From positions 37,914-101,913 of the IMG/VR virus record IMGVR_UViG_3300031251_000004: 64,000 nt of DNA. The stretch is one strand, 5' to 3'. The position numbers were made by a program, and so were the translations under genes. The stretch's first letter is position 1. Every line of letters begins with the position of its first letter. Origin of the DNA: a virus. The notes beneath the pieces are model-generated. The model made no database searches. It saw only the letters and a list, made by a program, of their open reading frames with translations, and had not been told where the DNA came from. Below are positions 1 through 64,000 of this stretch, one piece after another.

Positions 1-53
1 TCTAAAACTTTTTTCAATATACTAAAACTTTGGTATTTATTTAGGAAAAATAT

Positions 54-2192
54 ATGTCTCAAGGCACCGCAGTAACTGTAAATAACATAAACCTAGTCTC
101 TTTGAGTGGTGATATCACCGGCAACACCATTGACGGCTATGTTTCTTCTATTAGCGGTCCATCTCCAGTCATCGTTACACCTAACTCTTTACAATGGCTT
201 AGCTCGGTTACCTCTCCTACTTTAACTCAAGCTTCTTCAGCTAATCCCGGACAAAATCTAACCATTCAAGCTCAAGGTACTGGCGGAGGTGGAGCAGGCG
301 GCAATTTAATTCTTGCTTCTGGAACTTCATTATTTGGCAGTGCCGGCAATATCATCTTTCAATTAGGCGCTACGACAGGTTTGACTTTATTATCTACTGG
401 AACTTTGCAGTTTCCGGCTACCGCTACAGCAACCATCAATCAAGCTGCCTCTACCGGAGGCGCTACTAATTTAAGCATTACTGCCCAATCAGCTGGTGGC
501 GCTGGAGACAACGGTGGAGCTTTAGTATTGACTTCAGGAGCTTCCACTACAACTGGTACTTCTGGTAATGTTATTATTAATACGGCTACTCCAGGTGGTG
601 GTACTGCTGGTAATATCTTATTTCAGGTTAGTGGTACTACTCAGGCTTTCGTTAATAGCTTTGGTGTTGGTATCGGATCTACTCCTGGCACTTCTCCTAC
701 TATTACTTCTGGTTCTGGCGTTCCAACTTCCACCCAACCGACTGGCTCTCTTTATCTAAATACCAGCGGTTCAACAATTACCGGTGTTTATACCCGCACT
801 ACCAGCTGGCTACCAATCAACGCCTACACAGGCTTAATAGCTCCAATTACAGCTACCACTAATACTAATACCGTTGCAGTATACACTGTCGACAGCACTT
901 CTGGTAATGACGGAGTTATTCTTCATTTTCACACTGGTCCTACAACTTACGTAATGCCATCCCCTGCTCCCGGACGACAAATCATTATTCGAGATATTAC
1001 TGGTGCCATCGAAACTACCAATCAAACTGGCGGATATGTTACTGGCTCCGGAGCTACTAGCAACGTTATTTTTGTTGCTCCTCATGGTACCGAATCTTTT
1101 AATGGGAGTGCTGGCTATATATTAACTGGAGGTTCTACTTTTCACGTTACTAATAACTCAGCCGCCGTCACTTGCAGCACTGGTTTATTTACCACTGAAC
1201 TTGCACCCGGCATGAGCATCACATTTGGCGCTCAATCTGGTGTATCTTACGTAATCTCTTCCATCGGATCAGCAACTTCACTCACACTTACCTCTGTGTA
1301 TACAGGTACCACTAGTACTACCTCTTCTGCCACTATGAATAGTTTAGCTTACTATGCTAACTGGGGTACTCTTACTTTGACAAGTGATGGTACTAACTGG
1401 TTCGCTACTAGCAATAAACCCATGCGTGTTTACTTAACTGCTAACGGTACTTTTATCCCTTCTCCTGGCTGTACTGCTGCTTATTTAGTTGGCTGCGGAG
1501 GTGGTGGAGGTGGTGCTGGTGGTGGTGGAACTAGTACTTCTGGTGGTGGCGGAGGCGGCGGCGCACTTCAATCGATTATGATAACCACGCTTACTCCTAA
1601 TATTGCTAGTGGTTATACCGTGGTAATTGGTGCTGGTGGGACAGGTGGAGTCGCTAACTCAGCTGGCACTACTGGTAATCCAGGAAATAATACTTCTTTT
1701 GGTACCTTAGCATATTTTTATGGTGCCTCTGGTGGTAGCAGCAGTGGAGGTCTTTTTAATTCTCCCGGTGGTTTATTTTTTACTAATAGTGGTACAAATA
1801 TGTATTCTTCTTCTAGCGCTGCCGTTGGCACTGGATCTGCGTCTCTTGCGGCCGCAACTACTCAACTTCAAGGAAGTACATCGCCAGGATCTATTGCCAT
1901 GGGTGGGTCTGGCGGAGCAAATAGTATAAGCGGTGTTGCTGGAATGATCAATACCAGTTCGAATCTAGCAACGGCTTATGTTGCTGGTACCGGAGGCGGA
2001 AGCAACGGCGGTGGCGGCGGCGGTGCTGGACCTCAAGGCAACGGTGGCAACGCTGGTGCTGCCTCAAGTGTAGGATCATCGGCTTCCGCTAATACTGGAG
2101 CTGGAGGTGGCGGTGGTGGTATTCTTGCCAGTACTGGCACCGCTGGCGGAAACGGTGGAAGTGGATATCTCTATGTATATACTTGGATGTAA
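54..2192 (+). CDS. Glycine-rich tail-fibre adhesin, paralogue 1 of 4
   Basis: Probable receptor-binding fibre-tip protein. Four parts are visible: a short N-terminal GDITG-type fibre repeat (about residues 15-48); two related beta-rich modules carrying LTIQAQ and LSITAQS with GGxLxLxSG motifs (about 68-190); a central region with YTVDS, PGRQIIIRDITG and MNSLAYYANWGTLTL (about 270-460); and a C-terminal glycine-rich domain (about 465-712) with GGGGGGAGGGG runs ending in GSGYLYVYTW. The last part has the look of the phage glycine-rich tip domains, where polyglycine-II helices pack together and exposed loops bind the receptor; that functional link is family knowledge. AGGA lies 8 bases before the ATG. 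Three close paralogues follow in the same direction with 11-14 base gaps, so they are probably one transcript. Confidence 0.8.
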   Translation: MSQGTAVTVNNINLVSLSGDITGNTIDGYVSSISGPSPVIVTPNSLQWLSSVTSPTLTQASSANPGQNLTIQAQGTGGGGAGGNLILASGTSLFGSAGNIIFQLGATTGLTLLSTGTLQFPATATATINQAASTGGATNLSITAQSAGGAGDNGGALVLTSGASTTTGTSGNVIINTATPGGGTAGNILFQVSGTTQAFVNSFGVGIGSTPGTSPTITSGSGVPTSTQPTGSLYLNTSGSTITGVYTRTTSWLPINAYTGLIAPITATTNTNTVAVYTVDSTSGNDGVILHFHTGPTTYVMPSPAPGRQIIIRDITGAIETTNQTGGYVTGSGATSNVIFVAPHGTESFNGSAGYILTGGSTFHVTNNSAAVTCSTGLFTTELAPGMSITFGAQSGVSYVISSIGSATSLTLTSVYTGTTSTTSSATMNSLAYYANWGTLTLTSDGTNWFATSNKPMRVYLTANGTFIPSPGCTAAYLVGCGGGGGGAGGGGTSTSGGGGGGGALQSIMITTLTPNIASGYTVVIGAGGTGGVANSAGTTGNPGNNTSFGTLAYFYGASGGSSSGGLFNSPGGLFFTNSGTNMYSSSSAAVGTGSASLAAATTQLQGSTSPGSIAMGGSGGANSISGVAGMINTSSNLATAYVAGTGGGSNGGGGGGAGPQGNGGNAGAASSVGSSASANTGAGGGGGGILASTGTAGGNGGSGYLYVYTWM
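672..718 (+). repeat. 47-bp identical block shared by adhesin paralogues (copy 1)
   Basis: This block, encoding IGSTPGTSPTITSGS, is base-for-base identical to 2825-2871 in paralogue 2, and its first 35 bases recur in paralogue 3. Synonymous positions around it differ between the paralogues, so the identity is more than protein constraint requires. It suggests recent recombination or gene conversion between the tandem genes. Confidence 0.75.
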
Positions 2193-2203
2193 AGGTCAAA
2201 TAA

Positions 2204-4321
2204 ATGGCTCAAAGTAATATAATTTTATATGGTGATGTAATTGGTAATAGCGGTAGCAATACTGTTTATTCTATTACTGGTATTTCGCCAACCTCTACAG
2301 TTCCTGTTAGCGCCGCTACTTTGCAATGGTTAAATACAACAGCCTCTCCAATTTTAGGTCAATTTACTAACGCTTATACGGCAGGACAAAATCTTACCGT
2401 TCAAGCACAAGGAAGCAGTTTTACGGCTGCCAATGGCGGTAATTTAGTTTTAGCTTCTGGTACTACTTCTTCTGGGACCGTTGGTAATATTCAATTACAA
2501 CTCGGCAATACTACTGGTCTTACACTATTAGCTACTGGAACTTTGCAATTTGGAGCAGCTGTTACAGCTGGTATTACTCAATCCTCTGCTGCTGGCACTG
2601 GAACCAATCTAAACATTACTGCCCAATCAGCTGGCGGAACTGCCAATAACGGTGGAACTTTACTTCTCACTTCTGGGGCGTCTACTACAACTGGAACCTC
2701 TGGAAACGTTACTTTCAATACCAGCGCGCCCGGTTATGGTGGAACTATTAGTAATATTCTTTTCCAAATTAGCGGTGTCACTCAAGCTTTCGTTACTGGA
2801 CTGACTACTAATTCTGGTTTGGGCATCGGATCTACTCCTGGCACTTCTCCTACTATTACTTCTGGTTCTGGTACTCCATCTACCACTCAAACAAGCGGGT
2901 CTATTTATCTAAATACTAGCGGAGGTTTATATACTCGACAGAGCAGCATTTGGTCTCAGTTTGGAGCATCTAATATTAGTCAATTAACAGCCCCTATTTC
3001 ACAATTAGTTAATACTAATACTTCTCACGCCATTTATACAGTTGATTCGATTGGTAGTTATGATGGTGTCATTTTACATAACTATACGGCAAGTACTACT
3101 GGATATACATACGTTATGCCTGCACCTACAGCGGGACGTCAAATTGTTATTCGAGATATAACTGGAAGTATTGAAACCGCTAATACTGGCGGTTACATAA
3201 CAGGAACTGGTACCGGAAGTAAAGTAATTTTTATCGCCCCTCACGGAACAGAATCTTTTAACGGAAACTCTGGTTTTACTTTATCTGGTGGCTCTACTTT
3301 TAATGTCACAAATGGATCTGCCACTGTTACCGCTACCGGATCTTCATTTACTACTCAATTAGCTCCAGGTATGAGTATTACTTTTAGTGCTCAGTCTAGT
3401 ACATCCTATATAATTTCTGCGATTGGTTCCAATACTTCTTTGACACTTGCTACTAATTATACTGGTACTACTAGTACCACATCTGCTGCTACTATGAACA
3501 GCTTAGCTTACTATGCTAATTACGGTACAATCACACTATACAGCGATGGTACTAACTGGTTAGCTTCTAGTAATAAACCACTTCGTGCTTATTTAACTGG
3601 AAGTAGCGGAGCTTTCTTTATCTCTCCAGGCATTACTAACACCTTTATCACTGCTGCTGGCGGTGGCGGTGGTGGAGGCGGTGGAACTACTACCTGTGGC
3701 GGTGGTGGTGGCGGAGGATCCATTCAATCTACCACTAATATTACTGTAGCCGCTAATACTTCTTATACCGTGGCCATTGGTGCTGGTGGAGCAGCTGGAG
3801 CTACAGGAGCCGCTGGCGGAGCCGGTGGAACTACTTCTTTTGGTACCTTAGCTTATTTTTATGGTGCTTCTGGTGGAGGATTCAATTCTACCGCTACCAC
3901 TTACGCTTGTGGCGGGTATCCATTTACTAACAATGGTTCTACTAACGTCTACTCTTCCGTAGCATATGCAGGAACTGGAACAAACTCAATTAATGCCAGT
4001 ACCGGTATCACTTCTAGCAATTTACTTGGACAATTATCAATGGGCGGATCTGGGGCTTACACTGGCGTTACTTCTTTTGCTGGTTTGGCAAATGCTGTCG
4101 GTAATGGTTCTTATACTGGTGGAGCAGCTGGTGGTACTTTTGGTGGCGGTGGCGGTGGAGCCGGACCTCAAGGTGCTGGTGCAGCAGGCGGAGCCTCTGG
4201 AGCTGGCGGTTCTTCTGCTAATGCTAATACGGGAGCGGGTGGCGGTGGTGGTGGCGGTAATGCCAGCACTACTGGTGGAACAGGTGGAAGCGGATATCTA
4301 TATCTATTAATGTATATGTAA
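2204..4321 (+). CDS. Glycine-rich tail-fibre adhesin, paralogue 2 of 4
   Basis: Second member of the tandem adhesin family, with the same order of parts as the gene before it: N-terminal GDVIGN repeat, two TVQAQ/NITAQS beta modules, the YTVDS and PTAGRQIVIRDITG centre, MNSLAYYANYGTITL, then a glycine-rich C-terminus from about residue 460 ending GSGYLYLLMYM. The glycine-rich tips of the paralogues differ most in loop sequence between the glycine runs, as expected if they bind different receptors (inference). AAGG precedes the ATG by about 9 bases. A 47-base stretch is identical to one in paralogue 1, although the flanks have diverged. Confidence 0.8.
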   Translation: MAQSNIILYGDVIGNSGSNTVYSITGISPTSTVPVSAATLQWLNTTASPILGQFTNAYTAGQNLTVQAQGSSFTAANGGNLVLASGTTSSGTVGNIQLQLGNTTGLTLLATGTLQFGAAVTAGITQSSAAGTGTNLNITAQSAGGTANNGGTLLLTSGASTTTGTSGNVTFNTSAPGYGGTISNILFQISGVTQAFVTGLTTNSGLGIGSTPGTSPTITSGSGTPSTTQTSGSIYLNTSGGLYTRQSSIWSQFGASNISQLTAPISQLVNTNTSHAIYTVDSIGSYDGVILHNYTASTTGYTYVMPAPTAGRQIVIRDITGSIETANTGGYITGTGTGSKVIFIAPHGTESFNGNSGFTLSGGSTFNVTNGSATVTATGSSFTTQLAPGMSITFSAQSSTSYIISAIGSNTSLTLATNYTGTTSTTSAATMNSLAYYANYGTITLYSDGTNWLASSNKPLRAYLTGSSGAFFISPGITNTFITAAGGGGGGGGGTTTCGGGGGGGSIQSTTNITVAANTSYTVAIGAGGAAGATGAAGGAGGTTSFGTLAYFYGASGGGFNSTATTYACGGYPFTNNGSTNVYSSVAYAGTGTNSINASTGITSSNLLGQLSMGGSGAYTGVTSFAGLANAVGNGSYTGGAAGGTFGGGGGGAGPQGAGAAGGASGAGGSSANANTGAGGGGGGGNASTTGGTGGSGYLYLLMYM
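2825..2871 (+). repeat. 47-bp identical block shared by adhesin paralogues (copy 2)
   Basis: Identical over all 47 bases to the copy in paralogue 1. It lies at the same place in the protein, between the second beta module and the GSxYLN segment. Confidence 0.75.
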
Positions 4322-4335
4322 TGAGGAATGAGTAA

Positions 4336-6426
4336 ATGAATATAAATGGCATAATGGTAGCTGGTGATCTTGCAGGAAGTAGCGACTCTAATCTCGTTAT
4401 TTCTATTAGCGGAACATCTCCAATCAACATAACTCCTAATGCATTACAGTGGGCAATTAGTACTACTATCCCTATTTTAGGTCAAATTGCTTCAGCCACG
4501 GCTGCTGGACAAGCTCTAACAATTCAAGCACAAGGTAGTACTGGATCTGGTACCAATGGTGGTAACTTAGTATTAGCTTCTGGAGCCTCTGCATCTGGAA
4601 CTGCAGGAAGCGTCCAATTACAATCTGGTATTATCACTAATTTATCTTTAACTTCTACCGGTTCTTTGCAATTTGGTTCTACTATTACTTCACCTACCCT
4701 TACTCAAGCAACTGCTTCGGCTGCTGGCGGCAATTTAAGCATTACTGCTCAATCAGCTGGTGGAACTACTAATAATGGAGGCTCTTTAGTTTTGACTTCT
4801 GGGTCTTCCTCTACCACCGGTATTTCTGGAAACGTCACTATCAATACAGCTACACCAGGTGGTGGTGGAACAGCAGGTAATATCCTCTTTCAGGTTAGCG
4901 GCACGACTCAAGCTTTCGTTACCACTAACGCTAGCGGAGCTGGGTTTGGCATCGGATCTACTCCTGGCACTTCTCCTACTATTACCAGTGGAACCGGAAC
5001 CCCATCGTCTACCGAACCTAATGGGTCTCTTTATCTAAATGTTGCCGGATCAAGTAGTTCGGTTATTTATACTCGTCAAAATGGAACTTGGGCTTCTGTG
5101 TCTACCGCTGGTATACAAATTATTCCTTTAACCGAAACAATTACCACTAATTCTTCTCACAGTATTTATACTGTCGATAGTACAGGTGGAGGATCTGACG
5201 GTATTATTTTACACAATTATACTGCTAGCACTACTGGATACACATATATTATGCCTGCTCCAACTGCTGGACGCCAAATTATTATTCGTGACATAACTGG
5301 TGGCATTGAAACAGCCAATACGGGTGGATATATTACTGGTACTGGAACATCCAGTAAAGTTATCTTTATTGCCCCTCATGCTGTCGAATCATTTAATGGC
5401 AGTTCTGGATATGCTTTAAGCGGATCTGCTTTTCACTTTACCAACAACTCTGCTACTGTCACAGCTACCAGTTCTTTATTTACCACAGAATTGGCTCCCG
5501 GAATGAGCATTGTACCAGTAGGGGGTACTGCAACTACTACCGCCTCATACATAATTTCTTCCATTTCTAATGCAACTACTCTAACTCTCACTACCAATTA
5601 CACTGGGAATACTAGTACCGCAGGCACCGCTACTATGAATAGCTTAGCTTACTATGCTAACTACGGTACACTAACACTCATTAGTAATGGGACTAACTGG
5701 TTTGCTTCTAGCAATAAACCATTACGCGCTTATATAACTGGTAGTACCGGAACTTTCATTCCTTCTCCTGGAAGCACGAGCGCTACACTTATTGGTTGCG
5801 GTGGTGGTGGTGGTGGTGCTAATAACGGAGGCGTATCCTCCTCTACTGGTGGTGGTGGTGGTGGAGCTCTACAATCCGTTATAAATACTAGTATTACTCC
5901 AAATACCGCCTATTCAATTACTATTGGAGCGGGTGGCGGAAACGCCGGTGGAACCGGAGGTATTACATTCTTTGGTAGCTCAGCGACTTTTAATGGAGGT
6001 TCTGGTGGTGGAGGGGGCGCGGGGGGCACCTGTGGTTCCGGTGGATATCCAGTTAGCAATGGATCAGCAACTAATATTTATAGTGATGCTTTATCTGGTT
6101 TAGGTGTATCATCTATTGCTGCAGCCACAGCTATAACACCAACCAATATGCCAGGAATGATGGGCATGGGTGCGGGATCATTTTTAGCCGCTAATACACC
6201 CGGATTTAATAATATAATGGGTAATGGTTCTTATTCTGGTGGGACTACCAACAACGGTGGCGGTGGTGGTGCAGGACCACAAGGAAATGGTGGTAATGGT
6301 GCTAGTGCCGGTACTGGCGGTTCAGCAGCCGCAAATAGTGGTGCTGGTGGCGGTGGAAACTATAGTACTCCCGGTTCTGCTGGTGCTGGTGGTTCAGGTT
6401 ATCTTTATATTCTTATGCCAATGTAA
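4336..6426 (+). CDS. Glycine-rich tail-fibre adhesin, paralogue 3 of 4
   Basis: Third member of the adhesin array, 696 aa. It keeps the GDLAGS N-terminal repeat, the TIQAQ and SITAQS modules, the GSLYLN segment, YTVDSTGGGSDG, PTAGRQIIIRDITG, MNSLAYYANYGTLTL and a glycine-rich C-terminal domain ending GSGYLYILMPM. GAGGA lies upstream of the ATG. It shares the first 35 bases of the near-identical block found in paralogues 1 and 2. Role inferred as a distal fibre or tip protein; whether the four products sit on one virion or are expressed alternatively cannot be read from the sequence. Confidence 0.8.
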   Translation: MNINGIMVAGDLAGSSDSNLVISISGTSPINITPNALQWAISTTIPILGQIASATAAGQALTIQAQGSTGSGTNGGNLVLASGASASGTAGSVQLQSGIITNLSLTSTGSLQFGSTITSPTLTQATASAAGGNLSITAQSAGGTTNNGGSLVLTSGSSSTTGISGNVTINTATPGGGGTAGNILFQVSGTTQAFVTTNASGAGFGIGSTPGTSPTITSGTGTPSSTEPNGSLYLNVAGSSSSVIYTRQNGTWASVSTAGIQIIPLTETITTNSSHSIYTVDSTGGGSDGIILHNYTASTTGYTYIMPAPTAGRQIIIRDITGGIETANTGGYITGTGTSSKVIFIAPHAVESFNGSSGYALSGSAFHFTNNSATVTATSSLFTTELAPGMSIVPVGGTATTTASYIISSISNATTLTLTTNYTGNTSTAGTATMNSLAYYANYGTLTLISNGTNWFASSNKPLRAYITGSTGTFIPSPGSTSATLIGCGGGGGGANNGGVSSSTGGGGGGALQSVINTSITPNTAYSITIGAGGGNAGGTGGITFFGSSATFNGGSGGGGGAGGTCGSGGYPVSNGSATNIYSDALSGLGVSSIAAATAITPTNMPGMMGMGAGSFLAANTPGFNNIMGNGSYSGGTTNNGGGGGAGPQGNGGNGASAGTGGSAAANSGAGGGGNYSTPGSAGAGGSGYLYILMPM
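4951..4985 (+). repeat. 35-bp partial copy of the shared adhesin block (copy 3)
   Basis: Identical to the first 35 bases of the copies in paralogues 1 and 2, then diverges at synonymous and non-synonymous positions. The break within the block marks a possible recombination end point. Confidence 0.7.
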
Positions 6427-6439
6427 TTAAGGTTCAATA

Positions 6440-8335
6440 ATGTCTCTAACGATCAATCTAAATGGCGATGTAGTAGGAACTAATAATGGCAATATAATCA
6501 TCTCCATTAATAGTTCTTTTGCCCTACCTATTTCATCCCCTACTTTTCAGTGGAATAGTGGCGTTTCATCTCCCACCCTTATTCAAACAGCCAATACAAA
6601 TGTCAGCGCTGTTGGGCAAAACTTTACCATACAAGCACAAAGTACCACTGGTTCGGGATCTACGGCTGGCAATCTCAATTTAGCCGCTGGCACCGCCCCC
6701 ACCGCTTCTGGTACCGGTAACGTTAATATTCAAGGTGGTGCTCCTACTTCTTTAGTTAACATCATTACCTTCAATGCTACTGACTTCGATGCGGACGGCT
6801 TGGTGGAAACGATAGGAATAGGCTCTTCTTTGGTCTCTCCTCGTATTTACCAAATTACTAGCTCAGGTGCTGGTACAAATCTTACTATCCAAGCACAGAA
6901 CGCAGCCGGTAGCAATAACAATGGTGGAAGTCTTGTTCTAAAAGGCGGCACTGCTACTGGCACTGGTACCACTGGCGGTATCGTCCCCACCGTCCAAGTT
7001 AGAACTAATACAACTAATACTATTTATACTATTGATAGCACGGGTGGTGGGAGCGATTATCATATTCTACACAATAATACTGGCACCGTTTCTTATGTCA
7101 TGCCAGCTCCGACTGCCGGACGAGAATTATTCCTTCGAGATATTACTGGTTCCATTAACACATATGGCTCTATTCCCTCTAATGTTTTCTTAGTTCCTCA
7201 TGCTGTTGAAAAGTTTAACACTTCTTCGGGTTATGTTATGTCTGGCACTTTCAATATCACCAATGGTAGCACTTCAGTTACAGCTAGCTCCACCAAGGCA
7301 GGTATTTTGGCAGCCGGAATGAGTGTTGTTTTTGGCACCGATACTAAGAGCTATATCATCTCTTCTTTCAACGGTACTACTGGAATTACTTTAGCTTCAT
7401 CTTATGCTGGTACTACTAATGCAACTGCTACTGGAACTATTAACAGCTTAACCTTTGCTGCCAATTATGGAGTTTTGCGTTTAGTGAGTGATGGGGCTAA
7501 CTGGTATGTCCGAGGAGATGGGACGCTAACATATGTCTCATTCACGGCTAGTGGTACTTTTATCACACCTCAAGGAGTTACTTTTCTTAATGTGAGTGCA
7601 TTTGGAGGTGGTGGGGGTGGAGGATCTGGTGGTGCGACTTCTACAGCCGCCAATGCTGGTGGCGGAGGTGGAGGTGGCGGGACTATTCAGTCGTCAACAG
7701 TTTTTTCTGTTATCCCCAGTACATCAAATTCTATTACTATTGGTGCTGGTGGAACTGGCGGAGCTGCCGTCACTCCTAATCAACCAGGTAATCCTGGTAC
7801 TGCGGGTGGTGATACCATAATTCAGAACATAAGTTACATAAATACTTTTCTTGGTGCCTCCGGCGGGGGCGGCGGAGCGGCTTCGCCCTCTACAACGTGT
7901 TCTGGCGGATTATGTATCAGAAATGCTTCTTCTTCGGGAAATTTTTACAATACATTATCAAGTACATCAAACACCATTGCTACAGGTACTACAAATTTTG
8001 AAGGTACAACTGGCTTTCTTTCCGTTGGTGGAGGCGGTATTGCTACAAATGGCGAAGCAGGGAGCCCTGGATGTTCTAACATCACATTTGCACCTACTGG
8101 AACCAGTACTGGCGGAGCGGTGGGTTCTAGCGGATGCGGTGGTGGAGCAGGCGGTGGATCTGGCCCTAATGGTCCAGGTGGCAACGGTGGAACTGGTGGA
8201 ACCTCTCCTGTCGCTGGTACCAGCGCGCTAGCTAATACTGGAGGAGGCGGTGGCGGTGGCGGAGGAAATAGTACTACATCTGCTATCGGCGGAAATGGTG
8301 GATCTGGATTTCTCTATTTTACTTATTCCCTATAA
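6440..8335 (+). CDS. Glycine-rich tail-fibre adhesin, paralogue 4 of 4 (shorter)
   Basis: Last and most divergent member of the array, 631 aa. It has the GDVVGT N-terminal repeat, TIQAQ modules in a different arrangement (an FDADGLVETIGIG insert replaces part of the second module), and it lacks the GSTPGTSPTITSG/GSLYLN segment of the other three, which explains the shorter length. It keeps YTIDSTGGGSD, PTAGRELFLRDITG and INSLTFAANYGVLRL, then a glycine-rich C-terminus ending GSGFLYFTYSL. AAGG precedes the ATG. The gene ends 3 bases from the stop codon of the convergent fibre gene, with no terminator-like hairpin between them. Confidence 0.78.
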   Translation: MSLTINLNGDVVGTNNGNIIISINSSFALPISSPTFQWNSGVSSPTLIQTANTNVSAVGQNFTIQAQSTTGSGSTAGNLNLAAGTAPTASGTGNVNIQGGAPTSLVNIITFNATDFDADGLVETIGIGSSLVSPRIYQITSSGAGTNLTIQAQNAAGSNNNGGSLVLKGGTATGTGTTGGIVPTVQVRTNTTNTIYTIDSTGGGSDYHILHNNTGTVSYVMPAPTAGRELFLRDITGSINTYGSIPSNVFLVPHAVEKFNTSSGYVMSGTFNITNGSTSVTASSTKAGILAAGMSVVFGTDTKSYIISSFNGTTGITLASSYAGTTNATATGTINSLTFAANYGVLRLVSDGANWYVRGDGTLTYVSFTASGTFITPQGVTFLNVSAFGGGGGGGSGGATSTAANAGGGGGGGGTIQSSTVFSVIPSTSNSITIGAGGTGGAAVTPNQPGNPGTAGGDTIIQNISYINTFLGASGGGGGAASPSTTCSGGLCIRNASSSGNFYNTLSSTSNTIATGTTNFEGTTGFLSVGGGGIATNGEAGSPGCSNITFAPTGTSTGGAVGSSGCGGGAGGGSGPNGPGGNGGTGGTSPVAGTSALANTGGGGGGGGGNSTTSAIGGNGGSGFLYFTYSL

Positions 8336-8338
8336 ACC

Positions 8339-10744
8339 TTACACACTAATCCACATACCACCATCCCATACAACTGTAATTCCCTCATAATTCACAGCTA
8401 TTATATACGTGGCAGCCCCATCAATCATATTGCCATTACCATCAACTGTTATATTGTATGTTGCTGCACTTCCACGCCCATCTTTAATATCAAATGTCTG
8501 ACCAATCGTTGGAATCAATGGTAATGTCACAGTTATCATACCAGTCAATACACCAGCAGATATAACAGAATCCGTTGCAACCACGCCATAACTATTAGTA
8601 ATAACTGTTACGTTTTGTACAACACCCGAGTTCCCAATTTTCTTTGCTTCCCACGCACTATCTGCATTAACCCACGTCAATACATAACCATCTTCGCCAG
8701 CACCTAATACTTCTGGCAAAATAGGATTACCAGATAGTTTGGAAACAGTATTAGCACCAGTTGTTCCGGTAACATCACCGAGCATTGTTTGCTGTACTTG
8801 ATTTGCTGTTGGCAACATTCCGGTAACATGACTGCTTCCACCAGCAAGATTTACTGCAGCATATCCCAATGATGCTACTCCAGTAACAGTCAGCACACTT
8901 CCAGGAACAAGACTACCAGATATAGGAACAGTTGCTCCATTAATCTTTGCCACGGTTGGATTAGGATATGTATTCGACAAATCACCACCAGCAGCACCAG
9001 TTGGTACTGCCATTACATTCATCGGTCCCCATGTCATTCCATCCCAACCCAAAAACTGATTTACTACAGGACCGGCATCATTTACAGGATTCCCTTGCAA
9101 TCCGGTTACAATGGGATCTGGATATGTATTACCTAAATCTCCGGCAGCCAATCCAGTTGGTGGCAATGACGTTGGAATAGTAATTGTTGTTGGCTCCCAT
9201 AGAGTATCTGTTGCACTCCACACAAGAGATTGACCATCTGTTGGTGCAATTGACTTTACAGGATATCCCTGTATACCTATTACAGTTTGGGTTGTAGTAG
9301 TACCAGATAGATCACCACCGGCAGTAAATGCTGGCGTTACACTTAACCCAGACCATTCATATCCATCATATACAAAATACTGACCAACCGTAGGTAATGT
9401 GTTTGATACTGGAACTCCTTGTATTTGAATTACGGTTGGATCTGGGTAATAACCATCTAGATCACCTCTTGCTGGTCCGGTTGGCGTGCTGGTAAATGAT
9501 ATTGTTGCTGGTTGCCAGGCAATACCAGAATACTCTAATATCTGACCCGTCGTTGGAACTATTGGCGCTACCGGAATACCACGTAATGCTGATACAGTTG
9601 ATGTATTAGTAAATCCTGTAACATCACCAGACATTGCTTGATCTGCTTGATTAGCCGTTGGTAATATGCCAGTAACGGACAATGTAAGATCAACTAATCC
9701 GTATCGTAATGCACTACCACCACTAACTTGTAAAACATTACCAACTACAAGACTACCACTAACAGGAACTGCTGCTCCATTTATTTTAACTACCTGTGAG
9801 GTTGTAGCAGTTCCAATAACATCACCAAGTAGTGTTTGTGGTGCTTGATTACTTGCTGGTAATAGACCTTCAACATAATTACTACCACCAGCGAGATTTA
9901 TTGGAGCATAGTTTAGAAACGAACTACCAAATACCTGTAATACATATCCGTCAGTTAGACTGCCAGCAGCTGGAACGAATGCTCCATTTATTCTTCCAAC
10001 AGTTGGATTAGGATATGTACCAGAAAGATCCCCACCAGCAGAACCAGTTGGCGTTGAACTTGGAGAGCTTGGCGTCCACTCACCACCTATAAATGTTAGT
10101 ACTTGATTTGCTGTTGGCGTTGTTGAACTGACTGGTACTGTATATATACCAATAACTATTTGATTTGTAGCTGTACCAGAAAGATCTCCGCCTGGAATAA
10201 AACTATTACCTATTAATGGAACATAAGCATATCCATCTTGTGATACTAAAAACTGATTTGAGTAGCCATCAAAGTATATGATACCTTGACCAGGATTAGA
10301 CACATTTCCTAACGGTGCATCGATGGCATCAACGATTATCTTCCCATCAATTTCTAATAGCCCTGTAGTTTCTGATGCACTGTCTATTGGACCAGATACG
10401 ATACCGCCAGTTGTGGATATATTTTGCGCTAGAAAATTATTAGATCCGTTTGGAGTTGGTCCCCAGGAAGTTCCATTCCAGATTATTGTTTGTCCGGGTT
10501 CTGGAATACCAGAAGATATAATATTACCAGCGCCATTGGTATTGAATAGCACGCCCTCTAATGCATCTAGTCTAGCCCGTACCGTAGAATAAATACCCTG
10601 AGGTTTTACTCCAAGGGTGGCTTCTATAGCTAAAATTGCATCGCGCAAAATATTAACCGAACCTGCTTTTACAGGAGTAATATTATCCAATATCGTAGGT
10701 AGAGTAATGCTACTGTCTATTTGCGCGGGGAATTTAGTTGCCAT
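8339..10744 (-). CDS. Long tail-fibre protein of GD(L/V)xGT repeats
   Basis: 801 aa fibre protein on the strand opposite to its neighbours. An N-terminal module (about 1-70) has FPAQIDSSITLP, NILRDAILAIEATLG and YSTVRARLDALE, a pattern common at the head of phage fibre proteins. The shaft holds nine repeats of the type GGDLSGTYPNPTV, variously LGDVIGT, SGDVTGF, RGDLDGY and AGDLGNT, each usually followed by GxPVxxxxPTxGQxLxW. The last 85 residues form a separate C-terminal domain with FDIKDGRGSA. No strong Shine-Dalgarno is seen. The gene runs convergent with the adhesin array and divergent from the next fibre gene. The same repeat occurs once in each + strand fibre gene nearby, so all belong to one fibre system. 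Confidence 0.8.
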   Translation of the reverse strand: MATKFPAQIDSSITLPTILDNITPVKAGSVNILRDAILAIEATLGVKPQGIYSTVRARLDALEGVLFNTNGAGNIISSGIPEPGQTIIWNGTSWGPTPNGSNNFLAQNISTTGGIVSGPIDSASETTGLLEIDGKIIVDAIDAPLGNVSNPGQGIIYFDGYSNQFLVSQDGYAYVPLIGNSFIPGGDLSGTATNQIVIGIYTVPVSSTTPTANQVLTFIGGEWTPSSPSSTPTGSAGGDLSGTYPNPTVGRINGAFVPAAGSLTDGYVLQVFGSSFLNYAPINLAGGSNYVEGLLPASNQAPQTLLGDVIGTATTSQVVKINGAAVPVSGSLVVGNVLQVSGGSALRYGLVDLTLSVTGILPTANQADQAMSGDVTGFTNTSTVSALRGIPVAPIVPTTGQILEYSGIAWQPATISFTSTPTGPARGDLDGYYPDPTVIQIQGVPVSNTLPTVGQYFVYDGYEWSGLSVTPAFTAGGDLSGTTTTQTVIGIQGYPVKSIAPTDGQSLVWSATDTLWEPTTITIPTSLPPTGLAAGDLGNTYPDPIVTGLQGNPVNDAGPVVNQFLGWDGMTWGPMNVMAVPTGAAGGDLSNTYPNPTVAKINGATVPISGSLVPGSVLTVTGVASLGYAAVNLAGGSSHVTGMLPTANQVQQTMLGDVTGTTGANTVSKLSGNPILPEVLGAGEDGYVLTWVNADSAWEAKKIGNSGVVQNVTVITNSYGVVATDSVISAGVLTGMITVTLPLIPTIGQTFDIKDGRGSAATYNITVDGNGNMIDGAATYIIAVNYEGITVVWDGGMWISV

Positions 10745-10761
10745 AGGTATGCTTCAATAAT

Positions 10762-10787
10762 ATGCAACAATATCGATATTATTGCAT
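10762..10787. promoter_or_regulatory. Near-perfect palindrome between divergent fibre genes
   Basis: A 26-bp inverted repeat centred on TATCGATA (centre 10774/10775), with 12 of 13 base pairs matching. It fills most of the gap between the divergent start codons at 10744 and 10794. Such a site could bind a dimeric repressor or activator controlling both fibre genes, or form a cruciform. It has no T-tract, so it is unlikely to be a terminator. The function is inference. Confidence 0.45.
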
Positions 10788-10793
10788 TTCAAT

Positions 10794-11732
10794 ATGGCAA
10801 CTTCTTACATTATGCGCGCATTTAAAACTTCACTGCCGGATGGGTATGTATCTTGGGCGGTAATAAATGCTCCTGATTACACTGGTGAGTTCTCTGAATA
10901 TAATCCAGCAGAACTTATCGATATCACATTAGATTATTCTATACCAACGCGTGTAAATGGAACTGCCGGTCCGGTAATTGGTTATGCCGGTGGCGATTTA
11001 GCTGGGACTTTTCCAAATCCAACTGTAATTGGATTACAAACTAACCCGATTTCACAATTACAACCAACAGCAGGACAAGTACTTGCCTGGGATCAAGTAA
11101 GCAAAACTTGGATGCCAAAAACATTGCCGGGCAATATGGCAACTCCATTACAAGTAAACTCCGCCGTTATTACAAATCATACAGGAACATTAGCCGGTGT
11201 GTCATTTGCTCTAGCACCAAACGGATATGCGTTTCAGGTTCTTGGTGGAACTATGGTTTTAGCACCAATAAATGTTGGTGGAGGCGCGAATTATATTACA
11301 GGATATTTGCCAGTCGACAACGGCGGTAATACGATCAAATCGTATGAAATAACAGCAGTTGGAACCACAGTAAACACATCATTGACAACATTCCAAACAG
11401 TAGGATCTTTTTCAGTTGATCCAACAAGATTTTCACCTGCAAGCACCGGTGGAACAAGAACAATAACTCTTCAAGCAATACTTTCTACTACTGGCGTAAC
11501 AATGGAGTTGCAACTATACAATCTTGGAACAGGAATGTTAGTTTCTCTTGGCGGCGGAGATGTTTTTCAATCAGCAGATTTAATACCAACGTTATATACA
11601 TCACAGGATCTTACATCTCTTTTATCAAGTGAATTATCACAATACGAAGTTAGAATTAGACAGACAATTATTGGTACAGCTTTAGATCAATCAATTTGCG
11701 AAATGTGTAAATTACAAGTAGATTGGACTTAG
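10794..11732 (+). CDS. Short tail-fibre protein with one GGDLAGT repeat
   Basis: 312 aa from the ATG at 10794; an upstream TTG at 10782 would add four residues but lies inside the palindrome. Three parts are visible: an N-terminal module (about 1-50) with SLPDGYVSWAVINAPDYTG; one fibre repeat GGDLAGTFPNPTVIGL followed by QPTAGQVLAWD; and a C-terminal beta-rich domain (about 185-312) with RTITLQAILSTTGVTMELQL, a putative jelly-roll-like tip. The N-terminal module recurs at the C-terminus of the 116 aa protein encoded at 14970-15320. Probably a minor fibre or fibre connector. Confidence 0.65.
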   Translation: MATSYIMRAFKTSLPDGYVSWAVINAPDYTGEFSEYNPAELIDITLDYSIPTRVNGTAGPVIGYAGGDLAGTFPNPTVIGLQTNPISQLQPTAGQVLAWDQVSKTWMPKTLPGNMATPLQVNSAVITNHTGTLAGVSFALAPNGYAFQVLGGTMVLAPINVGGGANYITGYLPVDNGGNTIKSYEITAVGTTVNTSLTTFQTVGSFSVDPTRFSPASTGGTRTITLQAILSTTGVTMELQLYNLGTGMLVSLGGGDVFQSADLIPTLYTSQDLTSLLSSELSQYEVRIRQTIIGTALDQSICEMCKLQVDWT

Positions 11733-11736
11733 TCTA

Positions 11737-12675
11737 ATGGTATTACAGTTTTTTCAGAATATAAATCCATCAAGCGTTACGGATGCTATATTTAGATGGA
11801 AACAGATTATGGTTGCCCACGGTTGGACAATACCACAATCATCCGATGCAAGCACGTATAATACTGGCGATGTCATAACATCTTCCAATTCAGGACCAGG
11901 TGGATTAGCTAATGAGCGTGCGTGGTTCGTAATAAAACAACCATCCAGTTCAAGATCGTTATGTCTCCAACGAGGATTTGGCGATATTTATTGGAGAATA
12001 AAATACAGCGTTGGAGGATTTGGTTTTGGATCGCCATCAGCAATACATGTACCAGACGGTAATACAAATGACGAGAATATCATATTCGGAAGAGGAACAG
12101 ATTCAGTACCAGTATATGGTTATTTTAGCGCAGGAATAAATACAATACAAATCGCAATAGATAGTGCTATGCCATTTGGATTCTACTTTCTAACTTATCC
12201 AAGCAGCGCTCCTTATCTTGGTAATGTGATTATGTTAGACCCACTAATAAATATACCAGTACAGGATCAAGATCCTTATATCATATATATTGACAACACA
12301 ACTTATTCCTTAAAGAATAAGGGAATAAACGGAACATTCAGCTCACATGCACGAGGATATTTTAGATATGGGACAGATGAACAATTATTTACCAGGATAC
12401 CTGCGGCTAACTATTATGGCGCAAATAAAACAGTAATACCGGCATCACTACCAGTAAATCCAATAAATGGTAATGATGATATGTTTCCGATTTTTTATAT
12501 ACTATCTGCATCTGCTGGTATACGAGGTGAACAATACAAAGGCATGTCATCATTTTTAAAATGGTGCGGAACAACCAGACCATGCGGAACGCTTGTTCAA
12601 TTAGCATCACCTGGTGATAGGGTAATTTTTGGAGATGTTAATTTACCTTGGAATAATACAGTGGTGTCAACATGA
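11737..12675 (+). CDS. Unrecognised fibre-region protein, paralogue A of three
   Basis: 312 aa. First of three tandem paralogues sharing a start of the type FxxNxxPxxxxDAIFxWKxxM followed by GW, the motif (N/D/T)xRAWFxIxxPxSxR, W-R-I/V-KYS, and a conserved ending KWCGTxRxxxxxxxLxxPGDRVxxxxxxLPWNNT. I do not recognise the family. Position inside the fibre cluster and strict length conservation suggest a virion or tail-tip protein. The ATG follows the previous stop by 4 bases; no clear Shine-Dalgarno, so translation may be coupled. Confidence 0.6.
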   Translation: MVLQFFQNINPSSVTDAIFRWKQIMVAHGWTIPQSSDASTYNTGDVITSSNSGPGGLANERAWFVIKQPSSSRSLCLQRGFGDIYWRIKYSVGGFGFGSPSAIHVPDGNTNDENIIFGRGTDSVPVYGYFSAGINTIQIAIDSAMPFGFYFLTYPSSAPYLGNVIMLDPLINIPVQDQDPYIIYIDNTTYSLKNKGINGTFSSHARGYFRYGTDEQLFTRIPAANYYGANKTVIPASLPVNPINGNDDMFPIFYILSASAGIRGEQYKGMSSFLKWCGTTRPCGTLVQLASPGDRVIFGDVNLPWNNTVVST

Positions 12676-13658
12676 CAATGCAATTTCAAACTAACTATCT
12701 TCCAACTACTGGCTCGGATGCAATTTTTCAATTCAAGACTTTTCTTGTTAGCGTTATGGGCTGGACTGTAATTCAATCATCGGATGGAACAACGGTATAT
12801 TCTGGTGATGGATTGTATCATTATCATCCTGGACCAAACGGATTAGCAAATGACAGAGCTTGGTTCACAATTCAAGTCGCCGGCTCAACAAGACAATTTA
12901 GTTTCCAACACGTTGACAATGTAATTGATATATTCACAAATAAGACTTGGAGAATAAAATATAGTTATTTTGGATTTGATACACCAAATTATCTTAGACC
13001 ATTCGTTGCAACTCCACATTCATCCAGTGGCGATGATCAAGTTATCTATGGTGGTGGTACAGATACATTTCCAACATTCGGAACATTATTTAAACAAGAC
13101 GGAACATACACACAACAAATTATGGGAGACCCTGCGACTAATGCGGTATGTTTCTTTTGTCATACTAATGAAATGGTTATACCGCCAACCGCATTTGTAT
13201 TCGATGCGATGGCAACAGGAAGTTATGATCCTAGTGATATTGAACCATACATAACTTATGTATCCGGTAATACATTAAATACTTTCAGCGTAGCAGATCT
13301 GAATGACAATACCGCTCCATATTGTCCTGGCGGCTGGTTATACAAAGGATTACCAGGAGAAGGGTTTGCCAAGATTCCAGGATTAACATTTGCTAATTAT
13401 GATAGTGGATATTCAGTTCCATATAATATTGGAAGCAACTCATATACATTCCAGGATCAGTTTTTCCCAATTGTGTACGCTCGACCAACACTCACGCCTC
13501 CTGTGCCACCAGCTGGATATAAAGGAGTATCTTCATTAATGCAATGGTGTGGTACTCAACGCGTTAAATTAGGGGTAATAGGATTAGCTGCACCAGGAGA
13601 TCATGTTATAGTAAATAACGTCGTACTGCCTTGGAATAATACAGCATTAATAACATAA
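12672..13658 (+). CDS. Unrecognised fibre-region protein, paralogue B of three
   Basis: 328 aa, overlapping the previous gene by ATGA. It shares DAIFQFKTFLVSVMGW, NDRAWFTIQVAGSTRQF, WRIKYSYFGF, YKGVSSLMQWCGTQR and the terminal PWNNT with its neighbours. The middle (about 110-250) is the most variable part and may hold the specific surface. Function not recognised; a tail or fibre-associated structural role is inferred from position. Confidence 0.6.
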   Translation: MTMQFQTNYLPTTGSDAIFQFKTFLVSVMGWTVIQSSDGTTVYSGDGLYHYHPGPNGLANDRAWFTIQVAGSTRQFSFQHVDNVIDIFTNKTWRIKYSYFGFDTPNYLRPFVATPHSSSGDDQVIYGGGTDTFPTFGTLFKQDGTYTQQIMGDPATNAVCFFCHTNEMVIPPTAFVFDAMATGSYDPSDIEPYITYVSGNTLNTFSVADLNDNTAPYCPGGWLYKGLPGEGFAKIPGLTFANYDSGYSVPYNIGSNSYTFQDQFFPIVYARPTLTPPVPPAGYKGVSSLMQWCGTQRVKLGVIGLAAPGDHVIVNNVVLPWNNTALIT

Positions 13659-13670
13659 CGGAGAGTTTCA

Positions 13671-14672
13671 ATGACATATCAGTTTAATCAAAATCTTACA
13701 CCAACCGACGGATGCAATGCTATTTTCTTATGGAAACAATTCATGGTTGGAGCGCCTGGATGGTCAGTTATTGCCTCTTCTGATGGCACGACAAACGCTA
13801 ATAGCGATGTTATTACATCAGGTGGTACAGGAGCTGGTGGATTACTAAATACCAGAGCATGGTTCGTTATCAAACAGCCTGCTTCAACAAGACAGTTTTG
13901 CTTTCAGACAATAGGCGTTCACGCACCACCAGCTAGCCCAAATGCTGCAATGTGGAGGGTAAAATATTCTCCAACAGGATTCATAAATGGTGGAGGTCCA
14001 ACAATAACCCCAACGGCAAACACAAGTTCATTTACCGGAGTTGAAGACGCCGGAGTAGTCCTTGGTTCTGCAATAGGCACAGATGCCTCCCCACTTGGAG
14101 CAGCGCTATTCGGATTAGACGGCACATACAGAATGCATATGATGGCAGATGATACTGCACCAAATGGATTTTATTGGTTCTGCACAACTATACCAACAAC
14201 CAGTATATCATCAGGATTCTGTTTTGACCCACTTGCAACTGGAACATTTCCTGGTGGTGATACCGATCCTTATGTCGTATATCACGCAACAAACTCATTT
14301 GCTAAAATTCTTTCAATAACAGGTCAAACAACTGCACCGTTGAGCTTTCTAAGGAGAGGTATGACTGGTGAAACATTTGATCATTTAGCAGCCGGTATGT
14401 TCTGTGCAGACAGCGGTAATACACCACTAATAGGCGGATTACCATCTAATCCAACCAATGGAACAGACGATCTCTTGCCAATGATTTATGCTAGACCAAC
14501 ATTATGGAATAGCGTTGGACAACCATCAGGCTATAAGGGGGTTGCATCACTTGTCAAATGGTGCAGCACTGCTAGAACTACGACAGACATGCTTTCAGTT
14601 GTAACGCCTGGTGACAGGATCGTTGTTGGTAATTCCACTTTTCCATGGAATAATGTTAACCCAAGCATATAA
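13671..14672 (+). CDS. Unrecognised fibre-region protein, paralogue C of three
   Basis: 333 aa with GGAG 8 bases before the ATG. It carries the family marks: CNAIFLWKQFMVGAPGW, NTRAWFVIKQPASTRQF, MWRVKYSPTGF, YKGVASLVKWCSTAR, PGDRIVVGN and FPWNN. It is the longest of the three, with an insertion around residues 100-135 rich in Thr, Pro and Gly. Proposed structural protein; no enzyme motif is seen. Confidence 0.6.
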   Translation: MTYQFNQNLTPTDGCNAIFLWKQFMVGAPGWSVIASSDGTTNANSDVITSGGTGAGGLLNTRAWFVIKQPASTRQFCFQTIGVHAPPASPNAAMWRVKYSPTGFINGGGPTITPTANTSSFTGVEDAGVVLGSAIGTDASPLGAALFGLDGTYRMHMMADDTAPNGFYWFCTTIPTTSISSGFCFDPLATGTFPGGDTDPYVVYHATNSFAKILSITGQTTAPLSFLRRGMTGETFDHLAAGMFCADSGNTPLIGGLPSNPTNGTDDLLPMIYARPTLWNSVGQPSGYKGVASLVKWCSTARTTTDMLSVVTPGDRIVVGNSTFPWNNVNPSI

Positions 14673-14681
14673 TAGGTAAAT

Positions 14682-14957
14682 ATGGTTGTTGGAAATGATT
14701 ATGTAACACCATTCGCTATACTCACTTTTGCTGTATATGGATTAAAACCATATTCTGCCGAGGATTTAGTCAGTGACTTTTTTACTGAATCAACTTCAAC
14801 TCAGGCGTTTTTAGCACAATCATTATTAGATTCATCATTTATCTCTATTGAATCAACGACAACACGACCGTTTTTATGTGAATTACTTTCGGAGTCATCG
14901 TTTAATTCACAAGAGTCAAGCGCCATAACACCATTTGAAGTAGGATGTTTTTCTTAG
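14682..14957 (+). CDS. Small repeat protein (PF-x-x-E-x-L-x-x-x-x-F type)
   Basis: 91 aa built almost entirely of about 24-residue repeats: KPYSAEDLVSDFFTES, QAFLAQSLLDSSFISIES, RPFLCELLSESSFNSQES and a last partial TPFEVG. AGGT precedes the ATG. The next gene starts in the same reading frame after tandem TAG-TAA stops and carries more of the same repeat, so the two are tandem relatives. Family not recognised; a small virion or fibre-assembly role is only a guess from position. Confidence 0.5.
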   Translation: MVVGNDYVTPFAILTFAVYGLKPYSAEDLVSDFFTESTSTQAFLAQSLLDSSFISIESTTTRPFLCELLSESSFNSQESSAITPFEVGCFS

Positions 14958-14969
14958 TAAGGAATACCA

Positions 14970-15320
14970 ATGGGCGCAGAATGTTTATCCGATGGAAGTT
15001 TTACATTAGTTGAAGGGATCATATCTCCATTCAGTGCTGAATCACTAATTGATGATCAATTTACTCTTAGTTATGGAAATATGGTTCCATTCATTGGAAC
15101 ATTTTGGGGATGCAGTACTATAAATGGAGAACCTTGTGGCAACATTGCTACATACTATAAAATGATTGCACGAGATCCGGACTGCACATCGTTATCATAT
15201 GTATCTTGGGTAGTATTAAATCAACCCGATATTGACGGATCTATGTATACGGGTCCAAGATGCGGTACAAGTAGCTTGCAAGATATAGCAATAGAAGCTA
15301 AATGGATTATACAACTATAA
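14970..15320 (+). CDS. Small repeat protein with fibre-type C-terminal module
   Basis: 116 aa. The N-terminal half repeats the motif of the previous gene (AECLSDGSFTLVEG, SPFSAESLIDDQFTL). The C-terminal half has ATYYKMIARDPDCTSLSYVSW, matching the N-terminal module of the fibre protein encoded at 10794, so it may be an interaction module. AAGGA lies before the ATG. Its end overlaps the convergent ATPase gene by 14 bases and no terminator is visible, so the two transcripts would run into each other. Confidence 0.5.
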   Translation: MGAECLSDGSFTLVEGIISPFSAESLIDDQFTLSYGNMVPFIGTFWGCSTINGEPCGNIATYYKMIARDPDCTSLSYVSWVVLNQPDIDGSMYTGPRCGTSSLQDIAIEAKWIIQL

Positions 15321-15855
15321 GCGACATAACGGCATCAATAAATCTAATACGCTCCTGAGCGCTATCTGTACTTATATTATAGTATTTGATTGAAAACATT
15401 TCCAATAATAATTTAAGCATAGAATCGATACTAACTACCGCATCCCAATTTAATTGTTCACGAACACCATCACTTTTTAGTGTTGCTTTTGATGGTCGAA
15501 CGAAGAATATGGTTGCGTCTTTTAGGGCTGTTATGTATTGCTCGAACTCTGGTCGTTTGACGAGTTCGTTTACTATTGTTGAATGTTGAGCCGAATAGGC
15601 AACTGCGTCAAGAAGCGACCTATCAGCCACAAATGATGTTAGTTTAGATTCTTCTAGTAATTGACGGTTGAACACCTCTGTTTGATATGAGTTAACTGTT
15701 TCAATATCGGAACGCAGTGAATCAATTTGAAGTTCTCGTTCGCTTAGCACTTGTCTAGCACATTCAGGAAGTATAGGTAATTTATACTTTTCTGATGTAT
15801 AACGAGTTAGAGTTGTTTTGCCTGTTGATTGGGCACCAACATAATAAACTTTCAT
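15307..15855 (-). CDS. NadR-like AAA ATPase/kinase
   Basis: 182 aa P-loop protein. Walker A is GAQSTGKTTLT at residues 8-18. ADRSLLDAVAYS (about 97-108) matches the second conserved motif of the AAA_28 family, the kinase fold of NadR ribosylnicotinamide kinase and related small-molecule kinases. Length fits a single kinase domain; the N-terminal adenylyltransferase domain of cellular NadR is absent. In a phage it could phosphorylate nicotinamide riboside or another nucleoside; the substrate cannot be read here. It is last in the - strand operon and convergent with the fibre cluster. Confidence 0.65.
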   Translation of the reverse strand: MKVYYVGAQSTGKTTLTRYTSEKYKLPILPECARQVLSERELQIDSLRSDIETVNSYQTEVFNRQLLEESKLTSFVADRSLLDAVAYSAQHSTIVNELVKRPEFEQYITALKDATIFFVRPSKATLKSDGVREQLNWDAVVSIDSMLKLLLEMFSIKYYNISTDSAQERIRFIDAVMSLIVV

Positions 15856-15874
15856 AATTTATTTTCTTTCTAAT

Positions 15875-16543
15875 TTATAATACGACGAAATCTCTATCAA
15901 TTAATAATACTAATGTGGTTGCGTCTTTTGCGAACCCAAGTTTCTGAACTATATTGCCAGGATTTGATGGCGGGGTAGCAGAATATTTTCCTGGGATTAC
16001 ATCTAAATAATAAGTTGCCGTTGTTATCAATCCTGATTGCCCTGTTAGTTCTCCATAATACATTACTACTGCTTGTGTTAGTGATGGCTTAGATTGAACA
16101 ACGCCAATTACTGGTTGAGCAAATGGTTCGAATGCATATGCCTGATCTACATAATCTGATGAAGTTAAATACACAACATCATTAACATTAACATTTGTTG
16201 AACAAGCGTATGTTCCTGATACTGCACCAGATTGTTCGAATGGATTACCAGTTCCATTAGTTATACCATTACGATTTAAAAATCCAGTGAATACCGGATC
16301 GAATGACATTAAGTTTACATTACTCTGAAACGCTTTTATACTCTTTGTCCGAAATTTATGATATAACTCGCCTTTTATTAAGGATGATTTTATTTCTTCC
16401 TCTGATATACCGCGTATCTTCATTAGATCAATATAAGCGCCTGGACCGACTGGATTATTGAATATATTAATCCATCTGGTAGTAATATTTTGCACTACAA
16501 ATGTAATATCAGTAGGATTTTTTCTGTAAGCAAAAACATTCAT
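15875..16543 (-). CDS. Probable virion structural protein
   Basis: 222 aa, no enzyme motif. The C-terminal half (about 95-222) is a beta-rich domain with QPVIGVVQSKPS, VMYYGELTGQ and a YLDVIPGKYSATPP turn ending DATTLVLLIDRDFVVL, a style seen in phage decoration and fibre-associated domains. The ATG has no Shine-Dalgarno; instead a 21-bp promoter-like element ends 3 bases before it. The gene sits between the ATPase and methionine aminopeptidase genes but may be expressed separately from that element. Confidence 0.5.
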   Translation of the reverse strand: MNVFAYRKNPTDITFVVQNITTRWINIFNNPVGPGAYIDLMKIRGISEEEIKSSLIKGELYHKFRTKSIKAFQSNVNLMSFDPVFTGFLNRNGITNGTGNPFEQSGAVSGTYACSTNVNVNDVVYLTSSDYVDQAYAFEPFAQPVIGVVQSKPSLTQAVVMYYGELTGQSGLITTATYYLDVIPGKYSATPPSNPGNIVQKLGFAKDATTLVLLIDRDFVVL

Positions 16544-16546
16544 ATC

Positions 16547-16567
16547 AATATAATACGAAAAAATTAG
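16547..16567 (-). promoter_or_regulatory. Candidate phage promoter, copy A
   Basis: Reading along the - strand, this 21-bp element contains TTTTTTCGTATTATATT and differs by one base from 20317-20337. It ends 3 bases before the ATG of a gene with no Shine-Dalgarno. If it acts as a -10 region the transcript would be leaderless or nearly so. The phage-encoded sigma factor is a possible reader. A weaker match (TCGTATTATAAATT at 15872-15885) lies before the next gene. Confidence 0.45.
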
Positions 16568-16734
16568 CCTATTTGTATTAGTTCATTGAACTGTTGAGCA
16601 GTTAGTTCGACTGAATTAGCAATAGTTTCTAATGGCTTATCATTATTTTTTGCTACGATCGTTATTATGATTTTATTTGGAGATGAAGATTTAGATACTT
16701 CTATATAGGAATGATCTTTGAATTGAATTTTCAT
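16564..16734 (-). CDS. Small hypothetical protein (56 aa)
   Basis: Short gene running from an ATG that overlaps the stop of the methionine aminopeptidase gene (ATGA) to a TAA. The product begins MKIQFKDHSYIEVSKSSS and ends ELTAQQFNELIQIG. It has the composition of a real small protein: an amphipathic beta-hairpin-like start and a helical end. The ATGA overlap typical of this phage supports it being translated. Function unknown. Confidence 0.6.
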   Translation of the reverse strand: MKIQFKDHSYIEVSKSSSPNKIIITIVAKNNDKPLETIANSVELTAQQFNELIQIG

Positions 16735-17558
16735 TGAAAATATATTTCTCTTTCTATTCCTTCACCATCACGATGAGTTATAATTTCTAAATGATCTGAA
16801 TGCAGGAACATTGAGTGCTCACAATGGCTTCCAACCTCTGGCGTCATTACGCTCCAACCATCATCTGCTGTTTTAGTATAAAAATTACTTGATCTAATTG
16901 TTGCTTGAGGCTCGATTGCAATCGTCATACCAGCACACGCGCGGACTCCATCATTAATTGATGAACGATTTGGTATAAATGGTTGAGCGTGAGGAGTATC
17001 ATACCCGATCCCATGACCTCCATAATTAACTACAACATCGTATTTATCTTTTAGTGTTTTATAAATTGCATCACCTATACTACCAATTTTCTTTCCTATT
17101 GATATGGATTTTATTCCAGCATATAGTGATTGCTTTGTAGCTTCTGATAGATCGGTATATTCTTTTTCAGCTGCGCCATAAAAACAAGTAATAGCACTGT
17201 CTGCAATACTACCATTATAGGTGGCGCCAAGATCGAAACTTACTTTATCGCCTTCTTGCAAGATATATTCATTTGGTATTCCGTGAACCAACTGCTTATT
17301 TACACTAATACACACTCCACACGGAAATCCCTTATAATTTTTGAACGTAGCCGTACAACCATTTTTTTCTATGTACTCCTCAGCTATATTATTTAGCTCA
17401 AGCATAGTCATAGTTGTTTTTTCTTTTACCGCATTCTCCAGTAATTGCAGGGCGCCAGCAACAACTTTGCCAGCAATACGTTGTCGTTCCAGCCAAGTAT
17501 TATCTTGCAATATTATAAAATCGCTAATTGAAGATTTATTATTCAATTGTAATCTCAA
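16731..17558 (-). CDS. map: Methionine aminopeptidase, type I (M24 family)
   Basis: 275 aa cytoplasmic enzyme that removes N-terminal methionine from nascent proteins. All five metal ligands are visible: D109 and D120 in FDLGATYNGSIAD, H182 in GGHGIG, E216 in IAIEP and E247 in SHCEHS. H92 in VHGIP and H190 in DTPHAQP match the substrate-binding histidines. It lacks the N-terminal SH3-like zinc domain of some MetAPs. The start is uncertain: a TTG at 17558 with AGGG upstream gives this length, and no better ATG precedes the conserved region. It overlaps the gene before it. The intact active site predicts activity. MetAP is unusual as a phage gene. Confidence 0.9.
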   Translation of the reverse strand: MRLQLNNKSSISDFIILQDNTWLERQRIAGKVVAGALQLLENAVKEKTTMTMLELNNIAEEYIEKNGCTATFKNYKGFPCGVCISVNKQLVHGIPNEYILQEGDKVSFDLGATYNGSIADSAITCFYGAAEKEYTDLSEATKQSLYAGIKSISIGKKIGSIGDAIYKTLKDKYDVVVNYGGHGIGYDTPHAQPFIPNRSSINDGVRACAGMTIAIEPQATIRSSNFYTKTADDGWSVMTPEVGSHCEHSMFLHSDHLEIITHRDGEGIEREIYFQ

Positions 17559-17805
17559 AATTACGCCCTATTGAATTGAATATACTATATGGAACATGAT
17601 CAACTTTTTCATATTCTATGCCATCAGCATCTAATGCTTCCCTTGCTTTACAACGCATACATTGTACTTTTATACCAGGTGTAAAACTATGTGTTGGCTG
17701 TCCTGTTTCTAAATCAGTACCAAAACTATATGAACCGCCTTGTACATAACAAGAACATCCCCCAACAGTCATCGATTTAACTATAGCTATTGTATTTTCG
17801 TGCAT
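17539..17805 (-). CDS. Hypothetical protein with cysteine pairs
   Basis: 88 aa. GGCSCYVQGG and VQCMRCKARE place four cysteines as CxC and CxxC, which could bind zinc. GGAG lies 8 bases before the ATG. It overlaps the start of the methionine aminopeptidase gene by 20 bases, so the two are cotranscribed and probably coupled. Family not recognised. Confidence 0.55.
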   Translation of the reverse strand: MHENTIAIVKSMTVGGCSCYVQGGSYSFGTDLETGQPTHSFTPGIKVQCMRCKAREALDADGIEYEKVDHVPYSIFNSIGRNFEITIE

Positions 17806-17808
17806 AAA

Positions 17809-18165
17809 TTACTCCTGATCTGCTGGTGCTTCTACTGCCGTCATTCCTTTATCATCAACCACAACTTTTGGTGCTGGCTGTTCTGATGTTTTCTTTATAC
17901 CTGAAAACTTCTTCATCACTGCTTCTGTATCCTCAGTTGAGGTAGCAGAAAAATGACGAACCTCGGTTTTTACTACTGGTTCTTTACCTACAAGGGTTAG
18001 GTCTAGTTTTAATGTTAGGCTAACAATTGTTTGATCAAATGTTTTTACACAATTTTGAACATTCTTAAGATCTTCTCGTGTTAGCTTTATACTTTCGTTA
18101 TTGACTGAAGTTGCCATGAAGTTTCTAACTGTAATTAGATTTGCAATATCTTGTAATAATTTCAT
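17809..18165 (-). CDS. Hypothetical protein
   Basis: 118 aa. Residues 1-75 look like a folded helical and beta domain (LTREDLKNVQNCVKTFDQTIVSLTLKLDLTL is split by a beta-rich stretch), followed by a charged Pro/Val-rich, probably disordered tail ending APADQE. It lies 1 base from the upstream gene's stop and 3 bases before the next start, in an operon driven by a sigma-70-type promoter. No function recognised. Confidence 0.5.
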   Translation of the reverse strand: MKLLQDIANLITVRNFMATSVNNESIKLTREDLKNVQNCVKTFDQTIVSLTLKLDLTLVGKEPVVKTEVRHFSATSTEDTEAVMKKFSGIKKTSEQPAPKVVVDDKGMTAVEAPADQE

Positions 18166-18166
18166 T

Positions 18167-18442
18167 TTAGCTCTTCCTTGTTATAGTGCCATCTTCGCCA
18201 AGAAGATCACCATCTGATAGGCGGTACTTTACTGCAAAACGCAGTACTAAGTTGTTATACGTTAGATCTGCTGTTTCACTTTGAGAAACAGCAAGTTTAG
18301 CGTTTGCTATTGCTGTTTCTCGTTTTGATTTTGCCAAATCAAGAGCTGCTTTGTCAGCGTCTTCTAAGCGCTCAGAAACTTGAACGCTTACTGGTTGAGT
18401 TGGTGCTGGTTGTGTTGATACATCTGGTGTTTGATCGGACAT
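18167..18442 (-). CDS. Hypothetical protein, first gene of an early-type operon
   Basis: 91 aa. A Pro/Gln/Thr/Val-rich N-terminus (1-24) is followed by a long charged helix (about 25-65), probably a coiled coil, and a YRLSDGDLLGEDGTI segment. A strong AAAGGAG Shine-Dalgarno and a consensus promoter lie directly upstream, so it is likely well expressed early. Function unknown. Confidence 0.55.
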   Translation of the reverse strand: MSDQTPDVSTQPAPTQPVSVQVSERLEDADKAALDLAKSKRETAIANAKLAVSQSETADLTYNNLVLRFAVKYRLSDGDLLGEDGTITRKS

Positions 18443-18482
18443 AATTGTTCTCCTTTACCCGTATACTGGGCTTTCAGTAAAC

Positions 18483-18510
18483 AATATATCACTGATTATT
18501 TGTCTGTCAA
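18483..18510 (-). promoter_or_regulatory. Sigma-70-type promoter
   Basis: Reading along the - strand: TTGACA (18510-18505), a 16-base spacer, then TATATT (18488-18483), followed by GTTTA. It sits about 40 bases upstream of the first gene of the methionine aminopeptidase operon. Same hexamers, spacer and following bases as the promoter before the sigma factor gene. The perfect -35 fits host RNA polymerase acting early in infection. Confidence 0.75.
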
Positions 18511-18539
18511 CAATTTTTATTATTTTTATTTTAGCTATG

Positions 18540-19886
18540 TTATAGTATTTCTGAGGCTAATGTAGCAAGCGGTGAGCGCTCACCTTTTGTTAGTAAAACG
18601 CTTCCGCATATATCATAACCTTTGAATTTCTCAATAGCATGTATAAGCGCATTATTAGCAGAGTCTAATTGCATATTATCTATTTGTTTTAAATCACCTA
18701 ACAGTACTACTTTGCTACCTTCGCCTATTCTTGTAATCATTGTTTTTAGTTCATGAAGGCTACTGTTTTGTACTTCGTCAATAATAATAAATGCATTTGG
18801 TAATGAACGCCCTCGAAGATATGAAAGAGCTTCCATTTCAATAAGCCCGCGTTCCATCATTAGAGATAGGTATGGATCTACACCTTCTTTATTATTTTTA
18901 TTCATTTTAGAACTTGAGTTTTTTATTAGAAAATTCAAATTATCTCTAAATGATGCTAAGAACGGTGATAGTTTTTCTGCCTTATCGCCTGGAAGGGTAC
19001 CAAGATCTTTACCAACTGAAACTATTGGCTTCATTATTATTAGTTTTTCATATCGTTTTTCTTGAGATTCTAAAACGCTATGCAATCCAGCAGCAAGCGA
19101 TAGTAATGTTTTACCAGTTCCACTCGGACCAGCCAATGAAACTAAGTTAACCGAGTTATCCAGCAAAAGATCTAATGCGAAGTTTTGCTCTGAACTTTTC
19201 GGAGAAATACCAAATACATTTTTATGTTTTCTAATTTCAATTATTTCTTTTTTATTAGCATGAAATCTTCCATATCCAAGCAACTCTTCTTTTGAAGACT
19301 TTAATACTAAAATATCATTAGCTCGTAATTCGTGTTTTTCTATAAAAACATCATGAACTTCTATGGAATGATTGCCAAAAAACTCATTCATTTGTTCACC
19401 ATCTATTTCGAGTTCTCTTACGCTATTATATATTTCATCAGCAGATTTGTATCTATCTTTTGTATAGTCTTCTGCTGATAGCCCGAGAGCTTTTGCGCGT
19501 ATGCGCAATGCAATATCTTTGCTAATTAGTATTACTTTTTCAGTACGATTTAGTTTATTAAGTTTTAATGCGCAAGACAATATTCTATTATCACCATATA
19601 AAAATGTTCCTAGTGATTTATCTTCCTCGGTGTTATTATCTATTTTTAATAGAATATTATTTTCTAACTTTATACCTTTTTCAATATCTTTATTATTTGG
19701 TAATAATCCATCCAATGTTCTAATAACTGTTCTTGCATTCTTACCAGTTTCATCAAGAAACTTCTTTAGTTTATCTAACTCCTCTAAGACTGTAATTGGT
19801 ATAACCACTATATTATCACTAAAAGATTTAAAACTCATAGGATCATACACGAGAACTGATGTATCAAGAATATAGATTTTTTTCAC
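18540..19886 (-). CDS. PhoH-family ATPase with N-terminal PIN domain (PhoH2 type)
   Basis: 448 aa from a GTG at 19886 with GGAG 7 bases upstream; a TTG at 19904 would add six residues without a ribosome site. The N-terminal PIN nuclease domain starts LDTSVLVYDP, with acidic residues also in EELDKL and SKDIALR. The C-terminal PhoH domain has Walker A GPSGTGKT (about 253-260), the KPIVSVGKDLGTLPGD block, ALSYLRGRSLPNA and Walker B FIIIDEVQN. PIN-PhoH proteins are RNA-unwinding ribonucleases in bacteria; in phages their role is unsettled, with RNA turnover proposed. It follows a 122 aa hypothetical gene. Confidence 0.85.
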   Translation of the reverse strand: MKKIYILDTSVLVYDPMSFKSFSDNIVVIPITVLEELDKLKKFLDETGKNARTVIRTLDGLLPNNKDIEKGIKLENNILLKIDNNTEEDKSLGTFLYGDNRILSCALKLNKLNRTEKVILISKDIALRIRAKALGLSAEDYTKDRYKSADEIYNSVRELEIDGEQMNEFFGNHSIEVHDVFIEKHELRANDILVLKSSKEELLGYGRFHANKKEIIEIRKHKNVFGISPKSSEQNFALDLLLDNSVNLVSLAGPSGTGKTLLSLAAGLHSVLESQEKRYEKLIIMKPIVSVGKDLGTLPGDKAEKLSPFLASFRDNLNFLIKNSSSKMNKNNKEGVDPYLSLMMERGLIEMEALSYLRGRSLPNAFIIIDEVQNSSLHELKTMITRIGEGSKVVLLGDLKQIDNMQLDSANNALIHAIEKFKGYDICGSVLLTKGERSPLATLASEIL

Positions 19887-19939
19887 TGTTATCTCCGTTT
19901 GCAAGAAATTATTTACATAGAACTAATTTATATTGATTA

Positions 19940-20308
19940 TTACTCCTTTCCGTTATCTTGTTCAAAAACTGTCCAAAATTCAATATTCATTTCCATATAT
20001 AATTTCTTGTTTGGATCAACCTGCGATAGATCCTTTTTCATTTTATATGTTGGTTTTTTCCATTCCGCAATAAGCTCTTTTTCTGCAAAAATCTTCAAGC
20101 AACCGTCGTGAGACTCAATAATAGTTATCCCATAAAACTCCAATGACTTTCGAGTTCTTATCTTATCTTCAATAGAAAGAGGCTCCTCGGATTTGTAGTT
20201 TATGTCTACTTCGAGAGCCTCTAAAATTGTCTTGATGAAACGGGATTGCTCCTGCGTTTCTATATTTTTAGTATTTTCGTTTCGTTTAAGTAAGATGGTA
20301 TAACGCAT
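19940..20308 (-). CDS. Hypothetical protein
   Basis: 122 aa, charged, with LEALEVDINYKSEEPLSIED in the middle and KKLYMEMNIEFWTVFEQ near the end. No family recognised. Its ATG lacks a Shine-Dalgarno and follows a candidate phage promoter by 8 bases. The next gene downstream is PIN-PhoH, which may be cotranscribed. Confidence 0.5.
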   Translation of the reverse strand: MRYTILLKRNENTKNIETQEQSRFIKTILEALEVDINYKSEEPLSIEDKIRTRKSLEFYGITIIESHDGCLKIFAEKELIAEWKKPTYKMKKDLSQVDPNKKLYMEMNIEFWTVFEQDNGKE

Positions 20309-20316
20309 ACTGTCTT

Positions 20317-20337
20317 AATATAATACGAAAAAAATAG
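20317..20337 (-). promoter_or_regulatory. Candidate phage promoter, copy B
   Basis: 21-bp element identical to the copy at 16547-16567 except for one base, again just upstream of a start codon without a Shine-Dalgarno. Two copies in the same place relative to a gene are unlikely by chance, though the A/T richness calls for caution. No clear -35 is seen. Confidence 0.45.
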
Positions 20338-20347
20338 TAAATCTAAA

Positions 20348-22828
20348 CTAACATTTTGAAAAACCACAATCTTTACATCTAAGACAGCCTTCTTGATATA
20401 TAAGAGTATTTTCTTGTTTACAAGACGGACATACCTTTTCGCTAGCAGATTTTGCGCCATCCTGAACATAAGATTTTAATACCCTTGACATAACCATTGA
20501 GAATGAAGTTATATCTGAATATTTATCCTTTTGTAATTGCTCTACAATATATTGTACTGGAACACCGTGTCTTAATGACAACGATATGGTTCTTGAGAAC
20601 GCACCAAAATTAGCGTTCTCAAATACATTTGCAATATCTTTGATTGTCATTTGATCATCATCTTCGCCAACAATTAGGTTATATGTGGATATACCATCTA
20701 CTTTACCATTCTTTTGAATCTGACCCGTTTTATGTTTATTTGGTATATCAACATATTTTGATAGCCCGCCGAATGCTTCATATGGCTGTCCGTTTAGCAA
20801 GCCAATAAACATTGTCCACTGCTCACCTTTTATTTTGGCTTTCTTAATATCGCATGGAAGGATGTCTGGTCGTTTTGGAGCCATAGCTGTGTGAATTATA
20901 TTTGGACGATTTTCTTTTGATTCATTTTGTTCCATACTAACTAATACTCCAGATCTACACCCATCACGATATACTGTAAATCCTTTTGTTCCAGATTCCC
21001 ATGCCTTCATATATACTTCAGATACTAATTCTTTAGTTGCTGAATTAGGAAGATTACAAGTTTTTGATATAGCATGACAAGTCCACTTTTGAGCAACTGC
21101 TTGCAAATCTACACTTGCGACCCAGTCAATTTCATTTGATGTTGCTTGCCAATAAGGAGACTTTTTAATATTAGTTTCGCCTGTAATTTTCATCCATTTT
21201 TTTACGCCATGATGATATACATTGAATTCCTGCCACTTATCACCAAGCTGATCGGTAAAATCTACTTTAGCATTTTTATCTGATGAATTAATTTTCTTTC
21301 TTCGTTTATATTCCAAAAGAAATGGAGGTTCAATACCCGAAGTTGTTTGAGTTAATGTTGATACGCTGCCAGCAGGAGCCGTAGTAAGTAATGCTATATT
21401 CCTTCTGCCATTCTTTTTATATATTTCATAAGTTTTTTTATCAGCTTTCCATATCTGTTCTAAAAACTCATGACCTTTTTCTTTTTCAAAAGAAAATACT
21501 GGGAATGTCCCTCGTTCTCCAGCCATAATACAGGTAGAACGATAGCATCCTATTGCTAAATGTTTATATATTTTTTCGGTTATCTCTATTGATTCTTTAG
21601 ATCCGTATTTTATATTTAGCATTGCTATACAGTCACCAACGCCAGTTATACCAGTTCCGGTTCTTCGCCCATTTATACATGCCTGTTTTACCTTATCCCA
21701 TAACTCCAATTCAATTGCTTTGACATTTGCGGGTTCGGGATCTTTTTTTATTTTTGCTATTATTTTATCAATTGATTCAATTTCAAGATCAATCATATCA
21801 TCCATTAATCGCTGCGCTTTAATTGAATGATCTAAAAATAGATTAAAATCAAAATCAGCATCTTTTGTAAATGGATTATTTACATATGATGTAAGATTTA
21901 TTAACAACAATCTACAACTATCATATGCTGACAAAATCAATTCGGAGCAAGGATTTGTTGATATTGATTTATACCCCATATCATTATATATATCTGATGG
22001 CGTTCTTCGCAAGGAAGTATCCCAAAATAATAATCCAGGCTCAGCACTTGTATGAGCCGCATCTATAATTTCATCCCATATTTCTTTTGCATTAATATAA
22101 TTAGACACTTCAGGGGTATCAGAATCAACCGGCCAACGAAGCTGATACTGTTCGTTATTTTTTACTGCTTTCATGAATTCATCTGACAATTGCAATGATA
22201 TATTTGCTCCAGTTACTTTTTTTAAATCTTTTTTTATATTTATAAATGTTCGTACTTCTGGATGATGAATAGAACAGGTTATCATGAGCGCGCCTCTTCG
22301 CCCAGACTGTCCAACCTCTCTAATTGTATTAGAGAATCTTTCCATAAACATACCAATACCATCTGTTGTTTTTGCAGCATTCGCTGTAGCAACTCCTTTT
22401 GGTCGTAATGTTGATATATTGAGACCAACGCCACCTCTTCGTTTTGATATTTGAGCGAGTTCCTGATCTGTTTTTAAAATACCCCCATAAGAATCATATG
22501 GGCTTTCAACAACAAAACAATTAGACAAACTTTGAATTTGATATGAGTTCCCAATAGCAGACATTGGGCTTCCCTGAGGGACAATATACTTGAACTTATC
22601 TAGTAACGCAAATATTTCTTTTTCATCCATGGGATTGGGATATTTACTTTCTATTCTTGCAAACTCTTTTGCAAGTCGCCAATGCATTTCAGTAGGAGTT
22701 AACTCAAGATATTCTCCTTTTTCATTTTGAAGGGCGTATTTATCTGTAAATACTTTACCTGCTAATTCATCACCATCGAAATATTCGATACTAGCCTCTA
22801 AAACTTGTTCATACGTATATTTTTTCAT
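20348..22828 (-). CDS. nrdJ: Adenosylcobalamin-dependent (class II) ribonucleotide reductase
   Basis: 826 aa from the ATG at 22828, which has AGAAGG about 10 bases upstream; an ATG at 22846 would add six residues without a ribosome site. It reduces ribonucleotides to deoxyribonucleotides. Visible active-site features: C104 in SLSNCF and C305 in DSCRLLLINL (redox pair), and N292, C294 and E296 in TNPCSE (radical cysteine and partners). The C-terminus has a TSCPD-like region (PDILPCDIKKAKIKGEQW) and a zinc ribbon CPSC...CLRCKDC, both typical of NrdJ. No NrdB is present in the window. Activity would need host-supplied cobalamin. Confidence 0.85.
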   Translation of the reverse strand: MKKYTYEQVLEASIEYFDGDELAGKVFTDKYALQNEKGEYLELTPTEMHWRLAKEFARIESKYPNPMDEKEIFALLDKFKYIVPQGSPMSAIGNSYQIQSLSNCFVVESPYDSYGGILKTDQELAQISKRRGGVGLNISTLRPKGVATANAAKTTDGIGMFMERFSNTIREVGQSGRRGALMITCSIHHPEVRTFINIKKDLKKVTGANISLQLSDEFMKAVKNNEQYQLRWPVDSDTPEVSNYINAKEIWDEIIDAAHTSAEPGLLFWDTSLRRTPSDIYNDMGYKSISTNPCSELILSAYDSCRLLLINLTSYVNNPFTKDADFDFNLFLDHSIKAQRLMDDMIDLEIESIDKIIAKIKKDPEPANVKAIELELWDKVKQACINGRRTGTGITGVGDCIAMLNIKYGSKESIEITEKIYKHLAIGCYRSTCIMAGERGTFPVFSFEKEKGHEFLEQIWKADKKTYEIYKKNGRRNIALLTTAPAGSVSTLTQTTSGIEPPFLLEYKRRKKINSSDKNAKVDFTDQLGDKWQEFNVYHHGVKKWMKITGETNIKKSPYWQATSNEIDWVASVDLQAVAQKWTCHAISKTCNLPNSATKELVSEVYMKAWESGTKGFTVYRDGCRSGVLVSMEQNESKENRPNIIHTAMAPKRPDILPCDIKKAKIKGEQWTMFIGLLNGQPYEAFGGLSKYVDIPNKHKTGQIQKNGKVDGISTYNLIVGEDDDQMTIKDIANVFENANFGAFSRTISLSLRHGVPVQYIVEQLQKDKYSDITSFSMVMSRVLKSYVQDGAKSASEKVCPSCKQENTLIYQEGCLRCKDCGFSKC

Positions 22829-22900
22829 TCCTAATCCTTCTCGCATTTAAGATAGTTCTTTACTGCGTTTTCAACAACAACGCTGAAAACTAAAATCTTT

Positions 22901-23530
22901 TTATAGTCGAATATTTTTTTTCAAAACATCCAACGCGCCGTCAATCATTTTCATACAATAAAAACGTGATAGCTTCATTTTCTTGCAAACTTTGCTTATT
23001 GACAACGGCTTATCGCCATCAACTCCGAATACAAGATTTACTATTTTCTTTTGCTCCTCATTTAAATGATCCATCGCTGAACCAATTACTTTAGTTATTT
23101 CTAAATCTTCCGTAAGCGTCTCAGGTATATTTTTTTCTTCTTTTAGTTCTGGCATTTTCGTCTCTCTATGAGGCACATTAGCTTTTGCAAACTTCAACGG
23201 GTATCTAATAACTGTATGAGTGTTTGCGCTACGAGTTATTCTAGTTTCTATATACTTATGAGCCCACCAAAAGAAATTTCCTTTACTAGGATCATAATTA
23301 TTCATTGCTCGTACTAAGACTTCTAATCCCTCTTGGTTCAAATCTTCATAATTTGAGAACCCCTTATACTTATTGGTTCGCATCGATATCAGGTAAAAAA
23401 ACTTATCTATACATATTTGTTCGTGTTTCTTGTATTCTGCTATATCCGTCTGACTTTTTGTTTCCTCACTTTTATTTCGTAGTTGAATTAATGTCATCAT
23501 GAGATTTTGAGCTTCTTCAATAGATATCAT
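22901..23530 (-). CDS. Sigma-70 family RNA polymerase sigma factor
   Basis: 209 aa from the ATG at 23530 (MISIEE). The longer reading frame to 23599 is rejected because a consensus promoter lies inside it. Region 2 (about 60-110) reads YEDLNQEGLEVLVRAMNNYD, then SKGNFFWWAHKYIETRITR and VIRYPLK, the classic core-binding and -10-binding pattern. Region 4 (about 152-205) is LNEEQKKIVNLVFG plus a helix-turn-helix SISKVCKKMKLSRFYCMKMI. Regions 1.1 and 3 are short or missing. It probably redirects host RNA polymerase to phage middle or late promoters; the TTTTTTCGTATTATATT element is a candidate target (inference). Confidence 0.85.
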   Translation of the reverse strand: MISIEEAQNLMMTLIQLRNKSEETKSQTDIAEYKKHEQICIDKFFYLISMRTNKYKGFSNYEDLNQEGLEVLVRAMNNYDPSKGNFFWWAHKYIETRITRSANTHTVIRYPLKFAKANVPHRETKMPELKEEKNIPETLTEDLEITKVIGSAMDHLNEEQKKIVNLVFGVDGDKPLSISKVCKKMKLSRFYCMKMIDGALDVLKKNIRL

Positions 23531-23571
23531 TCTTACCAGCCTTTTGATGGCATTAGCGCCAACAATTAACC

Positions 23572-23599
23572 AATATAAGACATAGAAAAAGAATGTCAA
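23572..23599 (-). promoter_or_regulatory. Sigma-70-type promoter of the sigma factor gene
   Basis: Reading along the - strand: TTGACA (23599-23594), 16-base spacer, TATATT (23577-23572), followed by GGTTA. It is 41 bases upstream of the chosen sigma factor start. Almost the same layout and downstream bases as the promoter at 18483-18510, suggesting two early promoters of one class. Confidence 0.75.
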
Positions 23600-23660
23600 G
23601 GTATTGGATGACTATTTTTGTGTTTGTAGTAAAAAATATATCTTGTTAGTGATAGAAAAC

Positions 23661-23858
23661 TTACTTTGAGTATCGATCTTTTGCCCATCCACCCCCAACC
23701 AGCGTGAAACTTGTTTGTGAAATCAAACGCTTAGGCGGCGGACTAATTTTATTATTTTCTTTACATGTAGGACACTCTTGTAATGGCTCGTCATGAACTG
23801 ACTGAACTGCCTCGAACTCTTTATCGCAAATTTCACAATAATAACAATAGGTTGCCAT
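23661..23858 (-). CDS. FmdB-type zinc-ribbon protein
   Basis: 65 aa. Starts MATYCYYCEICDKEFEA, with a second CPTC pair near residue 34, and ends FTLVGGGWAKDRY, the common pattern of the FmdB family (single zinc ribbon with a GGGW tail). Biochemical role unknown for the family. AGGG lies before the ATG and the next upstream gene ends 1 base away. Confidence 0.7.
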   Translation of the reverse strand: MATYCYYCEICDKEFEAVQSVHDEPLQECPTCKENNKISPPPKRLISQTSFTLVGGGWAKDRYSK

Positions 23859-23859
23859 T

Positions 23860-24090
23860 CTATTTTCCCTTATTCATAATCTTATTAATTACGTCTTGCG
23901 CTATCTTATTAGCTTCATCTTCTGATATTATATTTGTTTTTACTTTGCTATCTACTTCGGTTAGTATTTTTTGAATACGTTTTAGATTTCGCGATGGCTT
24001 TGGCGTTTTGCCTTGTTGCACATCATCGAATGCTTTTTTCAATTCTTTGATGGCGAAATCAATTACTTGTTTTTTATTATCATCTGGCAT
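23860..24090 (-). CDS. Small basic helical protein, hypothetical
   Basis: 76 aa, rich in Lys and Asp and predicted helical throughout (VIDFAIKELKKAFDDVQQGK, DEANKIAQDVINKIMNKG). No cysteines and no family recognised. Part of the string of small genes between dnaB and the sigma factor. Confidence 0.5.
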   Translation of the reverse strand: MPDDNKKQVIDFAIKELKKAFDDVQQGKTPKPSRNLKRIQKILTEVDSKVKTNIISEDEANKIAQDVINKIMNKGK

Positions 24091-24099
24091 TTTGATTTC

Positions 24100-24417
24100 C
24101 TATATTAGGAGTAAAAACTTATTTATATGTTCTTCTACTTCAATAATTTTTATTGTTAAATAATCAATCTTGGTAAATGAAACAATATATCGTTCGCTAA
24201 AATCTGATTTATCACTTAATTTTATTAGGTTTGCTTGTTGTCTATCTATGCTACGAATATAATCGAGCAGATCACCTTTATCATCCATCATGGTATGAAC
24301 TATTTTAGTATAATAGTTTTCTATTTTTCCATTAACAAAATTAGGATGCTTTTTATTAAAAAGAAACTTGTCTGCTACGCCGTAATAGATTTTATCGGGG
24401 TCGATTTCTTTTTCCAC
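24100..24417 (-). CDS. Hypothetical protein
   Basis: 105 aa with KIYYGVADKFLFNKKHPNF near the start and a hydrophobic, helical end (IIEVEEHINKFLLLI). It begins 26 bases inside the end of the zinc-ribbon gene before it, which suggests translational coupling. Family not recognised. Confidence 0.5.
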   Translation of the reverse strand: MEKEIDPDKIYYGVADKFLFNKKHPNFVNGKIENYYTKIVHTMMDDKGDLLDYIRSIDRQQANLIKLSDKSDFSERYIVSFTKIDYLTIKIIEVEEHINKFLLLI

Positions 24418-24712
24418 GATCTAGTCCTTGTTGAATTTGTTCATACTTGGCTTCACCTATGAAATTGGAGTATACTTTTTCTGAACTATATAATTCTTTC
24501 TGAAACTTTTGAGCGTCTTCTTTTGTTTTTGCTGTTAGCTCATGTCCTGTTAGTTCAACAATGCCCCTCCCGCCCAGACTAATTAAATGTATTATGTTTC
24601 CTTTGGCATTACATTTGGGGCAGGTGTCTGGATCAGGCGCTTTTATTGATTGTTCTAATTCCCATTCGTGATTACATTCTGGCGATTCATGTTTAAATTC
24701 ATATACTGGCAT
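24392..24712 (-). CDS. Zinc-ribbon protein, FmdB-like
   Basis: 106 aa. MPVYEFKHESPECNHEWELEQ and CPKCNAKG give an FmdB-like ribbon in which the first pair is CxHxW-like rather than CxxC, followed by IIHLISLGGRGIVELTGHEL and a basic C-terminus (LDRGKRNRPR) that could touch nucleic acid. Directly downstream of dnaB with one base between, so it may have a replication-linked role (inference). Confidence 0.6.
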   Translation of the reverse strand: MPVYEFKHESPECNHEWELEQSIKAPDPDTCPKCNAKGNIIHLISLGGRGIVELTGHELTAKTKEDAQKFQKELYSSEKVYSNFIGEAKYEQIQQGLDRGKRNRPR

Positions 24713-24713
24713 T

Positions 24714-26111
24714 TTATTCCTTTATTTTTCCTATCCGATCTGATATATCATCAGGATCGGTTTTTGTAACACTGTTGCTATAGCTTGGATCATTTATTAA
24801 CGCACAACATGCGTAATTTTTTAAGGCCTTTCCTTTACCAAGCTCTGTTCGTCTAGATTTTATAATATGCATCGTGATATCTGGTTCTTCTGGCGGGCGT
24901 TTTTCTATTTGTATTCCGAAGTTAGCATTATGCATTATCATTTTGCTGCGGCCAATACGATGTAGCCCAATCTGATTTTCCATTGCCTTCTTACCTTGCA
25001 TAATATCATTTAATTGAACCGCACTCAACATAATAATTTCATGAACACGGGCGAACTCGCTTAACTGCTCACTTATTTTACCAAGTTTCAACCAGTCATC
25101 CATATTTTCATCTCTGGTATAATCCATCAATGACAAATAATCTACTACCATAACTTTTGGTTTCTTACGTGTAAGAACTATATCATTGAATATCAGCTCA
25201 ATGGTTTCTATTGTGGCTCCGCGTGGTATATCAACGATCTCAAAATCAAATGGATACTGCTTTACAAACTTTAAACATTTAGTCAGTCTCTTTTGCTCAT
25301 CATCGGTTAACTTTGCATCACGAATACCCTTTTGCGGTATCATACCTAATCTTGCTAATATACGTTCTTGCATATCATTGAATGGCATTTCAAGACTTAT
25401 ATATAATATATCAGTACCTTCTCTGAAATCTCTTTCCATATCAATTGTATTACCTTGAAGCCACATATTCATTGCCATATTCATTAGCAACATTGACTTG
25501 CCGCCGCCTGTATCTGCACCAATCAATAACATTTCCGATGGGCGCATGCCGCCCGTTGTAAAATCAAAAAAACTATATCCTGTTGGCATACCAATACCAA
25601 AATTAGGATCCTTTAATTTTGCTACATACCTATTCTTAAAATCATCAGCAGCGCCCTTTAATGTATTTTGTTCATATGCTTTGAGTTGATTTATATTTTT
25701 GATATTATTTAATACTGATTGAATATCACCAATACTCTTTTTTAAATCTAAATTATCTGCTTGACTTGTTAGTCCGTCTTTTAGATTATGAATAAGCTTT
25801 TCCGAATACCTCTTCTTTAATTTTTCTAAATCGTGCTTATATTCTTTATCATCATAATTGAATGCCATTATCCTATCGAATAATTGATCTGTGTGCTCAG
25901 CGAATGCTTTATTTTTAGCAGGATCAATACGCTCTAATATTACACGCTTAGTAGGCACATCTTTATATACACGAATATATTCAATAACCAATTTAGCAAA
26001 ACGCCAAGCGCTCGGATCAAACAACTTCTCATTGCAATCGTGCGCAAACTCCAATGCGTATTTACGATTGGTTAGAATTGTTTTTAATATAGATAGATCT
26101 AGGTCGTTCAT
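24714..26111 (-). CDS. Replicative DNA helicase, DnaB-like
   Basis: 465 aa. An N-terminal helical domain (about 1-150) is followed by a RecA-like C-terminal motor. Visible: the PTGYSFFDFTTGGMRPSEM entry, Walker A GADTGGGKS (198-206), catalytic glutamate in YISLEM (241), Walker B VMVVDYLSLMD (about 320-330), LSAVQLND and a late IIKSRRTELGKG arginine segment. It unwinds DNA at the replication fork. It overlaps the previous gene by ATGA and lies in an operon with a DnaC-like loader. The first 24 bases of the gene are repeated with two synonymous changes just after the homing endonuclease gene upstream. Confidence 0.88.
   Translation of the reverse strand: MNDLDLSILKTILTNRKYALEFAHDCNEKLFDPSAWRFAKLVIEYIRVYKDVPTKRVILERIDPAKNKAFAEHTDQLFDRIMAFNYDDKEYKHDLEKLKKRYSEKLIHNLKDGLTSQADNLDLKKSIGDIQSVLNNIKNINQLKAYEQNTLKGAADDFKNRYVAKLKDPNFGIGMPTGYSFFDFTTGGMRPSEMLLIGADTGGGKSMLLMNMAMNMWLQGNTIDMERDFREGTDILYISLEMPFNDMQERILARLGMIPQKGIRDAKLTDDEQKRLTKCLKFVKQYPFDFEIVDIPRGATIETIELIFNDIVLTRKKPKVMVVDYLSLMDYTRDENMDDWLKLGKISEQLSEFARVHEIIMLSAVQLNDIMQGKKAMENQIGLHRIGRSKMIMHNANFGIQIEKRPPEEPDITMHIIKSRRTELGKGKALKNYACCALINDPSYSNSVTKTDPDDISDRIGKIKE
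26088..26111 (-). repeat. 5' end of dnaB, parent copy of a 24-bp duplication
   Basis: Encodes MNDLDLSI. It matches 26476-26499 at 22 of 24 bases, and both differences are synonymous. Confidence 0.8.
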
Positions 26112-26452
26112 GCCATCACCATAATTTTATTTATTCTTTCCGAATCAATTTTAATTTCCATAAATGTATCCCAATCTTTATCTCGTAATGTATTCATATA
26201 AACATAATATGCCATTAATAATCTAATATCTTGATGCCCATCTAAATCCGATACGGTTGCAAGATCTCTAAAAAATCCGGCAATTGGTCCAGTTAATCCA
26301 TAGTATCCATTTTGGGATGTTACACGTTTTATAAACTCTAAACAAAACTGTGTATGTTCTTCTGTTCCGAACTCATCAGCAAACTCTGGGCGACCTTGTG
26401 AGAATGACCAATCAATAAAACTATTTATGTGTTGTTCTATATCTAAACTCAT
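26108..26452 (-). CDS. Hypothetical protein of the replication operon
   Basis: 114 aa, acidic and helical (INSFIDWSFSQGRPEFADEF, DIRLLMAYYVYMNTLRDKDW). Coupled by ATGA to dnaB downstream. No family recognised; the position between helicase loader and helicase suggests a replisome accessory. A 24-bp copy of the dnaB start lies immediately upstream. Confidence 0.5.
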   Translation of the reverse strand: MSLDIEQHINSFIDWSFSQGRPEFADEFGTEEHTQFCLEFIKRVTSQNGYYGLTGPIAGFFRDLATVSDLDGHQDIRLLMAYYVYMNTLRDKDWDTFMEIKIDSERINKIMVMA

Positions 26453-26475
26453 TGTTTTTGTGTCTTTCTAAAATC

Positions 26476-26499
26476 TATGGATAGGTCTAGGTCGTTCAT
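26476..26499 (-). repeat. Duplicated 5' end of dnaB next to homing endonuclease gene
   Basis: The start of dnaB is repeated here, reading MNDLDLSI, and continues as a 16-codon reading frame MNDLDLSIDFRKTQKQ to a TGA at 26451-26449 that overlaps the next ATG. Its own ATG overlaps the homing endonuclease stop (TAATG). This looks like a scar of insertion or co-conversion from a relative in which the endonuclease lay directly before dnaB. It is unlikely to encode a working peptide. Confidence 0.75.
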
Positions 26500-27635
26500 T
26501 ATTTAATACCCAATTTGTTAAAATCATTTTCCCATATTGACACTAATTTATATCCATTAGATATAATAAATAATTCTTTTTCTAATGTTTTATTATATAA
26601 TAATCCGAATAATTTTTTATTATTCTTGTTTATATCATCAGGTTTATAAACGGCAGGATTACCATGCCAATAATCACCATAAAATTCATATATAGTTTCA
26701 CTATCTGGGTCATACCCATCTACTCTTATAAATTTATTAGCAATCTTAAGTGTTAAAAGCCTATGCTCATCGTCATTTGGTATTCCTAATAAATCCAACC
26801 ACTGTACCTCTTTTTTTGAAGTGCCAGTCGAACATCTTATACAACCACTTCCATACAAATGGTTTCCGGCAATTTGTAAAAATGCCCCATGTTGCGTGCA
26901 TATAATATCAATGTATTCCGAATATCCTTTATATACACTATTCGCATAATCATATTTAAAATTATGAATAAAATTTGCTTTTTCTATAAAACTTTCTTTA
27001 GTTAAAGAAATTAACTTTATTCGATTCTCCCTTGCACATCTTTGGCACCCATGCCCAGAAATATGATTTCTTGGGTCTATCAAGAATGAGCCATGTTCAA
27101 AACATATAACTTCTATTTTAGAATAAGAATCTTTATAAATCATTTTAGAATAATCATATCTATTATTATGGGATATGTTTGCCTTAAAAATAAACTCTTC
27201 TTGGGTAGTTATTAATGTCTTAACTAACCGTTCTCTAAAACATTTTGGACATCCACTGCCACTTAAATGTGATGCGGGCGTTTGAGTAAAACTGCCATGC
27301 GTATCACAAATAATTTTTACTTTAGTTTGATTATTAATATAATTAACTGTTATATAGTCATATATAAAATCATGAATATTATTTGATTTTTCAATAAATG
27401 AGTTAGAGGCGATAGATATCTTTTTTTTAGCCATATCAATTACTCCACACAATGGACACCCGCTACCACGTAAGTGGTCTTTTGGTAATTGAAGAAATAC
27501 TCCGTGCTCTGGACAAATAATATTTATTCGTACGCTACCACCAATATAACACACAAGACTATAATCATATTTATTATTATGAATAATAACAGATCTGGAT
27601 ACGAATTGTTCGTTTGTTAATTTTCTATTTGGCAT
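26499..27635 (-). CDS. Free-standing homing endonuclease, Vsr-like (EDxHD) with zinc-finger repeats
   Basis: 378 aa from the ATG at 27635; TTG at 27656 is an alternative. Four tandem repeats carry the pattern HNxKYDYS-Y-ICxxHGxFxQxPxxHLxGxGCxxC, each with a HG-containing loop and a terminal CxxC, so probably four DNA-binding zinc modules (DUF723-like). The C-terminal nuclease (about 285-378) has VDGYDPDSETIYEFYGDYWHGNP-type acidic, glutamate and histidine residues, as in Vsr-fold homing endonucleases. It overlaps the loader gene by 11 bases and sits in the middle of the replication operon, as such selfish genes often do. Confidence 0.8.
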   Translation of the reverse strand: MPNRKLTNEQFVSRSVIIHNNKYDYSLVCYIGGSVRINIICPEHGVFLQLPKDHLRGSGCPLCGVIDMAKKKISIASNSFIEKSNNIHDFIYDYITVNYINNQTKVKIICDTHGSFTQTPASHLSGSGCPKCFRERLVKTLITTQEEFIFKANISHNNRYDYSKMIYKDSYSKIEVICFEHGSFLIDPRNHISGHGCQRCARENRIKLISLTKESFIEKANFIHNFKYDYANSVYKGYSEYIDIICTQHGAFLQIAGNHLYGSGCIRCSTGTSKKEVQWLDLLGIPNDDEHRLLTLKIANKFIRVDGYDPDSETIYEFYGDYWHGNPAVYKPDDINKNNKKLFGLLYNKTLEKELFIISNGYKLVSIWENDFNKLGIK

Positions 27636-28359
27636 TTTTTCTAAAATCACTTCCAAATGATGATATCATTTTTACATTAGAAAATAAACTATCTATACTT
27701 TGTTTAAAATTACCAGTGAATCCTTCCAATGGATTCGGACTATTAGAAATCATAATTGATGGTAATTTATTTTGCATTCGTGTTCTAAAAATTGATTCTA
27801 ATGTTTTCCCAAATAGTTCTGAACTATTTTCACTATTAAAAAATCTATTGTCAAACTCATCTATGACTAAAAAATCTACAATCATAAGCTCTTTCCTGGC
27901 CACAAATCGATCTTCCTGTGAATTAAGCAATGCATTTACGATATCTTCCAATGTAGAATATAATGCTAAATAGTTTTTATGCAACACTGTTTTTAACATA
28001 TTAGTTGCCGTCATACTTTTACCAATTCCGTGATTTCCACATAAACATATAGAAATTCCATCATTATACATATTAGAAATATTTTTTACATATTGTTCAT
28101 AACATTTTTTAAAAACATCGGCACCTTTAAAATTGTCCATATTTAAATCCCAATAAATAATTGGAATATTTGATTCAGCATATCTATTCATTGCAATTAA
28201 CATAACACTACAACGTTCACACAACCCGTCATACGCCTGCTCTATTCGTGTTATGTTCTTTTTAGAACAAGTCTCGCAACCTTGAACCAATGACAATATT
28301 TTTCCTTCTACCTTGCGCTGTGGTAGGTTATTTAATGCTGTCGATCTAATTATACTCAT
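27625..28359 (-). CDS. DnaC-like helicase loader ATPase
   Basis: 244 aa. An N-terminal zinc finger has cysteines 28, 31, 47 and 50 (CETC and CERC). The AAA+ domain has Walker A GNHGIGKS (108-115), Walker B FLVIDEFD (163-170), and a sensor-like MISNSP near 209. This arrangement matches DnaC/IstB-type loaders that place the replicative helicase on DNA. It lies upstream of the helicase gene, separated by the homing endonuclease and a small gene. Confidence 0.8.
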   Translation of the reverse strand: MSIIRSTALNNLPQRKVEGKILSLVQGCETCSKKNITRIEQAYDGLCERCSVMLIAMNRYAESNIPIIYWDLNMDNFKGADVFKKCYEQYVKNISNMYNDGISICLCGNHGIGKSMTATNMLKTVLHKNYLALYSTLEDIVNALLNSQEDRFVARKELMIVDFLVIDEFDNRFFNSENSSELFGKTLESIFRTRMQNKLPSIMISNSPNPLEGFTGNFKQSIDSLFSNVKMISSFGSDFRKNAK

Positions 28360-28616
28360 TTATTTTTCTGTATTAGTGATTTAAATATATCTTTGGCACC
28401 AATATTAATATATGCGTCTGGATGAACTGTTATAAAACAGTTATTCGTTTTATCAAAACGACATATATCTACTGATGCACAACCGTTCTTGCTTTTAGGA
28501 TGGTAAATCAATGCATCATTAGTATGTTTATCTTGTGATACTAAGTATGCATCTATAATTGTTCCTTCCTGCAATGATCCAAATAACCCGTGCACTTGAT
28601 ATTTTACTTTTTTCAT
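28356..28616 (-). CDS. Hypothetical protein
   Basis: 86 aa, beta-rich at the start (KVKYQVHGLFGSLQEGTIID), with two cysteines around VDICRF. ATGA overlap with the helicase loader gene. Family not recognised. Confidence 0.5.
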   Translation of the reverse strand: MKKVKYQVHGLFGSLQEGTIIDAYLVSQDKHTNDALIYHPKSKNGCASVDICRFDKTNNCFITVHPDAYINIGAKDIFKSLIQKNK

Positions 28617-28996
28617 TTCTTTTTTACTCCGAATAACATTGATAGCGATGAACCATAACTTGTTGGTGCATTTCCTGATGGTTCATGTGATGTTAGTTTT
28701 TCTTTTATTTCTTCTAACTCTGCCTTATTGAGCTCTGCTTTCAATTCAGCGAGCGTCTTAATGTCATTATCAGACTTAATTGTTTTTTCAGCAACCTCAT
28801 TGTATTCTTCGTGAATATTTGTTTCGCTAAACGTAAAAAATAAGACATCATCGAATGTCTTTTGTATGACGGTTATTTTATTATTTGTTAGGGATTTTAT
28901 GGCTGATTTAGTATCGCTCCAAGATATTACTTGCCCGCTGACTTGAACGCCATTTCTAAAAAATACTGTAATTTGTGAGTTTATTGGCGGTATCAT
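28613..28996 (-). CDS. Hypothetical protein with possible Sm-like barrel
   Basis: 127 aa. Residues 5-58 read ITVFFRNGVQVSGQVISW, then a beta-strand VIQKTFDDVLFFTFSE, similar in layout to a small SH3/Sm-like beta barrel with an NG-x-x-V-x-G turn. A helical linker (about 75-100) and a Ser/Gly-rich tail follow. Could bind RNA or ssDNA, but this rests on pattern resemblance only. Coupled by ATGA on both sides. Confidence 0.45.
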   Translation of the reverse strand: MIPPINSQITVFFRNGVQVSGQVISWSDTKSAIKSLTNNKITVIQKTFDDVLFFTFSETNIHEEYNEVAEKTIKSDNDIKTLAELKAELNKAELEEIKEKLTSHEPSGNAPTSYGSSLSMLFGVKKK

Positions 28997-29286
28997 ATTA
29001 ACATTATATACTTTCTCATCTCATCTGCGTAATGCGGATAGTTATTAATAATATGTTGAAAACACACATTCCAATCATATAATATCTCTTGCGTTATAAA
29101 CTTAATTACATTTGGAACGGGATTCATTCCCTTACTTTCATATGTTGCAATGAACTTATTCAAGTATCCCGTTGTATATGGAACTCCATGGTCTTCTAGT
29201 TCAATCACTTCGGTAAAATCTGTATCATATAGCGTATGATGAATTGAGGGAAGTTTTAAAAAACTTAATTCGTCTTTTATGAACAT
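28993..29286 (-). CDS. Hypothetical protein
   Basis: 97 aa with ELEDHGVPYTTGYLNKFIAT and a helical, Tyr/His-rich end (FQHIINNYPHYADEMRKYI). No family recognised. It overlaps the next gene by ATGA and shares one base with the previous stop (TAATG). Confidence 0.45.
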   Translation of the reverse strand: MFIKDELSFLKLPSIHHTLYDTDFTEVIELEDHGVPYTTGYLNKFIATYESKGMNPVPNVIKFITQEILYDWNVCFQHIINNYPHYADEMRKYIMLI

Positions 29287-29546
29287 TACTTCAACCTATT
29301 CGCCAAATTTTCTGCATACAACGCAAGCCACCCATTTGTATATAAGCATTCGGATACTTGCGAGTCTTGAACTAATTTTTCAACAACTCCGGGCGGTAAG
29401 TGATCTCGCATTAATTCATACAGAAAACTAATCAATTTACTATCACGCTCTATATGACCGCTGGCTTCTCGCAATGTATTGATTTCTTGTTGTCTATCTA
29501 TTTTCTTATCGGTTTCGCTTGTCCAGTGGGCGGGTATATTTGTCAT
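29286..29546 (-). CDS. Hypothetical protein
   Basis: 86 aa, helical and charged (DKKIDRQQEINTLREASGHI, YELMRDHLPPGVVEKLVQDS). No motif recognised. Coupled by ATGA overlap to the nuclease-like gene before it. Confidence 0.45.
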   Translation of the reverse strand: MTNIPAHWTSETDKKIDRQQEINTLREASGHIERDSKLISFLYELMRDHLPPGVVEKLVQDSQVSECLYTNGWLALYAENLANRLK

Positions 29547-30259
29547 TGGATTCCAAGTAAGTTATTAATTTCTGATATAGGAGTTAGAAACTTTCTCTCT
29601 ATTTTATAACCGACATCTGCTATTGGAGTTGGTTTATTTTCTTTTTTCCATTTAATAACATTGTCTTTTACAATAAATCCATATACCTCTACAATATATT
29701 CTGTTTTTGTTTCTGATACATCACATAATATATAAATATCGCATAAATTATTCATAACTCTTTCTTTAAGAACCAATGTATTATATTTAGTCATTACCGA
29801 TTTTACATCGATTTTTAATAGACCATGTGTAAAATCTGGTTTAATTGTATTTGAAAATGCATTGTTCCATGTCAGTTCCGGAAACATTTTATGTACTGCC
29901 ATCTCTGCTAAACGACCACTTGTAAAATTCTTATTTTCAAATCCCTCAGGTTTTTTAAATTCTGGATCATTTTTCAATAAGTTATTTTTATTAAATTTAA
30001 ATACATTTTTAATTTTAGTTGGCGTTATATTGTGTAACGTGCTCATTTGCTGTGAAGGCGTAGGTACTATGGGAACAATATCTGTTGAAGATACTGCTGG
30101 AACAATATCTGTTGAAGATACTGCTGGAACAATGGCTGTACTATTATTTTGATTATGCTTATAATAATTCATAAGCGCATCTACATATTTTGGAAGACAC
30201 TCTTTTCCCGTTGATCTTATTTCCGCTAAAACGTCAAGTAATTCTGGTGTCATTGTCAT
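29543..30259 (-). CDS. Putative PD-(D/E)xK nuclease-like protein
   Basis: 238 aa. An N-terminal helix (1-34) leads to a linker with tandem VPAVSSTDI repeats (about 43-66). The C-terminal half has SGRLAEMAVHKMFPEL with a candidate glutamate, then KPDFTHGLLKIDVKS (about 140-154), which fits PD-x(8)-DxK, and a hydrophobic strand DIYILCDV. This agrees with a PD-(D/E)xK nuclease fold, as in phage recombination or restriction-type nucleases; the exact function is open. Transcribed with small replication genes. Confidence 0.5.
   Translation of the reverse strand: MTMTPELLDVLAEIRSTGKECLPKYVDALMNYYKHNQNNSTAIVPAVSSTDIVPAVSSTDIVPIVPTPSQQMSTLHNITPTKIKNVFKFNKNNLLKNDPEFKKPEGFENKNFTSGRLAEMAVHKMFPELTWNNAFSNTIKPDFTHGLLKIDVKSVMTKYNTLVLKERVMNNLCDIYILCDVSETKTEYIVEVYGFIVKDNVIKWKKENKPTPIADVGYKIERKFLTPISEINNLLGIQ
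30072..30125. repeat. Two perfect 27-bp tandem repeats inside a coding region
   Basis: Two head-to-tail 27-base units are identical and are followed by a partial third copy (from 30126). They encode the duplicated VPAVSSTDI linker. The unit is a multiple of three, so copy changes keep the frame, and perfect identity suggests recent slippage. Confidence 0.85.
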
Positions 30260-30264
30260 TTTAT

Positions 30265-30672
30265 TTATTTCCTATTACCAAAATAATGATATCCTTGTTT
30301 TTCCGCAATCTCCACGCAATCATTTAATAAATAACTAAGTGGGTTTTTAATTTGATCTGGATACTTATTCTCAAATCTAGAAAACGGCTTTGTTGTTAAC
30401 AATTTAAACTTATTATCATAAGCATTTTCTTTTATACCACAACATAAACAAATCCTAGATTCTGGATTCCGATCGGAATAATCATCTAAATATGATCCAC
30501 CATATTCTGAACGTAAACATACTGTGTGAGTGTGTTGGCATTCTTTTCGTAATTGTTCTAATGCCTTGCTAGCTTCGGCTTTTAGAAATGCTTCTTCTTT
30601 TTTGGAATCGGTTTCGTGTGCGAGTTTTATACAGGATATGTAGTCGTGTCGTAGGGTTGGTGCGTTGTTCAT
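30265..30672 (-). CDS. Hypothetical cysteine/histidine-containing protein
   Basis: 135 aa. A charged helix (about 22-45) precedes ECQHTHTVCLRS and ESRICLCCGIKE, which together offer a plausible zinc site (C, H, C and CxCC). No family recognised. The 3' end is 5 bases from the next start. Confidence 0.5.
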   Translation of the reverse strand: MNNAPTLRHDYISCIKLAHETDSKKEEAFLKAEASKALEQLRKECQHTHTVCLRSEYGGSYLDDYSDRNPESRICLCCGIKENAYDNKFKLLTTKPFSRFENKYPDQIKNPLSYLLNDCVEIAEKQGYHYFGNRK

Positions 30673-30674
30673 TT

Positions 30675-31244
30675 TTATTTTACCCTATCCAATATTTTTA
30701 AATCCATTCCAGCCCCAACCAACGCATCCATCAATCCCCTATATTCTTCACTCTCCCTAATAAATGCAAGCTCTCCATAATTATTAATTGGTGCATTGAA
30801 TGATTTTATAATTGTCATATAATTTGGTGGAAGTGGCGTGGAACGATCAATGTTCGCATTTGGTATGAGTTTTAGAAACTTATACTTATTAACATCTATC
30901 GGGTTTGCCAATATTGCAATGCTGGTAATTCTCTTTTGTTTTGCCACAATTATTGTTTGAAAGAACCAATCTAAATAATCTTTGAGGATTTGAGGATCGC
31001 TTGACAATTGTTGTGATATTTTTTTTATGTTTTGTATTTCCCAGCTTTTTGATGGAGCCGTATGATTGAACTTGAATGTGTAATCAACGCCGTAATGGTT
31101 TTTGTATAATTTAACCCAATAAGCGATCACATGGACGGGACGCCAGTCTTTTGTTGGAAGGGTTTCAATTTCTGGAAATTGAGCGAACCATTTTTGGTAT
31201 GCGGTGCTGACGGCGTCGGTTAGTTGTGGGTCTATGTTTTTCAT
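30675..31244 (-). CDS. Hypothetical protein of the replication region
   Basis: 189 aa, rich in aromatic residues: VHVIAYWVKLYKNHYGVDY, LKDYLDWFFQTIIVAKQKR, and a YRGLMDALVGAGMDLKIL end. Largely alpha-helical; no ATPase or zinc motif. It sits between UvsW-like helicase and loader genes, so a DNA-replication accessory role is possible but not shown. Confidence 0.5.
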   Translation of the reverse strand: MKNIDPQLTDAVSTAYQKWFAQFPEIETLPTKDWRPVHVIAYWVKLYKNHYGVDYTFKFNHTAPSKSWEIQNIKKISQQLSSDPQILKDYLDWFFQTIIVAKQKRITSIAILANPIDVNKYKFLKLIPNANIDRSTPLPPNYMTIIKSFNAPINNYGELAFIRESEEYRGLMDALVGAGMDLKILDRVK

Positions 31245-31480
31245 AGTAATTGTAATAACTCAGGTTTCATCAATCGTTCGATTTCATTTTTTACTTCATC
31301 TGTAAGTTCTGACCGCTTTGCAATAAAATCCCATACACTTGATTTTCTTTGTATCAAATCAATTGGACACGCTACTGATTGATGTAGATATTGAGCTAAT
31401 GGATTATTTATAACAATATCATTTCCATCATTTACAAATAATTCAATTTCAACGTGCTTTACCATTATTGTTTTATTCAT
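31241..31480 (-). CDS. Hypothetical protein
   Basis: 79 aa with a beta-strand start (TIMVKHVEIELFVNDGNDIV) and a helical end (TDEVKNEIERLMKPELLQLL). Coupled by ATGA overlaps on both sides. Not recognised. Confidence 0.5.
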   Translation of the reverse strand: MNKTIMVKHVEIELFVNDGNDIVINNPLAQYLHQSVACPIDLIQRKSSVWDFIAKRSELTDEVKNEIERLMKPELLQLL

Positions 31481-32946
31481 AACATTTCCTTGCTAGGACT
31501 TACTTCGAACCCCACCTCACTACTATATATCTTAAATCTTTTCTTGCTATGGTCGCGTAAATACTTTATTTGGTCGAAGAAATCGCAAATTGCAACATGT
31601 TTTTTGCCGGGGTATGGTCTAATACATCTGCCAACTTTTTGAAGGCATCTGATTGCACTAGCCCCACCACCAGCATTCACCAGCGCTGATATCTTTGGAA
31701 GATCAACGCCCAAATCAAATATGACTGATGCCACTATCACATCTATCTTGCCATCATTGAAATCTTGCATTACTTCTAATCGTCGTTCCAGCTTATCATT
31801 GCCATACAATAAATCACATTTTACGCCAGCGTTTTGAAGCATCTCTAATAAAATCTTGCCGTGCACTATCTGCTTGAACAATACAAGTGGAGCATAACCT
31901 TTTTCCAAAAACTTTTTTGTATATTCAACAACTAAATTATTTCTAACTTCATTCTCAACTATATACTGTTTGTATATTGCCTGATATGTTTTATCTTGAA
32001 TATGCATCTTTGGAACCGTTATGAACTTTATATATGGTTTTGCCAATATACCTTTTTCAATTAGTTCTGATGCACTGATATTTATAATCTGTTCTCCAAG
32101 AACGCCATTGATTAATAAATCACTATTATCACCACGGAACGGCGTTCCGCTTAATCCATATATGCGTTCAGGATTTATGTTTTTATATATTGCTGATATT
32201 GTAGCTGTTGTAGATACATGACACTCATCTAACATATGAATCTTATATTCTTTCAATGCTCGAAGAATATCTACTTTAGTATCACCATTGAACTTTTCTT
32301 TTTCATCAAACTCATCTGATTCCAATAACATCTTTTTTGTATTTATATCTAATGCTTTTCCGATTGTCCAAATTGATGCAATAGTAATTCGTTTTATATC
32401 ACAATCACCATTACCGATCCTACCTATTGGTTCATCAAATATCTCGGTGAATGTTTTATGAAACTGATCTAACAAATTTAATCCAATAACATAGACGATT
32501 GTTGGTTTGTTGAACTTTGCCGTCATCATTGCTGCAACAAGTGTTTTACCCGAAGCAGTGCAAGCACGAATGATACCTTTATCGTGAAGTGTTGTTGCTT
32601 CGAGGATACGATTTTGGTAATCGCGGGGAACCTTGTCGAGTAGTTTTAGACGATCGGTTATGATGAGCTCATTGCCAGCAATAGATTTTATTCTATTATC
32701 GGTTATGATATATGTGGCTTGTTTTCGTTTTAGCCATTGTTCAACTTTTGGTAGGAGCCCTGACATAAATACATTTTGCTTATTTAGGAGGAATGTTATA
32801 CCGTGCCAGCCGTTTTTGTATGCCGGAGTGTATTCAACGCCAGCCAATTTATATGAAAGAAAATTACGAAGCTGATTGATGATTGGAGTTTCATCTTCGT
32901 TGGCGGTGATTTTGCAGTATTTATTGTCGAGAATTGTAATGATCAT
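31477..32946 (-). CDS. UvsW-like superfamily 2 helicase
   Basis: 489 aa. An N-terminal domain (1-95) is followed by two helicase lobes: PRDYQNRIL (Q-motif-like), Walker A CTASGKT (129-135), DECH (240-243), YGLSGTPFRGD, then in lobe 2 VLFKQIVHGK, VASVIFDLGVDLP and motif VI QKVGRCIRP. This fits T4 UvsW-type helicases that remodel branched DNA in recombination-dependent replication. First gene of the replication block; no clear Shine-Dalgarno or promoter is seen upstream. Confidence 0.82.
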   Translation of the reverse strand: MIITILDNKYCKITANEDETPIINQLRNFLSYKLAGVEYTPAYKNGWHGITFLLNKQNVFMSGLLPKVEQWLKRKQATYIITDNRIKSIAGNELIITDRLKLLDKVPRDYQNRILEATTLHDKGIIRACTASGKTLVAAMMTAKFNKPTIVYVIGLNLLDQFHKTFTEIFDEPIGRIGNGDCDIKRITIASIWTIGKALDINTKKMLLESDEFDEKEKFNGDTKVDILRALKEYKIHMLDECHVSTTATISAIYKNINPERIYGLSGTPFRGDNSDLLINGVLGEQIINISASELIEKGILAKPYIKFITVPKMHIQDKTYQAIYKQYIVENEVRNNLVVEYTKKFLEKGYAPLVLFKQIVHGKILLEMLQNAGVKCDLLYGNDKLERRLEVMQDFNDGKIDVIVASVIFDLGVDLPKISALVNAGGGASAIRCLQKVGRCIRPYPGKKHVAICDFFDQIKYLRDHSKKRFKIYSSEVGFEVSPSKEML

Positions 32947-32980
32947 TTTTATGAAATTTAATCAGGATTTCTTTTTTATA

Positions 32981-33226
32981 TTATTTCTGCTGATCTTTAC
33001 GAAACTTAAATCTGGACGCATTAGCTTCACGCTTTAATTTCTGCTCCTCAGTTTCTTGTATTGGATCTGGCGGTGTATAAGGCTTTTCAGTAAGCGCTTG
33101 ATAGATTGACATAGGTATGGTTATAGGAAAAAATAATACATATAGCCCCACTCCTATGAATGCAAGTTTTACAACCGCGCTATAATCACTTCCGCTATTC
33201 AACCATTTAGTTATTGGATTTTTCAT
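32981..33226 (-). CDS. Small membrane protein next to endolysin (possible lysis accessory)
   Basis: 81 aa with one hydrophobic segment (about residues 19-45: VKLAFIGVGLYVLFFPITIP plus a shorter run) and a charged, Lys/Glu/Arg-rich C-terminus. The gene overlaps a zinc-ribbon gene and lies two genes after the endolysin, so a holin or holin-associated role is possible. A single transmembrane segment and an absent signal make this uncertain. Confidence 0.5.
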   Translation of the reverse strand: MKNPITKWLNSGSDYSAVVKLAFIGVGLYVLFFPITIPMSIYQALTEKPYTPPDPIQETEEQKLKREANASRFKFRKDQQK

Positions 33227-33612
33227 TTCAATATCAATAACGCTTCTAATCTTTCAATACTCTGATTATCACCCCATCTCGCATTGAAGGCTTTTACTCT
33301 TTCATCACATCTATTCTTTTGTTCTACGAGCCCCTCAATTATCCTCATTAATTCTTTCTTCTCTTTTGATTTCTTATCATCATCTATTTTTATAGAAATA
33401 TGACATTTAGGACAATTATATGTTTTACCTACTGGTGTAGATTGAGACCATGTACCAGATCCAGTGGTACCAACTAAATATCCTGAGCCTACTGGATATG
33501 TTGACGGATATGTTGATGTAGGAATATACAAGCTTTGGGAAGTAGCCAATTGTGCCGAATCATCTTTTGATTCCGATTCAATAAGCGGATACGAACATTG
33601 AGGACAATTCAT
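33223..33612 (-). CDS. Zinc-ribbon protein with Ser/Thr/Gly linker
   Basis: 129 aa. Two distant pairs, CPQC at 3-6 and CPKC near 68, can form one zinc ribbon around a Ser/Thr/Tyr/Gly-rich insert (SLYIPTSTYPSTYPVGSGY). A charged helix follows (KSKEKKELMRIIEGLVEQ). Its ATG overlaps the endolysin stop (TAATG). Role unknown. Confidence 0.55.
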   Translation of the reverse strand: MNCPQCSYPLIESESKDDSAQLATSQSLYIPTSTYPSTYPVGSGYLVGTTGSGTWSQSTPVGKTYNCPKCHISIKIDDDKKSKEKKELMRIIEGLVEQKNRCDERVKAFNARWGDNQSIERLEALLILK

Positions 33613-34712
33613 TATATATGCAACACATTCTTCGCAAAATTAACTAGAACGCTCAGAACACTATTCCAAAAATTAGGTGGTAATGTAGGATGAGGCGGTC
33701 TTGCTGGTGAAGGCGCAACTGCATCTGGGTTTGGCGTTGGATTAACTGGGTTAATACCTACTAATGATACCATTGCTGGTAATGCTTGTGATACCGCAGG
33801 TGATGACGCTAATGATGCTACTGCACCTTGTAGAACCGTCTTTGTTGCCGGTCCAGCAATACCATCTGCTGTAAGCCCGTGTGATGATTGAAATGCTTCG
33901 ATGGCTAATATGGTTTTTGGTCCGTTGTTGCCGTCTTCGGTTAGTGGCGTTCCTGCTCCTCCGAGTAGATTTAATGCGTGTTGAACATCGAGCATTGTGT
34001 TGAGTGGTGTGCCTGCTGGTGCGGGTGGCGTTTGCGGCGCCGTATTGACCGTAGGAACGCTTACTCCGGTGAGTTGAGGGGTTTGTACTCCCCACAGACT
34101 GAGGTCAATTGCAAGGTCGGTATCGACATTTACGCCATTTGGAAGCTTTGCGGTTCCGCCACTGTTTTGCCATAACACATATGAGTTCCAAGGCTTTGGA
34201 ATCATTGGGCTATTTGCTTGATATGAGGCAATCCATAGCGGATAGTCTGCGAATTGTGCAGGATTTCCGATAGTTTGCATAAAATTAGGATATGTATAAA
34301 TTGGTATTTTTTTACCACTCAACCGCTCATATTCTTGAAGATATGTAAGCGTCCATTCAACAATTTGTTTTGCTGAGCACCCCCACTTATTCCAATCATT
34401 TTCCACGGGCCACTCCATATCCAGGCTCGCTAGCTCTCCTGCGGCAGCCTTAAAATGAAGTTGTGCTTGAATCACTGGGTCTCGTGTAGGCTGTGAAGGA
34501 ATTGTTGGCAACGGAAACGCAAAATTATATGCCATCGGCAGCATTCCTGCGTTTTTTGTTCCTGTTATATTTTTAGTGTAGTTTATATCTGTTCCGCTGT
34601 TTCCAACGGCACATCTACTGATTATGAATTTTGTTCCTTGTTGTGCAAGAAGATCAAATTGAACCACTCCTTGAATAACTGAAATATCGTATCCCTTGTA
34701 AAAATTAGTCAT
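33612..34712 (-). CDS. Endolysin: GH25 muramidase with peptidoglycan-binding domain
   Basis: 366 aa enzyme that cuts peptidoglycan glycan strands to release progeny. The GH25 domain (1-210) has GYDISVIQG with D9 and SLDMEW with D98 and E100, matching the catalytic positions of this family. A PG_binding_1 domain lies at about 238-296 (LDVQHALNLLGG, GPKTILAIEAFQSSHGLTADG, GPATKTVLQ). A Pro-rich linker leads to a C-terminal amphipathic hydrophobic helix (FWNSVLSVLVNFAKNVLHI). No signal peptide, so export needs a holin. AAAAGGA lies before the ATG. Confidence 0.92.
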   Translation of the reverse strand: MTNFYKGYDISVIQGVVQFDLLAQQGTKFIISRCAVGNSGTDINYTKNITGTKNAGMLPMAYNFAFPLPTIPSQPTRDPVIQAQLHFKAAAGELASLDMEWPVENDWNKWGCSAKQIVEWTLTYLQEYERLSGKKIPIYTYPNFMQTIGNPAQFADYPLWIASYQANSPMIPKPWNSYVLWQNSGGTAKLPNGVNVDTDLAIDLSLWGVQTPQLTGVSVPTVNTAPQTPPAPAGTPLNTMLDVQHALNLLGGAGTPLTEDGNNGPKTILAIEAFQSSHGLTADGIAGPATKTVLQGAVASLASSPAVSQALPAMVSLVGINPVNPTPNPDAVAPSPARPPHPTLPPNFWNSVLSVLVNFAKNVLHI

Positions 34713-34774
34713 TTATTGTTTCCTTTTACCATTGGTATAATTTTTTCCAATTTTTCATTTTATATAACTATATG

Positions 34775-36151
34775 TTATTGTTTTCTACGATCTACTACAT
34801 TTCCGCCTACAAACTTTCCGAATGTACTTGTTTTGGCAGCAATCTTGTCTTTGATTTTTTGTGCATCAGTTATCGTTGTATTTTTTCCTGTGTTGAGCGC
34901 TACATTTAGATTCCGGGCAGTCTCTTTTTCCTTCACAACATTTGAAAGATTTTTTATCTCTTCTGTTAGCTGCGCGGTACGTTCTGCCGGAATACCAAGA
35001 CCGGAAAAGAATGAATAAATCTTGACAACATCTCGTGGCTCATCTATCTCATAAATACCTCTAAATATCTCAGGGGTTCCACATTGTTCTGTTAACAGCG
35101 CATTGGCATAATTTATTGCCACTGCTGGAATACTTTTCCAGACGGTTTTATTTGCTGCCACAATGAACCCTACATATTTACTTTCTTTTATGTTAAATCC
35201 GCTTGCAAGTAGATTATTATTCATATTTGAAATTATAGCCTCTGCGATCGAAGTCTCCGAACTATAATCCTCGATTTCCATTGACCCATATGTAGAATAC
35301 CCCGAGGAATCAATTAGAATTTTAAGCCACTCCATACTGTCTAGACTTTTAATTGATGATGGTGATGATGACAACATATTGAACATATCTAATGGTTCAA
35401 CTATTGCTTTATTTGCAATTGAATAAAAATCCATTTGACCAACATTAGAATAAATTGCCTCTATTCGCGCATTATCTACCAATATAATGTTAGCTACTTT
35501 TTTATTCTGTAAATCTTTTGATAGTACCGCAAGCGTTTCCATAGCATTTGATTTTGCTTTAAGATCTTCCGAATGCATAGGTAAGACGCCTATAATTATA
35601 ATAGGCTTCCCTAATTCATTTAGAATATTGACTAATACCTCACAGCTGCCTGCTCCGCTACCACCACCTAATGATGAGCATAAAACGAACACTTGTGCAT
35701 CCGCTAACTGTTTACTAACCATTTCTTTTATGGCATCAGCATTGGCTTCCGTTGCCTCTCGACCAATACTAAGCGTCCTTGCGGCTCCACCAATAGAATT
35801 ATACTCCAGTAATAATTTATTACTTTCGGGAACATCTATAAATTTAAGATCATTCTGCGTTGTATTCAAAACTATGCAATCATAGTTATATTCACGAAAT
35901 TGTTGGGCTAATTTACTTCCTGCTTGTCCCGATCCAATTATTCCAAAATTAATTGATCGCTCTTTCTTTACCGGTTTTACACTCATTGGTTCCTCTTGTT
36001 TTACTATATCAATATCCTTAGTTTTTTCTGCTAATTTTGCTTTTAATCTTGCAAGTTTTTCTTGATCTATATCCATAGCTGGTTTCTCATTTGTTATGTC
36101 ATCCACAATAGTTTCTTCTACTACATTTAGTCTTACTGTTTGTGCAACCAT
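34775..36151 (-). CDS. FtsZ/tubulin-superfamily GTPase
   Basis: 458 aa from the ATG at 36151 with GGAAG 8 bases upstream; an ATG at 36190 with GAGGA further off is an alternative. An extension (1-65) is predicted helical and charged. The GTPase core has FGIIGSGQAGSKLA (T1), LLEYNSIGGAA-R...IGREA (T3), the tubulin signature SSLGGGSGAGS (159-169, T4) and ILVDNARI (T6). The T7-like loop reads VGQMDFYSIA: the first acidic residue of NxDxxD is kept and the second is replaced by Ser. The family forms dynamic filaments; phage members position DNA. No ParR/TubR-like partner is obvious beside it. Confidence 0.85.
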   Translation of the reverse strand: MVAQTVRLNVVEETIVDDITNEKPAMDIDQEKLARLKAKLAEKTKDIDIVKQEEPMSVKPVKKERSINFGIIGSGQAGSKLAQQFREYNYDCIVLNTTQNDLKFIDVPESNKLLLEYNSIGGAARTLSIGREATEANADAIKEMVSKQLADAQVFVLCSSLGGGSGAGSCEVLVNILNELGKPIIIIGVLPMHSEDLKAKSNAMETLAVLSKDLQNKKVANIILVDNARIEAIYSNVGQMDFYSIANKAIVEPLDMFNMLSSSPSSIKSLDSMEWLKILIDSSGYSTYGSMEIEDYSSETSIAEAIISNMNNNLLASGFNIKESKYVGFIVAANKTVWKSIPAVAINYANALLTEQCGTPEIFRGIYEIDEPRDVVKIYSFFSGLGIPAERTAQLTEEIKNLSNVVKEKETARNLNVALNTGKNTTITDAQKIKDKIAAKTSTFGKFVGGNVVDRRKQ

Positions 36152-36239
36152 TTTAGTTCTTCCTTTTATCCATATGAATCCGCTGCTCATAATAGTTTAG
36201 TCCTCTAACTCTTTTCCGCCAACACATACAATATTATTT

Positions 36240-37202
36240 TTAATTTATGAACCATGGATTATTTTTATACCATTGAACTGTCCTGGCAATACCATCTTTA
36301 AATTTAACTTGTGGCTTCCAATTTAGTTCATTTTTGATCTTATCACAATTTACCGAATAACGAAAATCATGACCGCTGCCACGAGGATCAGTTATATGTT
36401 CGACTAAGCTATGACCACCACCCATAGCATTACATACTTCTTGAACAACTTCTATATTAGAATACTCTTGATTTGATGATATGTTATATATTGTATTTAC
36501 TTTATCTGATCCTAATATAGATAGTAATGCATCACAATTATCATCAACATAAGTCCATTCACGAAGAAATGAACCATTACCATACACTGGTATTTTTTGA
36601 TTATTTATAATTGATTTTATAATAACTGGAATGAGTTTTTCTGATTGCCTTGGTCCGTAATTGTTAGAACAACGAGTTATAACATATGGTAATCCAAAAG
36701 AATTGTTAGCGGATTTGATTATTAATTCGCCTGATGCCTTGGAAGCTGAGTATGGATTTTTTGGATCCAATGGCGCGTCTTCTGTCCAAGGCAGATCATT
36801 TGATGATTTCAATGAACCCATAACCTCATCTGTGCTAGTATATACTAATTTTTTTACTCCATATTTTACACAAGCATTTACAATTATTTGGGTTCCAAGC
36901 ACGTTGGAACGAATGAACTCGTTAGGATTTTTTAACGAATCATCAACGAAGCTACAAGCAGCAGCATGCAGAACAATCTCAGGCTTTACATACTCAAATA
37001 TCCTATTCATAATATGTTCATCACATATATCTGCAAGATAGAATGAATGGCTTTTATGTTCGTAGATATTATTTAGCAATGATGATTTAGATATTCTATC
37101 TATACTAGCTATATCATATGGTGTTTTATCATAAATTGCTTTACGAATAAAATTAGAAATTATAAATCCACAGGAACCTGTGATTAGTAATCGTTGTTTC
37201 AT
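36240..37202 (-). CDS. rmlB: dTDP-glucose 4,6-dehydratase-like NAD-dependent enzyme
   Basis: 320 aa extended SDR. NAD-binding loop GSCGFI (9-14, replacing the usual GGAGFIG), ADIC near 58, catalytic T124-D125-E126 in YTSTDEVMG, and Y151/K155 in YSASKASGE. RCSNNYGPRQ, then EKLIPVIIKS and REWTYVDDNC are RmlB hallmarks. It would make dTDP-4-keto-6-deoxyglucose, the precursor of rhamnose and other deoxysugars. RmlA, RmlC and RmlD are not in the window, so the host would have to supply the rest. Followed by glycosyltransferase genes in the same operon. Confidence 0.85.
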   Translation of the reverse strand: MKQRLLITGSCGFIISNFIRKAIYDKTPYDIASIDRISKSSLLNNIYEHKSHSFYLADICDEHIMNRIFEYVKPEIVLHAAACSFVDDSLKNPNEFIRSNVLGTQIIVNACVKYGVKKLVYTSTDEVMGSLKSSNDLPWTEDAPLDPKNPYSASKASGELIIKSANNSFGLPYVITRCSNNYGPRQSEKLIPVIIKSIINNQKIPVYGNGSFLREWTYVDDNCDALLSILGSDKVNTIYNISSNQEYSNIEVVQEVCNAMGGGHSLVEHITDPRGSGHDFRYSVNCDKIKNELNWKPQVKFKDGIARTVQWYKNNPWFIN

Positions 37203-38038
37203 TTTTTACTCTTGTATAAGTTATAATTAGGATTGCTTACATACAATGTATGATTTTCTTTTATTGTATTGCCCCATTTTTTACGGAATAGATTTACATT
37301 ATGTTGCATAAATAATCGATTTGTTTTTGTGGTTTTCAATGTTGCGGATTCTTCGTGAAAAATATTTGTTTCACCACAATATATAACTCTTTTATTCAAA
37401 TTGTATCTGATTGCAAGGCATAAGTCAATATCGTCAAAACACCAAATAAATTGTTCATCAAAACCATTCAGCCCGCTTTTATTTGTCCTGCATGCATTTT
37501 CATATAACCCAGCTCGGACCAAAAGAACCGCTCCCGTGCAGGCATCGAACTCTCTGTTCTTTCGTGCATGTGCATCTTCCATCTCACCTAATCGATAGTG
37601 CCATGGAAGCATGTCTTTATTCTTGTCCCATTCTATTCCCGCATGTTGGAGTTTTCTTGTATCTGTATAATTTAGTTTTGCTCCAACAATACCAACGCTA
37701 CCATCATTATCCATAATTCTAATCATATTTTTTATTGATGAGAAGTCATTAAAAATAATATCATTATTCAATAATAGAATATAATCGTTTTCCTTCGGTG
37801 ATGCTTCCTTGAATAATACATTACATCCTTCTGCGAAGTTTTGTAAATTATTCTTCCATTGTATTGGAATTATATTAGAATTATTTAATCCATTTAGATA
37901 TTCAATAGAACCATCATTAGAACCGTTCTCTTTTACTAACCATTTATATTCAATATTATTTAATGATTTGATTAGTGTTGGTGCAAGCTTTTCTAATTTA
38001 GATTTGCCGTTCCAAGATAGTGTGAGTATATGTAGCAT
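37199..38038 (-). CDS. Family 2 glycosyltransferase (rhamnosyltransferase-like)
   Basis: 279 aa from the ATG at 38038, whose A is shared with the endonuclease stop (TAATG); a TTG upstream is less likely. GT-A fold start HILTLSWNGKSKLEKLAP, KENGSNDGSIEYL, LLLNNDIIF with a DxD-like NND, and the acceptor-side FDEQFIWCFDDIDLCLAIR pattern of rhamnosyltransferase-type GT2 enzymes. Its start overlaps the rmlB operon by ATGA. Likely transfers a sugar from a nucleotide donor to a phage or host glycan (target inferred). Confidence 0.78.
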   Translation of the reverse strand: MLHILTLSWNGKSKLEKLAPTLIKSLNNIEYKWLVKENGSNDGSIEYLNGLNNSNIIPIQWKNNLQNFAEGCNVLFKEASPKENDYILLLNNDIIFNDFSSIKNMIRIMDNDGSVGIVGAKLNYTDTRKLQHAGIEWDKNKDMLPWHYRLGEMEDAHARKNREFDACTGAVLLVRAGLYENACRTNKSGLNGFDEQFIWCFDDIDLCLAIRYNLNKRVIYCGETNIFHEESATLKTTKTNRLFMQHNVNLFRKKWGNTIKENHTLYVSNPNYNLYKSKK

Positions 38039-38931
38039 TATATTTTTTTCCAAGTTCTACGCTCTATTATATCACATATAGTGGCAAATGAAACGTGATA
38101 TAAGTGCATAAGTTCCGTTTTTGTAATTTCTCTTGTAGCAAATTTTTCTCTTATTATAAGAACATCTTCTTTTTTTAATTTTAGTCCTTTACCAGAAGCA
38201 GATTCGGACATTTTTTCCCGTACCTCGTCTGAACGTTTCTGCCCTCTTAACTTAAGAACTCTTTTTTCAATTGTTTCTGGTGATTGTTTAATACCATACA
38301 TTGGATTATTTTCACCCATATTTGCTACGGACATTTTTTTACGCGTTTCCTCCGACTTCGGAGGAGCTGGTCTGCCAGACAATGTTTTAGATATTTTTTC
38401 TTTTGTTTCATCTGTATGATGTTTACCATAAAATGGATGGTTCTCACCTTTTACCGCATCAGATATTTTTTTCTTTTGTTCTTCGGTACAAATATACCCT
38501 TTATGTGCGTCAGATATATTTTTCTTTTGCTCTTCTGTTCTTTTTTTACCAAAATTTGGATTATTTTCACCTGTTATACCAAGCCAGTGCGCTGATTTTT
38601 TATTAGACTCTTTAATTTTTTCAATAGTTTCCAACGAATGTTTACCGCGTGAACCACCTTTCCTTAAATTATATCCAAATTCAGGATTATCGGATTTATA
38701 TTTATCAATAAAATAATCTTCCCAATAATTTGCTGTTTCCTGCGTTCCGCATAACATTATGAATTCATAATAAAAATTATTTTTTCCATACAAATCAATC
38801 GCTCTTTGAAGATGCGTACAACCTGTATAGCCACCATACCATCTATCTTTTATAGATTGCCATGTTTGTCCAATATATACTTTAGTATTAGCGTTATTTT
38901 TTAATATATAAATAATATTACATATGTTCAT
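38038..38931 (-). CDS. GIY-YIG homing endonuclease with NUMOD3 repeats
   Basis: 297 aa. The N-terminal GIY-YIG nuclease (1-95) has IIYILKN, KVYIG, the catalytic Arg in IKDRW (R30) and the metal glutamate in WEDYFIDKY (E71). Several NUMOD3 DNA-binding repeats follow (about 100-235) with patterns such as GENNPNFGKKRTEEQKKNIS and GENHPFYGKHHTDETK. A C-terminal helix-turn-helix (about 255-293) reads ITKTELMHLYHVSFATICDI. It is free-standing, inserted between a membrane-anchored protein gene and a glycosyltransferase gene. Confidence 0.88.
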   Translation of the reverse strand: MNICNIIYILKNNANTKVYIGQTWQSIKDRWYGGYTGCTHLQRAIDLYGKNNFYYEFIMLCGTQETANYWEDYFIDKYKSDNPEFGYNLRKGGSRGKHSLETIEKIKESNKKSAHWLGITGENNPNFGKKRTEEQKKNISDAHKGYICTEEQKKKISDAVKGENHPFYGKHHTDETKEKISKTLSGRPAPPKSEETRKKMSVANMGENNPMYGIKQSPETIEKRVLKLRGQKRSDEVREKMSESASGKGLKLKKEDVLIIREKFATREITKTELMHLYHVSFATICDIIERRTWKKI

Positions 38932-38935
38932 AGTT

Positions 38936-39967
38936 TTAGAACCCTATGCTTAGATTAAGTCCACCATACATATGACCCTTTGCATCTAATTGAAATGATG
39001 GACCAATGAACGTATTGTCTACAATTCCCTTTGGTAATAGACCAGAAATATTAAACGATATGGGGTTCAATATACCTGCAACTGTTTGAGTATTTGATTC
39101 ATAGCCAACACCTAATTGTAAAATTGATATGGATGGGCTAACCTTAGTTGTTCCATAAGAAGCTATACCAAGCGTCACACCAGCATTAACACTTCCTGCC
39201 AAGTGTGTTATATCTGCTCCACCGCCAGCAGTTAAAAATAACCTAGGATTAAACAACGTGAACGAACTTGCTGGAAGCGTTTCTTCATATGTACCAGTGG
39301 TAGCATTTATTGGAACCGTTTTACCATTTGATGTAATTTGAATAGTATTATAAACAACATGTTTACCATCAGCTGTTGTTCCGAGTACATTATTTACTGA
39401 GTATGTTCGTGGATAGATATCTTCGCTCCATGGCTTTGAGCTTGATGCATCAAATGACACATTTCCAATTGGAACTGCAACTGTAGATGTTGCTGTGGCA
39501 CCAGCAAATTGTTCATTTAGCTCCAAATGTTGAACATTGCTTGTATAACCATATGGGTCTGCATTAGGACAAGGTATATCTTGTCCATTACATTTTACCG
39601 TTGGAACCGTTGATGGATGTGTGTCTGGCGTTGTACTGGTAGAACCGACATTCGTTGCGACTGTTCCACCGCTATTCACCGTAACATGATTGATACCCGT
39701 AAGTGAAGCACCAAGCGTACTCAAATCTTTACTAATTGTATTAAGATTTATGTCGTTTTGTTTTGCGAAATTATTTAAATCATCTTTTGACACATATGAT
39801 GATTGTGATCGAACTATTTGATCTGCTAATTGTTTTTGTGTTATTACCGATTGATTGATTGCCGTTTGCATATTATGCATTTCGATTTGTTGGTAAATTA
39901 TAAATCCAATTGCACCTACTACAAGTACTCCGGCAATTGCTAAAATTATCTTTGTTATTAAACTCAT
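38936..39967 (-). CDS. Membrane-anchored beta-rich protein
   Basis: 343 aa from the ATG at 39967 with AGGAG 8 bases upstream. One N-terminal transmembrane helix (about 5-27: KIILAIAGVLVVGAIGFIIY), a coiled-coil segment (about 30-75), a Thr/Ser/Pro linker with two cysteines, and a C-terminal beta-rich domain ending in Phe (YGGLNLSIGF). The last part alternates polar and hydrophobic strands like a small barrel. Could be an inner-membrane anchored envelope-spanning protein, for lysis or exclusion, but no family is recognised. Confidence 0.55.
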   Translation of the reverse strand: MSLITKIILAIAGVLVVGAIGFIIYQQIEMHNMQTAINQSVITQKQLADQIVRSQSSYVSKDDLNNFAKQNDINLNTISKDLSTLGASLTGINHVTVNSGGTVATNVGSTSTTPDTHPSTVPTVKCNGQDIPCPNADPYGYTSNVQHLELNEQFAGATATSTVAVPIGNVSFDASSSKPWSEDIYPRTYSVNNVLGTTADGKHVVYNTIQITSNGKTVPINATTGTYEETLPASSFTLFNPRLFLTAGGGADITHLAGSVNAGVTLGIASYGTTKVSPSISILQLGVGYESNTQTVAGILNPISFNISGLLPKGIVDNTFIGPSFQLDAKGHMYGGLNLSIGF

Positions 39968-40021
39968 ATTCGTTCTCCTATACAACCAATTTATGAATCA
40001 AAATAATATTCGCAACTAAAA

Positions 40022-40708
40022 CTAAATAGAATTATTTTTTTCCCAGTCGCTAATAAAAACTTTTCTGCCATCATTGTATAATTTAGGAATATTTACTGGG
40101 TTGGTTGATTTTTTTCCATAGTGAGCCACTGACACTGGCACCACCTTAAATGGTATGCCGAGCTTTCTTGCCCTAAATGAAAGATCCGTGTCGTTGAAGT
40201 ACATAGGGTACTTTTCGTTCCATATCTGTCCATTACCAAGATCTAATTTATTCCAGTTTTCTTTTGATGATGCAACACACCAGCCTGACATATATGAATT
40301 ACCATGAAGATGCATATTTGCTTCACGAACAAAATTTAACTTATCATCTAATTGACCCATTGTCGGACCAATGATACCATCATTACATGATTTTATAATA
40401 AGGTTAGTCCAACTGCGTCTATCACCTCTTACCTTAATATCATTATTTAGAAACAAAACACTATCACCTTTTGATGCAATATATCCAATATTACATCCTT
40501 TGGAATGAAAATAGTTTTCATTATTTCTAATATAGACAAAATTAGAATTAGTTATTTTTTCTAATTCTTTTTGTGTTTCATCTGTTGATGCATTATCAAC
40601 AATAATTATTTCATTATTGATATCTAAATATAATAAATCTTCAACACAAGATTTTGTAAAACTATATTTATTATAAACTGGTACTATTATGCTTAGATCG
40701 TATTTCAT
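40022..40708 (-). CDS. Family 2 glycosyltransferase
   Basis: 228 aa GT-A enzyme. SIIVPVYNKYSFTKSCVEDL, IIIVDNASTDETQKEL, YIRNNENYFHSKGCNIGY, and LFLNNDIKV with the metal-binding NND. An acceptor-site pattern YPMYFNDTDLSFRARKLG is also seen. Short for the family but has every core motif. Coupled by ATGA with the GT4 gene before it. Confidence 0.8.
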   Translation of the reverse strand: MKYDLSIIVPVYNKYSFTKSCVEDLLYLDINNEIIIVDNASTDETQKELEKITNSNFVYIRNNENYFHSKGCNIGYIASKGDSVLFLNNDIKVRGDRRSWTNLIIKSCNDGIIGPTMGQLDDKLNFVREANMHLHGNSYMSGWCVASSKENWNKLDLGNGQIWNEKYPMYFNDTDLSFRARKLGIPFKVVPVSVAHYGKKSTNPVNIPKLYNDGRKVFISDWEKNNSI

Positions 40709-41829
40709 ACCGCCAATTTTAATATCTTATTGGTTATCGTCAGCCAGTTATAATTCTTTTCAGTTTCCTCTATATTGCATTTATATCTTTTTAATAATTC
40801 GTCCTTGTTAGAAACTGCAAATCTTAATTTAGACACACCATCATCTAGATCTGGCTTGAACGCCTTTGTTCCGATTTTCCCTTGCCAATATAAATAATTT
40901 GCGGGAACCATAAACTCTTTTCCATCAATCAGTAATGAATTATCACTATTTAGAAAATCTAAGAACCCGCCATACCTCGGCGCTATATTAATTAATCCTA
41001 ATGCATTCGCTTCCAACGCACACATACCAAAACCTTCTGTATTACTTGCAGTAAATACTATATCACAAGCCTTATATAATGAATATATATTTGGGATATA
41101 TTCTCTTATTATTTCTACTTCTGCATGATTTTTATATTTGTTATTGAAATTATTATACAGATCTCTAAATGATAGTTCAAACGGTTGAGTTGGAGTTTTT
41201 TCTTGTATTTTTAGTACGAGACACACATCATCTGATTTATCAAATGCTTTTCCATACATATCCAAAAGACCATCTATATTTTTTCTTCTATGTATTTGAC
41301 CAAGTGGCTGAACCATAATTTTAGTTGATTTTTTAGTTTTCAATTTAAATGGTATGGCGGAATTGATTTGTTCAAAATCGACACCGTGTGGAATCACTGT
41401 CATAGCAGAATTAGGTATACCTGAATCAAGAAAAACTTGTTTTGCAAAATTAGATGGTGGCAGTAATTGATCTGCAAATCTATAACATTTAGCGAAACCA
41501 TCAGGTAATGCATTTTTACCAGCAAACTCATATGTCCAAATACCAAATCTATTTTTTGGTGCATGAGAAAGATATGGTTGCATATTTTTTAATGCTGTAT
41601 AAGATATAACCATATCATAATGATTATCTGGTAATTTACCAAATGCTAATTTGTTTTCTTCTGAATAACCTATGAGGTGAGATTTTAAATTATCTGGTAT
41701 ATTATTACCACCATCAGTTGAAAATAAATCAACATCGTGTTTTTGCGATATTAATGCTGTTGCAATACCACGACCTACATGTGCCCAAGAATGATTAGCA
41801 TTTAAGAATTGACGTATTAGTACGCGCAT
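40705..41829 (-). CDS. GT-B glycosyltransferase (GT4 family)
   Basis: 374 aa. N-terminal Rossmann lobe with RGIATALISQKHDVDLFST; C-terminal lobe with KIMVQPLGQIHRRKNIDGLL, YIPNIYSLYKACDIVFTAS, the donor-binding ENTEGFGMCALEANALG (here NTEGFGMCALEANALG) and APRYGGFLDFL. This is the usual pattern for retaining GT4 transferases using nucleotide sugars. The start ATGCGC has no Shine-Dalgarno. It lies between the Ig-repeat protein gene and the GT2 gene, so virion glycosylation is a fair hypothesis. Confidence 0.8.
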   Translation of the reverse strand: MRVLIRQFLNANHSWAHVGRGIATALISQKHDVDLFSTDGGNNIPDNLKSHLIGYSEENKLAFGKLPDNHYDMVISYTALKNMQPYLSHAPKNRFGIWTYEFAGKNALPDGFAKCYRFADQLLPPSNFAKQVFLDSGIPNSAMTVIPHGVDFEQINSAIPFKLKTKKSTKIMVQPLGQIHRRKNIDGLLDMYGKAFDKSDDVCLVLKIQEKTPTQPFELSFRDLYNNFNNKYKNHAEVEIIREYIPNIYSLYKACDIVFTASNTEGFGMCALEANALGLINIAPRYGGFLDFLNSDNSLLIDGKEFMVPANYLYWQGKIGTKAFKPDLDDGVSKLRFAVSNKDELLKRYKCNIEETEKNYNWLTITNKILKLAV

Positions 41830-41865
41830 ACTTATACTATATCACTTGTCTTTTATAGTAAAATT

Positions 41866-44800
41866 TTAATTTGGAGGAGTACCAAGTATAGTGAATGATG
41901 GTCCAGAATTACCACCCGGAGTATATGTATCATCACCGTTATATAATGCACTGGTAGTAAATGTTTCATTACCATCTGCTGGCGGCACAATACGATCACC
42001 AAAAACCGCATCTGATATAGGTGAACGTCCAGCCGTACCTTGACTAATTAATACGGTAGCAGAACCAAAAGTTAATGTCAGTGGTCCAGTCATAAAACTA
42101 TTACCGGTTGCTGTGCCATAAATATTAAGACTTACAGTACCAACTGGAGCACCAGTGAATGGGCTATTTTCTGGAAATGATCCGCTTACTGTAATAGTAA
42201 TTGTAATATCACTAACTGGTGGTGGTGCAGCAGAATCTACAGAACTAGGGCTAACGGTTATTGTAATTGTTGGCGTCGCTCTTTGATAGAAATACGATAC
42301 GATGCTTGAAGTAACGGCATTATATGAACTGCTACCAGCATATGATGCTTGTACAGTTTTATATCCTTCATGACCCGAGCCACCAAAAGAAGTTCCAGAA
42401 ATCCATATAGCACTACCACCAGTATTATCATCACCACCCAGGTGAGCAAGACCACCAGTCAATGCCGTTGTTATACTATTTATTATTAATGTAACAGTAC
42501 CAGTTACATGATGAACTCCATCACCTACAAGATGTACAGAATCAACTGTATTAGGATTACCTGTGGTAGGGTCATGAGTAAATACTTGAGAAATACTAGG
42601 GGTCAATTTACTTATAACAAATCCGTTTATAAATTGACTTGATCCATTGAAATTAGAATCACCTACATAATTTGCTTGTAATTGGTATGTTCCAGATGTT
42701 GCAATATTTAGACCGCTTATTGTTGCAACATTTGAGCTTATAACACCTGAACCTAAATTAGTAAATGGTGATACTATTGTAAATGTTACGCTTCCTGATG
42801 GACTTAATCCATATTGCGGATTCACCGTGGCACTTAGACCAAATGTACTAAATATCGTTTCACCAGATGATGGTGACGCTGAAAACGGAGTAATTGTTGT
42901 GTTGGCCTTACTTACAGTTTGTGTGATTGGAGTTGATGTGCTACCAGCATTATTAGAATCACCAGAATATACTGCTGTAATTGAATGTGAGCCAGCTGTT
43001 AATAATCCATAAGACGCAGTATTTACTGGTAATGTAGTTGTGGCAAATGTAATACCATCATATTTGAATGTTAATGTGCCAGTTGGACTAGAACCTGTTA
43101 CGGTAGCAGTAAACGTAACAGTTTGACCATATGTTGATGATGGTAGATTAGATACCAATACTGTTAAGCTTGGAGCAGCAGTAACATTTTGAGTTAGATT
43201 TATAGATACACTTGCATTGAAGTTTGCATTACCAAGATATGTACTTGTTATCATTGTGTGAGAACCAGTTGTTAAACCTGAATAAGCATATGCTCCGCTA
43301 CCACTTGTTAGTGGTATAAGACCACTGATGTTTGTTACACCATCTTTGAATTGTATATAACCATCTGGCGTACCGGTTGTAGCAGATGTTACAGTTGAGC
43401 TAAATGTTGTGAATTGATTTTTAGCAGTTGGATTAATTGAAGAGCCAATTGATGTAGTTGTATTTGCTTTACTAACAGTTAGTATTGGTGATAGAGATGA
43501 AGTTGCTGAATTATAAATTGTATCTCCGCTATAATTTGCAGAAACAGTGTGAGTACCAGCAATTAATGCCGAAGTTGATGTTTGAGAAGAGCCGGCTACC
43601 AATGTAATTGGAGCACCGTAGTTAGTGCCATCAATTACGAATTGTACAGTACCAGTAGGAGTTCCCTGAGTTCCAGATGCTGTTCCGAAAAATATAACGC
43701 TATTACCATAAATAGATGGGTTAGCACTTGATGAAATTGAGAATGTTGGAGTTAATTTATTTATAGTTTCAAATACAGTATTTGATGTATCAGGAGCATA
43801 TGTTGAATCACCACTATATACTGCCGTTATTGGATGATTACCTGGAAGAAATTGAGTTGGTGCTAATGCAAATTGAGCTACTCCACCACTTATTGTAATA
43901 GGCGTCCCTATATTTGCACCATTATCTTGAAATTGTACAGTACCAGTTGGCGTACCCAATGAGCCACTAACAGTAGCGGTGAATATAACACCAGTTGTGC
44001 CGTAAGGTACGGTTGGCATATTAGATGTCAATAATGTTGTTGATGCTTCGGCTGTTATTACTTGTGTAATTGGAGTAGATGTACTAGTATTATTATTTGA
44101 GTCACCGCTGTATGTTGCAGTTATAGTATAACTGCCAGTGGTTAAACTGCTAGTTGAATATGTTGCTATACCAGAACCATTTACGGTAACTGGACCACCA
44201 AGAGGTGATGCATTACTATAAAACTGTACTGTTTGAGTTACCGGGCCACCATTAGATCCTATAACGGTAGCGGTAAATGTTATACTAACACCTGCTGGTG
44301 ATGTTGGAGCAGATGATATTACCGTTGTAGTCGTATTAGCTTTATTCACCACTTCGCTTATTGCATTTGACGTACTTGTTAGATAGTTTGTATCACCATT
44401 ATATATTGCAGTTAAAGAATGCGGAGATCCTCCGGCAGAAAATAATGGTATATTTAATGTTGCTAACCCGGAACCATTTACAGGAACCGCGCTACCAAGA
44501 GCAGTAACACCATCATAAAATGTAATTGTACCTGTTGGTACAGTAAATGCAGATGAAACCGTTGCAGATAGTAATACTGCTGTACCGAATGTTACAGGAT
44601 TTGCAGATGTTATTAGTGTTGTTGAGCTTGTTAATTTATTAACTGTCTGCATTAATACAGGAGAGGTGGATGAACTAAAATTACTATCACCAGAATACTG
44701 AGCAGTTATATTATGGCTTCCGGCAGTCAATGTAGATATTGTTGTTGAGCCTGAATTGGATGAAACTCCTGATGTTCCAATAACCATCGCGCCATCATAA

Positions 44801-45474
44801 AATGTAATAGTACCGGTTGCAACCCCACCAACTGGAACAGTAATTGCTGCTGAAAAAATAATACTACCACCATAATTAGATGGATTGCTATTCGAAAAAA
44901 CAGCTATGGATGAAGCGTACTCACTTACTGTAATCAGCGCTGGAAATGACGAACTACCGCCAAATATATTATCACCACTATATTCTGCTATAACGGCGTG
45001 CATTCCTCCACTCAATACTACGGGAACAGATGTTGCCGAACCAGCAACCAGAGTTTCAGTATCTATTACATTTACACCGTCTAAAAATGTAATAGTACCC
45101 GTTGGAGTACCACCTACCCCAGTAACAGTAGAAGAAAATGTTACAGGAGTACCGAATGCTATACCAGTAGCCGACGGAGTTATTGTAGTAACAGACTGGG
45201 TCAGATTTACTATATCTACTTCCAATACATTTGACAACCCAGCTGCGAAGTTTTGATCACCTGCATAGTACACCGTCATCTCATGAACGCCAAGACCTAA
45301 TACAGTAGATGACAAATTAAATGTAAATTGACCATTACTACCAAGTCTTCCAACCGAAACTGTATGTCTGCCATCTTGTAAAATAACAGTACCAGTTGGA
45401 GTTAATAGTATTCCGGGGGACAATACTAAAACATTTATTATTACAGGATCACCTAATGCTATTATTAATGTCAT
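41866..45474 (-). CDS. Virion-surface protein with twelve Ig-like repeats
   Basis: 1202 aa, almost wholly tandem repeats of about 95 residues of the bacterial Ig-like type (Big_3_5-like). Each has TxxxxPTGTVxFxDG or a close variant and ends in a conserved H-x-x-T-A-x-Y-S-G-D-x-N-F pattern; twelve ends can be counted (for example YYAGDQNF, EYSGDNIF, QYSGDSNF, IYNGDTNY, NYSGDTIY, LYNGDDTY). Ig-like domains on phage virions bind surface glycans or mucus weakly. No signal peptide. AGGAG lies before the ATG. Third-to-last in the tail operon. Confidence 0.8.
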   Translation of the reverse strand: MTLIIALGDPVIINVLVLSPGILLTPTGTVILQDGRHTVSVGRLGSNGQFTFNLSSTVLGLGVHEMTVYYAGDQNFAAGLSNVLEVDIVNLTQSVTTITPSATGIAFGTPVTFSSTVTGVGGTPTGTITFLDGVNVIDTETLVAGSATSVPVVLSGGMHAVIAEYSGDNIFGGSSSFPALITVSEYASSIAVFSNSNPSNYGGSIIFSAAITVPVGGVATGTITFYDGAMVIGTSGVSSNSGSTTISTLTAGSHNITAQYSGDSNFSSSTSPVLMQTVNKLTSSTTLITSANPVTFGTAVLLSATVSSAFTVPTGTITFYDGVTALGSAVPVNGSGLATLNIPLFSAGGSPHSLTAIYNGDTNYLTSTSNAISEVVNKANTTTTVISSAPTSPAGVSITFTATVIGSNGGPVTQTVQFYSNASPLGGPVTVNGSGIATYSTSSLTTGSYTITATYSGDSNNNTSTSTPITQVITAEASTTLLTSNMPTVPYGTTGVIFTATVSGSLGTPTGTVQFQDNGANIGTPITISGGVAQFALAPTQFLPGNHPITAVYSGDSTYAPDTSNTVFETINKLTPTFSISSSANPSIYGNSVIFFGTASGTQGTPTGTVQFVIDGTNYGAPITLVAGSSQTSTSALIAGTHTVSANYSGDTIYNSATSSLSPILTVSKANTTTSIGSSINPTAKNQFTTFSSTVTSATTGTPDGYIQFKDGVTNISGLIPLTSGSGAYAYSGLTTGSHTMITSTYLGNANFNASVSINLTQNVTAAPSLTVLVSNLPSSTYGQTVTFTATVTGSSPTGTLTFKYDGITFATTTLPVNTASYGLLTAGSHSITAVYSGDSNNAGSTSTPITQTVSKANTTITPFSASPSSGETIFSTFGLSATVNPQYGLSPSGSVTFTIVSPFTNLGSGVISSNVATISGLNIATSGTYQLQANYVGDSNFNGSSQFINGFVISKLTPSISQVFTHDPTTGNPNTVDSVHLVGDGVHHVTGTVTLIINSITTALTGGLAHLGGDDNTGGSAIWISGTSFGGSGHEGYKTVQASYAGSSSYNAVTSSIVSYFYQRATPTITITVSPSSVDSAAPPPVSDITITITVSGSFPENSPFTGAPVGTVSLNIYGTATGNSFMTGPLTLTFGSATVLISQGTAGRSPISDAVFGDRIVPPADGNETFTTSALYNGDDTYTPGGNSGPSFTILGTPPN

Positions 45475-45480
45475 AATCTC

Positions 45481-48400
45481 CTAGCTTATAATAACAATTG
45501 ATGGATCTGGGCATACAGTATTTGTTAGTGGTGGGTTAGGAACACCAAGAATATTTTGTGCCTGAATTGAGTTTACATACACTGGATTATTATTCCATCC
45601 GGCTTTTTTGAGATATACCGTTATTTCCACCTTTGTATTTAAAGTTTGTTTTACAGGATCTTGATATAGATTTGTGAAATTCAATGTTAACAATCCAGTA
45701 GAATAATTTATAGAAACACCGATTTTACCATCAACTATAATACCTGTTATGCATTGAGGATCAATACCATTTATCATTGGAGAAAATGATTGTACTGATG
45801 CGGCAAATCTAATTTGATTTAGATTTAATGCATTGATTCCAACTGTGGTGCAATCAGCAAATTTCATAGCTCTATATCCAAGATTTGTATATCCGGTTCC
45901 AGATACATCAGCAATAAAATCAGTTAATAAATTAACACTATGTTCAGTATCAAATGATACATTTGGTACTTCGATTAGTATTGTTGACATTTCAAAATCC
46001 ATTTTCATAAAATAACCGTCAGGTCGTAAAAACTGACCGCCATCATTTACTATTAGGTTATTTGATATGAAAAAATCATTCCTACCTGGATCAAATGGCT
46101 TAGCTTCGGGGAAAACTTGAGATGTAACACCTGGAACAAAACATTTAGGATTTACATACCCTGTTTGGTAGTTAAATGAGGCTGAAACTAATCTAGGATT
46201 AGAATTAACAACAACTGAGGACTGATCCCATATTAGCTGTTGCATTACACTAAATGATAGTGGGTTATATTGTAGATTTTGATTTGCAAATGCTGTATAT
46301 CCATCTAAAAATACATCTGGTAGCATATGTAATGTTGTACCTCTGTTGGTAGCATTTGCCGGATAGTCATCATTTCTATCTATGTATTTTTCTAATGTTA
46401 AACGAATAGCATTAAATGATGTTCCAATTTTATTTGCAGGAGATGTTGTTGCTGGTATTGGCGCGACAGCATTAACATAATTTTCAATATAACTAATATC
46501 AGTTGCATTCAATATCATATCACCATTTATATCTGATCGCATAACTTGTAGTATTGTATCTGATGTATAATATTGTTTTTGTATAGATATATCATTATTA
46601 TTTATTAGATTTATAATAGTAAATGATCCATTATTTCCTGGACTTGTCACTGAATTAGTGATAGAAAGAGTATTGGATCCAAGATTTAATATACTATTGA
46701 AGTTTGCCGAAGCACTACCAAAATTAGCTTGTGCACCATTTGATGGATTTGGAACCAATATACCATCACTACCAGACGCAATAACAGTCATCGTTGGGCT
46801 TAGTACTTGCCAATGTAAATAACCATCAGCGACAAATAGTTCTGTTTGCTGAATATATTGACTATAACTTGGTATTACATTTAAATTAGCAACTTCTAAT
46901 TGTTGAGCTAAGATTAAATCATTATTATCAACAACACCATCACCATTTATATCTCCATATATCATAGAAATTAATTCAGCTTTTGATATTCTGTAATATA
47001 GCGATGGATTAGATACATTTGGTATTATCTTTGCACCATTCAACGATCCGTTTACTAATAATGATACTAACTCTATTATATTTTGATCATATCTATATCC
47101 ATCAGTTGGATCCGTAATTACTTTAATTACTATTTGATTACCAACCATTCCAAACTCATGAAACGCAGCGGTGGTCGTAGAAACGAATGCATTATATGAT
47201 TTTATATTTTGATCTGATATTGTACCTAATATTAACGGTGATGAAACATTTTGTATGTTCGCTAACCCTGTTGCATTTAACAATGTAATCGATGGTACGA
47301 GCTGTTGCTCAGTAAATACCGGCTCACCAGTTCGTTCGCTTTGTACTGGATCACTATCCTTTGTAATAGCCTGAAATAATGCATAGTATAAATCATTTCT
47401 AACAAACTGAATATCATTTAATACATAATCAACTGTAAGCCCGGTTGTTGGATCTATTTGTGTTTTTGGAACGAATGCTCCATTACCGGAATCATACGCT
47501 TGACCATCAGATACCTTTGCAGCATCAGTCCATACCTGAAACCATAATGACTGTTCTGGCACATCCACCCAAACACTTCCATTAAATAATGTTTCTCGTG
47601 TATTTGTGGCACTATTACTACCAACTGCAAACTGCACTTGGCAAGTATCAGCCGAACCTGCTCTTTTTACTGTAACAGCATAATAACTACCGGCTTGTAA
47701 AACTAATCCAGAACCAACAGGCGTATTACTAAATATGAAATCAACTGGTTGTGGTACAGTATTTAGTTGTATTCCAGACGCCAATAATGTTGAATAATTT
47801 ACGCTTAATTGAGCTATTGGGATATTAGATGGATCATAATCTATTGCTAATTGTGGTACAATGTCTGTTGGACAAGAAACCGTAGATTGCAATTGATACA
47901 AACTAATCAATAGATCGCCAGTCCATATTAAATTACTTGGCGTAGTATTATTTATTATAGAAAGAAGAAGTGTAATTTTTTGTATATTATTTGTAGTTAC
48001 TAAAAACTTTTGTGCCACCTGTGAGCTTACATCGTTTTCGACTATACTAGCATATGTTAGCGGTGCAATATTGATATTTAAATTGTCTATATTATAACTT
48101 GGCAATGCTGACATTAAAGTTTTTGCCAATGTAGTATTAGTACTAACGAAAAAATCTCTAAAAAACAAATTGGGCTCGATATCTTGCGATATCATTATAC
48201 AGTCTCTTGATAGAGTTAGTGGATTAGCTTCTTTGATTGTTATTCTACCACCAAGATTTAGTGATTGAACGGCGGCTCCAATAAAATCATTGAATAATAA
48301 TGTTAATATAGTTCTATAATGTTTTGAACTTAACTGTATTTCGTTTCTATCAAAAGTAAATCTGTCATATTGTAAATTATTTTGGAAGTCTAATCCTATA

Positions 48401-48714
48401 ACTAATACTTTAACAGTTCTATTTCCGGATGCCTGAGAATCAGATAGCTCTATTGCTAACTGATTACCATTATTACTATCTGATGGTTGAAATTGAATAT
48501 TTATAGGCTTTCCATCTAACAACCCATTAGCCGATTCTGAATCAAATAATACTCGCTGAATGAGCGAGTCTGGCAGAACGCCAGACCCAAAATGATTATT
48601 TATTATACCTGATTGTATAATATTATCATGAGTTTGCTCCAATGTTAGATTGGAATTATCGACATTTTGAGTATCGAAAAAAAGATTTTGAGGAGCTGAA
48701 ACTGGTACTCGCAT
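45481..48714 (-). CDS. Tail/baseplate fibre protein with dockerin-like calcium sites
   Basis: 1077 aa structural protein. Two short repeats, GDINGDGVVDNNDLILAQQL (about 588-607) and SDINGDMILNATDISYIENY (about 724-743), match dockerin-type EF-hand calcium loops (DxNxDGxVxxxD). The rest is beta-rich, and no enzyme motif is seen. It lies between the 2284 aa protein and the Ig-repeat protein. AGGA precedes the ATG. Probably a tail-fibre or baseplate subunit whose fold depends on calcium (inference). Confidence 0.65.
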   Translation of the reverse strand: MRVPVSAPQNLFFDTQNVDNSNLTLEQTHDNIIQSGIINNHFGSGVLPDSLIQRVLFDSESANGLLDGKPINIQFQPSDSNNGNQLAIELSDSQASGNRTVKVLVIGLDFQNNLQYDRFTFDRNEIQLSSKHYRTILTLLFNDFIGAAVQSLNLGGRITIKEANPLTLSRDCIMISQDIEPNLFFRDFFVSTNTTLAKTLMSALPSYNIDNLNINIAPLTYASIVENDVSSQVAQKFLVTTNNIQKITLLLSIINNTTPSNLIWTGDLLISLYQLQSTVSCPTDIVPQLAIDYDPSNIPIAQLSVNYSTLLASGIQLNTVPQPVDFIFSNTPVGSGLVLQAGSYYAVTVKRAGSADTCQVQFAVGSNSATNTRETLFNGSVWVDVPEQSLWFQVWTDAAKVSDGQAYDSGNGAFVPKTQIDPTTGLTVDYVLNDIQFVRNDLYYALFQAITKDSDPVQSERTGEPVFTEQQLVPSITLLNATGLANIQNVSSPLILGTISDQNIKSYNAFVSTTTAAFHEFGMVGNQIVIKVITDPTDGYRYDQNIIELVSLLVNGSLNGAKIIPNVSNPSLYYRISKAELISMIYGDINGDGVVDNNDLILAQQLEVANLNVIPSYSQYIQQTELFVADGYLHWQVLSPTMTVIASGSDGILVPNPSNGAQANFGSASANFNSILNLGSNTLSITNSVTSPGNNGSFTIINLINNNDISIQKQYYTSDTILQVMRSDINGDMILNATDISYIENYVNAVAPIPATTSPANKIGTSFNAIRLTLEKYIDRNDDYPANATNRGTTLHMLPDVFLDGYTAFANQNLQYNPLSFSVMQQLIWDQSSVVVNSNPRLVSASFNYQTGYVNPKCFVPGVTSQVFPEAKPFDPGRNDFFISNNLIVNDGGQFLRPDGYFMKMDFEMSTILIEVPNVSFDTEHSVNLLTDFIADVSGTGYTNLGYRAMKFADCTTVGINALNLNQIRFAASVQSFSPMINGIDPQCITGIIVDGKIGVSINYSTGLLTLNFTNLYQDPVKQTLNTKVEITVYLKKAGWNNNPVYVNSIQAQNILGVPNPPLTNTVCPDPSIVIIS

Positions 48715-48743
48715 TATATATTCCTATCTAATATGCTGAATAA

Positions 48744-51700
48744 TTAGAAGTAGTTGATATACACCTGACTATTAGCTGGCTTCAAAATATTAATCAGTTC
48801 TTCTAATACTTGCTTCACGACAATATTATCTGCTAATATATCAAAAGTATCATAAACATTAATTGTAAAATCACTTAATCCTGTCATACTATTTTTTAGT
48901 GTGGCAAAATTAGTATTTTTAGTAATCAATGTATCAAAATCTAATAATAGTGTTGTATACAAATCTGGCGTTACAGGGAATATTATATTGGTATTTGTGC
49001 TATAATTTACATCTAATGACTCGCCAAATGGCATAAATAATGGCCAAGAGATATTGCTAATACGAAGATTATCTATCAACGCATAGGCTCCATTTACTCT
49101 GGAAAAATCCGATCCAATGAACAACTCATTTATTGAGTCTTTAAACATTATACTTGCTTGCATCGTATTTGGACCTGAGGATGATGATCCAAAAACTTGA
49201 TTTTGACCGAAGAGTAATCCGTTACCAAATAATGTATTACTTCGCTCATAACCATCAACAAAAAATCTAATTTCATCTGATCCAAGACCAGTATTTATTA
49301 TATAAGTTGCCTTAAGACGATGCCAGGTTCCTTTTGACCATAACGCAGGGCTCCTAATCTGATAGTCAATACCTGAGGCTCTAACATTGAATGTCACATA
49401 ACCAGCTGGATCTTTAAAAATAGATATTCTGTCTCCATTTGTTCCTGTTGGTACGTAATTAACAACTACTGGAGTTTGTTGATTAGGCAGTGGTCGATTT
49501 AGATATATAGTTTGCATATCTGGTGCAATTACTCCACCAGCAAAATAGTCTACGCTTTGACTACCTATTTGAAGTTTTACATTTTGTATTTGAGATATTC
49601 TTCCAGATACCTTTACAGTAGCATTGTTAATACTGATTATTTTTTCACTAACGATAGAAGAGGCATCAAAATAAAATCTGTAGTTTGGATCATTGCTTGT
49701 ATCATACATAGGATTAACCCAAAACTCGATAGTTCCTTGCTGTTTTGTCAATATACCAGTGTTATTTATTACCAATGGAGTATTAGTTATGGCTATACTT
49801 TTACCAAAATTATCATTCACGCTTATAGAAGATTGAATAAATTGATTTGATGCTGTAGTGTAAATTGATGAGTCATTGGTGAATGGGAAGGTATCAAAAT
49901 GAAGTAGCATCAATGTATTTTGTGTTGGCTTCAATGCCTTGATTGAATTAAAATCTTTTGTGATCGTTTCTTGGTTAGCCCCAACCATTTCACCGACCCT
50001 TACATCTGTAAGCTTTTCTGATACAATCATTAGCTCATCGATTGTTCCATTAAATATATTATTACCAGTAAAATCAGTACCAACATATGAGTACAGATTT
50101 CCTGTATTTATTGGAACAGACAGGTATGTATAATACTCAAAATTATATGATCCTTGAACCAGATTATATGGTTGACCCGGCGTTGATAGATTTTCTAGTA
50201 TAAAAAATCCGTTTTGAAGACCGCTTCTATATGTTGTAACAGTTAGTATCTCATATATTCCATCAGAAACAATTGGAGATGACAATGATGGGGATATCAT
50301 TGCGCTTGAGTGATCCGCTGATACCGATAGTATTTGATACTGCCCAGCATTTATTGCTGGATATGTAATCATCAAATAGTTTCCAACACTTTGTGAAGAA
50401 AAGAATCCGTTTTCATCGGAAACTGTATTACCACTACCGGTAAGCGTATTACCAGCAGCTGTTTGGTAGCTATACCTTATAGTTGGAACAACGGTACTAT
50501 TTTCTGCGACAGTTATAGGGTTAGCTTCTTGTATTGAAATTACAACACAGTTTTTAGTTGGATCAATTGGCTTACAAGTTACTACAGCATAGTCAACTGA
50601 AATAAATTGTGATACTGTTAATTGTGTTCCGTTTGCACTAAAAGTCAAAACTTCTGGTGATGATGTATTATTTGTACCATAAATTGAAACCGTTACGGGG
50701 CTTGAATAATCTACATTCGTACCAGAAACATATACAGATAGCGTTCTACCATTATCAGATATTGATGGCTGGTCCATTACTATATTATTAGATGTGAATA
50801 CACCGCCACCTAGCATTGAGTTGCTTGGACCAATATTAATTGTATCCAATAAGATATGTGTAATTTTAACATCTGAGAGTAAAATTGGAGATGGTAATTT
50901 TGTTTTTATTATATTAGAAGCATTACCCCATACATAATATTTATGATTGATCAATCTATGATTTAATCCAAGAGTTTCTATTAAAACTATATCATTTGGC
51001 AATGCTTTATCTAATATAGTTAATGTAATAGTATCATTTGAATTTCTCGTTATACTATATGCTGGATGCAATGCTCGTACACCAGGTATTTCCTGAGCTG
51101 CATTTGAATATATAAAAAATGCAGCGGAAGAATAATTTACTGGCATTTTAGAATTAAGAGTAAGGTTATTACCATTGACAGCTAAAATAATATAACTTTC
51201 AGCAAATCCGCTTTCAGCAATTCTGATTATGTATCCTGGTAAAATATTTTTTATTGAAAAATTAAATGAAGCTGATGTTACTATGTTATAACCATCTGTT
51301 ACCTGTAAGTCATTTCCATTTAATAATGAATGTAATAATGATACAGATATATTTGGATACAAATCTATTTCAGTTAATACATTGAAAGAAGTTTTATTTA
51401 CCGAGAAATATCCACCAGTCATAGACAATGGCATAACCGACGCTAATGTAAGTGTGTTTCCGTTGACATTTACTATAGAATAACCCGATTGAGAAAAACC
51501 TGGTTCTTCGATATAAATCATTCCACCATTTACAACCCCATATGCACTAAAATTTAATGACGATGTTACAATATTCGATCCAATAGTTGTTACCAAATCT
51601 ATTGATGAAACTATTGCAGAATTAATTACCCCAACAATTTCTTCCGGATCAACTGTTCTGAATTTTTCATGTAGATATGGCGCTATGTTACTACCATATT

Positions 51701-54700
51701 TTATTATATTTGGTACTTCCTTACCATCAACAAATAAATGCAACTCATCTCTACTATTTTTTGTATTTAGTGACCAAGACGCCGCAATATGATGTTTCTG
51801 TCCAGCCTTCCAACTAGAAATATCAGTATCCACTGTTGAATTTCTACCGTCCTTATCAAAAACTCTAAAATTTAGATATCCGCTTTCATCCTTATATATA
51901 GAGAATCTATTATGATTTTGATCTTTACCAAAATCAAAAACATAATGATTATAATCAGCTACAAATGTTATACCTTGATTTACATTACTAATTCCAGAAA
52001 TACTATATGATATATTATTTGTACCACTAAATATCCTATCAGAAGATAGTTGATTGTTTCTTGTTGGTTTTACATTATAAAATGTTCCATCTGTTTTTAC
52101 TGAAATTTGATAGTTTTTTATTCCATAACCATCTGCGTACCCATCTAAAACATCGAAATACCACCTACTAAAATTAGTATATGGATCATTTGCACAATAT
52201 ATAAAAACACCATCTTTACTTTTATTTGGAATCCCCAATGTATTACTATTTTTAGTAATAGTAAATGAAGCATAGCCATCAAAAACCGGATGATAGGCAG
52301 ATGGTCCAATGAATACATTTTGTGGTAGAACAGGCTGACCATTTTTAGTTATTGTAAAATGTAGCACTGATTGATTATCAATGCCATCCCAGTTTGGTAT
52401 AACCCAACACTCAAAAGATCCTTGCTCTAATCTCAAATTAGAAACTGTTGGAAATTTAATGACTTGACCAGGCGTGTTCATAAGAACACCGTTATCATAT
52501 TTCGCTTGTACTAATGAAAAGGAACCATTTGTTGTTATTGGTTGTGGATTGAGTAGATCACTTCCAAGTGACCAGTTTTGGAATGCAGATTCTATTATTT
52601 GTGGGGGTGCATGAACGATTGTTTCAACCAAATTGCTCATAGAAGTAATTGTTGGTCCCTCAGGAAAAGAACTCATTGCCGCTATCAACGCGTCTCTGTA
52701 TCTTTCTCTCTCAAATGAAACATCTAAACTATTTAGGATAGGTATATTTATTAGCGTTCCGAAATTTTTAAGTAACGCGTCTCGTAATGCACCAACTTTA
52801 TAGCTAACATAATATGTATCACCTTGACTCAATGCCATTGATTTGCTAAAATCTAATACATTATCACCATACTCGTAGCTAATAATTATTTCATCAGCTA
52901 AATATGTATAGTCTATATAATATCCGCCTTTATCATAATCTATAACTACTCGATAGAGATTATTTATTGTATAAGAATACGAAAGTTGTATTGCATCACC
53001 AGCATTTGGTGAATTAATATTTGGCAATATCAATTTAAGTGGATTACCAAAAACTAGCGTACCAGAATTATTCCATAATGTGGCGTTATCTGAGAGTCTT
53101 GTTATCTGAATATTTAATGTAATATTTGGAGACAAATATAATAAAGAAGTGTTTGCTAAAATATAATAATTAGTTCCATCAAATTGTACTGAATGATACT
53201 CAGTAAATGGTAATGAAGATACGGTTATATTTTTACCATTAAAAGTTGTAGCTTGTGAAAAATTAATCGGATTTATATTATTCAACAAGTCTTCATATTC
53301 ATATAATCCTCTTACATATCCAATATAACTGGATACTCCGGGAGAAAATACAGTATTTATAAATGTTCCAACTTGATTGTTATATATTTGATATGGATAT
53401 TCAGGATTTCCATTTAAAAATCCTTCATTCGCAACATCGAATGTTGATGGTAATATACTACCATCACTAAAATTTGTATATGAAAATTGTTTTGTTTTTT
53501 GATTTAAAATATTTAGCTGGTAATAGATATCATCAACTGAAATTAGATGCGGATTTGTTGGAGATATGTATCCTCGTTTATATGATATAAATCCAACTGA
53601 ATATGATTGCTCAATTGGAACATAACACCATACTACCCCGTTAACATAATCAATTTGGTAATCACCTATATTTTGAAGTCTAGCTATATTTTGTGTGTTT
53701 GTTGACGAATTATCAAAATATACTTCTTGTTGAAATGTACTAGTGTTTGAAAATGATACACTTGTATTGAATGATGATCCTATTTCATCCTGTGAAGTAG
53801 AAATAATATTGTTATTATTTAGAAAAAATTGAAATATCTCACCACCAGCTAATGTCATTACTGCTGCAACAGACAGCGTCTCATTTACAATATTTTGAAA
53901 TGTTGCTCGTTCTCCTGTCGTACTAACAATATTAGGAGCTTTGATATAGCTAAAAAATATTTGATTGTCAGTCCACCTGAGTATACTGTATACTTCACCG
54001 GTTGTTTGATTGAATATTCTAAATACATCTGTAACTGGAAAATTTAATGGCTGGATAGTATTTGTTGCAATTAATCTATTATCTACATATTCACTCAATA
54101 CTTCTATATGAGAGGCTACAACATAATCTATTCCTTGTGCCAATACTTGTTCATAATTAAATATTACATTAGCAGACGAACCAGTTAGACTTCCATTAGG
54201 TAATGCAACTAACTCGAAACTATCTGAATCATATACATAATCTATCTGAGATTTAAAAACATATCTATAACTGTATGTAGCTAATGGAGGATACGCGCCC
54301 GTTCCTGTTTTATTATCTTGTCCATACACATACACATTACCAGTATTGTAATCAACTGAATATTCGCCTACTTGTGATGGTAAGTAATCAAATCTAAATG
54401 GTATTTCATATAAAAATGCAGGGTGCGGAGTACCAGATCCTGGAAATGCGTTAGGATCTATAAATACCACATCACCAATAGTTCCTATAGCATCTGAGCC
54501 TGTTACTATTGGAGCATGCATTAGTGTAAAAGTATTTTCTAATGGTGGAACAATTTCACGACCAGATGATATTACCGTATCAATAACTAATGATGATGGA
54601 TCTAAAACTTTTCCAGTATCTCTATACTGGTATGTAACCTGAATGTATGCAAGATTTTCTATTGAAAAATTAGGATCATTAAATACTTCTTGATTCAATT

Positions 54701-55598
54701 TTAATTGATTATCAGCAAGTAATACATAAGTAAATGCGTTATCAGGATCATATGTCGAATCTAATATCTGATATCCATATGTTGGTATATCATAATTATA
54801 CGGTGGCATTGATGAATTATATACAAACACTACGCTATTTAATACTATTACAAATCGTTCAGTAGAATTAATTGTAAAAGTATCCATATTAAATGAACCG
54901 GATTTATCAACATAAACCACTGGTAAACTCTCTGTGTAATTTGCAGATTGTAATGATACAGGATATGATGGAAAAGTTGATATTGATGTTATATTTTGTA
55001 CTGGATCATTAGTTGGGTTCATGCCAACTCTTAGTATTTCATATGCGCTTTCCTCATTCAGTCTATCGTATGGTCCAGTGCCTCTCGTTTTTGACTCATC
55101 AATTATGGTAGTACTTAAGTAATTTTCATTTTTTGACTGTCGCACAGCATACAATGATTGCGACAGTACAGAAGATAGTCCTTTGATGTAATTCGATATT
55201 ATCGAAGGGCTATCTAAATCATAAACATTATTTCGTAAAAAATTGTTTAGATATATTAGCACAGGATTACCAGCATCCAGTGGACCTAATATTAATTGTC
55301 TATTCGTTACACCGTCATTCAAAATGAATGCATCGCCATTAAGTGAATTGAATGGCACTTGGCTGGTTGATTGAAAAATTATATAATATGCGGCTTGTGG
55401 AACTAATGGCTGTGTGGTAATATTTAATGTATTACCTAATACACTAACAATTAATACAGATGAGTCAGAAACCCCGGGAGTTTGTGAACTTATTGTAATA
55501 TTTGATGTATCTATATTTTCATTTAAATTTTCTGAAAATTTAGCAGTAATAGTAGTACTAGTTACTACCGATACAGTTATGATTCTTAAGTTAGCCAC
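48744..55598 (-). CDS. Giant baseplate/fibre protein with LamG-like domains
   Basis: 2284 aa, starting at a GTG that overlaps the Baseplate_J stop. N-terminal domain of fibronectin/invasin-like strands (ISSQTPGVSDSSVLIVSV). At least two concanavalin-like LamG modules: one (about 1030-1360) with LRLEQGSFECWVIPNWDG, DESGYLNFRVFDKDGRNS and ELHLFVDGKEVPN, a second (about 2000-2220) with QGTIEFWVNPMYD, AGYVTFNVRASG and EIRFFVDGYERSN. LamG folds bind sugars or proteins. Directly after Baseplate_J, so it may be the tail-fibre network or a baseplate periphery protein. Confidence 0.72.
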   Translation of the reverse strand: MANLRIITVSVVTSTTITAKFSENLNENIDTSNITISSQTPGVSDSSVLIVSVLGNTLNITTQPLVPQAAYYIIFQSTSQVPFNSLNGDAFILNDGVTNRQLILGPLDAGNPVLIYLNNFLRNNVYDLDSPSIISNYIKGLSSVLSQSLYAVRQSKNENYLSTTIIDESKTRGTGPYDRLNEESAYEILRVGMNPTNDPVQNITSISTFPSYPVSLQSANYTESLPVVYVDKSGSFNMDTFTINSTERFVIVLNSVVFVYNSSMPPYNYDIPTYGYQILDSTYDPDNAFTYVLLADNQLKLNQEVFNDPNFSIENLAYIQVTYQYRDTGKVLDPSSLVIDTVISSGREIVPPLENTFTLMHAPIVTGSDAIGTIGDVVFIDPNAFPGSGTPHPAFLYEIPFRFDYLPSQVGEYSVDYNTGNVYVYGQDNKTGTGAYPPLATYSYRYVFKSQIDYVYDSDSFELVALPNGSLTGSSANVIFNYEQVLAQGIDYVVASHIEVLSEYVDNRLIATNTIQPLNFPVTDVFRIFNQTTGEVYSILRWTDNQIFFSYIKAPNIVSTTGERATFQNIVNETLSVAAVMTLAGGEIFQFFLNNNNIISTSQDEIGSSFNTSVSFSNTSTFQQEVYFDNSSTNTQNIARLQNIGDYQIDYVNGVVWCYVPIEQSYSVGFISYKRGYISPTNPHLISVDDIYYQLNILNQKTKQFSYTNFSDGSILPSTFDVANEGFLNGNPEYPYQIYNNQVGTFINTVFSPGVSSYIGYVRGLYEYEDLLNNINPINFSQATTFNGKNITVSSLPFTEYHSVQFDGTNYYILANTSLLYLSPNITLNIQITRLSDNATLWNNSGTLVFGNPLKLILPNINSPNAGDAIQLSYSYTINNLYRVVIDYDKGGYYIDYTYLADEIIISYEYGDNVLDFSKSMALSQGDTYYVSYKVGALRDALLKNFGTLINIPILNSLDVSFERERYRDALIAAMSSFPEGPTITSMSNLVETIVHAPPQIIESAFQNWSLGSDLLNPQPITTNGSFSLVQAKYDNGVLMNTPGQVIKFPTVSNLRLEQGSFECWVIPNWDGIDNQSVLHFTITKNGQPVLPQNVFIGPSAYHPVFDGYASFTITKNSNTLGIPNKSKDGVFIYCANDPYTNFSRWYFDVLDGYADGYGIKNYQISVKTDGTFYNVKPTRNNQLSSDRIFSGTNNISYSISGISNVNQGITFVADYNHYVFDFGKDQNHNRFSIYKDESGYLNFRVFDKDGRNSTVDTDISSWKAGQKHHIAASWSLNTKNSRDELHLFVDGKEVPNIIKYGSNIAPYLHEKFRTVDPEEIVGVINSAIVSSIDLVTTIGSNIVTSSLNFSAYGVVNGGMIYIEEPGFSQSGYSIVNVNGNTLTLASVMPLSMTGGYFSVNKTSFNVLTEIDLYPNISVSLLHSLLNGNDLQVTDGYNIVTSASFNFSIKNILPGYIIRIAESGFAESYIILAVNGNNLTLNSKMPVNYSSAAFFIYSNAAQEIPGVRALHPAYSITRNSNDTITLTILDKALPNDIVLIETLGLNHRLINHKYYVWGNASNIIKTKLPSPILLSDVKITHILLDTINIGPSNSMLGGGVFTSNNIVMDQPSISDNGRTLSVYVSGTNVDYSSPVTVSIYGTNNTSSPEVLTFSANGTQLTVSQFISVDYAVVTCKPIDPTKNCVVISIQEANPITVAENSTVVPTIRYSYQTAAGNTLTGSGNTVSDENGFFSSQSVGNYLMITYPAINAGQYQILSVSADHSSAMISPSLSSPIVSDGIYEILTVTTYRSGLQNGFFILENLSTPGQPYNLVQGSYNFEYYTYLSVPINTGNLYSYVGTDFTGNNIFNGTIDELMIVSEKLTDVRVGEMVGANQETITKDFNSIKALKPTQNTLMLLHFDTFPFTNDSSIYTTASNQFIQSSISVNDNFGKSIAITNTPLVINNTGILTKQQGTIEFWVNPMYDTSNDPNYRFYFDASSIVSEKIISINNATVKVSGRISQIQNVKLQIGSQSVDYFAGGVIAPDMQTIYLNRPLPNQQTPVVVNYVPTGTNGDRISIFKDPAGYVTFNVRASGIDYQIRSPALWSKGTWHRLKATYIINTGLGSDEIRFFVDGYERSNTLFGNGLLFGQNQVFGSSSSGPNTMQASIMFKDSINELFIGSDFSRVNGAYALIDNLRISNISWPLFMPFGESLDVNYSTNTNIIFPVTPDLYTTLLLDFDTLITKNTNFATLKNSMTGLSDFTINVYDTFDILADNIVVKQVLEELINILKPANSQVYINYF

Positions 55599-58500
55599 TT
55601 GTAATACTTTCTTGTGCTACCGTTACAGTGTTAGCAACAAAATACTGATTTTGTTGAGCGGTTATAGTCAACACTTGCCCTGCTTGCCCATCAACATTGA
55701 AATATACTATTCTAACTCGCTCAACACCGCTTACTGCTTGTGCAGCTGCAATTAATGTTGATGCGTTTAATACATCACCTAGCTTTCCGGTATTAATTGT
55801 TGTAGTAACTGCATTTTTTACATTCTGAATTACTATTGCAGCTGAGTTGGTTGAATTTGAATTTACTACTATATTTAGTGTTGCATCTATTAGTAATTCT
55901 TGAGCCTCTTTGACTAAAACATCCGCTGTTATTGGTCTAGCTCCTTCAACCGTAAATGTTGTTGTGCTTATTAGTGAGTTATAGTTATACTGAATTAAAA
56001 TTCTTTCGTTTTGTTTTGGAGCTAAGTAATCATACACAGCTGTGTACCTTGAGCCGGTTGCCGGTTGAGTAAAAAATGATACAGTAAATCTAGCAGACTG
56101 TGACGAATTAAATCCGCTTGATGCATAAAATCTATCTAAAAACGCAAACTTTTTATTAGTGAACAGCGTACCATTTTTTGAGAAATATACATTTTCTGAA
56201 TCATTATCTGTTGCATAATAAAAAGTAACCTGTAATGCATCACCAATTACTGGTGCATTAGCTAGATTATTGCTTGTTGATGGTAATGTAAATTCTGTAT
56301 TTTGTAATGTTGTATCATTAATCATTTCATTTGCATACAATATATTATTACTAATACTTGTACCGAATACATCGTATGTTGCTGCGGTGCTTAATACTTG
56401 ATTACCAGTTGTAATATTTACTTTTTCTACACTAACTACTCTAACAATATAAGCATTTGATGGTATCGTAGAATTAGATGTAAGTCCTAAAAATGTTTTA
56501 AAAGCACTTAGAGCATTTTGTTTTAATCCATTATTTATAGCAGTGAATATAACGCTTGCAACCTGGGTAACTGTTGTTCCGCTTGCAGTTATAACACCCT
56601 GGTTAGATATTTGATCTGTGACTGTTATAGATAGCTTAGTTGGTGACTGATGCAAATTTTTATTTGAAAATAGCATTACAACCACTGCATCACCTTGAGA
56701 GGCAACAGCATTTGCTGGTAAATTTAAAATATTATTTACCGGATCAATTATACCAGAAGTTGTCCATAAATCCTTACCATCCGCAATTCTAATTACACTT
56801 ATTTGATTCACTGCTAGATTAGCTACTGCTAATTGTATTGTTATTAAATTACTTGAAGAACTAAATGATGTTATATTATATGTTCCTTTATTATTTACAT
56901 TAGATGTATTAATTAGTCTTATCGACTTACCTAATAAATCATCTACTGATGAAAAACTAAATAATATACTTGAAAAAGTTGCAACTGTAGAATTAGCGTT
57001 CACAGACTGTATATATCCATCTGTACCAGATGCTATTGCTATACCGGTCGTATTATCAATTATATTAAAAGTTATATTATTTTCAACAATAAAATTATGT
57101 ATTGGTACATAATAATTATTATTAGTGAAATTGAATAATAAGTTCTGAAAATCGTTTTTTAGTATTGTGTTGTTGTATGTAAATGGTTGAAATCTTCTTA
57201 TATCATCTGCAAAATATAACACAAGAACATTATCACCAATATTTGGCGAGTTAAATCCAGAAAAAATCAACTGATATGCAGTACCTGTATTTACAACAGT
57301 ACCTGGAAAATCAGCATTCCATATTTCTTTACCTGACACTAAATCTATTACTGATACTACTTGTGATTGTAATAATGAGAAATCAGAAGAAGGTATACTC
57401 AATGTAATATAATTTTGGGAAAGACCGTTGACCTGAATAGTTTGATTTTCTTTTTTAATTACATTTGATTTTATAGTATTGGTTGCGCCAGTGCTGGTAT
57501 TTAGTAAAAATCCATTACCAGATCTACTAACTGGTAATCCAGTTATACCAACAGACATTAAATCTGGTACCGCAGCTAGATATGTAACATCCAAATATAC
57601 AGATTGAGTTGTTGTTGGAACATTTCCAACTGGAACAGTTATTTGATTGGATGAAAAACTTCCGGTTGAATTAGTGGCATTAAATGCATCTTGTTGATTA
57701 TATGTAATTGATATCAAACTACCAAGTATCGCTGTTGTGTCTGTTGGCAAAATTACAATAACGCTATACTTAAGTTCTATACCAACTACGATGCTATTAT
57801 TAATAATAATTCCATCGCCTTCTGCAGTATTGTATACTTCTTCATTCGAATCAGCCAATCTAATATCTTCTATGGAGCTAATTGGGTTATCAATGGGAGA
57901 TAGAACTACCTGCAATCTTGTTGGAAAATTCGGCACAGTACTAGCTACAACAGTACCACGCGTAAAACTAAAATAATCAGCACTTATTATTGTAGATACC
58001 GGATGTTTTACCGTTCCAACATAAAAATTATTAGTGGCATTCATAGAAAATAAAACCCGTTCATCTCTAATAACATTAGACATATCCCAATCAACGCTAT
58101 CAGTTATTGGTCGAGGATTATTTTTTAAGAATTTACCATCATAATCGCTGTATGGATCATAGCTAACTATCCAGGTATAATCAACTTGAAGGATATTACT
58201 TGATGCCGGTAATGTATTACCAGTAATTTGTATTCTGCCAGTTGTATTAGTGCTTCCAGTATTGTCTAAGTTCTGATTAGTGATTTGATATGTTTCACCA
58301 GTATTCACATTGAATACCCTGGTTACATTTGTAGCTGGAGTGTGTAATAGTTGAATTATAGAATTATCACTTGTTGATACATTACTATTTTCACTAACTA
58401 TAGATATACTCTGTTGTACTTCTGATATATCAATAACATCCGAATATGTTGTAGCATCTTGTCCGTTAAATTTTGACTTGATTCTATCTTCTTGAAATAA

Positions 58501-59682
58501 CGATATCTTATTTGATATCCAGTGAAATTTATCGAATCCCCATGGACTGCCAGCATATACTCCAGTATCTTTTATTAACTCATAGTTTCCAGACACTCTT
58601 CCAAGACTATCTGTAGTTTTTGGAATAAAATTACCGCCACTAAGCGTTCCTGTAACTTGTAAAATTGCCTCTACAGGTTGAGCTGGTAATGTACCATTTG
58701 CGATATCGTCAATTCTTTTTTGAGTAACTGTTTTATTAACATCTGCTGGAATTTGACCTAAAACAATTATATTAGCAGTACTAGTTGGATCATTGTTATT
58801 ACTCTGATCTATATAGATATATGTATCCGTAAATTGAGTCAATATACTTCCAAGTAATAAGATATCTACTTTTCCACCAGTTCCTTCTGATATTATCGTA
58901 TAACTACCATCTGAATTTTTTACTACCTGCGTTCCATCTCTTGTCATTAGTGGATTACCAGGACCAATTACCACTGCGTCTTCAACGGCTGAATTTGACT
59001 CTACTAGATTTTTGTATCCGAGGGCTGTGCCTATATTAGAACCACTAAATACTGCTAATACTCTATTCCTAAATGTTGCATCGTTTTCTTGATCCACACC
59101 ACCAGTGAATGGAAATGTGTTCGTAACATTTGATACACCAGCAATAGCTGTTTGATTTAATGAATATTGTGATACATTTCCGGCACTACCAGCAGTAGTT
59201 GCCTGTACCGATACTTCTACCGCATATTGATCTGTTATATTCAAAAAACTCAATGCACTTTGATATTTAGTAGCGATAGATTTATAAAAATTAGCATTTG
59301 CTGGATCTACGCTTGTACCATTCAATACAACGAATGTAGAGCCGCTCGTAGAAGTTATTAATGAATTAACATTGATGGCAATGATAGCTGGGATAGAACT
59401 AAATGTCAATAATGCCGTACCAGAAGATTTGGTTGCTACTTTTCTTGTGACACCATAGTTTTGTGCTAATTTATCAAGGTCACTACCGGATACAAGTCTT
59501 AATGACTGAAGATTAGATATCTTACCAAGTTCATCATATAACAATGCAATCTGTGATGCCGGAGCATCTACAATCAGATCTCTAGCGACCGTTCCCGGCT
59601 TTAAATCCAAATTTGGCTGAGCTGTATTAAAAAAGTCTATTAGACTTAATATAATATCATTAGTTGATCTGATCGTTACCAT
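55591..59682 (-). CDS. Baseplate J-like protein (large insertion)
   Basis: 1363 aa. N-terminal NPNLDLKPGTVARDLIVDA-type wedge motif (TAQPNLDLKPGTVARDL), GSDLDKLAQNYGVTRK, and the family signature FPFTGGVDQENDATFRNRV with GTALGYKNLVES (about 190-240). A C-terminal domain (about 1195-1363) with PITADVLVKEAQEL and VERVRIVYFNVDG matches the J-family tail. About 900 residues of fibre-like beta sequence separate them, making the protein several times longer than usual. It forms the baseplate wedge of contractile tails. AAGG lies before the ATG. Confidence 0.85.
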   Translation of the reverse strand: MVTIRSTNDIILSLIDFFNTAQPNLDLKPGTVARDLIVDAPASQIALLYDELGKISNLQSLRLVSGSDLDKLAQNYGVTRKVATKSSGTALLTFSSIPAIIAINVNSLITSTSGSTFVVLNGTSVDPANANFYKSIATKYQSALSFLNITDQYAVEVSVQATTAGSAGNVSQYSLNQTAIAGVSNVTNTFPFTGGVDQENDATFRNRVLAVFSGSNIGTALGYKNLVESNSAVEDAVVIGPGNPLMTRDGTQVVKNSDGSYTIISEGTGGKVDILLLGSILTQFTDTYIYIDQSNNNDPTSTANIIVLGQIPADVNKTVTQKRIDDIANGTLPAQPVEAILQVTGTLSGGNFIPKTTDSLGRVSGNYELIKDTGVYAGSPWGFDKFHWISNKISLFQEDRIKSKFNGQDATTYSDVIDISEVQQSISIVSENSNVSTSDNSIIQLLHTPATNVTRVFNVNTGETYQITNQNLDNTGSTNTTGRIQITGNTLPASSNILQVDYTWIVSYDPYSDYDGKFLKNNPRPITDSVDWDMSNVIRDERVLFSMNATNNFYVGTVKHPVSTIISADYFSFTRGTVVASTVPNFPTRLQVVLSPIDNPISSIEDIRLADSNEEVYNTAEGDGIIINNSIVVGIELKYSVIVILPTDTTAILGSLISITYNQQDAFNATNSTGSFSSNQITVPVGNVPTTTQSVYLDVTYLAAVPDLMSVGITGLPVSRSGNGFLLNTSTGATNTIKSNVIKKENQTIQVNGLSQNYITLSIPSSDFSLLQSQVVSVIDLVSGKEIWNADFPGTVVNTGTAYQLIFSGFNSPNIGDNVLVLYFADDIRRFQPFTYNNTILKNDFQNLLFNFTNNNYYVPIHNFIVENNITFNIIDNTTGIAIASGTDGYIQSVNANSTVATFSSILFSFSSVDDLLGKSIRLINTSNVNNKGTYNITSFSSSSNLITIQLAVANLAVNQISVIRIADGKDLWTTSGIIDPVNNILNLPANAVASQGDAVVVMLFSNKNLHQSPTKLSITVTDQISNQGVITASGTTVTQVASVIFTAINNGLKQNALSAFKTFLGLTSNSTIPSNAYIVRVVSVEKVNITTGNQVLSTAATYDVFGTSISNNILYANEMINDTTLQNTEFTLPSTSNNLANAPVIGDALQVTFYYATDNDSENVYFSKNGTLFTNKKFAFLDRFYASSGFNSSQSARFTVSFFTQPATGSRYTAVYDYLAPKQNERILIQYNYNSLISTTTFTVEGARPITADVLVKEAQELLIDATLNIVVNSNSTNSAAIVIQNVKNAVTTTINTGKLGDVLNASTLIAAAQAVSGVERVRIVYFNVDGQAGQVLTITAQQNQYFVANTVTVAQESITSG

Positions 59683-59691
59683 TATGTAGCC

Positions 59692-60129
59692 TTAAATATT
59701 ACTTATTGGAGTTTGAAATGTCGCGCTTACTTTACCAAATGCTCTGCTCAATACATTTATAGTCGTTATATACCAGCGCGGATCATATGGACTTTGCGTT
59801 ATTGATATATTTTTAATAAATGCGATTTGTTCATCTGGTGAAACTGATTGACCAGACTGAACTTGTAAGTTTTGTAGTTTTTTCAAATTTTGAACCGCAT
59901 TTTCTAGTTGAGTTTGCGCAACTGATAGTAATATATCACTATTTAGAACAGATCCTATTAAAGACTTAGACATTAGTGTTCCATACCAAGGATTTAATAC
60001 GTTCGCACCAGCCTCTGTTAAGGCTATTTTGAGCAAATCTTGCACCAATTTATCGTTTCCTTGAACCGTAGCAAAATCAGAATTTGAAATAACTAAATCA
60101 CCATTAAGTATTTTTAGATCAAAAGACAT
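59692..60129 (-). CDS. Baseplate wedge protein, gp25-like
   Basis: 145 aa from the ATG at 60129 with AGGTGA 6 bases upstream; an in-frame ATG at 60153 lacks a ribosome site. FDLKILNGDLVIS, then LVQDLLKIALTEAGANVLNPWYG with a conserved phage-baseplate motif and a lysozyme-like small fold, typical of gp25-like subunits that join wedge and sheath. It is immediately upstream of baseplate J, the usual order in myoviruses. Confidence 0.78.
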   Translation of the reverse strand: MSFDLKILNGDLVISNSDFATVQGNDKLVQDLLKIALTEAGANVLNPWYGTLMSKSLIGSVLNSDILLSVAQTQLENAVQNLKKLQNLQVQSGQSVSPDEQIAFIKNISITQSPYDPRWYITTINVLSRAFGKVSATFQTPISNI

Positions 60130-60179
60130 AGTTTCACCTACTAAATATGCCAAATTATTATTATTGAAGCAAAAATAGC

Positions 60180-61838
60180 CTATGGAGCAATTACAACTGT
60201 TCCATTATTGACATTATCATAGTATTTTTGTATAAATTGGTAAATATTCAGCAGTGTGCTTTCAAATGATGCTAATGCTGTCACTACATCTGGTACATTT
60301 TGCTGATCTTGTGCTGGCAGGTTCGTATTACCTATATCACCAATATTTATATCTTTTCTATAATTTCTAATTCTTTGGAGTGCTCTAGTATCAATCAATC
60401 CTAATAATGCTAATGGATCCATAATCCATAATGCTGCTTGCATTGCAATCATATCTATTAATCCAAGTCCACTGAACTCACCCATTATTATTTCAATATT
60501 TTTTAAAAAATTTATACCATCATTACCTAACTTATTTCTTTTTTCATTTAATAAATCTAGATTTTGTTGATATGATTTAGCAATATTTTTATTTATAGAA
60601 AATACTGAATCATCTAGATTAGAAAATACAAAATCCCCCACATCAGGAACTCCATTAAGCCCAGTATCAAATTGTAAATCATTTAATATTTGTTTTTGTG
60701 TTCGTGTAATTATTTCATTTTCTAATAATCGATTATTAAGATCATTAGCAATCGGTACATTTACCGTACCACCATTTTCTATTCCACCAATAGGATTGGG
60801 CATTGGTTGAAAATTCATTGCTTGTCTAATTTTTTGTATTTCATTAATTGATTCAATTAATTTATCTACTACAATTTGCATAATTTTAACATAATCACTA
60901 AATATTTTTACCTCTGAACTATACAATTGTCCTAATGGATCGGCTACTGCTGCAACTAAATCCTGATCCGTTTGTGATGGGTCATCAGTTATACTTTGAA
61001 AAATAGCAGTAATGACATCATTACCTTGATCTAGAGTAAGATTTTTATTATTAAATCTTGTTGTTATTACTTTTTCAATATACGGTCTTTTTAGGTTATC
61101 AGTAGAACCTGTTGCAGAACCAAATACCTTAGTTTGTGTTTTATCTTTTAAAAATGGGGCACAAATCCTATTCACTATTGGTCTAACCGATGAATCTATC
61201 CTTGGATCAACTATAAATGGTTTTATTGGATGTCTAGTAACTAAAATAGAGGGAGTAATTGCGAAAACTTTATTCAATTCCTGAACTCTTTCATCAATCG
61301 ATTGATTTTTATTTGGATCATCAACTAATGGGGCGGTGCTTCCAAGCTGTCGCTCGAACGATCTTATAAATAATGAGCCGAGAGTTATTTGTTGGGCTTG
61401 AGTTCCACCACCAGAAAATATGGTATTAAAATATAACTGTACTTGCTGTTCCCTATACGCAAATTGTGATTTTAAAGCTAAATTGTCTATTACACTACTT
61501 GCTATTTTCTGATATGCTGCGGTGGCAGTTTTATCTAAATTTAGATTAGGATCATACCCTGGACTATAAAAATTACTACTATCGGCAACAACAGGGAATC
61601 CTAACATACGATAGAACGCATGACATCTTGATTCCTGATATTGAGGCGTATTTAGTTCCTGTGAGTTAGGAACTAATGCATTAAAATGACTGCGTAATGC
61701 GTCAACTGGTGAAATGAAATTATTGTATAATGTATCAAAATCAATATTCAATATATCTTGATTATTTTGATATTGAGATTGAGAATTATCTTCTGATGAA
61801 TTATTATTATAGTAGTTATTATTTGAGCTATTATCCAT
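60180..61838 (-). CDS. Tail/baseplate structural protein, family not recognised
   Basis: 552 aa. A low-complexity Asn/Ser/Gln-rich N-terminus (1-28) precedes an alpha-helical body (ALRSHFNALVPNSQ, SIDERVQELNKVFAITP, YVKIMQIVVDKLIESI, LLNEKRNKLG) and a hydrophobic stretch (about 452-478: GLIDMIAMQAALWIMDPLAL). Its ATG overlaps the upstream stop (TAATG) with GGAG upstream, so it is coupled to the 714 aa gene. Position just upstream of gp25 suggests a baseplate hub or tail-assembly protein. Confidence 0.6.
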   Translation of the reverse strand: MDNSSNNNYYNNNSSEDNSQSQYQNNQDILNIDFDTLYNNFISPVDALRSHFNALVPNSQELNTPQYQESRCHAFYRMLGFPVVADSSNFYSPGYDPNLNLDKTATAAYQKIASSVIDNLALKSQFAYREQQVQLYFNTIFSGGGTQAQQITLGSLFIRSFERQLGSTAPLVDDPNKNQSIDERVQELNKVFAITPSILVTRHPIKPFIVDPRIDSSVRPIVNRICAPFLKDKTQTKVFGSATGSTDNLKRPYIEKVITTRFNNKNLTLDQGNDVITAIFQSITDDPSQTDQDLVAAVADPLGQLYSSEVKIFSDYVKIMQIVVDKLIESINEIQKIRQAMNFQPMPNPIGGIENGGTVNVPIANDLNNRLLENEIITRTQKQILNDLQFDTGLNGVPDVGDFVFSNLDDSVFSINKNIAKSYQQNLDLLNEKRNKLGNDGINFLKNIEIIMGEFSGLGLIDMIAMQAALWIMDPLALLGLIDTRALQRIRNYRKDINIGDIGNTNLPAQDQQNVPDVVTALASFESTLLNIYQFIQKYYDNVNNGTVVIAP

Positions 61839-63982
61839 TATCTGGCTCCACTATCATTAGACTCATCTCTGGAAACATCTCCAGAATCTCGTCTTGGTAT
61901 TCCTCCATCTGTACTTGAGGAACCAGATGAGGATATAGCTGGTGAATATACAAATGTATAGTCTAACTCTGTTACTGCAACGGATGGCGTTTGAGTAATA
62001 TCTGATGGATTAGATAGAATACTTATATAGTTATTATTAAAAGAAACTTTGATGGTTCCATTTCCTGGAATATCACTTAATATTTCTGCTGTAAATAGTT
62101 GATATCCATCATAGGAAAATGAGCTAATAGTTCCTAATGAAATATTAGCATTCAATTGTGCCGCTATTGATTCAGCTACTTGTGGAGATAGATTATTCGT
62201 TAACGGCTGAGACGAGCTTTCATTGATATTTACAGATACGATTATCGGTTGTGTAATAAATTGTATGACTGGACTTAAACTAAATGAGCTAGTATATTGA
62301 TCATAAGATGCAGGAATAACTGCAGCCAGTGAACTATTGGTCTGTTGTTGCAGATTATTTAACAACCCAAGAACTGTTGCCTGAAATGCATTTGTTGATT
62401 CAATAGAAACGCTTTGTCTATACAATGTTATAGCATTTGTAATGGCATCTTGGGTTCCACCAACATCAGGTAGTACAATATTAGCAAGAGCAGCCGCATT
62501 GCCATTGAACTGAGCACCAATTGTATTGTTAATGAAGTCTTTATTTAACGCTACTTCTGGAATACACCCAAGAGTTATTAGGCTTTCTCCAACTAAAACT
62601 TCATGATTAATTGTAAAAGTATATTCTACATCTGAAAACAAGTATCCATCATTAGGGTAATATACTTCTCCATTTGCTGGTATACCTATTGGCTTTTGAT
62701 GAATAAAAGTATTTAGCGGGGTCGTTCTACCATGGGCATCTAATACTGGTGCTCCATTATCCTCAGTAATAACCCCACCGACTAAATTGAGTGTACCATT
62801 AAACGGAGCAACGTAATCATTATTATATGATGATACTCCAACCGTTGGAGGACTTTGCACAATAGCATTAGCTATTTTCATATACCTTGGACCTTTTGGA
62901 TCCGTTGGATTAAATGCAAAATCAGCAGGATTATAAAAAAATCTGAAACTGATTACATATGGCGTTGACGGAGGCGAAGTAGTAGTTGTATAATTAGTAC
63001 CACCAGGGAAAAACACTTTTGTATTAGATGGAGTTAAGTCGTATGGTGAAGTTATATTAATAAATGCTTGATGCGTTGATAGAGATGCATCATAGAATTG
63101 CCAGCTTTCTGATCTTATTGATGATATTATTGGTGGGAAGGATGCAGGTAATTCTAATCCAGAATCTATACCAACTTCATTATAATATAAGAAAGATCCT
63201 GTACCTTTAATATCACTATTATCTTTAATAAATCCTGGACATACATCAGGAGTGCAGCAGGAACTGGGATTACCACCACTTGAACTACATGGAGGTATTC
63301 TAAAACCTAAACTTAGAATTGCTTTTATGATTTGTATTATAATAGTAAATACACCAAAAATTACAAATAGATTTTGTAGTGAACATAATAAATCACCAAT
63401 TTTTTTGGTTATACCTATGATACTATCATTGTCTAACCTTTGAGCTGCTTTTCCTAACAAATTCAAATTAAAAATTATTACCTCAATCATTCCAGCTATA
63501 CGAGTTATCAAATATTCTATTAAAGATAGAATCAACAATAATAATGATATTATCATAATTGGTATTGCAAATGCTGGAAAAATTGAAAGAAACTCCGGTA
63601 TGCAATTACGAAATAAATTACTTATTGCACCACCAAGTGTAAACGGATTGAGTAATGAACACAATACTTCAATTATACATAGAATTAAATTTAATACTGG
63701 AAGAAAAAATTTATACAACATTAAAAATGGAGAGAACTTTTGTAATAAATCATTTACGGCACCATAAACATCAATAATAACATTTGGTTCCATTTTAGGT
63801 TTTAGCGTGCCTGGTGGCAATATAAAACTTATTTGATTAAATATGGATGTTAAATCTTCTACTGGTGAGGGAACGAATGGAATATTATATGACGGCAATG
63901 CAACGGAAAATCCACTGCTACCAGGGAATGTCCCAGCATTGGGGGCGACAACATTAGATTCTGGTAGTGGGGTACATGGCAT
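61838..63982 (-). CDS. Tail operon protein with hydrophobic segments
   Basis: 714 aa. Three long hydrophobic stretches at about 86-110 (FLMLYKFFLPVLNLILCIIE), 131-160 and 204-226 are followed by a cysteine-rich patch (CSSSGG, SCCTPDVC) and a beta-rich C-terminal two thirds with Ig or fibre-like texture, ending Ser/Asp/Arg-rich. AAGGA lies before the ATG. As first gene of the visible tail operon it is likely a virion protein; the hydrophobic part could be membrane-inserting during entry. Not recognised as a known family. Confidence 0.55.
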   Translation of the reverse strand: MPCTPLPESNVVAPNAGTFPGSSGFSVALPSYNIPFVPSPVEDLTSIFNQISFILPPGTLKPKMEPNVIIDVYGAVNDLLQKFSPFLMLYKFFLPVLNLILCIIEVLCSLLNPFTLGGAISNLFRNCIPEFLSIFPAFAIPIMIISLLLLILSLIEYLITRIAGMIEVIIFNLNLLGKAAQRLDNDSIIGITKKIGDLLCSLQNLFVIFGVFTIIIQIIKAILSLGFRIPPCSSSGGNPSSCCTPDVCPGFIKDNSDIKGTGSFLYYNEVGIDSGLELPASFPPIISSIRSESWQFYDASLSTHQAFINITSPYDLTPSNTKVFFPGGTNYTTTTSPPSTPYVISFRFFYNPADFAFNPTDPKGPRYMKIANAIVQSPPTVGVSSYNNDYVAPFNGTLNLVGGVITEDNGAPVLDAHGRTTPLNTFIHQKPIGIPANGEVYYPNDGYLFSDVEYTFTINHEVLVGESLITLGCIPEVALNKDFINNTIGAQFNGNAAALANIVLPDVGGTQDAITNAITLYRQSVSIESTNAFQATVLGLLNNLQQQTNSSLAAVIPASYDQYTSSFSLSPVIQFITQPIIVSVNINESSSQPLTNNLSPQVAESIAAQLNANISLGTISSFSYDGYQLFTAEILSDIPGNGTIKVSFNNNYISILSNPSDITQTPSVAVTELDYTFVYSPAISSSGSSSTDGGIPRRDSGDVSRDESNDSGAR

Positions 63983-64000
63983 TTAACTATCCTTCATTAT

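What the first reader, a model, noticed from the sequence alone, without database searches (positions are those of the whole stretch)
34775..36151. Phage tubulin/FtsZ-like GTPase with an altered T7 loop
The nucleotide-binding side is intact (GSGQAGS, GGGSGAG), but the T7-like loop keeps only one of the two acidic positions of NxDxxD, and a charged 65-residue extension precedes the core. It may form filaments with unusual turnover. It lies with lysis and sugar genes rather than with a known DNA-segregation partner.
Basis: partly seen in the sequence, partly recalled or inferred. Interest (0 to 1): 0.65.

Follow-up and report, generated by a model that had tools for sequence, protein, structure and literature searches.

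The report
TubZ-like filament GTPase of jumbo phages
A giant bacterial virus carries a tubulin-like protein whose GTP-binding and GTP-splitting parts are all intact, not damaged as first thought; it belongs to a little-described family in viruses that lack both known partner systems for phage tubulins, so it probably builds filaments that position something, most likely viral DNA, inside the infected cell.

Summary
The gene is real: 34775-36151 (-), 458 aa, with an alternative upstream start at 36190. It encodes a tubulin/FtsZ-superfamily GTPase. The loop reads L-D284-S-M-E287, and both acidic positions are kept: they align with FtsZ D209/D212 and with the DxxE or DxxD of TubZ, PhuZ and CetZ-like proteins in 42 of 42 sequences. 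The N-terminal extension is real and shared by the whole family. By sequence and predicted fold the core is closest to plasmid TubZ (Foldseek E 1e-26), not PhuZ. The scan found a well-supported clade of 15 such proteins (100/100), all from uncultured virus contigs of up to 459 kb. The long contigs lack chimallin, the phiKZ-type RNA polymerase and an integrase; no tubR was detected. In 12 of 12 informative loci the next conserved gene downstream is a UvsW-type helicase that opens a replication block; sugar and lysis neighbours are more variable. Best reading: an ordinary dynamic TubZ-like polymer used in lytic infection to position phage DNA or particles, with the extension as a partner-binding tether. 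GTPase and filament chemistry rest on homology; cargo and tether are inferred. New variant of a known kind; moderate interest.

The parts
34775..36151 (-). TubZ-like tubulin/FtsZ-superfamily GTPase, 458 aa; alternative in-frame start at 36190 gives 471 aa (residue numbers in this report are for the 471-aa form; subtract 13 for the 458-aa form)
   Evidence: AlphaFold2 core pLDDT above 90, pTM 0.73
35957..36151 (-). N-terminal extension (residues 14-78): acidic motif ETIVDDI, charged helix 43-64 (KLARLKAKLAEK), then basic linker MSVKPVKKER leading into the core
   Evidence: Homologous extension in 15 of 15 clade members; D30, D31 and K50 at least 90%, L46 and L49 invariant; helix predicted at pLDDT 60-68, rest disordered
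35912..35953 (-). First beta-strand and T1 loop (INFGIIGSGQAGSK)
   Evidence: G88 and G91 invariant in 36 sequences
35645..35674 (-). T4 loop SLGGGSGAGS, phosphate binding
   Evidence: G176, G177, G179, G181 invariant in 36 sequences
35330..35344 (-). T7 (catalytic) loop L-D284-S-M-E287, both acidic residues present
   Evidence: Acidic at both columns in 42 of 42 sequences; HMMER aligns it with FDASEF of TubZ chain 4ei7 and with FtsZ NVDFADV
34778..34987 (-). C-terminal helix H11 (about residues 402-432) and basic tail ending STFGKFVGGNVVDRRKQ
   Evidence: Helix 402-432 in the model; S455, F457, D467, R469, K470 invariant in the clade; tail net charge +3 to +7
31477..32946 (-). UvsW-type helicase, the most constant downstream neighbour of the family
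   Evidence: phrog_16 E 2e-74; UvsW_N (just under its cut-off) and ResIII/Helicase_C; next conserved gene downstream in 12 of 12 loci with enough sequence
30675..31244 (-). Conserved gene of unknown function that follows the helicase in the family
   Evidence: Homologues in 11 loci; no Pfam, PHROG or PDB match
36240..37202 (-). Nucleotide-sugar epimerase, usual upstream neighbour
   Evidence: phrog_540 E 9e-81; directly upstream in most but not all family members
33612..34712 (-). GH25 endolysin with peptidoglycan-binding domain, next gene downstream in the window
   Evidence: PF01183 E 2.6e-25; variable neighbour, present in 5 of the loci examined

Best explanation
It is a TubZ-like, GTP-dependent filament-forming protein of a jumbo phage that is not of the nucleus-forming kind. 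Subunits bind GTP through T1 and T4 and stack head to tail. The T7 loop of one subunit (D284 and E287) completes the active site on its neighbour and drives hydrolysis and turnover, as in TubZ, FtsZ and alpha-tubulin (chemistry inferred from conserved residues and fold). [quoted passage not shown] The flexible N-terminal extension, with its acidic motif and short charged helix, probably binds a partner (inferred). The filament most likely positions or separates replicating phage DNA, or moves particles, during lytic infection (inferred from the replication block downstream and from what TubZ and PhuZ do). Shown here: family, intact active-site residues, predicted fold, clade, conserved extension, context. 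Not shown: polymerisation, cargo, partner.
For: Domains PF00091 and PF22453 above their cut-offs. Best PDB sequence match is TubZ/RepX, E 1.4e-16 alone and 2.8e-32 with the family profile. The AlphaFold2 model is confident in the core, and its top 22 Foldseek matches are Bacillus TubZ structures, before CetZ and FtsZ. Catalytic and nucleotide residues are conserved in 36-42 sequences. Clade of 15 with 100/100 support, apart from PhuZ. Strong purifying selection. UvsW helicase downstream in 12 of 12 informative loci, followed in the window by a DnaC-like loader and DnaB. No integrase in seven contigs, with the control ringing, which argues for a lytic rather than an integrated-prophage life.
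Against: No experiment. No tubR-like gene or iteron array beside the gene, so the known DNA-coupling route of TubZ is missing. Neighbouring genes can be shared for reasons of expression timing only, and the sugar and membrane genes upstream are also often conserved. The contigs are uncultured and may be incomplete. The host is unknown.
Confidence: 0.62

Rival explanations
1. It is a TubZ of a TubRZC-type partition system that keeps a pseudolysogenic, plasmid-like form of the phage in dividing cells; the adaptor is a protein unrelated in sequence to known TubR.
For: Closest core is plasmid TubZ; plasmid TubZ genes and the phage G TubZ gene are directly preceded by a 90-105 aa ORF; Clostridium phage c-st uses TubZ this way (PMC7950403); pseudolysogeny has been proposed for jumbo phages (PMC7824862).
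Against: No tubR-like ORF found in the 406 kb relative or the window's record, no iteron array beside the gene, no integrase. The gene lies downstream of sugar genes and next to a lytic-type replication block.
Confidence: 0.17
2. It mimics or poisons the host division protein FtsZ: it co-assembles with or blocks FtsZ to stop division and enlarge the cell for a large burst.
For: Same superfamily; phages are known to target FtsZ (own knowledge).
Against: All features of an active polymer are kept and under selection; TubZ-like C-terminal domain and fold rather than FtsZ; known phage FtsZ inhibitors are small unrelated proteins (own knowledge).
Confidence: 0.08
3. It organises envelope or glycan work: a membrane- or wall-linked cytoskeleton working with the sugar-modifying genes, the membrane-anchored coiled-coil protein and the endolysin next to it.
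For: The epimerase, a glycosyltransferase and a protein with an N-terminal hydrophobic segment usually lie just upstream; N-terminal helices tether some FtsZ to membranes (PMC12583498).
Against: L054, L057 and L059 keep the tubulin without that upstream cassette intact next to it, and the endolysin is variable. The extension's conserved helix is charged with low mean hydrophobicity (-0.04 to -0.01 in the window's nearest relatives), unlike a typical membrane-inserting helix.
Confidence: 0.1
4. It is a PhuZ that centres a phage nucleus.
For: Weak, partial match to PHROG 4733 'tubulin PhuZ' (E 1.6e-6).
Against: PhuZ is a separate 100/100 clade. Chimallin and the phiKZ-type RNA polymerase subunit are absent from 406-459 kb relatives while positive controls ring. 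The C-terminal tail is basic, not an acidic knuckle.
Confidence: 0.03

Closest known systems
TubZ of Bacillus plasmids (2xka/2xkb from B. thuringiensis, 4ei7 from B. cereus)
   Same: Same fold with best Foldseek and profile matches, TubZ-like C-terminal domain, DxxE-type T7 loop as in 4ei7, long C-terminal helix followed by a tail
   Different: 18-22% identity; 65-78 residue N-terminal extension; no tubR next to it, no iterons found beside it; carried by large phages, not plasmids
PhuZ of Chimalliviridae (phiKZ gp39 and relatives)
   Same: Jumbo-phage tubulin, same superfamily, both acidic T7 residues
   Different: 15-17% identity, separate clade, no chimallin or phiKZ-type RNA polymerase in the phages, basic instead of acidic C-terminal tail, TubZ-like C-terminal domain, long N-terminal extension
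TubZ-like gp138 of Bacillus phage G
   Same: Tubulin of a giant phage without chimallin; TubZ-like
   Different: 22-23% identity, no N-terminal extension, preceded by a 98-aa ORF in the tubR position; not in the same clade
A0A6J5RW92, 'FtsZ Cell division GTPase', uncultured Caudovirales phage
   Same: 51% identical over nearly the whole length: a member of the same family, already deposited
   Different: Database name says FtsZ; no description of the family was found in the paper library

Membership tests
Tubulin/FtsZ superfamily GTPase | GTPase domain with T1, T4 GGG[ST]G, T5/T6 and T7 acidic pair | tested here: met
   PF00091 E 1.5e-15; residues conserved, T7 acidic pair in 42 of 42 sequences
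TubZ (protein family) | TubZ-like C-terminal domain and TubZ fold | tested here: met
   PF22453 31.4 bits over cut-off 26; top 22 PDB fold matches are TubZ
TubRZC partition system | tubR gene directly upstream | tested here: not met
   Upstream neighbour is an epimerase; six plasmid/phage tubR-position ORFs find nothing convincing in G002, the window or the rest of its record (best E 0.025)
TubRZC partition system | tubC iterons | tested here: inconclusive
   None in 33000-38500; a distant site was not excluded
PhuZ | Groups with PhuZ in a tree | tested here: not met
   PhuZ is its own 100/100 group; the new clade is elsewhere
PhuZ / Chimalliviridae | Genome encodes chimallin and the phiKZ-type RNA polymerase | tested here: not met
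   Absent from 406, 435, 428 and 459 kb relatives; phiKZ, Ea35-70 and Aphrodite1 controls ring
PhuZ | Acidic C-terminal knuckle | tested here: not met
   Tail net charge +3 to +7, conserved DxRK end
FtsZ | Sequence and fold closest to FtsZ | tested here: not met
   TubZ ranks above FtsZ in both searches (2.8e-32 against 1.5e-17)
Dynamic cytoskeletal polymer | GTP-dependent filaments and GTPase activity | not testable with these tools
   Needs purified protein; no dimer or filament prediction offered

The most novel reading that the evidence does not exclude
A third kind of phage tubulin system: a dynamic TubZ-type filament in non-nucleus-forming jumbo phages that positions the replicating genome without a phage nucleus and without TubR, coupling to its cargo through the family-specific N-terminal extension.
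Probability: 0.35. Interest if true: 0.65.

Novelty: new variant of a known kind. Interest (0 to 1): 0.42.

Why it matters
Characterised phage tubulins fall into two uses: centring a phage nucleus (PhuZ) and partitioning a plasmid-like prophage (TubZ of c-st). A conserved, selected tubulin family in 400 kb-class phages that lack chimallin, the phiKZ-type polymerase and a recognisable TubR would show that phages organise the infected cell with tubulin more widely, and it offers a ready target (the conserved extension) for finding how such filaments hold cargo.

Tried and rejected
Altered T7 loop: rejected by several alignments (pairwise and profile against PDB, A2, A4, and 42 sequences). PhuZ/nucleus: rejected. 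Strong conservation of the extension relative to the core in L003 (91% against 79%): looked like selection, but synonymous divergence is also low there (dS 0.49 against saturated), so a recombination breakpoint near the extension/core boundary is the simpler cause; the case for selection on the extension rests on the 40-54% identical relatives instead. Extension as a shared targeting tag: no second protein with it in the 406 kb relative, the window or the rest of its record. Membrane-binding helix: the HeliQuest-style D score is driven by net charge and mean hydrophobicity is near zero in the conserved helix, so not supported, but not excluded. First structure prediction with 4 near-identical sequences was poor (pLDDT 43) and was not used. 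The family was not found in cultured phages or in bacterial/archaeal genome contigs, so no host could be inferred.

Full report
CHECK OF THE OBSERVATION. In the family alignment the near-invariant M14 (36151) lies at or next to the first methionine of the more distant relatives, and an AAGGAA sequence precedes it, so 36151 is the likelier start. The 13 extra codons are kept in frame in the three closest relatives, so a dual start is possible. The protein matches PF00091 (E 1.5e-15) and PF22453, TubZ-like C-terminal domain, both over their cut-offs. The window lies in a 101.9 kb virus record.

THE T7 LOOP. The loop reads S-L-D284-S-M-E287-W. Pairwise and profile alignments place D284 and E287 on the FtsZ pair (E. 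coli NVDFADV, M. jannaschii NVDFADV) and on FDASEF of TubZ 4ei7. In 42 tubulin-family sequences both columns are acidic in all 42. The DxxE form is invariant in the 15 clade members and also occurs in other viral tubulins, a Cytobacillus plasmid tubulin and a haloarchaeal one; PhuZ and E. coli FtsZ have DxxD. Glu is the catalytic residue at this place in alpha-tubulin (PMC13394414), and E200A in the catalytic loop was used to perturb hydrolysis in Clostridium TubZ (PMC5322520). The loop is therefore canonical, and nothing in it suggests unusual turnover.

THE FAMILY. A single-sequence search found three near relatives. A profile including plasmid TubZ found eleven more of 40-54% identity, on contigs of up to 458,729 bp. 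The 15 form one clade with 100/100 support, apart from PhuZ, plasmid TubZ and phage G (several outside branches are long, so the deeper placement is unsure). An AlphaFold2 model from 36 sequences has core pLDDT above 90 and pTM 0.73. Its best 22 PDB matches are Bacillus TubZ, before CetZ and FtsZ. A deposited uncultured-phage protein named FtsZ is 51% identical, so members were already in databases; no description of the family was found in the papers searched.

EXTENSION AND TAIL. All 15 carry an N-terminal extension of roughly 36-78 residues. Shared features are an acidic motif around D30-D31, a short helix with invariant L46 and L49, and, in most, a basic linker into the core. The model shows helix 43-64 with disorder on both sides. 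No other protein in the 406 kb relative, the window or the rest of its record carries it. The C-terminal tail is basic and ends in a conserved D-x-R-K, unlike the acidic knuckle described for phiKZ TubZ/PhuZ (PMC3678025).

CONTEXT. In the window the gene sits between a nucleotide-sugar epimerase and a GH25 endolysin. Across the family the epimerase/glycosyltransferase cassette is usually but not always upstream, and the endolysin is variable. The next conserved gene downstream is a UvsW-type helicase in all 12 loci with enough sequence, at distances from -1 to about 3,600 bp, followed by a conserved gene of unknown function; in the window a DnaC-like loader and DnaB follow further on. The gene is thus at the junction of an envelope/sugar block and a replication block, and the replication side is the more constant. 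Chimallin and the phiKZ-type RNA polymerase subunit are absent from four relatives of 406-459 kb while phiKZ, Ea35-70 and Aphrodite1 give hits. No integrase was found, with the control ringing. No tubR was found by searching with six tubR-position ORFs, and no iterons lie near the gene. A published comparison links jumbo-phage tubulin to multisubunit RNA polymerase (PMC7824862); this family looks like an exception to that, on the one polymerase subunit tested.

MECHANISM. Shown: superfamily membership, intact catalytic and nucleotide residues, TubZ-like predicted fold, selection, conserved extension. Inferred: GTP-driven head-to-tail filaments with turnover through the neighbour's T7 loop; a role of the extension as a partner tether; phage DNA (or particles) as cargo in a lytic cycle. 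My confidence is about 0.85 for an active polymerising GTPase and about 0.45 for phage DNA as cargo.

VERDICT. The protein is sound and of interest as a member of an under-described phage tubulin family, but the feature that made it a finding, the altered loop, is a misreading.

Noticed in passing
L001:5828-7912 and L002:5830-7917: The epimerase next to the tubulin carries an in-frame insertion of about 375 aa in two relatives (in L001 it starts with Cys and ends VHN before Ser, with a DADG endonuclease-like motif): an intein, absent from the window and L003.
   Followed up: partly
L051:5487-8168 and L053:5657-8326: The UvsW-type helicase carries an insertion of about 400 aa; in L051 it begins with Cys after GSGK and ends HN before Thr: another intein, in the helicase P-loop.
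   Followed up: partly
window 35957-36151 against L003: The tubulin's extension is much less diverged at synonymous sites than its core between the window and L003, suggesting a recombination breakpoint near the extension/core boundary.
   Followed up: partly
window 31477-32946: The window's UvsW helicase is only about 42% identical to that of relatives whose tubulin is 79-96% identical, suggesting replacement of the helicase gene.
   Followed up: no
window 54-6426: Three tandem ORFs of about 700 aa each match tail-fibre families: probable duplicated tail-fibre genes.
   Followed up: no
window 38038-38931: GIY-YIG/NUMOD3 homing-type endonuclease gene inside the sugar cassette; a related gene sits on the other side of the tubulin in L003.
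   Followed up: no
window 30675-31244: Conserved protein of unknown function after the helicase in 11 loci, with no Pfam, PHROG or PDB match.
   Followed up: partly
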